From Candidatus Eiseniibacteriota bacterium (GTDB taxonomy: Bacteria > Eisenbacteria > RBG-16-71-46): DNA of 37,730 nt. This document shows positions 1-37,730 of the stretch, in pieces. The stretch spans positions 1-37,730 of the forward strand of contig VBOY01000014.1 in assembly GCA_005893295.1 (NCBI GenBank), read 5' to 3'. A model generated the notes under the pieces. It had not been told where the DNA came from, searched no databases, and saw nothing but the letters and a program-made list of their open reading frames with translations. The stretch's first letter is position 1. Every line of letters begins with the position of its first letter. Position numbers and translations under genes: made by a program.

Positions 1-84
1 AAGGGTGATCGATCGTGTACTATGCGTCCCGCTCGCTAGGGCACGCCCGGACCACCGTGGACCCTTCAACACGAGAATCTTCCC

Positions 85-1277
85 ATGCCCAGCTATCCCG
101 ACGTCTTTATCGTGGGTGCCGCACGCACTCCTATCGGCAAGTTCCTCGGCGGACTCGCGCCGCTCAAAGCCTCGGACCTAGGCGCGATCGCGATTCGCGA
201 GGCGATGCGGCGCGCCGGCGTCGCCGGCGATGAAGTCGACGAAGTCCTCATGGGCCACGTCGTCCAGGGCGGGCAGGGCCAGGCCCCGGCGCGGCAGGCC
301 CAAATCAAGGCCGGCATCCGCCCCGAAGCGGGCGCCACCACGATCAACAAGGTGTGCGGGTCGGGCCTGAAGGCGGTGATGCTCGGCGCCCAGGCGATCA
401 AGGCCGGCGACGGGCACGTGATCGTGGCCGGCGGGCAAGAGAGCATGAGCACCGCCCCGCACTACCTGTTCAGCGGGCGCACCGGGCAGAAGCTCGGCGA
501 TACGACGCTCAAGGACGGCGTGGTGCTCGATGGTCTGTGGTGCTCGTTCAACGACTGCCACATGATCGAGCTGGCCCAGTACACGGCCGCAAAGGCGGGG
601 CTCACGCGGGCCGAGCTGGACGAGTTCTCGGCCGCGAGCCACGCGAAGGCGGCGGCGGCGATCGCCGCCTGCAAGTTCTCCACGGAGATCGTTCCGGTCT
701 CGATTCCACAGCGCAAGGGCGACCCGATCGTGATCAGCAAGGACGAAGCGGTGCGACCCGGCACCACGGCCGAAGCGTTGAGCAAGCTGCCGCCGGTGAC
801 CCGGGAGCGCGACGGCGCGATCACGGCCGGCAACGCGCCGGGCCTGAACGACGCGGGCGCGGCGCTGGTGCTGATGAGTGGCGAGCGCGTGAAGCAGACC
901 GGAGCGCAGCCCATCGCTCGGGTCGTGGCCTACGCCACCGGCGGGCGCGATCCCAAGGACTTGTTCTTCGCGCCGATCGACGCGGTCGAGCTGCTGATGA
1001 AGAAGATGGGAGTCTCGATCGATCACTTCGATCGGATCGAGGCCAACGAGGCGTTCGCGGCGCAGGCCCTGGCCGACGGCCGCGCGCTCGGCTGGGACTG
1101 GGATCGAGTCAACGTGAACGGCGGCGCGGTGGCGCTGGGGCACCCCATCGGGGCCTCGGGGGCCCGCATCCTCGTGACCTTGCTCCACAGCCTGGCCGAC
1201 GCAAAGAAGCGCACCGGCCTCGCCACGCTGTGCCTCGGGGGTGGCAACGCGGTGGCGTTGGCGGTGGAGATGGCGAC

Positions 1278-1281
<4 letters not shown>
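85..1281 (+). CDS. Thiolase (acetyl-CoA acetyltransferase family)
   Basis: A 398-residue thiolase that condenses or cleaves acyl-CoA with CoA, here probably acetoacetyl-CoA/acetyl-CoA or the last step of beta-oxidation. The N-terminal AARTPIGKF segment, the nucleophilic cysteine C91 in NKVCGSG, GGQESMS, NEAF, the histidine H353 in GHPIGASG and the second cysteine C383 in CLGGGNA are all in the expected order, and the length is typical. The last motif reads GGGNA where many thiolases have a glycine in place of the alanine. No strong ribosome-binding site precedes the ATG; it was chosen because it gives the usual N-terminus. The stop overlaps the next gene by four bases (GTGA), and the downstream dehydrogenases point to fatty-acid or butyryl-CoA metabolism. 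Chain-length specificity cannot be read from the sequence. Confidence 0.95.
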
Positions 1282-2171
<890 letters not shown>

Positions 2172-2172
2172 G

Positions 2173-3366
2173 ATGAGCGCCGAGACCCTCGCGCTATCAG
2201 CCAGTCCCTCCTTCGATCTCAGCGACGAGCAGAGCGCCGTGCGCGAGATGGTACGCGACTTCGCCGAGACCGCCATCCGTCCGATCGCGGCGGCGATCGA
2301 CGAGAGCCACGAGTTTCCGCTCGCCACCACCAAGGAGATGGGAGCCCTCGGCCTGATGGGCATGTTCGTGCCCGAAGCCTACGGCGGGGCGGGCATGGAC
2401 TACGTCTCCTACGTGATCGCGATCGAGGAGCTGTCGCGCGTCTGCGCGAGCCACGGCGTGATCGCCTCCGCGCACAACTCGCTGGTGTGCTATCCAATCC
2501 TCGTCTATGGCAGCGAAGCGCAGAAGCAGAAGTACCTGCCCCCGCTCAGCCGCGGGGAATGGATCGGCGCCTACTGCCTCACCGAGCCCAATGCGGGGAG
2601 CAACGCGGCCAACCAGCAGACCACGGCCACGCTGGACGGCGACCACTGGGTGCTCAACGGCACCAAGTTGTTCGTGACCAATGCCGGCCCGTCGGACGTG
2701 CTGGTGGTCTATGCGGCCACCGACCGGTCGCTCGGGCCCAAGGGGATCTCGGCGTTCATCGTCGAGGCGAACACTCCCGGCGTCACGAAGGGCAAGAAGG
2801 AGATGAAGCTCGGCATCCACGCTTCGGACACCCGCGAGATCGCCTTCGCGAACGCTCGGATCCCCGCCGGGGACCTGCTCGGCGAGCGCAACAAGGGTTA
2901 CACCGTGGCGCTCGCCACGCTCGGCGGCGGGCGCATCGGGATCGCCGCGCAAGCGCTCGGGATCGCCCAGGCAGCGCTCGAGGCGGCGGTCAAGTACGCG
3001 AACGAGCGCATCCAGTTCGATCGCCCGATCGGCGAGTTCGACGCGATCCGCGAAAAGCTCGCCGACATGGCGATCGAAGTGGACACCGCGCGTCTGTTGT
3101 CCTACCGCGCGGCGTGGCTCAGGGACCGCGGACGACCGCACGTCAAGGAGGCCTCGCTCGCCAAGTGGCACGCCTCGGAGGCGGCAACCCGCTGCGCCCA
3201 CGCCGCGATCCAAGTACACGGCGGCTACGGCTATCTCACCGAGTTTGTGGTCGAGCGGCTGTGGCGCGACGCTCGCATCACCGAGATCTACGAAGGAACG
3301 ACCGAGGTGCAGAAGATGGTGGTCGCGGGGCAAGTGCTCAAGGAACGGGCCGTGGCCGGCTCATGA
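2173..3366 (+). CDS. Acyl-CoA dehydrogenase (short-chain/butyryl type)
   Basis: A 397-residue FAD flavoenzyme that oxidises acyl-CoA to trans-2-enoyl-CoA and passes electrons to an electron-transfer flavoprotein. The family signature [12 protein letters not shown], the substrate-loop segment [12 protein letters not shown], and the C-terminal HGGYGY followed by [12 protein letters not shown] are all present. The catalytic base is E374 in IYEGT. An N-terminal extension of about 14 residues precedes the FDLSDEQ start typical of the family. The ATG lies one base after the upstream stop, so the gene is co-transcribed with the thiolase and Hbd genes. It also shows what the intact 3' end of the broken paralogue at 3781 should look like. 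Short-chain preference is inferred from resemblance to butyryl-CoA dehydrogenases. Confidence 0.94.
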
Positions 3367-3385
3367 CACGGATCCGGAGGGCTCC

Positions 3386-3769
3386 ATGAATCGACCGGTG
3401 CGCCCGGTGGCGCTCGTCATCCTCACCGCGTGCATGCTGTATCCCGGCGTCGCCCTGCTCTACCAGGGGATCTATCCGTTCGTCAGTGGCGAGTGGTTCA
3501 ATTTGAAGGGCGACCCAGGCCTGTGGAAGGTCTTCCTCGGCAGCTTCGGCGTGCCCATGGTGGCCGTGGACCTGCTCAAGGCGGCGCTCGGTGCCGCGTG
3601 GATGGCCGGAGTGCTCGGTCTGTGGGCGGGTGATGGCAGGGCGTATCCCCTGACGTTGCTCGCAGCCTCCCTGACATTGCTCTATCCGGGCGGGGGCATG
3701 GTGATGGCGGTGCTCGGGCTCGTCTGCCTGGTGTTCTTCCGCGAGAAGCCCGACGAGGGGATCGCCTAG
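3386..3769 (+). CDS. Small multi-pass membrane protein, unknown function
   Basis: I do not recognise a family for this 127-residue protein. It begins MNRPVRPVALVILTACML and is mostly hydrophobic, with likely membrane segments near residues 8-32, 50-75 and 84-115. The loop between the first two holds an acidic/aromatic stretch (SGEWFNLKGDPGLW). The ATG at 3386 was chosen for the GGAGG five bases upstream; the frame extends further upstream but that part is antisense-like shadow of the previous gene. It lies between two acyl-CoA dehydrogenase genes with short gaps (19 and 11 bases), so it is probably part of the same operon. A link to acyl-CoA oxidation is only positional. Confidence 0.75.
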   Translation: MNRPVRPVALVILTACMLYPGVALLYQGIYPFVSGEWFNLKGDPGLWKVFLGSFGVPMVAVDLLKAALGAAWMAGVLGLWAGDGRAYPLTLLAASLTLLYPGGGMVMAVLGLVCLVFFREKPDEGIA

Positions 3770-3780
3770 GTGGCGCAGCC

Positions 3781-4886
3781 ATGAACTTCGATCTCGCCGA
3801 GGATCAGGTCGCGGTGCGAGACACGGTGCGCGAGCTGTGCACGCGCGAGTTCGCGCCGCACGCCGCGCGCTGGGACCAGGAGGGGGCCGTGCCCCCGAGC
3901 GCGGTCGGGCGCCTGGCCGAGCAGGGCTTCCTCGGCATGGCGATTCCCGAGGAGTGGGGAGGTGTGGGTTACGACGCGCGCACCGTCGTGGTGGCGCTCG
4001 AGGAGATCGCGCGCGTCTCGGCCGCGCTGGCGATCATGATCGCGGTGCACAATTCGGTTGGAGCCCTTCCGGTGTTTCGCTTCGGTACCGACGAGCAGCG
4101 CCGTCGCTACCTGCCACGGCTGGTCTCGAAGGAACTGGCGGCCTTCTCGCTCTCCGAGCCCGGCGCCGGCTCCGATGCCGGCGCGATCGCGTCGAGCGCG
4201 CGGCGCGACGGCGATCACTACGTGCTGAACGGCAGCAAGACCTGGGTCACGAATGGAGCCCAAGCCGGCATCTACCTGATCTTCGCGCGCACCAACCGCG
4301 AGGGAGGCAACCGCGGAATCAGCGCGTTCATCGTGGAGAGCGGCACGCCCGGACTCGTGATCGGCAAGCCCGAGGACAAAATGGGGCTGCGCGGCTCGGA
4401 CACCGTGGCGCTGACTCTCGAAGACCTGCGCGTGCCGGCGGACCAGCGGCTCGGCGTCGAGGGGGAAGGCTTCAGGATCGCGATGAGCATGCTGGACGCG
4501 GGCCGGATCGGCGTGGGGGCCCAGGCGTTGGGCGTGATGGTGGCGGCGTTCGAGGAAGCGGTGCGCTACGCGCAGCAGCGCCGTGCGTTCGGCCATGAAA
4601 TCTCCCGCGTCCAAGCGGTGCAATGGAAGTTGGCCGAGATGGAGCGGCGCATCCAGTGCGCACGACTGTTGATCCAGCGCGCCGCGTGGCTCAAGGACGT
4701 GGGTCGCCCCTACTCGCGCGAAGCCTCGATGGCGAAGCTGTACGCGAGCGAAGCCGCGACTTGGGTCACGCATCAGGCGATCCAAGTGCACGGCGGCTAC
4801 GGCTACATCAAGGAATACCCGGTCGAGCGCTACGCGCGCGACTGGTGATCGCCCGCTCGCTGCTCAAGGACGGAGTGCGGACATAG
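3781..4886 (+). pseudogene. Acyl-CoA dehydrogenase with 3' deletion removing the catalytic glutamate
   Basis: The first 355 codons encode a clear acyl-CoA dehydrogenase (FDLAEDQ start, [44 protein letters not shown]). The frame then ends at TGA 4846-4848 right after ARDW. Intact relatives continue with about 15 residues containing the ITEIYEGT segment and its catalytic glutamate, then a tail like LVIARSLLKD. That tail is present in another frame directly after the stop: 4842-4886 reads LVIARSLLKDGVRT. The simplest reading is a deletion of about 46 bp that removed the active-site segment and shifted the frame. The rest of the gene shows no decay, so the event is recent, or the sequence has an error here. 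The truncated protein should fold in part but lack the catalytic base. Confidence 0.85.
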
Positions 4887-5011
4887 CGTGAGACGCGGCG
4901 GGGCTGCCGCTAGGCAAACGGTGCGGAACCTTGCTCCTGCGGGCCGAAGTGCCGGCGCGGTCACCCGCCGTCCCTCGCTGGGCCGCGAGCCAAGCCGCTC
5001 GGGACTGATCC

Positions 5012-5941
5012 ATGCCTAGCCCGAGGATTCTCGATGCCATCGGGAACACTCCCCTGGTCGAACTCCGCCACCTCGTGCCCGCCGGATGCGCGCGAGTGGT
5101 AGCCAAACTGGAGTCGGCGAATCCCACCGGAAGCATGAAAGATCGCATGGCCCGGGCCATGATCGAGCGCGCCGCCGCAGAGGGTCGGCTCTCGCCGGGC
5201 GGCACCGTCGTCGAATACACCGCCGGCACGACGGGCATCTCGCTTGCCCTCGTGTGCGCTGCTCTCGGATACCGAGCGCACTTTGTGTACTCGGATGCTT
5301 TCAGTGAAGAGAAGCGCTACACGATGCGTGCCTATGGCGCGACGATCACGGATGTGGCGAGCGACGACAGGAAGATCACGGAGCAACTGATCAAGAGGAT
5401 GATCAGCACCTCGAAGGAGATCAGCCGCCGGCCCGGGCATTGGTGGTGCGACCAGTTGAACAATCCGGACGGCGAATCCGGGTACCACCGGCTCGGCGAG
5501 GAAATCTGGCAGCAAGCCGGCCAGCGCGTGGATGCCTTGGTACACGTCGTGAGCACGGCCCACTCGATCCACGGGACGGCTCGCGCGCTGCGGCGCCGCA
5601 ATCCCGATCTGCGCGTCGTCGCGGTGGAACCTGCCGAGTCGGCGGTGCTCTCCGGGAAGCCTTCCGGGTCGCACAAGATCGAAGGGATCGGCATCGGCTT
5701 CACGCCGCCACTGTGGAAGCCGAACGAAGTCGACGACATTCTCACCGTGACGACGGAGGAAGCCAAGCACATGGCCCGACGGCTGGCACGGGAGGAGGCA
5801 ATCTTCGCCGGATCGTCGACGGGCGCGAACGTGATCGCGGCCATCCGTGTGGCGGAAAGGCTCGGCCCCAGATCCACCGTCGCCACGATCGTCGTCGATT
5901 CTGGGTTGCGCTATGTCAGCACCGACGTCTTTCGGGCCTGA
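5012..5941 (+). CDS. PLP-dependent cysteine synthase family protein
   Basis: A 309-residue fold-type II PLP enzyme related to cysteine synthase and cystathionine beta-synthase. It begins with the family motif ILDAIGNTPLVEL; the PLP-binding lysine is K43 in NPTGSMKDRM. The loop that is usually TSGNTG reads TAGTTG (residues 70-75). Further family segments are QLNNPDGESGYHRLGEEIW, GIGIGF and VVDSGLRYVSTDVF. The altered loop suggests a substrate other than plain O-acetylserine, but the reaction is not certain. No ribosome-binding site is obvious before the ATG. Codon use looks somewhat less GC-biased than the neighbours (for example around 5280-5410), and it stands alone between a broken gene and a convergent gene, so acquisition by transfer is possible. 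Confidence 0.85.
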   Translation: MPSPRILDAIGNTPLVELRHLVPAGCARVVAKLESANPTGSMKDRMARAMIERAAAEGRLSPGGTVVEYTAGTTGISLALVCAALGYRAHFVYSDAFSEEKRYTMRAYGATITDVASDDRKITEQLIKRMISTSKEISRRPGHWWCDQLNNPDGESGYHRLGEEIWQQAGQRVDALVHVVSTAHSIHGTARALRRRNPDLRVVAVEPAESAVLSGKPSGSHKIEGIGIGFTPPLWKPNEVDDILTVTTEEAKHMARRLAREEAIFAGSSTGANVIAAIRVAERLGPRSTVATIVVDSGLRYVSTDVFRA

Positions 5942-6017
5942 TCACATCAGGCGCTTTCGCTCGCGGACGCGCAAGCGCTTGCAGGAGGCGGCGGGCACGA
6001 GCGAGGCCCATCGGACT

Positions 6018-6042
6018 CGCGGGTCCGAATCGGTCACCCGCG
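6018..6042. terminator. Weak inverted repeat between convergent genes
   Basis: In the 215-base gap between the PLP enzyme and the converging ChrB-like gene, CGCGGGT (6018-6024) pairs with ACCCGCG (6036-6042) across an 11-base loop. No T-run follows on either strand, so it is at best a weak bidirectional terminator. I see nothing else in this gap. Confidence 0.25.
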
Positions 6043-6156
6043 GCGCGTGAAACGGCGCATCACGCGGCGTCGGCCGCCGCCAAGCCCGCCCCGCTTAGGC
6101 GGAAACATCGCGCTGGCGCATCGAGACATGGCGGAACGTCGAGACCCGAGGCGCCC

Positions 6157-6600
6157 TCAAGGTGCGGGCGTACCCGCCTCGACCTGCGACTGGCACCATG
6201 CGTAGAGCGCGTCGTAGACCGGCAGCTCGGCCGCGAGCTGCGCCTGGTCGTCGTCGTAGACCAAGCCAAAGCCGCGCGCGATCGCCTCGAGGCCGCGTGA
6301 TTCCGGCGTGAGGTCCTTGTCCTCCGTATCGGCGCCGCGCACGATCGATGCCAGGCGGCGCAGCGCGGGGTCGTCGAGCCGGTAGCGGTCGAGGATCGCG
6401 TCGAAGCTGCAGCGCGGGCCGTGATGCCCCAGCTCGACGTCCGGTACGTCGTAGGGGATCGCCTGCTCGCGCGCGGCGAGCGTCTTCACCTGGTCGGCCG
6501 GCACGAACAGAAACTCGGCCTCGGAGTCGACGAAACGCCGGATCAGCCACGGGCAGGCGATGCGGTCGACTTTCGGTCGCTCGCGTGTGATCCATTTCAT
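6157..6600 (-). CDS. ChrB-like (chromate resistance domain) protein
   Basis: A 147-residue protein matching the C-terminal domain of chromate-resistance protein ChrB. It starts MKWITRERPKVDRIACPWLI and holds family segments IPYDVPDVELGHHG, CSFDA, IVRGADTEDKDL and YDALYAWC. The conserved cysteine and histidines are compatible with a metal or redox role, but the biochemical function of this domain is not firmly known. The ATG at 6600 is supported by AGGAGG six bases upstream on the minus strand; the same frame runs on to 7383 only as a shadow of the divergent gene. No chromate transporter ChrA gene is adjacent, so a role in chromate resistance is uncertain. It is divergent from the DUF362 gene. 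Confidence 0.85.
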   Translation of the reverse strand: MKWITRERPKVDRIACPWLIRRFVDSEAEFLFVPADQVKTLAAREQAIPYDVPDVELGHHGPRCSFDAILDRYRLDDPALRRLASIVRGADTEDKDLTPESRGLEAIARGFGLVYDDDQAQLAAELPVYDALYAWCQSQVEAGTPAP

Positions 6601-6710
6601 GGGAGCCTCCTGGTGGGGCCGCGAGTCTGCCCCGCTGGTCGCAGGCGTCAAGCGGAAAGCGCGGAACGCCCGCGGTGCCGGCGCATCTGATAGGATGATC
6701 CGTCGGGCGT

Positions 6711-6726
6711 GAGCCCAACCGGGCTC
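6711..6726 (+). other. Short hairpin in the DUF362 gene leader
   Basis: GAGCCC and GGGCTC are separated by AACC, forming a perfect 6-bp stem with a four-base loop, 18 bases before the chosen ATG at 6745. It could fold in the mRNA leader; a regulatory role is unsupported. Confidence 0.3.
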
Positions 6727-6744
6727 TGCCAAAACGTGAACTCC

Positions 6745-7824
6745 ATGTCCAAAGTCGCCGTCCTGCGCACTTCCCCGGAGACCGTCGTCGAGGACTATGG
6801 CCGCCTGATGGATCTGGCGGGCTACCGCCAGGCGCTGCCGTTCGACGCCCAGACCTGCCTCAGGATCAACATCTCGTGGCACGTCTACATGCCGGCCTGC
6901 TCGACCACGCCGTGGCAGATGCACGGCGTGATCCAGAAGCTCGCAAGCGATGGTTACGAAGTCGCGCGCGATCTGATCGCGGCCCAGAACGACACCGTGG
7001 TGGTGAGCTGCCGCGAGGGCGCGGTGAACAATCACCTCCAGCCGGTGCTCGATCACTACCGGGTGCCGATCGCCTACCTGTCGGAGCCGGTGCTCGACCG
7101 GGTGTTCGAGAAGCAGGGGATCCAGATCCCGAAGCTGCTGCTCGGCAAGAACGTGATCCACCTGCCGACCGTCAAGACCCACGTCTTCACCGGCACCACC
7201 GGCGCGATGAAAAATGCCTTCGGCGGCCTCTTGAACCTCAACCGCCACTGGACGCACTCGGTGATCCACGAGACGCTCGTCGACCTGCTGCGGATCCAGA
7301 AGGAGATCCACCCCGGCATCTTCGCCGTGATGGATGGCACGATCGCCGGCGAAGGCCCAGGCCCGCGCGCGATGCGGCCGCACGTGAAGAATTACATCCT
7401 GGCTTCGAGCGACTGTGTGGCGATCGATGCGATCGCCGCCAAGATGATGGGCTTCGATCCCATGACCGATTTGCGCTTCCTACGCCTCGCCCACGAGCAC
7501 GGCCTGGGCGTGGGGCGGCCGGAGGAGATCGAGATCGTCGGCGCGGACATCCGCAACGTGAACTTCGGCTTCCGCGGGAGCCTCGCCGAGAACACCTTCG
7601 CCTCGTGGGGGCAGAAGCTCATCTATTGGGGACCGCTGAAGCCGCTCGAGAACCTGCTGCTCCGCTCGCCGATCGTGCCCTGGAGCTACGTCGCCTCGCG
7701 CGCCTACCACGATGGATACTGGTACCCGACCCACGGCAAGCCGCGCGTGCGGCAGATCATGAAAACCGGGTGGGGCGAGCTGTTCCAGAGCTATGGGAAC
7801 GGCGTGGCCCGGCAGCGCTCGTAG
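6745..7824 (+). CDS. DUF362 domain-containing protein
   Basis: A 359-residue protein of the DUF362 type. Supporting segments are the N-terminal KVAVLRT, the central HLPTVKTHVFTGTTGAMKN followed by FGGLLNLNRHWTH, then AVMDGTIAGEGPGPR, and ASSDCVAIDAIAAKMMGFDP. Some family members carry a ferredoxin domain; none is visible here and the protein is cysteine-poor. The ATG at 6745 was preferred over one 36 bases upstream because MSKVAVLR matches the family start, though neither has a good ribosome-binding site. The gene is divergent from the ChrB-like gene and converges with the ABC permease gene, with an 18-base gap. The molecular function of the family is not established. Confidence 0.82.
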   Translation: MSKVAVLRTSPETVVEDYGRLMDLAGYRQALPFDAQTCLRINISWHVYMPACSTTPWQMHGVIQKLASDGYEVARDLIAAQNDTVVVSCREGAVNNHLQPVLDHYRVPIAYLSEPVLDRVFEKQGIQIPKLLLGKNVIHLPTVKTHVFTGTTGAMKNAFGGLLNLNRHWTHSVIHETLVDLLRIQKEIHPGIFAVMDGTIAGEGPGPRAMRPHVKNYILASSDCVAIDAIAAKMMGFDPMTDLRFLRLAHEHGLGVGRPEEIEIVGADIRNVNFGFRGSLAENTFASWGQKLIYWGPLKPLENLLLRSPIVPWSYVASRAYHDGYWYPTHGKPRVRQIMKTGWGELFQSYGNGVARQRS

Positions 7825-7842
7825 GGCCCGCGCGAGAGCCGA

Positions 7843-9117
7843 CTAGCCCTCGGTCCACCGGAACACCTTGAGCCCGGCCGCGAAGGTCCCGACGCCGATC
7901 GCGAGCAGGATGCCGCAGGGGAGCGCCATTTGGGAGAGCGTGAAGTCGCGCCAGATTGCTCCTTCCAGCGCCAGGATCGTCCACCGCACCGGTGTGAAGC
8001 TGCCGACGGTTTGCATCCAGTGCGGCATCAAGAACAACGGCACCATGCCGCCGCCGGCCATCGACATCAGGAGCATCGCCGCGCGCCCGAGCCCCGAGAC
8101 CGTGGCCTCGGTCTTGCCGAGCACCGAGAACAACATCATGAGGCCGACAAACGCGATCGCGGCGCTGAGCACGGCGATCGCCAACAGCGCGGGGGAGGTC
8201 GCGCGCACACCGAACACCAGGGCTCCGAACGACAGCAGCAGCGTCGCGATGCCCACGATCGCGACCAGGCAGGCGGTCGCCTTGGCGGCCAGGATCTTTC
8301 CACGCGAAATCGGGGCGATGCGCAGCCGGACCAGCGTGCCTCGCGTCCGCTCGTGCACCAGCGAGAGCCCAAAGCCGAATGCGCACGAGAAGATCCCCCA
8401 GACGATCCCCTGGGGGAAGCTCACCTGGTAGGCATTGCGTGGTCCACTGCGGACTCGGGCCACGTCCACGTTCTTGAACGAGACCGGCTGCCAGCCGCCA
8501 CCGTCTCCAGCCGCGCCGGGTGTGCTGTCGGCGACCTCCCCGGTGAAACGATCGAGCTCGCCCAAGAAGCGACGGAGCGCACCGCGTCGGCCGCCGCCCG
8601 TGGCGCTCGAATCGACCGAGACCTCGGTCTCGTGTATCCAGCTCCGCAACGAGCTGCGGTTCGACAGCAGTTGACCGACCTGCGCCGAGAGATGCCTGGC
8701 GAGCAGACCTTGGATCATGCCCGCCTCGGCCTTGCGCGAGGGATCGAAGCCCAACTCGATCTCGGGCCCGCGGCCATAGAACATGCGCCGGCGCGCCTCA
8801 CCGAACCCTTTGGGAAAGGCCACGTATGCGACGCGCCGCCCCAGGCGCACCGCTTCGACCGCCGCGCCGCGGGACATGCCCTGGGTGTCGAACTCGGCGA
8901 CTGTGTCGAGCTGCGCGATGACCGCGCGCGAATCGGCCGAGCTGTCTTCGTCCACCACCGCGATCGGGAGCTTGCGCGATTCGGCGCCCGAGCCGGAGAA
9001 GATGGTACCGAAGAACACCGCGAACACGAGCGGAAAGATGAAGGTGAAGAAGAACCCTCCGCGATCGCGCAACAGGAGCGTCAGGTCCTTCGCGACCAGG
9101 GCGACGATCTCACGCAT
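7843..9117 (-). CDS. ABC-2 type transporter permease
   Basis: A 424-residue ABC-2 exporter permease. An N-terminal membrane segment (FFFTFIFPLVFAVFFGTIF) is followed by a large extracytoplasmic domain of about 200 residues. A C-terminal bundle of about five membrane segments starts near FPQGIVWGIFSCAFGFGLSL and includes ERTRGTLVRLRIAPISRGKI, a motif typical of the ABC-2/YhgE-like fold. The ATG at 9117 is preceded by GGCAGGA; another ATG at 9138 is in frame and cannot be excluded. It lies 43 bases downstream of its ATPase gene and is the last gene of the minus-strand operon that begins at acpS. The exported substrate is unknown; linkage to methylmalonyl-CoA genes is positional only. Confidence 0.9.
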   Translation of the reverse strand: MREIVALVAKDLTLLLRDRGGFFFTFIFPLVFAVFFGTIFSGSGAESRKLPIAVVDEDSSADSRAVIAQLDTVAEFDTQGMSRGAAVEAVRLGRRVAYVAFPKGFGEARRRMFYGRGPEIELGFDPSRKAEAGMIQGLLARHLSAQVGQLLSNRSSLRSWIHETEVSVDSSATGGGRRGALRRFLGELDRFTGEVADSTPGAAGDGGGWQPVSFKNVDVARVRSGPRNAYQVSFPQGIVWGIFSCAFGFGLSLVHERTRGTLVRLRIAPISRGKILAAKATACLVAIVGIATLLLSFGALVFGVRATSPALLAIAVLSAAIAFVGLMMLFSVLGKTEATVSGLGRAAMLLMSMAGGGMVPLFLMPHWMQTVGSFTPVRWTILALEGAIWRDFTLSQMALPCGILLAIGVGTFAAGLKVFRWTEG

Positions 9118-9160
9118 CAGATCCTGCCCGTCGCGCATTCGGTCTCGCGCGCCCGCAGCA

Positions 9161-10042
9161 TCAGTCCCTCAAGTGGCGGCCGGTGAGATTCAGGAACACC
9201 GCCTCGAGATCCGGTTGCTCGAGGCGAAAGCGGGGCAGGCTGCCGCGGCGCGCCAGCTTCGCCACCTCCGCGGCGGGGTCCTCGGTTTCGATGCGGCGCT
9301 CGGTTCCGTTCTCGTCGAGCACGAGCGCGCTGCGCCCGCCGTGGGCGGCGATCAGGCGCTCGACCGTGTCGAGCGCCAGCAGCGTGCCCTGGTCGATGAT
9401 GCCCACCCGGTTGCACAGACGCTCGGCCTCCTCCATGTAGTGCGTGGTGTAGAGGATGGTCCGACCCTGGCGTCGCAGTGTCTCGATGTTGCCGAAGATC
9501 GCGTTGCGCGACTGCGGATCGACGCCCACGGTGGGCTCGTCGAGCAACAGCAGCGGCGGGTCGTGGACCACGGCCACGGCGAGATTCAAGCGCCGTTTCA
9601 TCCCGCCCGAGTAGGCGGAGACGCGGTCGCGCGCGCGGGCGGTGAGTCCGACGAATTCGAGCGCCCAACGAACGCGTTCGGCGAGCGCGCTGCCCGCCAT
9701 CCCCTGCAGGGTGCCGAAGAAGCGCAGGTTCTCCGCCCCGGACAGGTCCTCGTAGAGCGCGAGCGCTTGGGGAGCGACGCCCAGCTTGGCGCGCACCGCG
9801 GGGTCCGCGGGCCCGCCCGCGCCCGCGATCTCGACCGTGCCGCGGTCGGCCTCCAGCAGCCCGACCGCGAGTGCGACCGTGGTGGATTTCCCCGCCCCGT
9901 TCGGGCCCAGCAGTCCGAACACCTCGCCGGCGGCGATCTGGAGGCTGAGCCCGTCCACCGCCACCGTCTTCCCGTAGCTCTTTCGCACGTCCGAGAGTCG
10001 CAGCATCGTGTCTCGATGCGATTGCGTCGCCGGCACCGTCAT
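9161..10042 (-). CDS. ABC transporter ATP-binding protein
   Basis: A 293-residue ATPase that would drive the adjacent ABC-2 permease. Visible motifs are Walker A GPNGAGKS (residues 46-53), signature YSGGMKRRL, Walker B LLLLDEPTVGVD and the switch TTHYMEEAERL. Its C-terminal extension (about residues 220-293) resembles the accessory region of DrrA/CcmA-type exporter ATPases. The start ATG at 10042 overlaps the epimerase stop as ATGA, which favours it over the ATG at 10066. Association with multidrug, lipid or polysaccharide export is typical for this class but cannot be decided here. Confidence 0.93.
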   Translation of the reverse strand: MTVPATQSHRDTMLRLSDVRKSYGKTVAVDGLSLQIAAGEVFGLLGPNGAGKSTTVALAVGLLEADRGTVEIAGAGGPADPAVRAKLGVAPQALALYEDLSGAENLRFFGTLQGMAGSALAERVRWALEFVGLTARARDRVSAYSGGMKRRLNLAVAVVHDPPLLLLDEPTVGVDPQSRNAIFGNIETLRRQGRTILYTTHYMEEAERLCNRVGIIDQGTLLALDTVERLIAAHGGRSALVLDENGTERRIETEDPAAEVAKLARRGSLPRFRLEQPDLEAVFLNLTGRHLRD

Positions 10043-10476
10043 GCGCTCCGCGCGGGCGTCTGACACAGCTCGATCAGCACGCCGAAGAGGCTCTTGGGAT
10101 CAAGGAACGCCACCTGAGCCCCGTGCGCCCCCGGACGCGGAACGGCGTCGATCGGCCGCACGCCGGCCGCGCGGCAGCGCGCGAGTGCGGCCTCGATGTC
10201 GCTCACTTCGAGGCTGAGGTGGTGAATGCCCGGCCCCTTGGCCTCGAGGAACCGGGCCACCGTGTGGTCGGCGCTCTTGGGCTCGAGCAGCTCGAGGGTC
10301 ACCGGGCCCAGGTGCAGAAACAACAGCCTCAGGCGTCCGCCGTCCACCAGCTCTTCGGCGCCGCGCGTCGCCCCCAAGGAGCGCTCGAGCAGCGTCGCCA
10401 CGGGATCGGCCTCGCGCACGGCCAACGCCACGTGCGCGAGGCGCTCCACCGTGCCGCCGTCAGCGGATGGACTCAC
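10039..10476 (-). CDS. mce: Methylmalonyl-CoA epimerase
   Basis: A 145-residue vicinal-oxygen-chelate protein that interconverts (S)- and (R)-methylmalonyl-CoA, linking propionyl-CoA carboxylase to the mutase. The paired half-motifs HVALAV (H15) and GIHHLSLEV (H85/H86), with LELLEP and the C-terminal VLIELCQ (E136), match the metal-binding pattern of the family. The length is typical. The start is GTG at 10476, with GGAGGAG about seven bases upstream on the minus strand. It follows the mutase gene by 37 bases and overlaps the ABC ATPase gene by ATGA. Genomic pairing with the mutase strongly supports the assignment. Confidence 0.93.
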   Translation of the reverse strand: MSPSADGGTVERLAHVALAVREADPVATLLERSLGATRGAEELVDGGRLRLLFLHLGPVTLELLEPKSADHTVARFLEAKGPGIHHLSLEVSDIEAALARCRAAGVRPIDAVPRPGAHGAQVAFLDPKSLFGVLIELCQTPARSA

Positions 10477-10513
10477 CGTGCTCCTCCGTCGTCCACTTCG
10501 TCGACCGCGGGGC

Positions 10514-12112
10514 TCATGCCCCGCGTGGCGGCTGGTAGGTGCCGAACACGCCGCGCATGGTATCGCACACCTCGCCCAGCGTGGCGCGCTCTTTCAGCGC
10601 CTCGAGGATCGGCGGCATGAGATTGTCGGCGCCGCGGGCGGCACGCTCGAGCGCGGCCAGCCCCCGGCGCACGACGGCCGCGTCGCGCTCGGCCCGCCAG
10701 CGCTCGAGGAACGTGCGACGCGAGCGCTCGATCGCGCGGCTCATGGCGAAGGAAGGCACCGCGGCATCCTCTCCGGACGCGAATCGGTTGACGCCGACCA
10801 CCACCCGACGGCCGGCCTCGACATCCTGATGCCAGCGATAGGCGGCGCGATGGATCTGGTCCTGAATCCATCCCGCCTCGATCGCGGCGAGCACGCCACC
10901 CATGCGATCCAGCTCGTCCATCAGCGCCCGAGCGCGACGCGTGAGCTCGGCGGTCAGCGACTCGACCCAGTAAGAGCCCGCCAGCGGGTCGGCCGTATCG
11001 GGCACGCCGCTCTCGTGCGCGATCAGCTGTTGGGTGCGCAACGCGAGCAGCGCCGCGTCCTCGCTCGGCAGACCGAGCGCCTCGTCGTAGGAGTTCGTGT
11101 GCAGGGACTGGGCCCCGCCCAGCACCGCCGCGAGCGCCTGGACCGACGTCCGCACCACGTTGTTGAGCGGCTGCTGGGCGGTCAGCATCGAGCCTGCGGT
11201 CTGCGCGTGGAAGCGCAGCTTGCGCGCCTCGTCGTCGGTGATCCCGAAGCGCTCGCGCAACAGCTCGGCCCACAGCGCGCGCGCGGCGCGGAACTTGGCC
11301 ACTTCCTCGAACAGGTGGTTGTGCGCGTTGAAGAAGAACGAAATGCGGCGCGCGATACGTGCCACATCGAGTCCGCGCGCTCGCGCGGCGTCCAGGTAGG
11401 CGAGGCCGTGGGCGAGCGTGAAGGCCAGCTCTTGCACCGCGGTCGCACCGGCTTCCCGCATGTGGTAACCGCTCACCGAGATGCTGTTCCACCGGGGTAT
11501 TTCGCGCGCGGTGAAATCGAACACGTCGGTGATCAGGCGCAGCGAAGACCGCGGCGGGTAGATGTAGGTGCCGCGCGCCACGTACTCCTTGAGCACGTCG
11601 TTTTGCACCGTGCCGCCCAGGCTCGCCCGCGCGATGCCGCGCGCGTCGGCCACCGCCACGTAGAGACCCAGGAGCAGCGGCGCGGTGGCGTTGATCGTCA
11701 TCGAGGTGGTGAGGCTGTCGAGCGGGAGCTCGGAGAGCAGCTCCTCCATGTCCGCCAAGCACGAGATCGCCACGCCGGCGCGCCCCACCTCGCCGCGCGC
11801 GCGCGGATGGTCGGAGTCGAAGCCCATCTGGGTCGGTAGGTCGAAGGCCACGGAAAGGCCGGTCTGGCCCTGCGCGAGCAGGTAGCGGAAGCGTCGGTTG
11901 GTCTGTCGCGCCGTGCCGAAGCCCGCGTACTGCCGCATCGTCCACAGGCGGGCGCGGTACATCTCGGCGTGGATGCCACGCGTGAAGGGGGCCACGCCGG
12001 GCGGCGGCGTGCGTCGCTCGAGGTCCGGTGGCAGGTCGGAGCGATCGTAGAGCGGCTTGATCGGGATGCCGCTCGACGTCGCGCGCGCGCCATTCCCCTT
12101 CGCGCTCTTCAC
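10514..12112 (-). CDS. mcmA1: Methylmalonyl-CoA mutase, large (catalytic) subunit without B12 domain
   Basis: A 532-residue acyl-CoA mutase barrel subunit that rearranges (R)-methylmalonyl-CoA to succinyl-CoA with adenosylcobalamin. Hallmarks are [67 protein letters not shown] and [20 protein letters not shown]. This AGS/TAQQP form is that of the split mutases of archaea and Bacillus-like bacteria. The chain ends at the barrel and has no DxHxxG cobalamin-binding domain, so a separate small subunit is required; none is in this window. The GTG at 12112 overlaps the upstream biotin-carrier stop (GTGA); the longer open frame upstream is a shadow. Isobutyryl-CoA or another acyl-CoA mutase activity is possible, but the adjacent epimerase favours methylmalonyl-CoA. 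Confidence 0.93.
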
Positions 12113-12624
12113 GATCCCGCCTGCGCGATCCGCACCAGAGCTTGCCCGGCGCTCACCGGCGTCCGCTCTTCGACCAGCACGTCGGTCACCACGCCGCCGC
12201 CGCGGGTGGCAAGCTCGTTCTGCATCTTCATCGCCTCCACCACCACCACCGGCTGCCCCGCGGCCACCACGTCTCCCGGCCGGACCCGCAGGGCGACCAC
12301 CAGCCCCGGCATGGGAGCGACCACCGTCTCCCGGCCGCTCGCCCGCGCCGCGGGCCCGGTCGCCTGGAGCAGCTTCTCGAGTGGATGGCGCACCTCGACC
12401 GGAATCGTGGCCCCGTCGAGCGTCACCTCGAGTCGGCCGCCCGGCGACGACACGCGCACCTCGTGTGAGCGGCCCTCGATCAACACGGAGTACACCTCGC
12501 CGTCCCAGAGCCGTCGGCAGTCGGCCTCGAGCCGGCGGCCCTCGATCGTGAGCCACAGCCGGTCGCCCCTGGCTTCGAACTCGACCTCGGTGTCGTGCCC
12601 TTCGCGCGCGACCCAGAGCTTCAT
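12109..12624 (-). CDS. Biotin carboxyl carrier protein (BT-BCCP part of acyl-CoA carboxylase)
   Basis: A 171-residue protein with a C-terminal biotinyl domain. The biotinylated lysine is K133 in EAMKMQNEL, preceded by the domain start [10 protein letters not shown]. The first 90 residues form a beta-rich region ([30 protein letters not shown]) like the barrel that joins biotin carboxylase to carrier in propionyl- and methylcrotonyl-CoA carboxylase alpha subunits. This looks like a split alpha subunit: carboxylase in the gene before, BT-like plus carrier here. Both ends overlap their neighbours by four bases (ATGA with accC, GTGA with the mutase), indicating tight translational coupling. Next to a mutase and epimerase it most likely serves propionyl-CoA carboxylation. 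Confidence 0.92.
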
Positions 12625-14147
12625 CGGCGTGCCCCGGGACCACGGCCTCGCTCCGCCCAGCGCCACGGCGAGCGACCCCGGTTCTCGGCCGGCAGCGCGA
12701 CGGCGGCGCGCTCGTGTCGCGCATGGAGCGCGGCAGCGATCAACGCCACTTCGGCCGCCTCCGGGCTCGGCTCGAGCGCCGCGGCCGTGAAATGCTCCTC
12801 GAGGAAACGCGTGCTCAGGCGGGCGGACGCGAACGCGGGGTGCGCGGCGAGCCAGCGGTGGAAGACCAGGTTGTGGTGAACGCCCTCCAGGACGGTTTCG
12901 TCGAGGGCCCGCAGCAGGCGGCGCCGAGCGATCTCGCGGTCCGGCCCCCAGACGATCAGCTTGGAAAGCAATGAATCGTAGAACACCGGGACCTGGAAGC
13001 CCTGCGTGACGCCGCTGTCGTTGCGCACCCCCGGTCCTTGTGGCAGACGCAGACGATCGATGCGCCCCGCCGAAGGTAGGAAGTGGTTCGCGGGGTCCTC
13101 GGCCAGGATGCGGGCCTCGATCGCGCAGCCCCGCGGTGGCGGCGGGTCGCCGCCGAACCAGAGCGCGTCGCCCTCGGCGACCCGGATCTGCTCGGCGACC
13201 AGGTCGAGGCCGGTCACCATCTCGGTCACCGGGTGCTCCACCTGGAGGCGGGTGTTCACCTCGAGGAAGTAGAAGTGGCCATCGGCATCGAGCAGGAACT
13301 CGACCGTGCCGACGCCGACGTAGCCGGCGGTCTTGGCGATGCGGCACGCGGCATCGGCGAACGCGGAACGCGTCGCGGGGTCGAAGGCCGGACACGGGGT
13401 TTCCTCGAGCAGCTTTTGATGGCGGCGCTGAACCGAACACTCGCGCTCGCCCAGGAACGCGACGTGGCCCTTCGCGTCCGCGAGGATCTGGGCCTCGACG
13501 TGACGCGGCCGCTCGATGAAGCGCTCGACGTAGATGCGGTCGTCGTCGAACGCGGCGCGCGCCTCGCCCCGCGCCAGCTCCCACGCGGCGGCCAGCTCTG
13601 CTTCGGTCGAAACGATCCGCATGCCCTTGCCGCCGCCGCCTGCCGCCGCCTTGAGCATGACCGGGAACCCGATTGCGCGCGCCGCCTTGCCCGCCTCGTC
13701 CACGCCCGCGAGCGGCCCAGGCGAGGCGGGAATGAGCGGCACCTCTGCCCGTCGCGCGATCTCGCGAGCGGCGAGCTTGTCGCCCAGGCGCGCGATCACG
13801 TCGGCGGGGGGCCCGATGAAGAGCAGGCCCGCCTCCGCGCACGTGTGGGCGAACGCGGCGTTCTCGGCGAAGAATCCGTAGCCGGGGTGCACCGCGTCGG
13901 CCTTGACGCGCCGGGCCGTCTCGAGCACGCGCTCGGGGTTGAGATAGCTCTCGCGCGCGGGCCCGGGTCCGATCGGGTACGCCTCGTCGGCGAGCAGCAC
14001 GTGGAGCGCTTCGCGGTCGGGCTCGCTGAACACCGCGACCGACGTGATCCCCCGCTCGCGCAGGGTGCGGATCACGCGCACTGCGATCTCTCCGCGGTTG
14101 GCAATCAGCACGCGGCGCACGCGCGCGATCTTGGGACGGCGGCTCAC
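12621..14147 (-). CDS. accC: Biotin carboxylase subunit of acyl-CoA (propionyl-CoA) carboxylase
   Basis: A 508-residue ATP-grasp biotin carboxylase that carboxylates carrier-bound biotin. It begins near [19 protein letters not shown] and contains [10 protein letters not shown], the glycine-rich ATP loop [38 protein letters not shown] and the active-site segment [16 protein letters not shown]-terminal extension of about 60 residues beyond the core, ending Arg-rich, is longer than plain AccC and fits an acyl-CoA carboxylase alpha chain. The GTG at 14147 overlaps the acpS stop (GTGA) and gives the right N-terminus. The carboxyltransferase beta subunit is absent from this operon. Whether it also serves acetyl-CoA carboxylase with accD at 34085 cannot be told. 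Confidence 0.94.
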
Positions 14148-14527
14148 GCGCCCTCCAGCACCACGCAGGCGATCGCAAACCCACCGTCGTGGGTCAGCGA
14201 CAGGTGCGAGAGCGAGCACCCGAGCGCCTCGAAGCGCTCGAGCGCGGCGCCGTGGAAACGGAGCCGCGGCTGCTGCCCGCCCGGCTGCAACACTTCGAGC
14301 AGCCGGAAGGCCACGCCGGCGCTCATCCCGGTGCCGAGCGCCTTGGAGGCCGCCTCTTTGGCGGCGAAGCGAGCCGCCAGATGCGGCAGCGGATCCTTCA
14401 TGCGACGGCAATACGCGAGCTCGTCGGCGGTGAAAAGTCGTTTCTCCATGCGCGCGCCGAAGCGCCCGAGGGACTGCGAGATCCGCTCGACCTTGACGAC
14501 GTCGATGCCGATTCCACGCACCGCCAT
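14144..14527 (-). CDS. acpS: Holo-[acyl-carrier-protein] synthase
   Basis: A 127-residue phosphopantetheinyl transferase that moves the 4'-phosphopantetheine arm from CoA to apo-ACP for fatty-acid synthesis. The N-terminal VRGIGIDVVKVERI contains the metal-binding aspartate. RFAAKEAASKALGTG holds the catalytic glutamate and lysine, and LSLTHDGGFAIA is the usual C-terminal segment. Length is typical. The ATG at 14527 gives the standard start; one 36 bases upstream is less likely. There is no Shine-Dalgarno sequence, and the candidate promoter lies so close that the mRNA may be nearly leaderless. It is the first gene of the minus-strand carboxylase/mutase operon. Confidence 0.95.
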   Translation of the reverse strand: MAVRGIGIDVVKVERISQSLGRFGARMEKRLFTADELAYCRRMKDPLPHLAARFAAKEAASKALGTGMSAGVAFRLLEVLQPGGQQPRLRFHGAALERFEALGCSLSHLSLTHDGGFAIACVVLEGA

Positions 14528-14534
14528 GCCGCGC

Positions 14535-14563
14535 AATCTATAGGGCCGGGGCACCGGCGGCAA
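14535..14563 (-). promoter_or_regulatory. Candidate promoter of the acpS-accC-mutase operon
   Basis: On the minus strand TTGCCG (14558-14563) is followed after 17 bases by TAGATT (14535-14540), seven bases before the acpS ATG. The match is four of six at each hexamer and the spacing is ideal. It fits the only gap (63 bases) upstream of the operon. The predicted start of transcription is at or next to the ATG, and there is no ribosome-binding site. TATAGA overlapping this position with a 15-base spacer is an alternative. Confidence 0.4.
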
Positions 14564-14590
14564 CGCGCCACGCCCGGTTGCGCCCCATCG

Positions 14591-16984
14591 CTAGCTCCCC
14601 ACGCCGACGCTCATCCGGATCGCGCGCGGCGGGTGGAAGAGCCGCGGATCGTGCACCGGAATCCAGCCCGGCTTGCCGTCGCCGTCGGCGTCCTCCCAGT
14701 AGCCGCCGCCGTCGAGGCCGGTCTCGGTGCGGTAGGCGCCGTAGTCGTCGAAGTAGGTGTTGATGAGTGGATTCGGGTACCCGCTCAGCGTGGCGAGGGC
14801 CTCGGAGCGACGGTCGAACAGGTTGCGCGCCTCGAGCCCGACATGGAAGGCGCTGCCGCGCGGGCGCCACTGGAGCCGCAGGTTGGTCTCCTCTTCCCAC
14901 GCGAGGCGCCGGCCGTTGAGCAGCGACAGATCGGCGTCGAGCTGGCGGCGCGCGCGTGGCGTCCACGGAAGCCCCGACCCCACGATGGTGCTCCAGGCCA
15001 TCGACCAGTTTTCACTCCACCGCCACGAGGCCGAGAACGCCAGCGAATGGCGGCGGTCCCAGTCCAGCGGGTGCTCCCCGATCGCCGGCAGTCGCACCCC
15101 GACGCGCGACCCATACGGAAGGCCCTCCTCGAGCGACTGGCTCCCCATCGCTTCGAGATACGTGTAGTGAAGCTCGGCCCGGGCTCCCTCCCCGACCGCG
15201 AACAGGCTCAGCTCGAATCCCGAAGCGTGGCCCTCGTCGGCGTTCTCGTAGCGGGGCTCCGGACGGTTCGACACCAGCACCGAGCGTGTTCCCACGAGAT
15301 CGAACAGGTCGCGATAGAACACCGCGGTCTGGAGCGCCCAGCGCTCGCTGAACGAGTGCTTCACCGCGGCCTGATAGGAGATCGCGGTCGCGGGAGTGAG
15401 CCCGGGGTTGCCGAGCTGCTGGCGGCTCGAGATCTGGAGCCGATTGTCGTAGAGATAATCGCGCGCCGGATTCTGCCTGAGGCGCACGTAGGCGAGCGAG
15501 AACACGTCACGCACCGAGATCGGGTAGGCCACCCCGAGCCGCGGCGCGAACGTCCAGGTTGCCGAGGTCGGCCCGGCGAACGACTGGCGGCTCGCTTGGG
15601 GACCGGGCGTGAAGTACTCGGCGCGCAGCCCGGCGTTCAGCACCAGCCCTTCGAACACCCAGCGCGCCTGGGCGTAGCCGAACGCGCCCGGCGCGAAGGC
15701 GCGATAGGCCCGCAGGGAGTCGAGCCCGCTGCCGTAGGTCGAGAGATCGAACTCGCGCATCGACACGGATTCGTAGCTCATGCCGAGCCCCGCCTTGGTG
15801 CGGTTGCCGCGCGCAGTCGCGCGTTCGAGGTCGCCTCGCAGCGTGAGCCGGCCGCTCGAGCTCTTCTGAAAGAACGGCTCGTCGCCGTGGTAGACGTGGA
15901 AGGGATCGGTGGTCGCTGCCTCGTCCCGGCCCCACAACGGAAGACGGTCGGGCGTCAGATAGGAGGGATCGTCGCCGCCGCCCACCGAGGTGACGCGGCG
16001 TGCCGAGAGCCAACCGAGCGAGACGGTGGCGAGCCGAGTCGCCGTGGGCTTGGTCCACGAGAGCACCGTCGCGAGCCGGCGGTCGTCGGTGATCACGGCG
16101 TGGTCCGCCGCCCGGTAATAGGTGAAGCCGGGCTGGGGCGTCGGGCTCAGCACCGGCTCGGGCGAGCAGGGATCTCCAGTGCACGGACTTCCCACGTAGC
16201 CCTCCACCGACCACATCGGATCGTAGGGTTCGATCACGCGCCGGTTCGCCAGCACCTCGAGCACGAGTCGCGAGGAATTGCTGCGGCGCACCAGCTTGAC
16301 GTCGCCGAGCAGCCGGTTGTCGGCGCGCCAGCCGAACGAGCCGAACGCGTTCCGCGTGCGGCTCACCGTGCGCAGTGTCGGCAGGTTGGTGTCGTCGAGT
16401 GTGGCCTCCAGCGTGGCCACGGCGCCGATCCCGGTCGTGCCCAGGGGGCCCGAAAGCCGGCCCGAGACGCGATCGTAGTGGGTGGAGGTGCGCCCGTCGC
16501 TCTCCCATAGGAGCGCCCCCTCGGGCCGCTCGCCCGGATCGACGGTGCGCAGCCTGAGGACTCCCGCGAGCGAGCCGCCGTACTCGGCCTCGAGTCCGCC
16601 GGTCAGCACCTCGACGTCCTTGAGCGCCAGCAACGGCACTTCGAGCGAGCGGTTGCGTAGCGGCTCTTCGAGCGACAGGCCCTCGAGCATCAGCGCCGAC
16701 TCGCCGGTGCGCCCGCCCCGCACGTGAAGCTCCTCGCCGCGCGCCACGACTCCCGCCTTGAGCGCCACCGCCTCGGCGAGGCGGCTCACCGGCAAGGCGC
16801 GCAACGTGGCTCCCGACAGCAGGTGCGCGCTCTCGCTCGAGAGCGGGTCGTGGAACTGGGCGCGCACCACGATTTCGGAGAAGCGGCGAACGATCCGGGG
16901 CGCGGCCGTGTCCGGTGGAGCGGCCAGGGAGTCGGCCGGGGAAGGGCCCGCGGCGAGCGCGAGGAGGAAGGCGGTTGCGACCAT
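14591..16984 (-). CDS. TonB-dependent outer-membrane receptor
   Basis: A 797-residue outer-membrane receptor with a plug and a beta-barrel. After a hydrophobic export segment (MVATAFLLALAAG) comes a plug-like region (about 35-150) with VAEAVALKAGVV-like and GEELHVRGGRTGESALMLEGL segments and a DVEVLTGGLEAEYGG motif typical of TonB-dependent receptors. The remainder alternates polar and aromatic residues as in barrel strands (for example WRWSENWSMAWSTIVGSG). The ATG at 16984 was chosen because it begins the hydrophobic segment; the n-region lacks a positive charge, so a start further upstream remains possible. The C-terminus ends MSVGVGS rather than in an aromatic residue. The ligand is unknown. 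No CarboxypepD-like N-terminal domain is visible. Confidence 0.85.
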   Translation of the reverse strand: MVATAFLLALAAGPSPADSLAAPPDTAAPRIVRRFSEIVVRAQFHDPLSSESAHLLSGATLRALPVSRLAEAVALKAGVVARGEELHVRGGRTGESALMLEGLSLEEPLRNRSLEVPLLALKDVEVLTGGLEAEYGGSLAGVLRLRTVDPGERPEGALLWESDGRTSTHYDRVSGRLSGPLGTTGIGAVATLEATLDDTNLPTLRTVSRTRNAFGSFGWRADNRLLGDVKLVRRSNSSRLVLEVLANRRVIEPYDPMWSVEGYVGSPCTGDPCSPEPVLSPTPQPGFTYYRAADHAVITDDRRLATVLSWTKPTATRLATVSLGWLSARRVTSVGGGDDPSYLTPDRLPLWGRDEAATTDPFHVYHGDEPFFQKSSSGRLTLRGDLERATARGNRTKAGLGMSYESVSMREFDLSTYGSGLDSLRAYRAFAPGAFGYAQARWVFEGLVLNAGLRAEYFTPGPQASRQSFAGPTSATWTFAPRLGVAYPISVRDVFSLAYVRLRQNPARDYLYDNRLQISSRQQLGNPGLTPATAISYQAAVKHSFSERWALQTAVFYRDLFDLVGTRSVLVSNRPEPRYENADEGHASGFELSLFAVGEGARAELHYTYLEAMGSQSLEEGLPYGSRVGVRLPAIGEHPLDWDRRHSLAFSASWRWSENWSMAWSTIVGSGLPWTPRARRQLDADLSLLNGRRLAWEEETNLRLQWRPRGSAFHVGLEARNLFDRRSEALATLSGYPNPLINTYFDDYGAYRTETGLDGGGYWEDADGDGKPGWIPVHDPRLFHPPRAIRMSVGVGS

Positions 16985-17109
16985 GGGCCTTGCGCGTGCC
17001 TCCCGTGCTCCGCCTTCGAGGAAGAAACGAAGCGACCGGACGCCGCAGCGTCCGGCCAGCCAACAGACCTCCACTGTGCGGCGCGCGGGCGCGGCGGGTC
17101 AAGGACGCC

Positions 17110-17138
17110 TTGACGGGATGCGCGACGCCCCCTAGGCT
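17110..17138 (+). promoter_or_regulatory. Candidate promoter of the tgt operon
   Basis: TTGACG (17110-17115) and TAGGCT (17133-17138) are separated by exactly 17 bases in the 199-base divergent gap between the TonB receptor gene and tgt. The first hexamer matches the sigma-70 -35 consensus at five of six positions; the second at three of six. The implied leader is about 40 bases, with no clear ribosome-binding site before the tgt ATG. Confidence 0.4.
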
Positions 17139-17183
17139 CCTTCCCCGAACGTTTTCCGTGCTGGTTGTCCCGCCCTGGCCCTG

Positions 17184-18428
17184 ATGGCCCTCGACTTCAC
17201 GCTCGACGCACACGATCCGTCGACCGCGGCCCGCGCCGGGCGGCTCATGACCGCGCACGGCGAGGTGCTGACGCCGGCCTTCATGCCAGTGGGGACACTC
17301 GGCTCCGTGAAGACGCTCGCGCCCGACGAGCTCGCGGGCGCCGGTGTGGACATGCTGCTCGCGAACACCTATCACCTGCGGTTGAGGCCCGGGGTGGAGA
17401 CGGTGCGTCGGATGGGCGGCCTGCATCGGTTCATGAGCTGGCCGCGCGCCATCCTCACCGACAGCGGCGGCTTCCAGGTGCTGAGCCTATCGGAGTTGCG
17501 CACGGTGAGCGATCACGGCGTCGAGTTCCGATCGCATCTCGACGGCAGCCGCCAGATCATGACGCCCGAGGACGCGATCCGCGTCCAGGACGGCTTGGGC
17601 ACGGACATCGCGATGTCGTTCGACGAGCCGATCGAGCTGCCGGCGCCGCAGGAAGCGGTACGCACCGCGGTGGACCGCACGATCGACTGGGCACGACGCG
17701 GCTTCTCGGAGCGCGAGCGGCTGCGTGCCGAGGGCGGTGGAGCGATGGCGCTGTTCGGCGTCAACCAGGGCGCAGACGACCCGGTCGAACGGCGGCGCTG
17801 CTTCGCGAGCCTGGGCGAGTTGCCGTTCGACGGGTTCGCGCTCGGCGGTTTGTGGGTGGGCGAGGAGCGCTCGCGCTCGCTCGAGATGGTGGAGCACGAT
17901 TGCGCGATGTTCCCGGCCGATCGGCCGCGCTATCTCATGGGGGTGGGACATCCGGTGGACGTGATCGACGCGGTCGCGCGTGGGGCGGACATGTTCGACT
18001 GTGTGCTGCCGACGCGCAACGCGCGGCGCGGCACGGTGTTCATCTCGACCGGACGACTGGTGGTGAAGAACGCCGCGTACGCCGCCGATGCGAGGCCGCT
18101 CGACCCGGCGTGCGATTGCGCCGTGTGCCAGCGGTTTTCGCGCGCCTACCTCAGGCATTTGTTCGCATCGGGTGAGATGTTGGCGATGCGGCTCGCCTCA
18201 TTGCACGCGGTGAGCCACATGGTGCGACTCGCTCGCGAGGCGCGCGCCGCGGTGCTCGAAGGGCGCTTCGGCGCGTTTCGCGAGACGTTCCTCGAGCGCT
18301 TCGAAAGCGGCGAAACGTTGGAGCCGCGGTCGGCGCGGCGCGCGAGCGCCGCCCGCCGGCGCGTGGAAGACGAGACCCAGGCCGGCGATCGGCCCTCAAC
18401 CGAGGAGATGCTCGACGATGTGGAATGA
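17184..18428 (+). CDS. tgt: tRNA-guanine (queuine) transglycosylase
   Basis: A 414-residue enzyme that exchanges guanine 34 of certain tRNAs for preQ1 in queuosine synthesis. The substrate-binding aspartate is D93 in TDSGGFQV, the nucleophile is D272 in MFDCVLPTRNAR, and the zinc ligands are C310, C312, C315 and H341. The usual VQGG segment reads VNQGAD and LAVGE reads LWVGE, modest variations. A C-terminal extension of about 40 charged residues goes beyond the usual family length. The last codons lie in the first copy of a 61-bp tandem duplication and the stop TGA (18426-18428) overlaps a micro-ORF start. It heads the tgt-yajC-def-fmt-rsmB-PASTA-rpe run. Confidence 0.96.
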   Translation: MALDFTLDAHDPSTAARAGRLMTAHGEVLTPAFMPVGTLGSVKTLAPDELAGAGVDMLLANTYHLRLRPGVETVRRMGGLHRFMSWPRAILTDSGGFQVLSLSELRTVSDHGVEFRSHLDGSRQIMTPEDAIRVQDGLGTDIAMSFDEPIELPAPQEAVRTAVDRTIDWARRGFSERERLRAEGGGAMALFGVNQGADDPVERRRCFASLGELPFDGFALGGLWVGEERSRSLEMVEHDCAMFPADRPRYLMGVGHPVDVIDAVARGADMFDCVLPTRNARRGTVFISTGRLVVKNAAYAADARPLDPACDCAVCQRFSRAYLRHLFASGEMLAMRLASLHAVSHMVRLAREARAAVLEGRFGAFRETFLERFESGETLEPRSARRASAARRRVEDETQAGDRPSTEEMLDDVE

Positions 18429-18509
18429 CGCGCTCGCCCAGGCCGGCGATCGGCCCTCAACCGAGGAGATGCTCGACGATGTGGAATGACGCGCTCGCCC
18501 AGGCCGGCG
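18376..18509 (+). repeat. Exact 61-bp tandem duplication of the tgt/yajC junction
   Basis: Positions 18376-18436 and 18437-18497 are identical over all 61 bases, followed by the first 12 bases of a third copy (18498-18509, CCCAGGCCGGCG). The 12-mer occurs naturally in both genes (the QAG codons of tgt and of yajC), so the duplication probably arose by recombination between these two short repeats. Because 61 is not a multiple of three, tgt still stops in copy 1 and yajC still starts in copy 2, leaving both proteins intact. Confidence 0.97.
18418..18489 (+). other. Chimeric 23-codon micro-ORF created by the duplication
   Basis: The duplicated yajC start codon at 18418 opens a 23-codon frame that begins MWNDALAQAG like YajC and ends DRPSTEEMLDDVE like the tail of Tgt. 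Its start overlaps the tgt stop by 11 bases (ATGTGGAATGA, 18418-18428), and its own stop overlaps the yajC start by the same 11 bases (18479-18489). A ribosome re-initiating at the tgt stop would therefore translate this peptide before reaching yajC. A GGAG lies about ten bases before each start. Whether the peptide has a function is unknown; it may simply be a by-product. Confidence 0.6.
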
Positions 18510-18805
18510 GGGGCGCCCCGCCGGGGCCCTCGCGGATCGGTTTCCTGCTCCAGCTGCTCCAGTTCGTGCCGATCTTCTTGATCCTCTACTTGTTGCTCAT
18601 CCGGCCGCAGCAGCAACGACAAAAGAAGCTCAACGAGATGCTCAAGACGCTCAAGAAGGGCGATCGCGTGCTCACTTCGGGTGGCATCATCGGCACCGTG
18701 GTCGGCGTGGACGACTCCAAGGCAGTGCTGCGGATCGCCGAAGACGTCAAGGTCGAGTTTGCGAAGAGTTCCGTCGTCCAGGTCATGGTCGAGGACGCCA
18801 AGTAA
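18479..18805 (+). CDS. yajC: Sec translocase accessory subunit YajC
   Basis: A 108-residue inner-membrane protein that associates with SecDF in the Sec translocon. One membrane segment lies near residues 20-41 (FLLQLLQFVPIFLILYLLLI), followed by the family motif RPQQQRQKK and a small basic cytoplasmic domain with LKKGDRVLTSGGIIGTVVGV. The ATG at 18479 gives the conventional short N-terminus and keeps the ancestral 11-base overlap with the (duplicated) tgt end. A longer frame from 18425 is not credible. The stop overlaps the def start (TAATG). Position after tgt is classical, but secD and secF do not follow here. Confidence 0.95.
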   Translation: MWNDALAQAGGGAPPGPSRIGFLLQLLQFVPIFLILYLLLIRPQQQRQKKLNEMLKTLKKGDRVLTSGGIIGTVVGVDDSKAVLRIAEDVKVEFAKSSVVQVMVEDAK

Positions 18806-19356
18806 TGGCGGTGCGGCCGATCCGCATCTACGGGGACCCAGTGCTGCGCCAACAGGCCGCCGAGGTGGCGGCGGTGAACGAGGTGGTGCGCCGCCTGATC
18901 GAGGACCTGCGCGACACCATGCACGCGTACCGCGGCGTCGGTCTGGCGGCCAATCAGATCGGAGCGCTCGAGCGCGTGCTGGTGGTGGACGTGCCGGTCG
19001 AAGGCGAACGGCGTGTCGAGCTCACCTTGGTGAACCCGGTGCTGAGCGAGCCGGCCGAGACGAACGTGGACGAGGAGGGGTGCCTGTCGATCCCCGGAAT
19101 CTACGAGGAGGTGCGCCGCGCCGCCCGGGTGCGCGTGAAGGCGCTGGACGAGCGCGGCGTGCCCGTGGATATGGTGGTCCAGGGGTACCTGGCGCGCGCC
19201 ATCCAGCACGAGGTGGACCACCTGAACGGTGTGCTCTTCGTCGACCGGCTGTCGGTCTTGAAGCGCCAATTCCTCAAGAAGTCCCTGGAGGCGCTGGCGC
19301 GCGGTGAGCGCCCCGAAGGCTACGAGCCTCCGGTCGCCGAGGAGAGCTCCCCGTGA
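18805..19356 (+). CDS. def: Peptide deformylase
   Basis: A 183-residue metallo-enzyme that removes the formyl group from new proteins. All three motifs are present: GVGLAANQIG (residues 44-53), EEGCLSIPG (metal ligand C93) and QHEVDHLNG (H135, catalytic E136, H139). Length and motif spacing are typical of class I enzymes. The start overlaps the yajC stop by one base (TAATG) and the end overlaps fmt by GTGA. Adjacent fmt makes the formylation/deformylation pair. Confidence 0.97.
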   Translation: MAVRPIRIYGDPVLRQQAAEVAAVNEVVRRLIEDLRDTMHAYRGVGLAANQIGALERVLVVDVPVEGERRVELTLVNPVLSEPAETNVDEEGCLSIPGIYEEVRRAARVRVKALDERGVPVDMVVQGYLARAIQHEVDHLNGVLFVDRLSVLKRQFLKKSLEALARGERPEGYEPPVAEESSP

Positions 19357-20357
19357 GTCGCCCGCGCGTGGTGTTCATGGGCACTCCGGCGTTCGCGGTC
19401 CCCGCGCTGCGGGCGATCGCGGCCGCGTGCGAGGTGGTGGCGGTGGTGACTCGCCCCGATCGACCGCGGGGCCGCGGGCGCACCGCCGCGCCGTCCGAGG
19501 TGGCGGATGCGGCGGGCTCGCTGGGCTTGGAGGTCCTGAAGCCCGAGCGGCTCCACGATCCCAAGGTGCGCGAACGGCTCGCGTCGCTGGATGCGGATCT
19601 GTTCGCGGTGGTGGCGTTCGGCGAGATCCTCTCGCGTGAGCTGCTCGGCCTGCCGAGGCTCGGCTCGATCAACCTGCACGCTTCGCTCCTGCCCGCGCTG
19701 CGCGGCGCCTCGCCGGTCCAGCGAGCGCTCTGGGAGGGCCGCGTCGGCACCGGGGTCACGACTCTGTGGATGGACGAAGGGATCGACACGGGGGACATGA
19801 TCCTGCAGCGCTGGAGCCCGATCGAGCCGGCGGATACCGCCGGGACCCTCGCGGCGCGGCTCGCCGACGAGGGAGCCCCGTTGCTCGCGGAGAGCTTGCT
19901 GCTGGCGCATCGAGGTCATGCGCCTCGGGTGTCTCAGGATCGCGATGCCGGAAGCTACGCGCCCCGGCTTGCCAAGGCCGACGGCGTGGTCGACTGGTCG
20001 CTCGACGTCGAGACGGTGTGGAGCCACCAGCGCGCGGTGACGCCATGGCCGGGGGCGATCGCGAGGCTTCAAGGCACGGCGCTCCGATTGGTCCAGACCA
20101 GCCCGCACCACCGGCTGCCCGCGCGCGCCGCTGCCGGCACGGTGACGGGATCGGAGCGCGACGGGCTCACGGTCGCCTGCGGACACGGTGTGCTGCTGGT
20201 GCGTCGAGTCCAGGCCGAAGGACGGACCGAGATGGATGCCGCCGCCTGGGCGCGCGGCGCGCGAATCGCCACCGGCGATCGTTTCGAGGCTCCGGAAGAA
20301 GCAGGCCCCAACCTCGGCACGGAGTCCGCCGCCCAGCGCAAGCAGGTGGGCGCGTGA
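19353..20357 (+). CDS. fmt: Methionyl-tRNA formyltransferase
   Basis: A 334-residue enzyme that formylates initiator Met-tRNA using 10-formyltetrahydrofolate. The N-terminal RVVFMGTPAFAVPAL, catalytic N107 and H109 in INLHASLLPALRGASPVQ, and D145 in DEGIDTGDM are conserved. The C-terminal tRNA-binding domain includes AVTPWPGA. The GTG start at 19353 overlaps the def stop and has GGAG upstream; the stop overlaps the rsmB GTG start. The C-terminal tail of about 25 residues after the last family strand is unremarkable. Confidence 0.96.
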   Translation: MSRPRVVFMGTPAFAVPALRAIAAACEVVAVVTRPDRPRGRGRTAAPSEVADAAGSLGLEVLKPERLHDPKVRERLASLDADLFAVVAFGEILSRELLGLPRLGSINLHASLLPALRGASPVQRALWEGRVGTGVTTLWMDEGIDTGDMILQRWSPIEPADTAGTLAARLADEGAPLLAESLLLAHRGHAPRVSQDRDAGSYAPRLAKADGVVDWSLDVETVWSHQRAVTPWPGAIARLQGTALRLVQTSPHHRLPARAAAGTVTGSERDGLTVACGHGVLLVRRVQAEGRTEMDAAAWARGARIATGDRFEAPEEAGPNLGTESAAQRKQVGA

Positions 20358-21910
20358 GCCAGCGCCCGCCGCGTTCGAATCGGCGCCGTGGGAGACCTGG
20401 CCCGGCCGCGCGCGGCGGGGCGCGCCGCGACGGCTCGGGCGCGCCGCGACCGGGCGAGCCCAGCTTCGTGCGCAACCGGTCGCGCCCGATCTACGGCGAG
20501 CGCCGCGGCAAGAGGCGCGATGGGGCACGACGCGAAGGTGGGGGGCGCGACGGCCCGAAGCCCAAGGAGCGCGACGCACCGAGCCTGCCGCGTGATCCGC
20601 GCCAGGCCGCGCTCCGCGTTCTCCACGCCGTGGACACGCGCAAGGCATTCAGCGACCGCATGCTCGAGGCCGCCCATGCTTCGAATGATCGGGATCCGCG
20701 CGACCAGGCGCTGCTCCACGAGCTGGTCAAAGGGACCCTGCGCTGGCGTGGGCGCCTGGACTGGATCCTCGACCGCCTGATCCACATGGGGCTGAACCAG
20801 CTCCCACCGTGGATCCGCAATATCCTGCGACTCGGCGCCTATCAGATCCTGTTCCTCGACCGCATCCCGATCCACGCCGCGGTGGACGAATCGGTGAAGC
20901 TCGCGCACGAACACGGGCATCCGGGAACCGCGGGGCTGGTGAACAGCGTGCTGCGACGCCTCGGCGAGGAAAAGGACTCGCTCGCCTTGCCCGATGGGGA
21001 CGACCCCGAGTCGTTGGCCGCGTGGGGGTCGCATCCGCTGTGGCTGGTCGAAATGTGGCGCGAGCGCTTTGGCGCCGAGGCCACGCGGGCACTCCTGCTG
21101 GCGGACAATCGAGCGGCGCCGCTGGGCCTGCGGGTCAACCGCCTGCGCGGAACCAGGGACGAGCTGGTGGCGCGGCTCACCGAAGAGGGCGTGACGGCCA
21201 CGCCGGCGCGTTTCTCGCCCGATCTGGCATGGGTCGAGGGGAACGTGGTGCCCTACCGGCTCAAGGCGTTCCGCGACGGCTGGTGCACGCCCCAAGACGA
21301 GAGCGAAGCGCTGGTCGCGCGCTTGGTGGCCCCCGAACCGCACGAGCGCCTGCTCGACCTATGCGCCGCCCCCGGCGGCAAGTGCACCCACCTGGCCGAG
21401 CTGATGGGAGACGAGGGCGAGGTGTGGGCGATGGAGCGCGCCGAAGCCCGCGTGGCGTCGCTGGCCATGGCGGTCGAGCGTCTCAAGACTCAAGCGGTGC
21501 ACGTGGTCCAGGGCGACGGGCGCAATTACACGTTCCCGATGCCGTTCGACCGCGTGCTGGTGGACGCACCCTGCTCGGGGCTGGGCGTGCTGGCGCGGCG
21601 GGCGGATGCGCGCTGGCGCAAGGGCCCCGAAGTGCTCGACGAGATGCCGCCGCTTCAGCTGGAGCTGCTGATTGCCGGAAGCCGCCGCGCACGTCCTGGC
21701 GGCGTGCTGGTCTACAGCGTGTGCTCGTTCGAGCCCGAGGAGACGACCGAGCTGGTCGAGCGCTTCCTCGCGGCCGCGCCCGAGTTCGTGCTCGAGAGCG
21801 CAGCCGGATACGTGCCCGAGGAGGTGGTGGACGAGCAGGGATTCCTCACCATCCTGCCGCACGTGCACGGCTGCGACGGCGCGTTCGCCGCGCGCTTCCG
21901 CAGGACATGA
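20354..21910 (+). CDS. rsmB: 16S rRNA (cytosine-967-C5)-methyltransferase RsmB
   Basis: A 518-residue SAM-dependent rRNA methyltransferase. After an Arg/Gly-rich, low-complexity N-terminus of about 75 residues comes a NusB-like RNA-binding domain (RQAALRVLHAVDT to VNSVLRRLG, roughly 80-200). The C-terminal Rossmann methyltransferase domain has SAM motif LDLCAAPGGKCTHLAE and two catalytic cysteines in DAPCSGLG and YSVCSFEPEE. This NusB plus methyltransferase layout distinguishes RsmB from RsmF. The GTG start overlaps fmt and the stop overlaps the PASTA gene (ATGA). The basic extension is not part of the standard enzyme and may add RNA affinity; that is inference. Confidence 0.94.
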   Translation: MSQRPPRSNRRRGRPGPAARGGARRDGSGAPRPGEPSFVRNRSRPIYGERRGKRRDGARREGGGRDGPKPKERDAPSLPRDPRQAALRVLHAVDTRKAFSDRMLEAAHASNDRDPRDQALLHELVKGTLRWRGRLDWILDRLIHMGLNQLPPWIRNILRLGAYQILFLDRIPIHAAVDESVKLAHEHGHPGTAGLVNSVLRRLGEEKDSLALPDGDDPESLAAWGSHPLWLVEMWRERFGAEATRALLLADNRAAPLGLRVNRLRGTRDELVARLTEEGVTATPARFSPDLAWVEGNVVPYRLKAFRDGWCTPQDESEALVARLVAPEPHERLLDLCAAPGGKCTHLAELMGDEGEVWAMERAEARVASLAMAVERLKTQAVHVVQGDGRNYTFPMPFDRVLVDAPCSGLGVLARRADARWRKGPEVLDEMPPLQLELLIAGSRRARPGGVLVYSVCSFEPEETTELVERFLAAAPEFVLESAAGYVPEEVVDEQGFLTILPHVHGCDGAFAARFRRT

Positions 21911-22887
21911 GCCCGCGCCACCGCAGGCGCACCCGGTACGAGCCGCCCGGCGCACGCGAGCCCCGTCCCTGGCCCCTCCCGCCCGCTGCCGAGACCCTTT
22001 CCAAGCCCGAGCCCGAGCGGCCGTCGGCCGACACCACAGCGGTGGCCGCTCCGCCAGCCGGGGGCGTGGCGGCACCCCAGGCCGCCGAGACCCCGTCACC
22101 GGCCGCCTTTTCAGGCGGGCGCGGTGACGTCGAGGCGCCGGCCGCGCGGCCCACCCGGTGGCACGATCGTCTGCGCGGCGCCTCCATCATGGCAGGGATC
22201 GGGGTTCTCGCGTTCGCCACCGGCTTGGTGCTCTTCAACAGCGTCGTCATGCCGCGGCTGATCCACGGCGTGAGCGAAGTCCACGTGCCCGATCTGCGCA
22301 ACCTCACCCTCGAGCAGGCCGAGCACGCGCTTCGGCCGCTGGATCTCCAGGTGTCGCGCGCCGGCGAGCGCTTCGACCCCGCGGTGCCGCGCGGGTTCAT
22401 CCTCTCGCAGGATCCCCCCGGGGGCACGACGGTGCGCGGGCACAAGCGCATCTCGGTGATGGTGAGCATGGGCGAGGAGTTCAGCTCGGTGCCCGAGCTG
22501 TTCGGCGAGTCGCAACGAAGCGCCGAGGGCCTGCTGAAGAGCGCCGGCCTGAGGCTTGGCGCGATCACGCGCGCCGCCTCGGACGACGTCGGAGAGGGTC
22601 TGGTGGCGGGGTCCGACCCGGGCCCCGAGACCGTGCTGCCGCGCGACACCCCGGTGAGCCTGCTGGTCTCGACCGGCAGCGGCGAGGAGAGCTTCGTCAT
22701 GCCGGACCTCCTCGGCCGTGAGATCATGGGCGTGCGCCGCCAGCTCGACGCCCTGGGCTTTCGCGTCGTGACCCCGATCGGGGCCGCCTCGATCGGCACC
22801 ATTCTGTCGCAGAACCCAGCACCCGGATCGCGGATCACGAGCGCCACCGTGATCCAGCTCCAGGCGACCGGAAGGATGATCCGGTGA
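21907..22887 (+). CDS. Membrane-anchored PASTA-repeat protein without kinase domain
   Basis: A 326-residue protein with a Pro/Ala-rich cytoplasmic N-terminus (1-90), one membrane segment (about 92-113, IMAGIGVLAFATGLVLF) and three extracytoplasmic PASTA repeats (about 124-188, 193-256 and 262-321). Each repeat has the VPDL/VPEL/MPDL opening and a central Q/D-P-G-P/G motif such as SQDPPGGTTV and SQNPAPGSRI. PASTA repeats usually bind peptidoglycan fragments in PrkC-type kinases or penicillin-binding proteins. Neither partner domain is present, so this is a stand-alone sensor or scaffold of the cell wall. It overlaps rsmB (ATGA) and rpe (GTGA). Confidence 0.9.
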   Translation: MSPRHRRRTRYEPPGAREPRPWPLPPAAETLSKPEPERPSADTTAVAAPPAGGVAAPQAAETPSPAAFSGGRGDVEAPAARPTRWHDRLRGASIMAGIGVLAFATGLVLFNSVVMPRLIHGVSEVHVPDLRNLTLEQAEHALRPLDLQVSRAGERFDPAVPRGFILSQDPPGGTTVRGHKRISVMVSMGEEFSSVPELFGESQRSAEGLLKSAGLRLGAITRAASDDVGEGLVAGSDPGPETVLPRDTPVSLLVSTGSGEESFVMPDLLGREIMGVRRQLDALGFRVVTPIGAASIGTILSQNPAPGSRITSATVIQLQATGRMIR

Positions 22888-23681
22888 CGCCGCTCGTGGG
22901 GAAGAGCAAAGGCGCGCGGTCGAGGCAGGTGCGCACGGGCGCATCGCCCCAGGCGAGGCCGGCGAAGGCGACGGCGCCACCGATCGTGGCGCCGTCGATC
23001 CTCTCGGCCGACTTCTCGCGGCTCTCATCCGAGCTGGCGCTGGTCGACCCCGCGCGTGACTGGGTGCACTGCGACGTGATGGACAACCACTTCGTGCCCA
23101 ACCTCACCTTTGGGCCGATCGTGGTGCGCGCGGTGCGCGACCTCACCCGCGCCCAGGTGGACGTTCACCTCATGATCGAGGAGCCCGCGCGGCTGGTGCC
23201 CGAGTTCCGCGCGGCCGGGGCCGATGGCATCACGGTGCACCTCGAGGCGTGCCGCGAGGTCGCCAAGACGCTGGCGGCGATCCGCACCCAGGGTGCTCGG
23301 GTGGGGCTGGCGCTCAAGCCGGGGACGCCCATCGAGGAAGCCGAGCCCCACCTCGCGGGGCTCGGCCTGTTGCTGGTGATGACGGTGGAGCCCGGCTTCG
23401 GCGGGCAGGCCTTCATCCCGGGAATGCTCGACAAGGTGCGGGCGGCCGTGACGTGGCGCGAGCGCCACGGCGCGCGCTACCTGATCGAGGTCGACGGCGG
23501 GATCGCCCCCGCCACGGCTCGCCGGGCTCGCCGCGCGGGAGCGGAGGTGTTCGTCGCCGGGCACGCCATCTATCGGCAAGGCGACCCGCGCCACGCGCTC
23601 TCCAAGCTGCGCGACGCGGTGGGCGTTCCGAAGCTCATCCCCCAATCTCGAGCCGCTCGCCGGTCTCGAGCAGCGTCTTGA
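22884..23681 (+). CDS. rpe: Ribulose-phosphate 3-epimerase
   Basis: A 265-residue TIM-barrel epimerase interconverting ribulose-5-phosphate and xylulose-5-phosphate in the pentose-phosphate pathway. Motifs are VAPSILSADF, HCDVMDNHFVPNLTFGP, VHLMIEEP, LLVMTVEPGFGGQAFI and IEVDGGIAPATA. A basic N-terminal extension of about 34 residues precedes the barrel; the GTG at 22884 was chosen for its GTGA overlap with the PASTA gene, but an internal start nearer the barrel is possible. The 3' end overlaps the convergent ArsR-SRPBCC gene by 47 bases, so the last 15 or so residues (Arg/Ser/Ala-rich) come from the overlap. Confidence 0.95.
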   Translation: MTPLVGKSKGARSRQVRTGASPQARPAKATAPPIVAPSILSADFSRLSSELALVDPARDWVHCDVMDNHFVPNLTFGPIVVRAVRDLTRAQVDVHLMIEEPARLVPEFRAAGADGITVHLEACREVAKTLAAIRTQGARVGLALKPGTPIEEAEPHLAGLGLLLVMTVEPGFGGQAFIPGMLDKVRAAVTWRERHGARYLIEVDGGIAPATARRARRAGAEVFVAGHAIYRQGDPRHALSKLRDAVGVPKLIPQSRAARRSRAAS

Positions 23682-24414
23682 GCCCCGAGAGGATCACGCT
23701 GAGTCCCTCGCGCACGCTCATGAGCGTCGCGGTCTCACCCTCGAAACCTCGGTGCTCGACCGTCACGCGGCACGCAGCGCCGAGTGGCTCGATCGTCCAC
23801 ACCACGGTGTGCGCGGGGTCGCGTGCCACCTCGTCGTCCCACAGGGCCGAGAAGCTGTGCACCAGACGGCGCGGTCGCTCCACCTCGAGCACGGTTCCCT
23901 CCGCCGCGGGCTTCCCGTCCGGGTAGGCATAGGTGAGCGGCGAGCCCGGCTTCCAATCGCTCGCCACCAGCGTTCCATGGAAATAGTCGCGCGTGCGCTC
24001 TGCGCGCGTGATCGCCTCCCAGATCTGCTCCGCGGACGCGCGGATGATCACCTCGTGGGCGTGGCGTGGCAGGGTCGCGGTCGCCATGTTGCTCGTGCGA
24101 TTCATGGCCGTCTCCTCCACCTCGCGTTCGAGATCGCCGAGCGAGCCCGCCCAGGGTTCCGCGTACTTGTCGATCCAGCGGTCGTGGATGAGTCGGATCG
24201 GCACCGGGTTCAAGTAATGGAGCTTCTTCCGGCCCGCGCGCCGCGTGAGCACCAGCCCGGCCGACTCGAGCACCTTGAGGTGCTTCATGGTGCCGAAGCG
24301 GGTCATGGGCAGATGGGCATCGAGCTCTGCGAGCGTGCGGCCGTCCGCATGGAAGAGGAGGTCCAGCAGGGCCCGCCGATGCGGATCGGACAAGGCGCGG
24401 AAGACGGTTTCCAT
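23635..24414 (-). CDS. ArsR-family HTH regulator fused to an SRPBCC/AHSA1 domain
   Basis: A 259-residue fusion. Residues 1-95 are an ArsR-type winged helix (METVFRALSDPHRRALLDLL, TRFGTMKHLKVLESAGLV, RRAGRKKLHYLNP). Residues about 118-255 form an SRPBCC/AHSA1 ligand-binding fold (EVIIRASAEQIWEAIT, DYFHGTLVASDWKPGS, VVWTIEPLG). In related fusions the second domain is thought to sense a hydrophobic small molecule; here the ligand is unknown. No metal-binding cysteines typical of metal-sensing ArsR are present. The promoter just upstream carries inverted repeats, which suggests autorepression. The 3' end overlaps rpe on the other strand. Confidence 0.88.
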   Translation of the reverse strand: METVFRALSDPHRRALLDLLFHADGRTLAELDAHLPMTRFGTMKHLKVLESAGLVLTRRAGRKKLHYLNPVPIRLIHDRWIDKYAEPWAGSLGDLEREVEETAMNRTSNMATATLPRHAHEVIIRASAEQIWEAITRAERTRDYFHGTLVASDWKPGSPLTYAYPDGKPAAEGTVLEVERPRRLVHSFSALWDDEVARDPAHTVVWTIEPLGAACRVTVEHRGFEGETATLMSVREGLSVILSGLKTLLETGERLEIGG

Positions 24415-24420
24415 GCGCCA

Positions 24421-24450
24421 TTAATACGTGACCCGTTAGTCACCTGTAAA
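24421..24450 (-). promoter_or_regulatory. Promoter of the ArsR-SRPBCC gene, predicted leaderless
   Basis: On the minus strand TTTACA (24445-24450) and TATTAA (24421-24426) are 18 bases apart. The -35 matches five of six consensus positions, the -10 four of six. Only six bases separate the -10 hexamer from the ATG at 24414, so transcription should start at or next to the A of the start codon. No ribosome-binding site exists, in agreement with a leaderless mRNA. Confidence 0.55.
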
Positions 24451-24465
24451 GGGAAGTTACAGGTG
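24428..24465. promoter_or_regulatory. Two inverted repeats overlapping the ArsR-SRPBCC promoter (putative operator)
   Basis: GTGAC (24428-24432) and GTCAC (24439-24443) flank six bases and fill the spacer between the two promoter hexamers. A second, perfect 9-bp repeat, CACCTGTAA (24441-24449) with TTACAGGTG (24457-24465), overlaps the -35 box. Such placement suits an autorepressor of the ArsR type. Which repeat is bound is inference. Confidence 0.5.
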
Positions 24466-24574
24466 GCGGGCCGATTCCAGGCAAATCGAGGAGTTTTGGC
24501 TGGTCCGTTAGAGGCGACCTCTGAGCCTCGCCCTGGGCCGTGCATGCGTTCCCTACCTCCACCTGCCTACCCTG

Positions 24575-24583
24575 TGCTATGTT
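24575..24583 (+). promoter_or_regulatory. Possible extended -10 element upstream of ffh
   Basis: TG-C-TATGTT at 24575-24583 resembles an extended -10 box, 25 bases before the ffh GTG. No convincing -35 hexamer is found at the right distance, which extended -10 promoters can lack. Confidence 0.3.
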
Positions 24584-24608
24584 GCGCGCTTCTTGGGCGA
24601 GAGGAACA

Positions 24609-25937
24609 GTGTTCGAAGCGCTGACGGGCCGTCTCGACGGCATCTTCCGGAAGCTCACGGGCCAGGCTCGATTGACCCCCGAGAGCATTCAGGAAGGCTT
24701 GAGGGAAGTGCGGCGAGCGCTGCTCGAAGCCGATGTTCAAGTCGCTGTCGCGAAGGACTTTATCACCAGGGTCGAGGCGCGGGCAGTCGGCCAAGAGGTT
24801 CTCCGCAGCCTGACTCCGGGTCAGCAGGTGATCGGCTTGGTGCGGGACGAGCTGATTCGCCTGCTCGGGGATCGCCCGGTCACGCTGGCCGGCTCACCGC
24901 ATCTGCCGACGGTGGTGCTGCTCGCGGGCCTTCAGGGCTCGGGCAAGACCACCTTCGCGGGAAAGCTCGCGCACTGGCTCAAGAACGCGGGCAAACGGAC
25001 GCTGCTGGCGAGCGCCGACGTCTATCGCCCGGCCGCGATCGAGCAGCTCGAGCGGCTGGGAGCCCAAGCCGAGGTGGGCTTCTTTCGCGCGGACGAGGGG
25101 ACTCAGCCGGCCGAGATCGTGCGGCGAGCGGTCGACGAGGCGCGGCGCAGAGGATTCGACTTCCTGGTGCTCGACACCGCCGGACGGCTCCACATCGACG
25201 AGCCCTTGATGGCGGAGTTGGCGGAGCTCAAGGCCGCGGCGCGGGCCCATCAGGTGCTGCTGGTGGTGGACGGGATGACCGGCCAGGAGGCGGTACGGAT
25301 CGGCCGCGCGTTTGCCGAGCGGACCGGGATCGATGGGCTGGTGCTGACCAAGATGGATGGCGACGCGCGCGGCGGCGCGGCGCTGTCGCTGAGGCAGGTG
25401 ACGGGCAAGCCGATCCTGTTCCTCGGCGTGGGCGAGAAGCTCGACGCGCTCGAGGCGTTCGATCCCGAGCGCGTGGCAGGACGCATCCTGGGGATGGGCG
25501 ACGTGCTGGGCTTGGTCGAGCGGGCCCGCGCGACGGTGGATCGAGAAGCGGTCGAGCGCATGGCCGAGAGAGCGCGCCGCGCCGACTGGACACTCGAGGA
25601 CTTCCTCGAGCAGCTCAGACAGATGAAGAAGATGGGACCGCTCGAGGACCTGGCGAAGATGCTGCCGGGAGTGCCGCGCCAAGCGCTGTCCGAGATCGGG
25701 CCCCAGGCGGGGCGTCTCAAGCGCTTCGAGGCGATCCTGCTCAGCATGACGCCGTTCGAGCGGCGCCATCCGCGACGGATCGACGGAAGTCGCCGGCGCC
25801 GCATCGCGGCCGGAAGCGGCACCACGGTGCCGGAAGTGAACCAGCTGTTGAAGGACTTCGAGCAGGCGCGAACGTTGATGAAGCGCCTGAAGCACGGTCC
25901 GCGCGGTCTCAAGGGCTTGCGCGGCCTGATGCGCTGA
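24609..25937 (+). CDS. ffh: Signal recognition particle protein Ffh (SRP54)
   Basis: A 442-residue GTPase that binds signal sequences of membrane proteins and delivers ribosomes to FtsY. The N domain (1-90) is followed by the GTPase domain with [48 protein letters not shown] and a G-x-GEK segment. The M domain ends [29 protein letters not shown] and [11 protein letters not shown]. The GTG at 24609 is preceded by AGAGGA at five bases; an in-frame ATG at 24540 would add 23 unconserved residues. The M domain is short and lacks a long methionine-rich tail. No 4.5S RNA was seen in the flanking gap. Confidence 0.96.
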
Positions 25938-25938
25938 C

Positions 25939-26010
25939 GGCGTTCGGAGCGCCCGGCGCGAGTCGAGTACGCGAAGCAGGACACGGTGCACGAGGCGATG
26001 TCCGAACGCC
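25939..26010 (+). repeat. Long-range inverted repeat in the ffh-rpsP gap
   Basis: GGCGTTCGGA (25939-25948) is perfectly complementary to TCCGAACGCC (26001-26010), 52 bases apart, within the 124-base gap before rpsP. GGACCG then occurs three times (26011, 26024, 26032). The transcript could fold into an extended stem in the rpsP leader. No T-run follows, so it is not an obvious terminator. Confidence 0.5.
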
Positions 26011-26061
26011 GGACCGACGCAATGGACCGGTGGACCGGGCACGCCAGGAGGAGCCAAACGC

Positions 26062-26484
26062 ATGGCAGTCGTCATTCGCTTGATGCGGGCCGGGGCGAAG
26101 AAGCGGCCCTTCTTTCGCATGGTGGCCGCGGATTCTCGCCGCCAGCGGGATGGGCGCTTTCTCGAGATCCTGGGCCACTACAACCCGCTCACTCAGCCCT
26201 TCGAGGTGATGGTCCACAAGGACAAGGTCGAGGCGTGGCTCAACAAGGGCGCTCAGCCCTCGGAGCAGGCAGCTTCGCTGTTGCGCTCGCTCGGGATCCA
26301 GCCGGCGCGCGCGGCGACCGCGGCAAGTGAGGTGGCGCCCGCGATCGTCGTCGCGCCCAAGCCGAACGCGAAATCGGCGAAGGCGGCGGTGAAGCGGGCC
26401 GCTCCGCGCAAGGTATCGAGCCGCAAGGTCGAGAGGAAGGCCGCGCGCAAGGCGGCGAAGAAGAAGGCGGCCGCCAAGAGCTGA
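26062..26484 (+). CDS. rpsP: Small ribosomal subunit protein bS16 with basic C-terminal extension
   Basis: A 140-residue S16 protein. Residues 1-80 are the standard fold ([53 protein letters not shown]). About 60 further residues form an Ala/Lys-rich tail (KAAVKRAAP and similar), as seen in several high-GC bacteria and probably contacting rRNA. GGAGG upstream of the ATG is a strong ribosome-binding site. Position after ffh is the classical arrangement, but the KH-domain protein, rimM, trmD and rplS that normally follow are absent; a HemC-like gene follows instead. Confidence 0.97.
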
Positions 26485-26567
26485 TCCGCGCCACGCCGAT
26501 TCCGCTCGGGCCGCGTGCGCTCCGTGTTCGTTGCTCGTGACGGCACCCGCCTCACCGGGGATTCTCC

Positions 26568-26597
26568 TTGCCGCTCAGTCGACGGCTCGCGCATAGT
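26568..26597 (+). promoter_or_regulatory. Candidate promoter of the HemC-like gene
   Basis: TTGCCG (26568-26573) and CATAGT (26592-26597) lie 18 bases apart in the 139-base gap between rpsP and the HemC-like gene. Each hexamer matches the sigma-70 consensus at three or four positions. The implied leader of about 20 bases contains the GAGGAG ribosome-binding site. Confidence 0.3.
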
Positions 26598-26623
26598 GCC
26601 AAGCCACGTTCGAGGAGCGCTCG

Positions 26624-27550
26624 ATGACCCTTCCCGCGAAATTGCGACTCGGTGTCCGGACCGGCCGCCTGGCGGCGGCGTTGGCTCACGAGGTCAAGGA
26701 AGCCTTGGAGCAAGCGCATCCGCACATGGCGGTGGAGATCGTCAAGCTCGCCTCCGCGGGAGATCACGTACACGACGGGCCCCAGCGCGGAGCGGCCTTC
26801 ACGCGCGAGCTCGACCAGGCGCTCGCCGGCGACCGGATCGATGCCGCGCTTCACGACCTGCCCGACTTGCCGCTGGTAAGGCCCGATGCGCTGGTGATCG
26901 TCGCCGTCCCACGCCGACGTCACCCCTTCGACGTCCTGCTCACCGCGGACGGCCGCATCCTGGACGAGCTGGAGCCCGGCGAGCGGATCGCCGCTTCGAG
27001 TGCCGCCCGCATGGCCCAGATGCTGGGGTATCGCGACGACCTCAAGGTGATGCGCGCCCTGGGCAGCCTCGACACCCACTGGCAGCAGCTCGCCGATGGT
27101 CAGTTCGAGGGCCTGGTGATGGCTGCGACCGACGCCGAACGGCTCGGCTGGCACGACCGGGTGAGCGAGATCTTCACCACCGAGGTCTGCATCCCGGTTC
27201 CGGGCCAAGGGGCGCTCGCCCTCGAGGCCCTGTCGAGCCGCAAGGACGTGATCGCGGCACTCAAGGGGCTCGACGACGAAGCCTCCCGCCACGCGGTGAC
27301 CGCGGAGCGCGCATGGCTCAACGAGCTGGGGGGCGAGGACGATCTGCCCGCCGGGGCGCTGGCCAACGTGGTGGGAGGGCGGCTGGTGATCGAAGCGGTG
27401 GTGGTGAGCCGAGACGGCATGGAAGTCGTGCGCGAGGAAATCGAGGGGCCGGCAACGAGCGCCGAAGCGCTGGGAGCCAAGCTGGCGGTGCGCATGCTTG
27501 AGCGTGGCGCCCAGGACATCCTCGAAGCGACGGCCGGTGGGTCGGGATGA
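26624..27550 (+). CDS. HemC-like (hydroxymethylbilane synthase family) protein lacking cofactor cysteine
   Basis: A 308-residue protein with the fold landmarks of porphobilinogen deaminase along its whole length: LRLGVRTGRLAAALAHEV, RELDQALAGDRIDAALHDLPDLP, RIAASSAARMAQM, LGSLDTHWQQLADGQFEGLV, PVPGQGALALEAL and AERAWLNELGGEDDLPAGA. Key residues differ. The cysteine that holds the dipyrromethane cofactor (C242 in E. coli) is E238. The arginines equivalent to R131, R149 and R155 are A128, L146 and H152, and K83 is P80. The arginine near R11 (R12), the catalytic aspartate (D81) and R129 remain. It probably cannot build hydroxymethylbilane; it is a divergent paralogue, perhaps a binding protein. 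GAGGAG precedes the ATG; the end overlaps the TPR lipoprotein gene (ATGA). No other haem gene is nearby. Confidence 0.8.
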   Translation: MTLPAKLRLGVRTGRLAAALAHEVKEALEQAHPHMAVEIVKLASAGDHVHDGPQRGAAFTRELDQALAGDRIDAALHDLPDLPLVRPDALVIVAVPRRRHPFDVLLTADGRILDELEPGERIAASSAARMAQMLGYRDDLKVMRALGSLDTHWQQLADGQFEGLVMAATDAERLGWHDRVSEIFTTEVCIPVPGQGALALEALSSRKDVIAALKGLDDEASRHAVTAERAWLNELGGEDDLPAGALANVVGGRLVIEAVVVSRDGMEVVREEIEGPATSAEALGAKLAVRMLERGAQDILEATAGGSG

Positions 27551-27912
27551 GGGCGGCGAAGCGGGGCTCGCTCGCGACGTCCGGGCGCCGGCGCGGGCTC
27601 GGGGTGGTCGCGGCCATGACGCTCCTGCTCGTTTCCGGATGTGGAGCGAAGCCCAAGAACCCGGACCCGGGAGCGAGCCGGCCGTCCCAGACGCGCTCCC
27701 AGGCGCTCATCGATGCCGGGAACCAGGCCTATCGTGACGGCAATTACAGCTTGGCCGCGCGGCGCTACGCCGCGGCCACCGAGGTCAAGAGCGACGACCC
27801 GGCCGCCTACTACGGGCTCGGCATGGCGCTCGCCAAGCTGGGGCGCGACGAGGAGGCCCGCGTCGCCTACGCGCGGGCGCGCGAGCTGGCACGCAGTCAC
27901 AAGGGGCCCTGA
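27547..27912 (+). CDS. Small TPR-repeat lipoprotein
   Basis: A 121-residue protein with a lipoprotein signal: a basic N-terminus (MRAAKRGS..RRRG), a hydrophobic stretch VVAAMTLLL and a lipobox LVSGC with the acylated cysteine at residue 32. The mature part has about two tetratricopeptide-like repeats (ALIDAGNQAYRDGNYSLAA, AAYYGLGMALAKLGRDEEA). TPR lipoproteins act as scaffolds at the envelope. It overlaps the HemC-like gene by ATGA, so the two are translationally coupled, and it sits 40 bases before serS. Membrane side cannot be decided from sequence. The partner is unknown. Confidence 0.8.
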   Translation: MRAAKRGSLATSGRRRGLGVVAAMTLLLVSGCGAKPKNPDPGASRPSQTRSQALIDAGNQAYRDGNYSLAARRYAAATEVKSDDPAAYYGLGMALAKLGRDEEARVAYARARELARSHKGP

Positions 27913-27952
27913 GACAGGGCTCGCGTCACCCCGCCGGCCGTAGACACGAGCC

Positions 27953-29233
27953 ATGCACGATCTCAAGTTCCTGCGACAGAATCGCGAGCGCGTCGAAGCC
28001 GGCGTGGCCCTGAAGGGCATGGCGGTCGATCTCGCCCGCTTCTACGCGATCGAGGAGCGCAGGCTCTCGGTGCTCCACCAGACCGAGGAGCTGAAGGCCC
28101 GTCGCAACGCGGCGAGCGAGGAGATCGCGCGACGCAAGAGGGCGGGCGAGAACGCCGCGGCCGACATCCAGGCGATGCGTCAGGTGGGAGACGAGATCAA
28201 GAGCCTGGATGCCGAGCTCAAGCGGCTCGAGGAGGAGAGCGAGGCGCTGGCGGCCTGGATCCCGAACCTCCCGCACGCCTCGGTACCGCCCGGGAGCGGG
28301 GCCGAGCAGAACCAGGTGGTGCACTCCTTTGGGGAACCCCGGCGCTTCGATTTCGCTCCGCGCCCGCACTGGGAGATCGCGAGCGGTCTCAAGCTGCTCG
28401 ATTTCGAGCGCGCCGCCAAGATCGCGGGCTCGGGGTTCTTGCTGTTTACCGGACGCGGGGCGCGTCTCGAGCGCGGGCTCATCCAGTTCATGCTCGATCT
28501 CCACACCCGCCGCCACGGCTACACCGAGGTCGCGCCGCCACACGTCGTGCGGCGCGCGGCGCTGTTCGGGACCGGGCAGCTCCCCAAGCTCGAAGACGAC
28601 ATGTACCTGATCGGTGAAGACGATCTGTTCCTCAATCCGACCGCCGAAGTGCCGGTGACCAACATCTACCGTGACGAGATCCTCGAGCCTGGCATGGTCC
28701 CCGCCTATCTCACCTCCTATTGCGCCTCCTACCGCCGCGAGGCCGGCACCTGGGGCAAGGACACGCGGGGGATGGTGCGCGTACACCAATTCGACAAGGT
28801 CGAGCTGGTGAAGATCGTGCCGCCCGAGACGAGCTACGACGAGCACGAAACCCTGGCGCGCGACGTGTCGAGCGTCTTCGAGGCTCTCGAGCTGCCGTAC
28901 CGGGTGATGCTGCTGTGCAGCGGCGACCTCAGCTTCGCGGCCGCCAAGTGCTACGACTTCGAAGTCTGGTCGCCGGGCGTCGAGGCGTGGCTCGAGTGCT
29001 CGTCGTGCTCGAACTTCCAGGATTTCCAGGCGCGCCGCATGGGAATGCGCTTCCGCCGCGAGCCGGGCGCCAAGGCCGAGCACCCTCACACGCTCAACGC
29101 CTCGGGCGTCGCGCTGCCGCGTACCTTCGCAGCGCTGCTCGAGAACCACCAGACGGCCTCGGGCGGCGTGCGGATCCCGGCGGCGCTGCGTCCCTACCTC
29201 GATGGTCTCGAGGAGATCGCCCCCGAGGGGTAG
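27953..29233 (+). CDS. serS: Seryl-tRNA synthetase
   Basis: A 426-residue class II synthetase that charges tRNA-Ser. An N-terminal helical coiled-coil arm (about 1-105, LKFLRQNRERVEAGV to LEEESEALA) binds the tRNA long arm. The catalytic domain contains TAEVPVTN, motif 2 SYRREAGTWGKDTRGMVRVH, and motif 3 HTLNASGVALPRTFAALLEN. Length is normal. The stop is followed after three bases by the GTG of the sensor kinase gene, so the two are co-transcribed. Confidence 0.97.
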   Translation: MHDLKFLRQNRERVEAGVALKGMAVDLARFYAIEERRLSVLHQTEELKARRNAASEEIARRKRAGENAAADIQAMRQVGDEIKSLDAELKRLEEESEALAAWIPNLPHASVPPGSGAEQNQVVHSFGEPRRFDFAPRPHWEIASGLKLLDFERAAKIAGSGFLLFTGRGARLERGLIQFMLDLHTRRHGYTEVAPPHVVRRAALFGTGQLPKLEDDMYLIGEDDLFLNPTAEVPVTNIYRDEILEPGMVPAYLTSYCASYRREAGTWGKDTRGMVRVHQFDKVELVKIVPPETSYDEHETLARDVSSVFEALELPYRVMLLCSGDLSFAAAKCYDFEVWSPGVEAWLECSSCSNFQDFQARRMGMRFRREPGAKAEHPHTLNASGVALPRTFAALLENHQTASGGVRIPAALRPYLDGLEEIAPEG

Positions 29234-29236
29234 ACG

Positions 29237-30571
29237 GTGGCCCGCCTCGAGTCGACATCGCCCGGCGCCGCGGCGCCCGAGCCGCAGCGGCAAGCCATCG
29301 CTACGCGCGCGCTGTCGCGCTCGGAGCTGATCCAGGCGTCGCTGTTCTTCGGCGCGAGCCTGCTGGTGGCGGGGGTGTTCGTGTTCACGAACCAGGTGAT
29401 CACGCGGCTCTCCGACGAGATCACCGCCACCTCCCGCGTGCTGGCGCGCTTCTGCGCACAGGCCTCGTTTCCGGCGGTGCGCGACCCCGAGCTGGGGCGC
29501 ATCCTGGTTCAGGTGATCTCGAACGTGGACTTTCCGATCGTGATCTCCGACACGCTCTCGATGCCGCGCGCGTGGCGCAAGCTGGAGGTCGACGAATCGC
29601 TGGTGCCGGACGCCGCGATCGACAGCCTGGTCGAGGGACGACCGATCGCACCGGTGATTCGGGCTCGCATCGAACGGGTGCGCGCGGCGATGGCGCGGCT
29701 CGACCGCTTGAACCCACCGATCCCGATGATTCGGCCGGTGACCGGCGAACGGCTCGGCTCGGTGCACTATGGTGACCCGGCGGTGCTCGAGCGCTTGCGC
29801 TGGATGCCGTACCTGTCGGGAGGCGGCATGGTGGTGCTCCTCTCGCTCGGCGTGTGGGGGCTGGCCGGGATCCGCCGCGCCGAACGTCGCACGATCTGGG
29901 TCGGGATGGCGCGCGAGACCGCCCACCAGCTCGGGACGCCACTCTCCTCGCTGATGGGCTGGATCGAGCTGCTGCGCGCCCACGCGTCGAAACCGACCGC
30001 CGACGAGGTGCGCATGCCGCGCGCCGAGCTCGAGGAGACGCTGGGAGAGATGGAGCGCGACGTCGAGCGCCTGACCAAGGTCGCGCAACGCTTCAGCCAC
30101 GTCGGCTCCGCGCCCGACCTGGCGCTCCAGGACGTGCGTCCGGTGGTGCGCGGGGCGGTGGACTACGTGCGGCGCCGCCTGCCGCAGGGCGAGGGCGAGA
30201 TCGTGATTCTCGAGCGCTACCAGGAGGTGCCGCCCGTCAATCTCGGGCGTGAGTTGCTCGCGTGGGCGGTCGAGAACCTCCTGACCAACGCGGTCTCGGC
30301 GATCGAGCGTCGTCCCGGTAGGATCGAGGTGGTGGTCGAGCCGGGGGAGGGAGGCAAGGTACACGTGATCGTCACCGACAACGGGCGCGGCATGAGCCCG
30401 CCCGAGCAACGGCGGGCCTTCGAGCCCGGCTACACGACCAAGCGCCGGGGCTGGGGCCTGGGACTGGCGCTCGCGCGCCGCGCGGTCGAGGAGTACCACC
30501 GGGGTCGCCTCTACATTCGGCGCAGTGTGCCGGGCGAAGGCACGACCCTGGTGATCGAGCTGCCGGTCTAG
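29237..30571 (+). CDS. Sensor histidine kinase, PorY-like
   Basis: A 444-residue membrane histidine kinase. Two membrane segments (about 31-52 and 190-212) bracket a periplasmic domain of about 135 residues. The H-box is WVGMARETAHQLGTPLSS with the phospho-acceptor H230; the ATPase domain has ENLLTNAVSAI (N box), VTDNGRGM (G1) and GWGLGLALARRAVEEYH (G2). The ETAHQLGTPLSSLMGW form of the H-box resembles PorY-type kinases of Bacteroidota. The start is GTG, three bases after serS. It immediately precedes a PorX-like regulator gene, the obvious partner. The signal sensed is unknown. Confidence 0.9.
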   Translation: MARLESTSPGAAAPEPQRQAIATRALSRSELIQASLFFGASLLVAGVFVFTNQVITRLSDEITATSRVLARFCAQASFPAVRDPELGRILVQVISNVDFPIVISDTLSMPRAWRKLEVDESLVPDAAIDSLVEGRPIAPVIRARIERVRAAMARLDRLNPPIPMIRPVTGERLGSVHYGDPAVLERLRWMPYLSGGGMVVLLSLGVWGLAGIRRAERRTIWVGMARETAHQLGTPLSSLMGWIELLRAHASKPTADEVRMPRAELEETLGEMERDVERLTKVAQRFSHVGSAPDLALQDVRPVVRGAVDYVRRRLPQGEGEIVILERYQEVPPVNLGRELLAWAVENLLTNAVSAIERRPGRIEVVVEPGEGGKVHVIVTDNGRGMSPPEQRRAFEPGYTTKRRGWGLGLALARRAVEEYHRGRLYIRRSVPGEGTTLVIELPV

Positions 30572-30587
30572 CGCCGTCCGCCCCGCG

Positions 30588-30616
30588 TTGGCGGCCCATC
30601 GGCCCAGGGTTATCAT
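30588..30616 (+). promoter_or_regulatory. Candidate promoter of the porX-like gene
   Basis: TTGGCG (30588-30593) and TATCAT (30611-30616) have a 17-base spacer, with four and five consensus matches. It lies in the 113-base gap between the kinase and the regulator and would allow porX-tsaE-tsaB transcription independent of the kinase gene. Confidence 0.5.
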
Positions 30617-30684
30617 GGGGCGAGGGCCGATGCGGCGGCTTCGCCCTCCGTGAATCCTCCCGCCCGTGAGCCTTACCCGATCCC

Positions 30685-32256
30685 ATGCCCGACGAGAGCC
30701 GACGCAAGATCCTGTGGGCCGACGACGAGATTGATCTCCTGCGGCCCCACATCAAGTTTCTGGAGCAAAGGGGCTTTGCCGTGACGGCGGTGCCGAACGG
30801 CGAAGACGCGCTGGCCGCGCTCGGTCGCGACCGCTACGACGTGGTGTTGCTCGACGAGATGATGCCCGGGCTCGGCGGGCTCGCCACGCTCGACGCGATC
30901 CAGTCGCGCGAGCTAGCGGTGCCGGTGATCCTGGTCACCAAGAGCGAAGAAGAGCGGCTCATGGAAGAGGCGATCGGCAAGCGGATCACCGACTACCTGA
31001 TCAAGCCGGTGAATCCATCGCAAGTCTTCCTGGCATGCAAGCGGGTGTTCGATGCCGAGCGGCTCCAAGAGTCGCAGCGCGCCCGCGACTACGTGGGCGA
31101 GATGCAGCGCTGGCAATCGCTCGATCGGCGGCGGCTCGACTGGGAGGCCTGGGTGGAGCTGGCCGTGGACGTGGCGCGCTGGGACGTGCGCTTCGATCAA
31201 CTTCCGGAGGAAGGGCTGCAAGGCGCGCACGGAGACTTCCGGCGCGGACTCAACCTCGATTTCGGCCGCTTCATCGAGGAGCACTACGCCGCCTGGGTGC
31301 ATGACGCCCAGGATCGCCCTCTGCTCTCCCACGAGGTGGTGCGCAGGGCGGTGGTGCCGCAGCTCGCCGCCGGACGGCGCGTGGTATTCGTCGTCGTCGA
31401 CTGCATGCGGATCGATCAGTGGCTCACGCTGGAGCCGCTGCTCGAGGAGCTGTTCGAGGTCGAGCGGGCTTATTACTGCTCGATCTTGCCGACCGCGACG
31501 CCGTACGCGCGCAACGCGATATTCTCGGGGCTGCTGCCCGACGATCTGGAGCGCAGCCATCCCGACCTGTGGCAGGAAAGCGGCAACGACGAGCGTTCCA
31601 AGAACCGTCACGAGGGCGAGCTGCTGGATCGGCAGCTCGCACGGCTCGCCGCCACGCCATCGCGGGCGACCAAGTACTTCAAGGTGCTGGACGCCGAGGA
31701 GTCGCTGCAGGTGCGCCGGCAAGTCCACTCCTTCGTCGGACTCGGGCTGGTGAGCCTGGTGTTCAACTTTCTCGACATTCTGGCGCACGGGCGCTCGGAG
31801 AACGAGATCCTCCAGCAGCTGGCGCCCGACGAAGCGGCGCTGCGTACGATCACGCGAGCATGGTTCACGCACAGCTCGCTCTACGAGATCTTCCGCGGCC
31901 TCGCGTCCCAGGACGCGGTCGTAATCCTGACCACCGACCACGGCGCGGTGCTGGCGCGGCGCGCCGCGCTGGTGCGCGGGGATCGCGAGACCTCGACCAG
32001 CCTGCGCTACAAGTTCGGCCGCAACGTGAACGCCGATCCGAAGCAGGCCTTGATCCTGCGCGATCCGGAAACCTACCGGCTTCCCGGCGAGGGCGCGGTC
32101 AAGAACTATGTCTTGGCGCGCGAAGATTTCTACTTCGTCTACCCCACGCGATTCCACGAGTACGAACGGCACTACCGCGGATCGCTCCAGCACGGCGGCA
32201 TCTCGATCGAGGAAATGATCCTGCCGCTCGTGACCCTGACGCCGCGGGCGCGATGA
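30685..32256 (+). CDS. porX: PorX-like response regulator with PglZ (alkaline-phosphatase-like) output domain
   Basis: A 523-residue protein. Residues 1-125 form a receiver domain with the phosphorylated aspartate D57 in VVLLDEMMPG and the switch lysine in VTKSEEE. After a helical linker comes a PglZ domain of the alkaline-phosphatase superfamily (about 200-520): VVFVVVDCMRIDQW, SILPTATPYARNAIFSGLLP, TTDHGAV and HYRGSLQHGGISIEEMILP. This layout matches PorX of Porphyromonas gingivalis, a regulator of type IX secretion whose PglZ domain is a zinc-dependent phosphodiesterase. No T9SS structural gene is in the window, so the regulon here is open. It overlaps tsaE (ATGA), the same order as in many Bacteroidota. 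Confidence 0.9.
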   Translation: MPDESRRKILWADDEIDLLRPHIKFLEQRGFAVTAVPNGEDALAALGRDRYDVVLLDEMMPGLGGLATLDAIQSRELAVPVILVTKSEEERLMEEAIGKRITDYLIKPVNPSQVFLACKRVFDAERLQESQRARDYVGEMQRWQSLDRRRLDWEAWVELAVDVARWDVRFDQLPEEGLQGAHGDFRRGLNLDFGRFIEEHYAAWVHDAQDRPLLSHEVVRRAVVPQLAAGRRVVFVVVDCMRIDQWLTLEPLLEELFEVERAYYCSILPTATPYARNAIFSGLLPDDLERSHPDLWQESGNDERSKNRHEGELLDRQLARLAATPSRATKYFKVLDAEESLQVRRQVHSFVGLGLVSLVFNFLDILAHGRSENEILQQLAPDEAALRTITRAWFTHSSLYEIFRGLASQDAVVILTTDHGAVLARRAALVRGDRETSTSLRYKFGRNVNADPKQALILRDPETYRLPGEGAVKNYVLAREDFYFVYPTRFHEYERHYRGSLQHGGISIEEMILPLVTLTPRAR

Positions 32257-32759
32257 CCGGGATAGAGGCAGGCCAGACGCCCGCGCGGATCGCGCGTGCG
32301 GAGGCCGAGACGCGGCGGCTCGGCGAGCTCTTGGCGCCCCATTTGGCGCTCGGCGACGTGGTGGCGCTCATGGGACCCCTCGGCGCCGGCAAGACCTGCT
32401 TCGTCGCGGGCCTCGCCCATGGGCTCGGGTACGGGTCGCGCGTGCGCAGCCCCTCGTTCTCGCTGGTGAACGAGTACACGGGCCGCATCCTGCTGGTCCA
32501 CCTCGACCTCTACCGCTTGGCCGCGGGCGAAGTGGAGTCGCTCGGCCTCGAGGAGTATCTCGAGCGCGGGGCGCTGGCGGTCGAGTGGGGCGAACGACTG
32601 CCGGCGCGTTGGCGGGGGGACGCGCTCGAGCTGTCGTTCGAGATCGTGGGCCAAGCGCGGCGGATCCGCGCCACCGCCCAGTCCGGCCGCGGAATCGAGC
32701 TGTGCTCGGCGCTGGGTGCGGCATTCGATCTGGCGAAGGCCGAAGCGGAGGAGCCATGA
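32253..32759 (+). CDS. tsaE: tRNA threonylcarbamoyladenosine biosynthesis ATPase TsaE
   Basis: A 168-residue ATPase that supports the TsaB-TsaD complex in making t6A37 of tRNAs that read ANN codons. Walker A is GPLGAGKT (41-48); other family segments are SPSFSLVNEY, VHLDLYRL and AVEWGERLP. Length is typical. The start overlaps the porX stop (ATGA) and the stop overlaps the tsaB start (ATGA). Adjacency to tsaB agrees with the assigned role; tsaD and tsaC are not in this window. Confidence 0.95.
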   Translation: MTGIEAGQTPARIARAEAETRRLGELLAPHLALGDVVALMGPLGAGKTCFVAGLAHGLGYGSRVRSPSFSLVNEYTGRILLVHLDLYRLAAGEVESLGLEEYLERGALAVEWGERLPARWRGDALELSFEIVGQARRIRATAQSGRGIELCSALGAAFDLAKAEAEEP

Positions 32760-33934
32760 CGGGCCTGTCGATCGAGGCCGCCACCTCGCGGGTCGAGATC
32801 GCGGTGCGCGGCGACGACGGGCTGCGCGCGCACGAGATCGAGGAGGTCGGCCACGGGCACACGCGCCGCCTGACCGCATTGATCGCGCGCGCCCTCGGGC
32901 GCGCCGAGGTGCGCCCCACCCAGCTCTCCTGGGTGGCGGCCGACCTCGGTCCGGGCTCGTTCACCGGCGTGCGCGTGGGGCTCGCCACCGCGCGCGCCCT
33001 CGCCCTCGCCTCGGGCGCACGCGTGCGCGGGGCGTCCTCGCTCGCGGCCCTGGCCGGCTCCACCAGCGCCCGCCGCGCGCTGATCTGCCCGCTCGTGCCA
33101 GCCGGAAGACTCGACGCGTACGCCGGCTTCTTTCGCGCCGATGCGCGCGGCGCCGTGAGCTTGCTGGCCGCGCCCCGCGTCGGCCCGCTCGCGACCATCG
33201 TTCAGGCGATCCGCGAGGCGTTCGCGGCCGCGGGAACCGCGAACGTCCGCATCGTGGGGCCGGGGGTGCCCCGCTGGCGCGAAGCGCTCGAGCGGTCGTT
33301 TCCGGGCGCGACGAGCCCCGAGTGGCGTTTCGAAGGTCTCTCGGCCCTGGATCTGGCGGCGGCGGCGCTGTCGCCGCGCGGTCCGGCGGCGGGGTTGCCC
33401 GCCCCGGGCGACGAGACGCAGCCCCTCTACGTGCGGTCGGCCCAAGCCGAGGAGCGGGTGCGCCATCGCGCGTCGGCGGCCGAGGCGCCCGTGGCATTGC
33501 GCCCGTTTCGCGTCGACGACGTGCCGGCGGCGGCGGTGATCGAGCGTCGCGTCTTCAGCGACCCATGGCCGGAGTCCTTCTTTCGCGGCGAGCTCGGACA
33601 CCCGCAGGTGTATGCACGTGTGGCCGAGCGCGGCGGGCGGCTCGCCGGTTACAGCGTCGCGTGGTTGGCCGCGGCCGGCGGCCACTTGGGGAATCTGGCG
33701 GTGACACCCGAGGAGCGGCGGCGCGGCGTGGCGCGGGCGCTGGTCGAGGATCTGCTGGCGCGCGCGCGCGCGCTCAAGACGGAGAGCCTGTCGCTCGAAG
33801 TGCGGGTTTCGAACTTCGCCGCCCAGGCACTCTACCGCACGCACGGATTTCGTCTGGCCGGCCTTCGGCGCGGGTATTATCGTGACACCGGTGAAGATGC
33901 GCTCGTCATGGAGTGGCGCCCCAAGGGCGCCTAG
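32756..33934 (+). CDS. tsaB: TsaB-RimI fusion protein
   Basis: A 392-residue fusion. Residues 1 to about 225 are TsaB, the inactive ASKHA-fold partner of TsaD (LSIEAATSRVEIAV, DLGPGSFTGVRVGLATARAL). Residues about 245-392 are a GNAT acetyltransferase of the RimI type (LRPFRVDDVPAAAVIERRVFSDPWPESFF, LGNLAVTPEERRRGVARALVEDLL, VSNFAAQALYRTHGFRLAGLRRGYY), which acetylates the N-terminus of ribosomal protein bS18. Such fusions occur in several bacterial groups and reflect the frequent tsaB-rimI adjacency. The two domains are joined by a Pro/Ala-rich linker. The stop TAG (33932-33934) lies inside the left end of the palindromic element that follows. Confidence 0.92.
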   Translation: MTGLSIEAATSRVEIAVRGDDGLRAHEIEEVGHGHTRRLTALIARALGRAEVRPTQLSWVAADLGPGSFTGVRVGLATARALALASGARVRGASSLAALAGSTSARRALICPLVPAGRLDAYAGFFRADARGAVSLLAAPRVGPLATIVQAIREAFAAAGTANVRIVGPGVPRWREALERSFPGATSPEWRFEGLSALDLAAAALSPRGPAAGLPAPGDETQPLYVRSAQAEERVRHRASAAEAPVALRPFRVDDVPAAAVIERRVFSDPWPESFFRGELGHPQVYARVAERGGRLAGYSVAWLAAAGGHLGNLAVTPEERRRGVARALVEDLLARARALKTESLSLEVRVSNFAAQALYRTHGFRLAGLRRGYYRDTGEDALVMEWRPKGA

Positions 33935-34058
33935 GCTCCGCTTGAAAAGGCGAGGACAAGGCGTGCGAGGGAGCGAGGAACGAATCGTATCTGCAAGATA
34001 CGTCGCAGTGACAAGCGACCGAGCCAACGCAGTGATCGGGTTTTCAAACGGAGCCTAG
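33931..34058. repeat. 128-bp imperfect palindromic element between tsaB-rimI and accD
   Basis: The ends, 33931-33948 and 34041-34058, are complementary at 17 of 18 positions. A perfect 7-bp stem CGTATCT/AGATACG with a three-base loop (33986-34002) sits exactly at the centre. CTAG or CCTAGG occurs at both outer edges, so a target duplication is possible. The arms between are only partly complementary. The element fills nearly the whole gap and resembles extragenic palindromic repeats or a miniature transposon; it includes the tsaB-rimI stop codon. Confidence 0.85.
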
Positions 34059-34084
34059 GACCACGGTGCGAGGGCGCTGAACCC

Positions 34085-35035
34085 ATGTCCTGGCTCAAAC
34101 GCGAGCGCGCCGGCATCAAGGGCACCAAGACTCCTGGCGTCGAGGTCCCGGAAGGGCTGTGGACCAAGTGCGACGGCTGCGGCGAGGCGCTGTTCCAGAA
34201 GGTGCTCGAGGAGCACCTGTGGACCTGCCCCCACTGCGGGCATCATTTCCGCGTTCCGGCGCGCACCTATCTCGGCCTGTTGGTGGACGAGGGCTCGTTC
34301 TCGGAGCGCGACGCCGGCCTCCAAGCCGGCGACCCCCTTGGCTTCCGCGACGCGCGCATGCGCTACCCGGACCGGCTCAAGGCGGCGCAGCAAGAGACCG
34401 GGCTCAAGGATGCCGCGGTCTCGGGCGTGGCGACGATCGGCGGCAAGCCGGTGGCAATCACGATCATGGATTTCTTCTTCATGGGCGGCAGCATGGGCTC
34501 GGTGGTGGGCGAGCTGGTCGCGCGGTCGATCGAGCGCGCGATCGACGAACGCCGGGCACTGGTGCTGGTGTCGGCCACCGGCGGGGCACGCATGCAAGAA
34601 GGCATTCTGTCGCTCATGCAGATGGCGAAAACGTCCGCGCTGCTCGCGCGACTTCAAGACCAGCGGCTGCCGTTCCTCTCGATCCTCACCGACCCATCCA
34701 CCGCGGGGGTGCTCGCCTCTTACGCTTCGCTCGGTGACGTGATCCTGGCCGAGCCCGGATCTCTGGTCGGGTTCGCCGGCGCCCGGGTGATCCGCCAGAC
34801 CATCGGCGAGGATCTGCCGCCCGGCTTCCAGCGCGCCGAGTTCGTGCTCGAGAAGGGCTTCGTCGATCGCATCGTCCCGCGCCAGCGAATGCGTGACGAA
34901 GTCTCACAGCTGCTCGAGTTCTTCTGGCGGTCGACGCGCGGGTTCGCCCGCGACGGCGATGGCTCGCCGCATGCCTTCCATCCCCATCCGCCCGCGGCGG
35001 GCGGGGGAGTCCAGGCCGGCCCCGGATCGCGGTGA
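34085..35035 (+). CDS. accD: Acetyl-CoA carboxylase carboxyltransferase subunit beta
   Basis: A 316-residue carboxyltransferase beta subunit that moves CO2 from biotin to acetyl-CoA, the first step of fatty-acid synthesis. The N-terminal zinc ribbon has C29, C32, C48 and C51; family segments are MDFFFMGGSMGSVVGE, VSATGGARMQEGILSLMQMAKTSA, LTDPSTAGVLASYASLGD and GFAGARVIRQTI. The last 30 residues are Gly/Pro/His-rich and variable. The ribosome-binding site is weak (GAGGG 12 bases upstream). It overlaps folC by GTGA, a common pairing; accA is not in the window. Confidence 0.96.
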   Translation: MSWLKRERAGIKGTKTPGVEVPEGLWTKCDGCGEALFQKVLEEHLWTCPHCGHHFRVPARTYLGLLVDEGSFSERDAGLQAGDPLGFRDARMRYPDRLKAAQQETGLKDAAVSGVATIGGKPVAITIMDFFFMGGSMGSVVGELVARSIERAIDERRALVLVSATGGARMQEGILSLMQMAKTSALLARLQDQRLPFLSILTDPSTAGVLASYASLGDVILAEPGSLVGFAGARVIRQTIGEDLPPGFQRAEFVLEKGFVDRIVPRQRMRDEVSQLLEFFWRSTRGFARDGDGSPHAFHPHPPAAGGGVQAGPGSR

Positions 35036-36258
35036 GCGTCGATCTCCAGCAGGCCCTCGAAGCCCTGTACGGTCTGGAGCGCCGCAAGGGCGAGCTCGGC
35101 CTGGCGGGCACGCGCGCGCTGCTCGGCGCTCTGGGCGACCCGCAGCGCCGGTTCCGCTCGGTGCACGTGGCCGGCACCAACGGCAAGGGCACGGTGTGCG
35201 CCTTGATCGAGCGCGTGCTGCGGGCCGCCGGCCACCGCACCGGGCTCTACACCTCGCCCCACTTGGTCGATTTCCGGGAGCGCATCCGGGTCTGTGGGCG
35301 CTGGGCGGACGAGGTGTGGCTCGAGCGCCGGCTCCAGCACATCGAAGGCCTGCCGCAGGGTCGGAGCCGGACGTTCTTCGAAGTCTGCACCGCGCTCGCG
35401 TTCGACGCCTTCGCCGACCAGGGAGTCGAGATCGCGGTGGTGGAGGTGGGCCTCGGGGGCCGGCTCGACTGCACCAACGTGATCGATCCCGAGCTCACCG
35501 TGATCACCTCGATCGGGCTCGACCACACCGAGATCCTGGGCGACACGATCGAGGCGATCGCGGCCGAAAAGGCGGGGATCATCAAGCCGGGCGTGCCGGT
35601 GGTCACCGGGGCGCGCGGCGCGGCGCGGCGCGTGATCGAGACGATCGCCCGCGAGCGTGGCGCCCGGGTGATCGCGGGCGCGCGCCCGACGCGGTCGGGC
35701 CGGTCCCTTCCCGAGAACGGGATCGCCCGCGCGAACCTCGGCGTCGCCCTGCGCTCGCTCGCGATCCTCGCCGAGCGCGGGATCTCGATCGGTGAGGCGG
35801 CGCTCGCCGAGGGCCTGGCCCGGGTGCGCTGGCCAGGAAGGCTCGAGGCGTGTCCGAGCGAGCCGCGCCTGTGGTGGGATGGCGCTCACAACGCCGACGG
35901 CGTGCACATGCTCGCCCGCGCTTGGCGCTGGGCCCACGATCGGGCGCCGGTCCTGGCCGTGGTTGCGCTCTCCAAGGACAAGGATGCCGCCGCGTTTCTC
36001 GCCGCCCTGAAGGAGCGCCTGGGCGTCACCCGCATCGTCGCCACGCGGTCCCGCAGCAGCCGCGCCCTCGAGCCGGCGCGGCTCGCGCGCATCGCCGCCG
36101 CCGCCGGGCTCGCGGCTCGCCCGAGCCCGGATGTCCGCGCCGCGCTGCGTGAAGCGCTCGCGGCCGACCTGCCCGGCCCGGTGCTCCTCGTAGGATCCTT
36201 GTTCGCCGTCGGCGAAGCCATGGAAGCGTTGGGCGGAGCGCCAGGGGAATGGCTGTGA
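35032..36258 (+). CDS. folC: Folylpolyglutamate/dihydrofolate synthase
   Basis: A 408-residue Mur-ligase-type enzyme that adds glutamate to folates (and to dihydropteroate if bifunctional). Motifs are VHVAGTNGKGTV (P-loop, 48-54), YTSPHLVDFRERI, VEVGLGGRLDCTNVI, GLDHTEILGDTIEAIAAEKAGIIK and WWDGAHNADG. The GTG at 35032 overlaps the accD stop (GTGA) and gives the usual LQQALEALYGLE start. The end overlaps the OstA-like gene by GTGA. Confidence 0.95.
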   Translation: MSVDLQQALEALYGLERRKGELGLAGTRALLGALGDPQRRFRSVHVAGTNGKGTVCALIERVLRAAGHRTGLYTSPHLVDFRERIRVCGRWADEVWLERRLQHIEGLPQGRSRTFFEVCTALAFDAFADQGVEIAVVEVGLGGRLDCTNVIDPELTVITSIGLDHTEILGDTIEAIAAEKAGIIKPGVPVVTGARGAARRVIETIARERGARVIAGARPTRSGRSLPENGIARANLGVALRSLAILAERGISIGEAALAEGLARVRWPGRLEACPSEPRLWWDGAHNADGVHMLARAWRWAHDRAPVLAVVALSKDKDAAAFLAALKERLGVTRIVATRSRSSRALEPARLARIAAAAGLAARPSPDVRAALREALAADLPGPVLLVGSLFAVGEAMEALGGAPGEWL

Positions 36259-37730
36259 AACTCACGCTCTGGTGCGCGGGCGTGGCGGCAGCGGCGGGGC
36301 TCGTGCCCCTCGGCCCGGCCTGGGGCGCCGCACCTCCGACACCGCCGCTCAACATCAGCGCCGCCAACGTCACCGGGAGCCGTGGACCCGGCGGCGACAT
36401 CGTCTTCCTCAACGGCGACGTGCACATCACGCGCGGGCGCACCGTGATCACCGCGGACCGCGGCCGCTACCTGCGCAGCGAGGCGATGCTCTACCTCGAC
36501 GATCGCGTGCGCATGGTGGACAGCGTCACGACGCTCACCTGCGACCACGCCTCGTTTTCCGAGGATCGCGACGTGCTCGACGTCACCGGCCGCGTGGTGC
36601 TCGAGGACCGTGGGGCGAAGTTGCGGGCGCCGAGCGGCACCTACGATCGCAAGACCGGGCGTGCCGATCTGTTCTTCGGGGTGGAAGCCGAGGACAGCAC
36701 GCAGCGCATCGTCTGCGACCGGCTCGCCTACCTGCGCGATCGCGCGCTGGTCCAGGCGCGCGGGAAGGTGCACGGGGTGGACAAGCAGGACAAGAACGAG
36801 CTGCGCGCCGACTCGGTCGACTACGACCGTGCCGCCCACCGTGCGGTGGCGGTGGGCAACCCCGAGCTGGAGTCGCGCGACGAGGACGGCCGACCCGCGC
36901 TGGTGCGGGCCCTGGTGCTGCGGCTCGACACCGAGGCGCGGATCGCGCGCGCGATCGACTCGGTGCGCATCTCGCGCGACACGCTGCAGGCCCGCGCCGA
37001 CTCGGCGGTGTTCGACGATCGCGCCGAACGTGGCTGGCTGTTCGGCCACCCGCGCGCGTGGGACAACGAAACGAACGTCACCGGTGACACGCTCGAGGTG
37101 TGGACCGAGCGGCGCAAGCTCAAACGCTTCGTGGTGCTGAGCAACGCGGTGATGGACTACAAGGGCGCCCAGCCGGGCACCATCGGCGAGACCAACCTCC
37201 TGCTGGGGCGCCGCGTGGACGTGTTCTTCACCGACCAGACGATCGACAGCCTGATCGCCACCGGCGAGGCCCGCAACGACTACCGCGCGGTCCCGCGGGC
37301 CGGCCGGACCGCCGAGACGAACCGCGCCGAGGGTGACACGATCACGGTGTTCTTCAAGGACCGCAAGGTCGAGCGCGCTCTGGTCCGCAGCAAAGCTCGA
37401 GGTGAGTATCACTTCGCGGTGAACGTGGGAGACACCACGGCGGCCAAGAGCGAGATCGTGCGCTACGACGCGGCGCGCATCGAGTACCAGGTGCCACGCA
37501 ACCGCATCGTTCTCGATCCCGCGGCCCATCTCCTCTACAAGGAGCTGGAGCTGCACGCGCGACGCGTCGAGTTCGACAGCGAACGACAGACCCTGGTGGC
37601 GAGCGGCACGCCGCAGCTGGTCGACCGCGGTGACAAGGTGACGGGCCACCTCATGACCTACGATCTGGAGTCGCGCACCGGCAACATCTATCAAGCCGAG
37701 ACCGAGTACGAGCGCGGGCTCTACCGCGGC
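36255..37730 (+). CDS. OstA/LptD-like LPS transport protein, cut by the window end
   Basis: The first 492 codons of a longer gene. A signal peptide (KLTLWCAGVAAAAGLVPLGPAWGA) is followed by OstA-type beta-jellyroll repeats: ITRGRTVITADRGRYLRSEAM, LTCDHASFSEDRDVLDVTGRV and LRADSVDYDRAAHRAVAVGN. This pattern marks LptA/LptC/LptD-type proteins that ferry lipopolysaccharide to the outer membrane. The length already exceeds LptA, so it is either the N-terminal part of LptD or a multi-repeat OstA protein; no barrel has appeared by 37730. The GTG at 36255 has AGGGGA seven bases upstream and a GTGA overlap with folC; the ATG at 36249 is too close to that site. Confidence 0.82.
   Translation, partial: MKLTLWCAGVAAAAGLVPLGPAWGAAPPTPPLNISAANVTGSRGPGGDIVFLNGDVHITRGRTVITADRGRYLRSEAMLYLDDRVRMVDSVTTLTCDHASFSEDRDVLDVTGRVVLEDRGAKLRAPSGTYDRKTGRADLFFGVEAEDSTQRIVCDRLAYLRDRALVQARGKVHGVDKQDKNELRADSVDYDRAAHRAVAVGNPELESRDEDGRPALVRALVLRLDTEARIARAIDSVRISRDTLQARADSAVFDDRAERGWLFGHPRAWDNETNVTGDTLEVWTERRKLKRFVVLSNAVMDYKGAQPGTIGETNLLLGRRVDVFFTDQTIDSLIATGEARNDYRAVPRAGRTAETNRAEGDTITVFFKDRKVERALVRSKARGEYHFAVNVGDTTAAKSEIVRYDAARIEYQVPRNRIVLDPAAHLLYKELELHARRVEFDSERQTLVASGTPQLVDRGDKVTGHLMTYDLESRTGNIYQAETEYERGLYRG

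Follow-up and report, generated by a model that had tools for sequence, protein, structure and literature searches.

Gene content of the locus

The window, a stretch of DNA of 37,730 nucleotides, was analysed around an open reading frame on the plus strand at 26624-27550. This frame codes for a Cys-less hydroxymethylbilane synthase (HMBS) paralogue of 308 aa with the HMBS fold, referred to here as HemC2. It starts with ATG, and a ribosome-binding site, GAGGAG, was read from the sequence at 26612-26617, 6 nt upstream of the start codon; frame, length and ribosome-binding site were all exactly as originally predicted. The neighbouring genes lie on the same strand. Upstream are ffh (24540-25937) and rpsP (26062-26484), which precede HemC2 only in the window's family and its sister family. 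Downstream are a TPR lipoprotein gene (27547-27912), whose start shares an ATGA overlap with the HemC2 stop (27547-27550), serS for seryl-tRNA synthetase (27953-29233), a membrane histidine kinase gene (29237-30571) and a gene for a response regulator with a PglZ domain (PorX-like; 30685-32256). The kinase and the PglZ response regulator form a pair beside serS that is kept across the phylum. PorX is best known for its control of type IX secretion in Bacteroidota. On the minus strand at 23635-24414, between rpe and ffh, lies a frame that by eye fuses an ArsR-type regulator with an SRPBCC/AHSA1-like domain.

Homology and predicted structure

The full-length likeness to porphobilinogen deaminase proposed in the original prediction was borne out by profile and structure searches. 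HemC2 of the window was a full-length HMBS homologue with matches to PF01379 (E 6.6e-42) and PF03900 (E 1e-11), it matched E. coli HMBS in phmmer (E 2.7e-42), and its TIGR00212 score of 200.6 bits passed the 164-bit cut-off. The AlphaFold2 model had a pLDDT of 92.6 and a pTM of 0.90, and the three-domain fold of HMBS was present by the model and by both Pfam domains. The top solved-structure matches of the model were all HMBS, the first being E. coli 1ah5 (TM 0.92/0.95), and the Foldseek matches that ranked below HMBS were type II binding proteins. The model of a strongly diverged HemC2 from genome G035 was confident too (pLDDT 90.4). A contig search with the window protein alone gave a single distant HemC match, from Streptacidiphilus.

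Active-site residues

Alignment with E. coli HMBS, whose numbering is used below, placed D239 at the position of the cofactor-binding Cys242 (codons E238-D239, 27335-27340). The loss of the cysteine was thus as predicted; its position had been given as E238, which aligns with G241, an error of one column that leaves the conclusion unchanged. K83 was replaced by P80, adjacent to the catalytic aspartate D81 (D84 in E. coli; codons P80-D81, 26861-26866), R131 by A128, adjacent to the retained R129 (R132 in E. coli; codons A128-R129, 27005-27010), R149 by L146 and R155 by H152 (27077-27079), with His at this last position in all five orthologues of the family. The predicted losses of K83, R131 and R155 and the retention of D81 and R12 (R11 in E. 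coli) all stood, while the loss of R149 was peculiar to the window copy, its four nearest orthologues having Arg there (4/5). R173 and Q195 correspond to the retained R176 and Q198. Three of the seven Arg/Lys residues of the cofactor and substrate sites (R11, K83, R131, R132, R149, R155 and R176) were therefore present in the window copy, namely R11, R132 and R176. The active-site loop was also shorter, and K55 and K59 were absent.

For comparison, HemCs were taken from outside the phylum (39 sampled) and from within it (20 copies with the cysteine, among them that of G037). R11, K83, D84, R131, R132, R149, R155, R176, Q198 and C242 were invariant in all 59. Since these ten residues were kept in 39/39 outside and 20/20 inside HemCs, the losses in HemC2 are far beyond chance. 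Cys242 was found in 0/20 HemC2 copies vs 59/59 comparison HemCs. D84 and Q198 were retained in HemC2 (at the former position D in 18/19 copies and E in one), R132 and R232 were kept in most copies, and K83, R131, R149, R155, R176 or R11 were missing in sets specific to each family.

The cysteine of HMBS is the covalent anchor for the growing chain (PMC8561815). In E. coli HMBS, cofactor binding is lost with R131L or R132L, activity is impaired by R149H and R155H, and D84A/N is inactive (PMC3945110). These mutants and the anchoring role of the cysteine explain the strict conservation of the residues in canonical HemCs. It follows from this published enzymology that HemC2, with the cysteine gone and R131 and R155 replaced, is predicted to be unable to hold a covalent dipyrromethane primer or to make hydroxymethylbilane by the usual route. 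Residual or altered chemistry may still take place, since D84, Q198, mostly R132 and R232, and the fold are retained.

HemC2 could still be a hydroxymethylbilane synthase if cofactor or substrate were anchored elsewhere, for example at C189 (codon 27188-27190), the sole cysteine of the window copy; the complete HMBS fold, the passed TIGR00212 equivalog cut-off and the retained D84 and Q198 are consistent with this. C189 aligns with E. coli S192 in domain 2, outside the cofactor loop, and the position was Cys in 11/19 copies but had no Cys in 8/19 (all seven of family f11 and the copy of G024). Given also that R131, R149, R155, K83 or R11 are missing in varied combinations and that R131L in E. 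coli leaves the enzyme without cofactor, retained synthase activity is very improbable.

Distribution and gene neighbourhood

A profile built from five family copies was used to scan 47 genomes of the phylum, from one class. Cys-less HemC2 was found in 20 of them, in families f1, f4, f6, f8 and f11; the copies of G029 and G031 were truncated by contig ends, and 19 of the 20 copies could be placed in a tree. The window's family (f1) had five orthologues that were 62-73% identical, all without the cysteine. A second profile, made from 18 HemC2 sequences, was run on 385 genomes, about 338 of which do not belong to the phylum. It gave a clear gap, with full-length HemC2 among the matches listed at 393-471 bits, the HemC of G037 at 371 and the best protein from outside the phylum at 300.

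serS was downstream of HemC2 in 20/20 loci, and the histidine kinase and PglZ response regulator came next wherever the contig extended. The gap between HemC2 and serS was 3-105 nt in the 15 loci outside f1, and in f1 the one TPR lipoprotein gene intervenes. The upstream genes varied by family: ffh-rpsP in f1, ABC-transporter-like genes in f11 and sugar-nucleotide-type genes in f4, f6 and f8, the types in these last four families having been read from the sequence by eye. A Cys-less clade with rpsP or the TPR lipoprotein as its constant neighbour had been proposed as a check; the clade was recovered, and the constant neighbours proved instead to be serS, the kinase and the PglZ regulator.

Relatives in f1 without HemC2 still had ffh-rpsP-lipoprotein-serS-kinase, and with these flanks intact the gene is cleanly absent from them. 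Since it has been lost in many relatives, HemC2 is dispensable. The linkage with serS may be inherited rather than functional, because serS, the kinase and the response regulator persist without HemC2. A coupling of HemC2 to the TPR lipoprotein, which had been read from the ATGA overlap, was rejected: the overlap is real, but it is not general, and the lipoprotein, found only in the window's family, stays beside serS in relatives without HemC2.

Canonical hemC and the haem pathway

The genome of the window (87% complete) carried hemB and a canonical hemC (LRGGCSVPVG, C134:1195-2139) within hemA-hemC-hemD-hemB. The genome search suggested in the original prediction thus found a second hemC, and HemC2 is not the only one. 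In total, 11/20 HemC2 genomes also carried hemB and a Cys-bearing hemC. The other nine, G007 (98% complete), G009 (96%), G035 (97%), G028 (95%), G029, G030, G031, G034 and G043, lacked hemB and any second HemC, and gave no hemA or hemE match above cut-off; the phylum genomes are mostly many-contig draft assemblies, and such calls of gene absence hinge on completeness. Porphobilinogen is scarcely a plausible ligand in these nine genomes, where hemA and hemB are not recognisable. The complete canonical hemC in the window's own genome, and the nine genomes that would have no porphobilinogen by a recognisable route, also speak against HemC2 as a working synthase.

Haem genes without HemC2 were found in G011, G020, G021, G038 and G039, high-completeness genomes with a canonical HemC, and the presence of HemC2 was not associated with that of hemB (Fisher p 0.39). 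A tie of HemC2 to haem synthesis was rejected on this presence/absence table. Dead paralogues often regulate live relatives, and HemC2 could on that pattern be a catalytically dead partner that regulates or stabilises the haem pathway or its canonical HemC; the 11 genomes with both proteins would allow this. The nine HemC2 genomes without haem pathway genes or another HemC, the high-completeness genomes with canonical HemC and no HemC2, and the missing association with hemB make such a partnership improbable. HemC2 probably does a different job from HMBS, because it is strongly conserved across the phylum even where a haem pathway is not detectable.

Six genomes of the window's family (G002, G003, G004, G005, G008 and G015), some of them 92-100% complete, gave no match to hemA, hemB, hemC or hemE, which suggests that many members of this family have lost haem synthesis. 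The hemE match was in two pieces in G000 (C134:5232-5657 and 5663-6193) and in G016 (C184:429-962 and 7-429); the break falls at a similar place in these two genera and may be a frameshift, an assembly error or a true split.

Phylogeny and origin

The 19 treeable HemC2 formed a single clade in the phylum set, with support of 98/79 on all columns and 92/75 with the diagnostic columns removed. With the 39 outside HemCs added and the diagnostic columns removed, the support was 100/98, in a run whose bootstrap was not fully settled. The sister of the clade was the HemC of G037 (100/99), which retains Cys242 and all checked active-site residues; Cys242 was lost in all 20 serS-linked copies outside G037.

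The operon of G037 (L064 1036-8010) reads CysG-N - hemC(Cys+) - cobA/hemD - hemB - hemL - serS - HK - RR. Its HemC shares with HemC2 the block of serS, kinase and response regulator and the domain-2 signature I112, D114, Y136, E172, V180, E182, F184 and T185, and differs from it in Cys242 and the other checked residues and in its neighbours CysG-N, cobA/hemD, hemB and hemL. The remark that the gene stands away from haem genes holds for the window's locus but is incomplete, since its ancestor would have been part of a tetrapyrrole operon that G037 retains. In G037 hemA stood at a separate site and no hemE match was found, and its tetrapyrrole pathway is probably of the sirohaem/cobalamin type only. 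In G036, hemB still adjoins serS. Cys-bearing HemCs from the remaining families scattered among the outside HemCs, where the backbone was weak, which fits a later acquisition.

The ancestral hemC would have stood ahead of serS in a sirohaem operon like that of G037 and would have ceased to be needed there, plausibly because lineages adopted a separate hemA-hemC-hemD-hemB operon or abandoned tetrapyrrole synthesis. On the simplest history, the cysteine was lost once, after the G037 line had branched off. The copy close to serS would have shed the cysteine that holds the cofactor and a large part of the Arg/Lys set for binding the carboxylates of the pyrroles, and purifying selection would have retained the reduced copy.

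Selection and location of conserved positions

The dN/dS of HemC2 (Nei-Gojobori; range about 0.07-0.28, dS being high in some pairs) was lower than that of canonical HemC in 4/4 matched genome pairs: 0.067 vs 0.126 in G041/G042, 0.251 vs 0.359 in G016/G017, 0.262 vs 0.351 in G000/G017 and 0.119 vs 0.162 in G040/G041. This purifying selection shows that the gene is not decaying, in agreement with the original prediction of a pseudoenzyme rather than a gene in decay. A relic in slow decay that persists only because it stands ahead of serS would account for the lack of the gene, between intact flanks, in many f1 genomes and for the shortened active-site loop. The low dN/dS, the open frame in five families across the phylum and the confident fold even of the diverged G035 copy leave this reading with almost no probability.

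In canonical copies, 19/30 cleft positions were invariant vs 41/294 positions overall. Conservation of the cleft was not raised across HemC2 as a whole (2/30 vs 30/294), the two invariant positions being Q198 and a common V171A. Cleft conservation gave no family-wide support for one ligand common to all HemC2. Newly fixed cleft residues were K83P, S81D, R155H and G173D in f1, R176H and S128H in f11, R11L, S81R and R176W in f6/f4, and R11G, R132V and R155Q in f8. Within families, cleft conservation was raised only in f6/f4 (21/30, p 0.0004) and f11 (17/30, p 0.02), and not in f1 or f8.

These fixed cleft residues of f6/f4 and f11, the type II binding proteins that follow HMBS in Foldseek and the position of HemC2 upstream of the two-component pair would suit a cytoplasmic binder or sensor of small molecules that uses its cleft like a periplasmic-binding-protein fold and possibly feeds the adjacent histidine kinase and PglZ regulator. 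The cleft differs between families, however, with no excess conservation in f1, in f8 or across HemC2, and the two-component genes persist without HemC2, so that a sensor role of this kind is possible but rather unlikely.

Positions conserved across HemC2 were concentrated in domain 2 (21/100 vs 7/114 in domain 1, p 0.002); canonical HemC had 16/100 and 19/114, respectively. With most of the family-wide conservation in domain 2 and little in the cleft, binding of a protein partner is no less likely than the small-molecule binding put forward in the original prediction. Most of the HemC2-specific domain-2 residues were already present in the Cys-bearing HemC of G037, and several vary freely in canonical HemC. 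Because of their presence in G037, these residues predate the loss of the cysteine, and the signature may partly reflect ancestry rather than a new function.

Functional interpretation

Taken together, HemC2 is best read as an exapted pseudoenzyme derived from the hemC of an ancestral serS-linked sirohaem operon (probability about 0.85). That it is a pseudoenzyme kept for a function other than that of HMBS is highly probable. An intact canonical paralogue exists, HemC2 has lost catalytic residues, and it is under purifying selection; pseudoenzyme paralogues in general likewise keep the fold, lack the catalytic residues and evolve under purifying selection.

As for its role, HemC2 would act non-catalytically and be co-expressed with SerS, most likely with its conserved domain 2 serving in regulation or in binding another protein, and the two-lobed cleft would be left free for a family-specific ligand. 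The interaction or regulatory role of domain 2 is put forward tentatively; we lean to this partner model over a pure ligand sensor and make no firm choice between them. More speculatively, the ancestral serS-linked HemC may already have been bifunctional, the second, domain-2 role having arisen while the enzyme was still active. HemC2 would then be the half that survived the loss of the catalytic one, serving a process peculiar to the phylum and connected with SerS expression or the PglZ two-component system, a history that we consider unlikely.

With HMBS (HemC, EC 2.5.1.61; E. coli 1ah5), from which it descends, HemC2 has in common the fold, the length, the domain order, D84, Q198 and mostly R132. 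Unlike HMBS, it has no Cys242, it is linked to serS rather than to haem genes, and it is retained without hemA, hemB and hemE. HMBS is a textbook enzyme that is defined by its covalent primer. Because two features that define HMBS are missing from HemC2, its descent and the TIGR00212 pass do not justify classing it as HMBS. Automatic annotation would call the window copy HemC, a misannotation, and since the copy passes TIGR00212, pathway reconstruction from metagenomes would credit an absent haem step. The open-access literature searched gave no account of a pseudoenzyme in the HMBS family. HemC2 is a phylum-wide branch that lacks the primer site, yet in matched pairs it evolves under stronger constraint than the genuine enzyme, and it persists in genomes where no tetrapyrrole pathway can be recognised; this combination points to a use of the HMBS fold that has so far gone unrecognised. 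G037, a living relative with an intact enzyme at the same locus, makes the route from enzyme to pseudoenzyme testable.

A parallel case of cysteine loss in HemC was seen in G020, which has a canonical hemA-hemC-hemB and a second HemC-like gene (L061, C50, about 4676-5566, minus strand). Like HemC2, this gene codes for a Cys-less HMBS homologue and coexists with a canonical hemC; unlike HemC2, it is not beside serS, has a very long branch and scores 156 bits, below the TIGR00212 cut-off. Its neighbours are a CysG-N-like gene on one side (5563-6342) and, downstream, a HemL-like gene (from 3351), in an operon-like arrangement that resembles a degenerate sirohaem operon.
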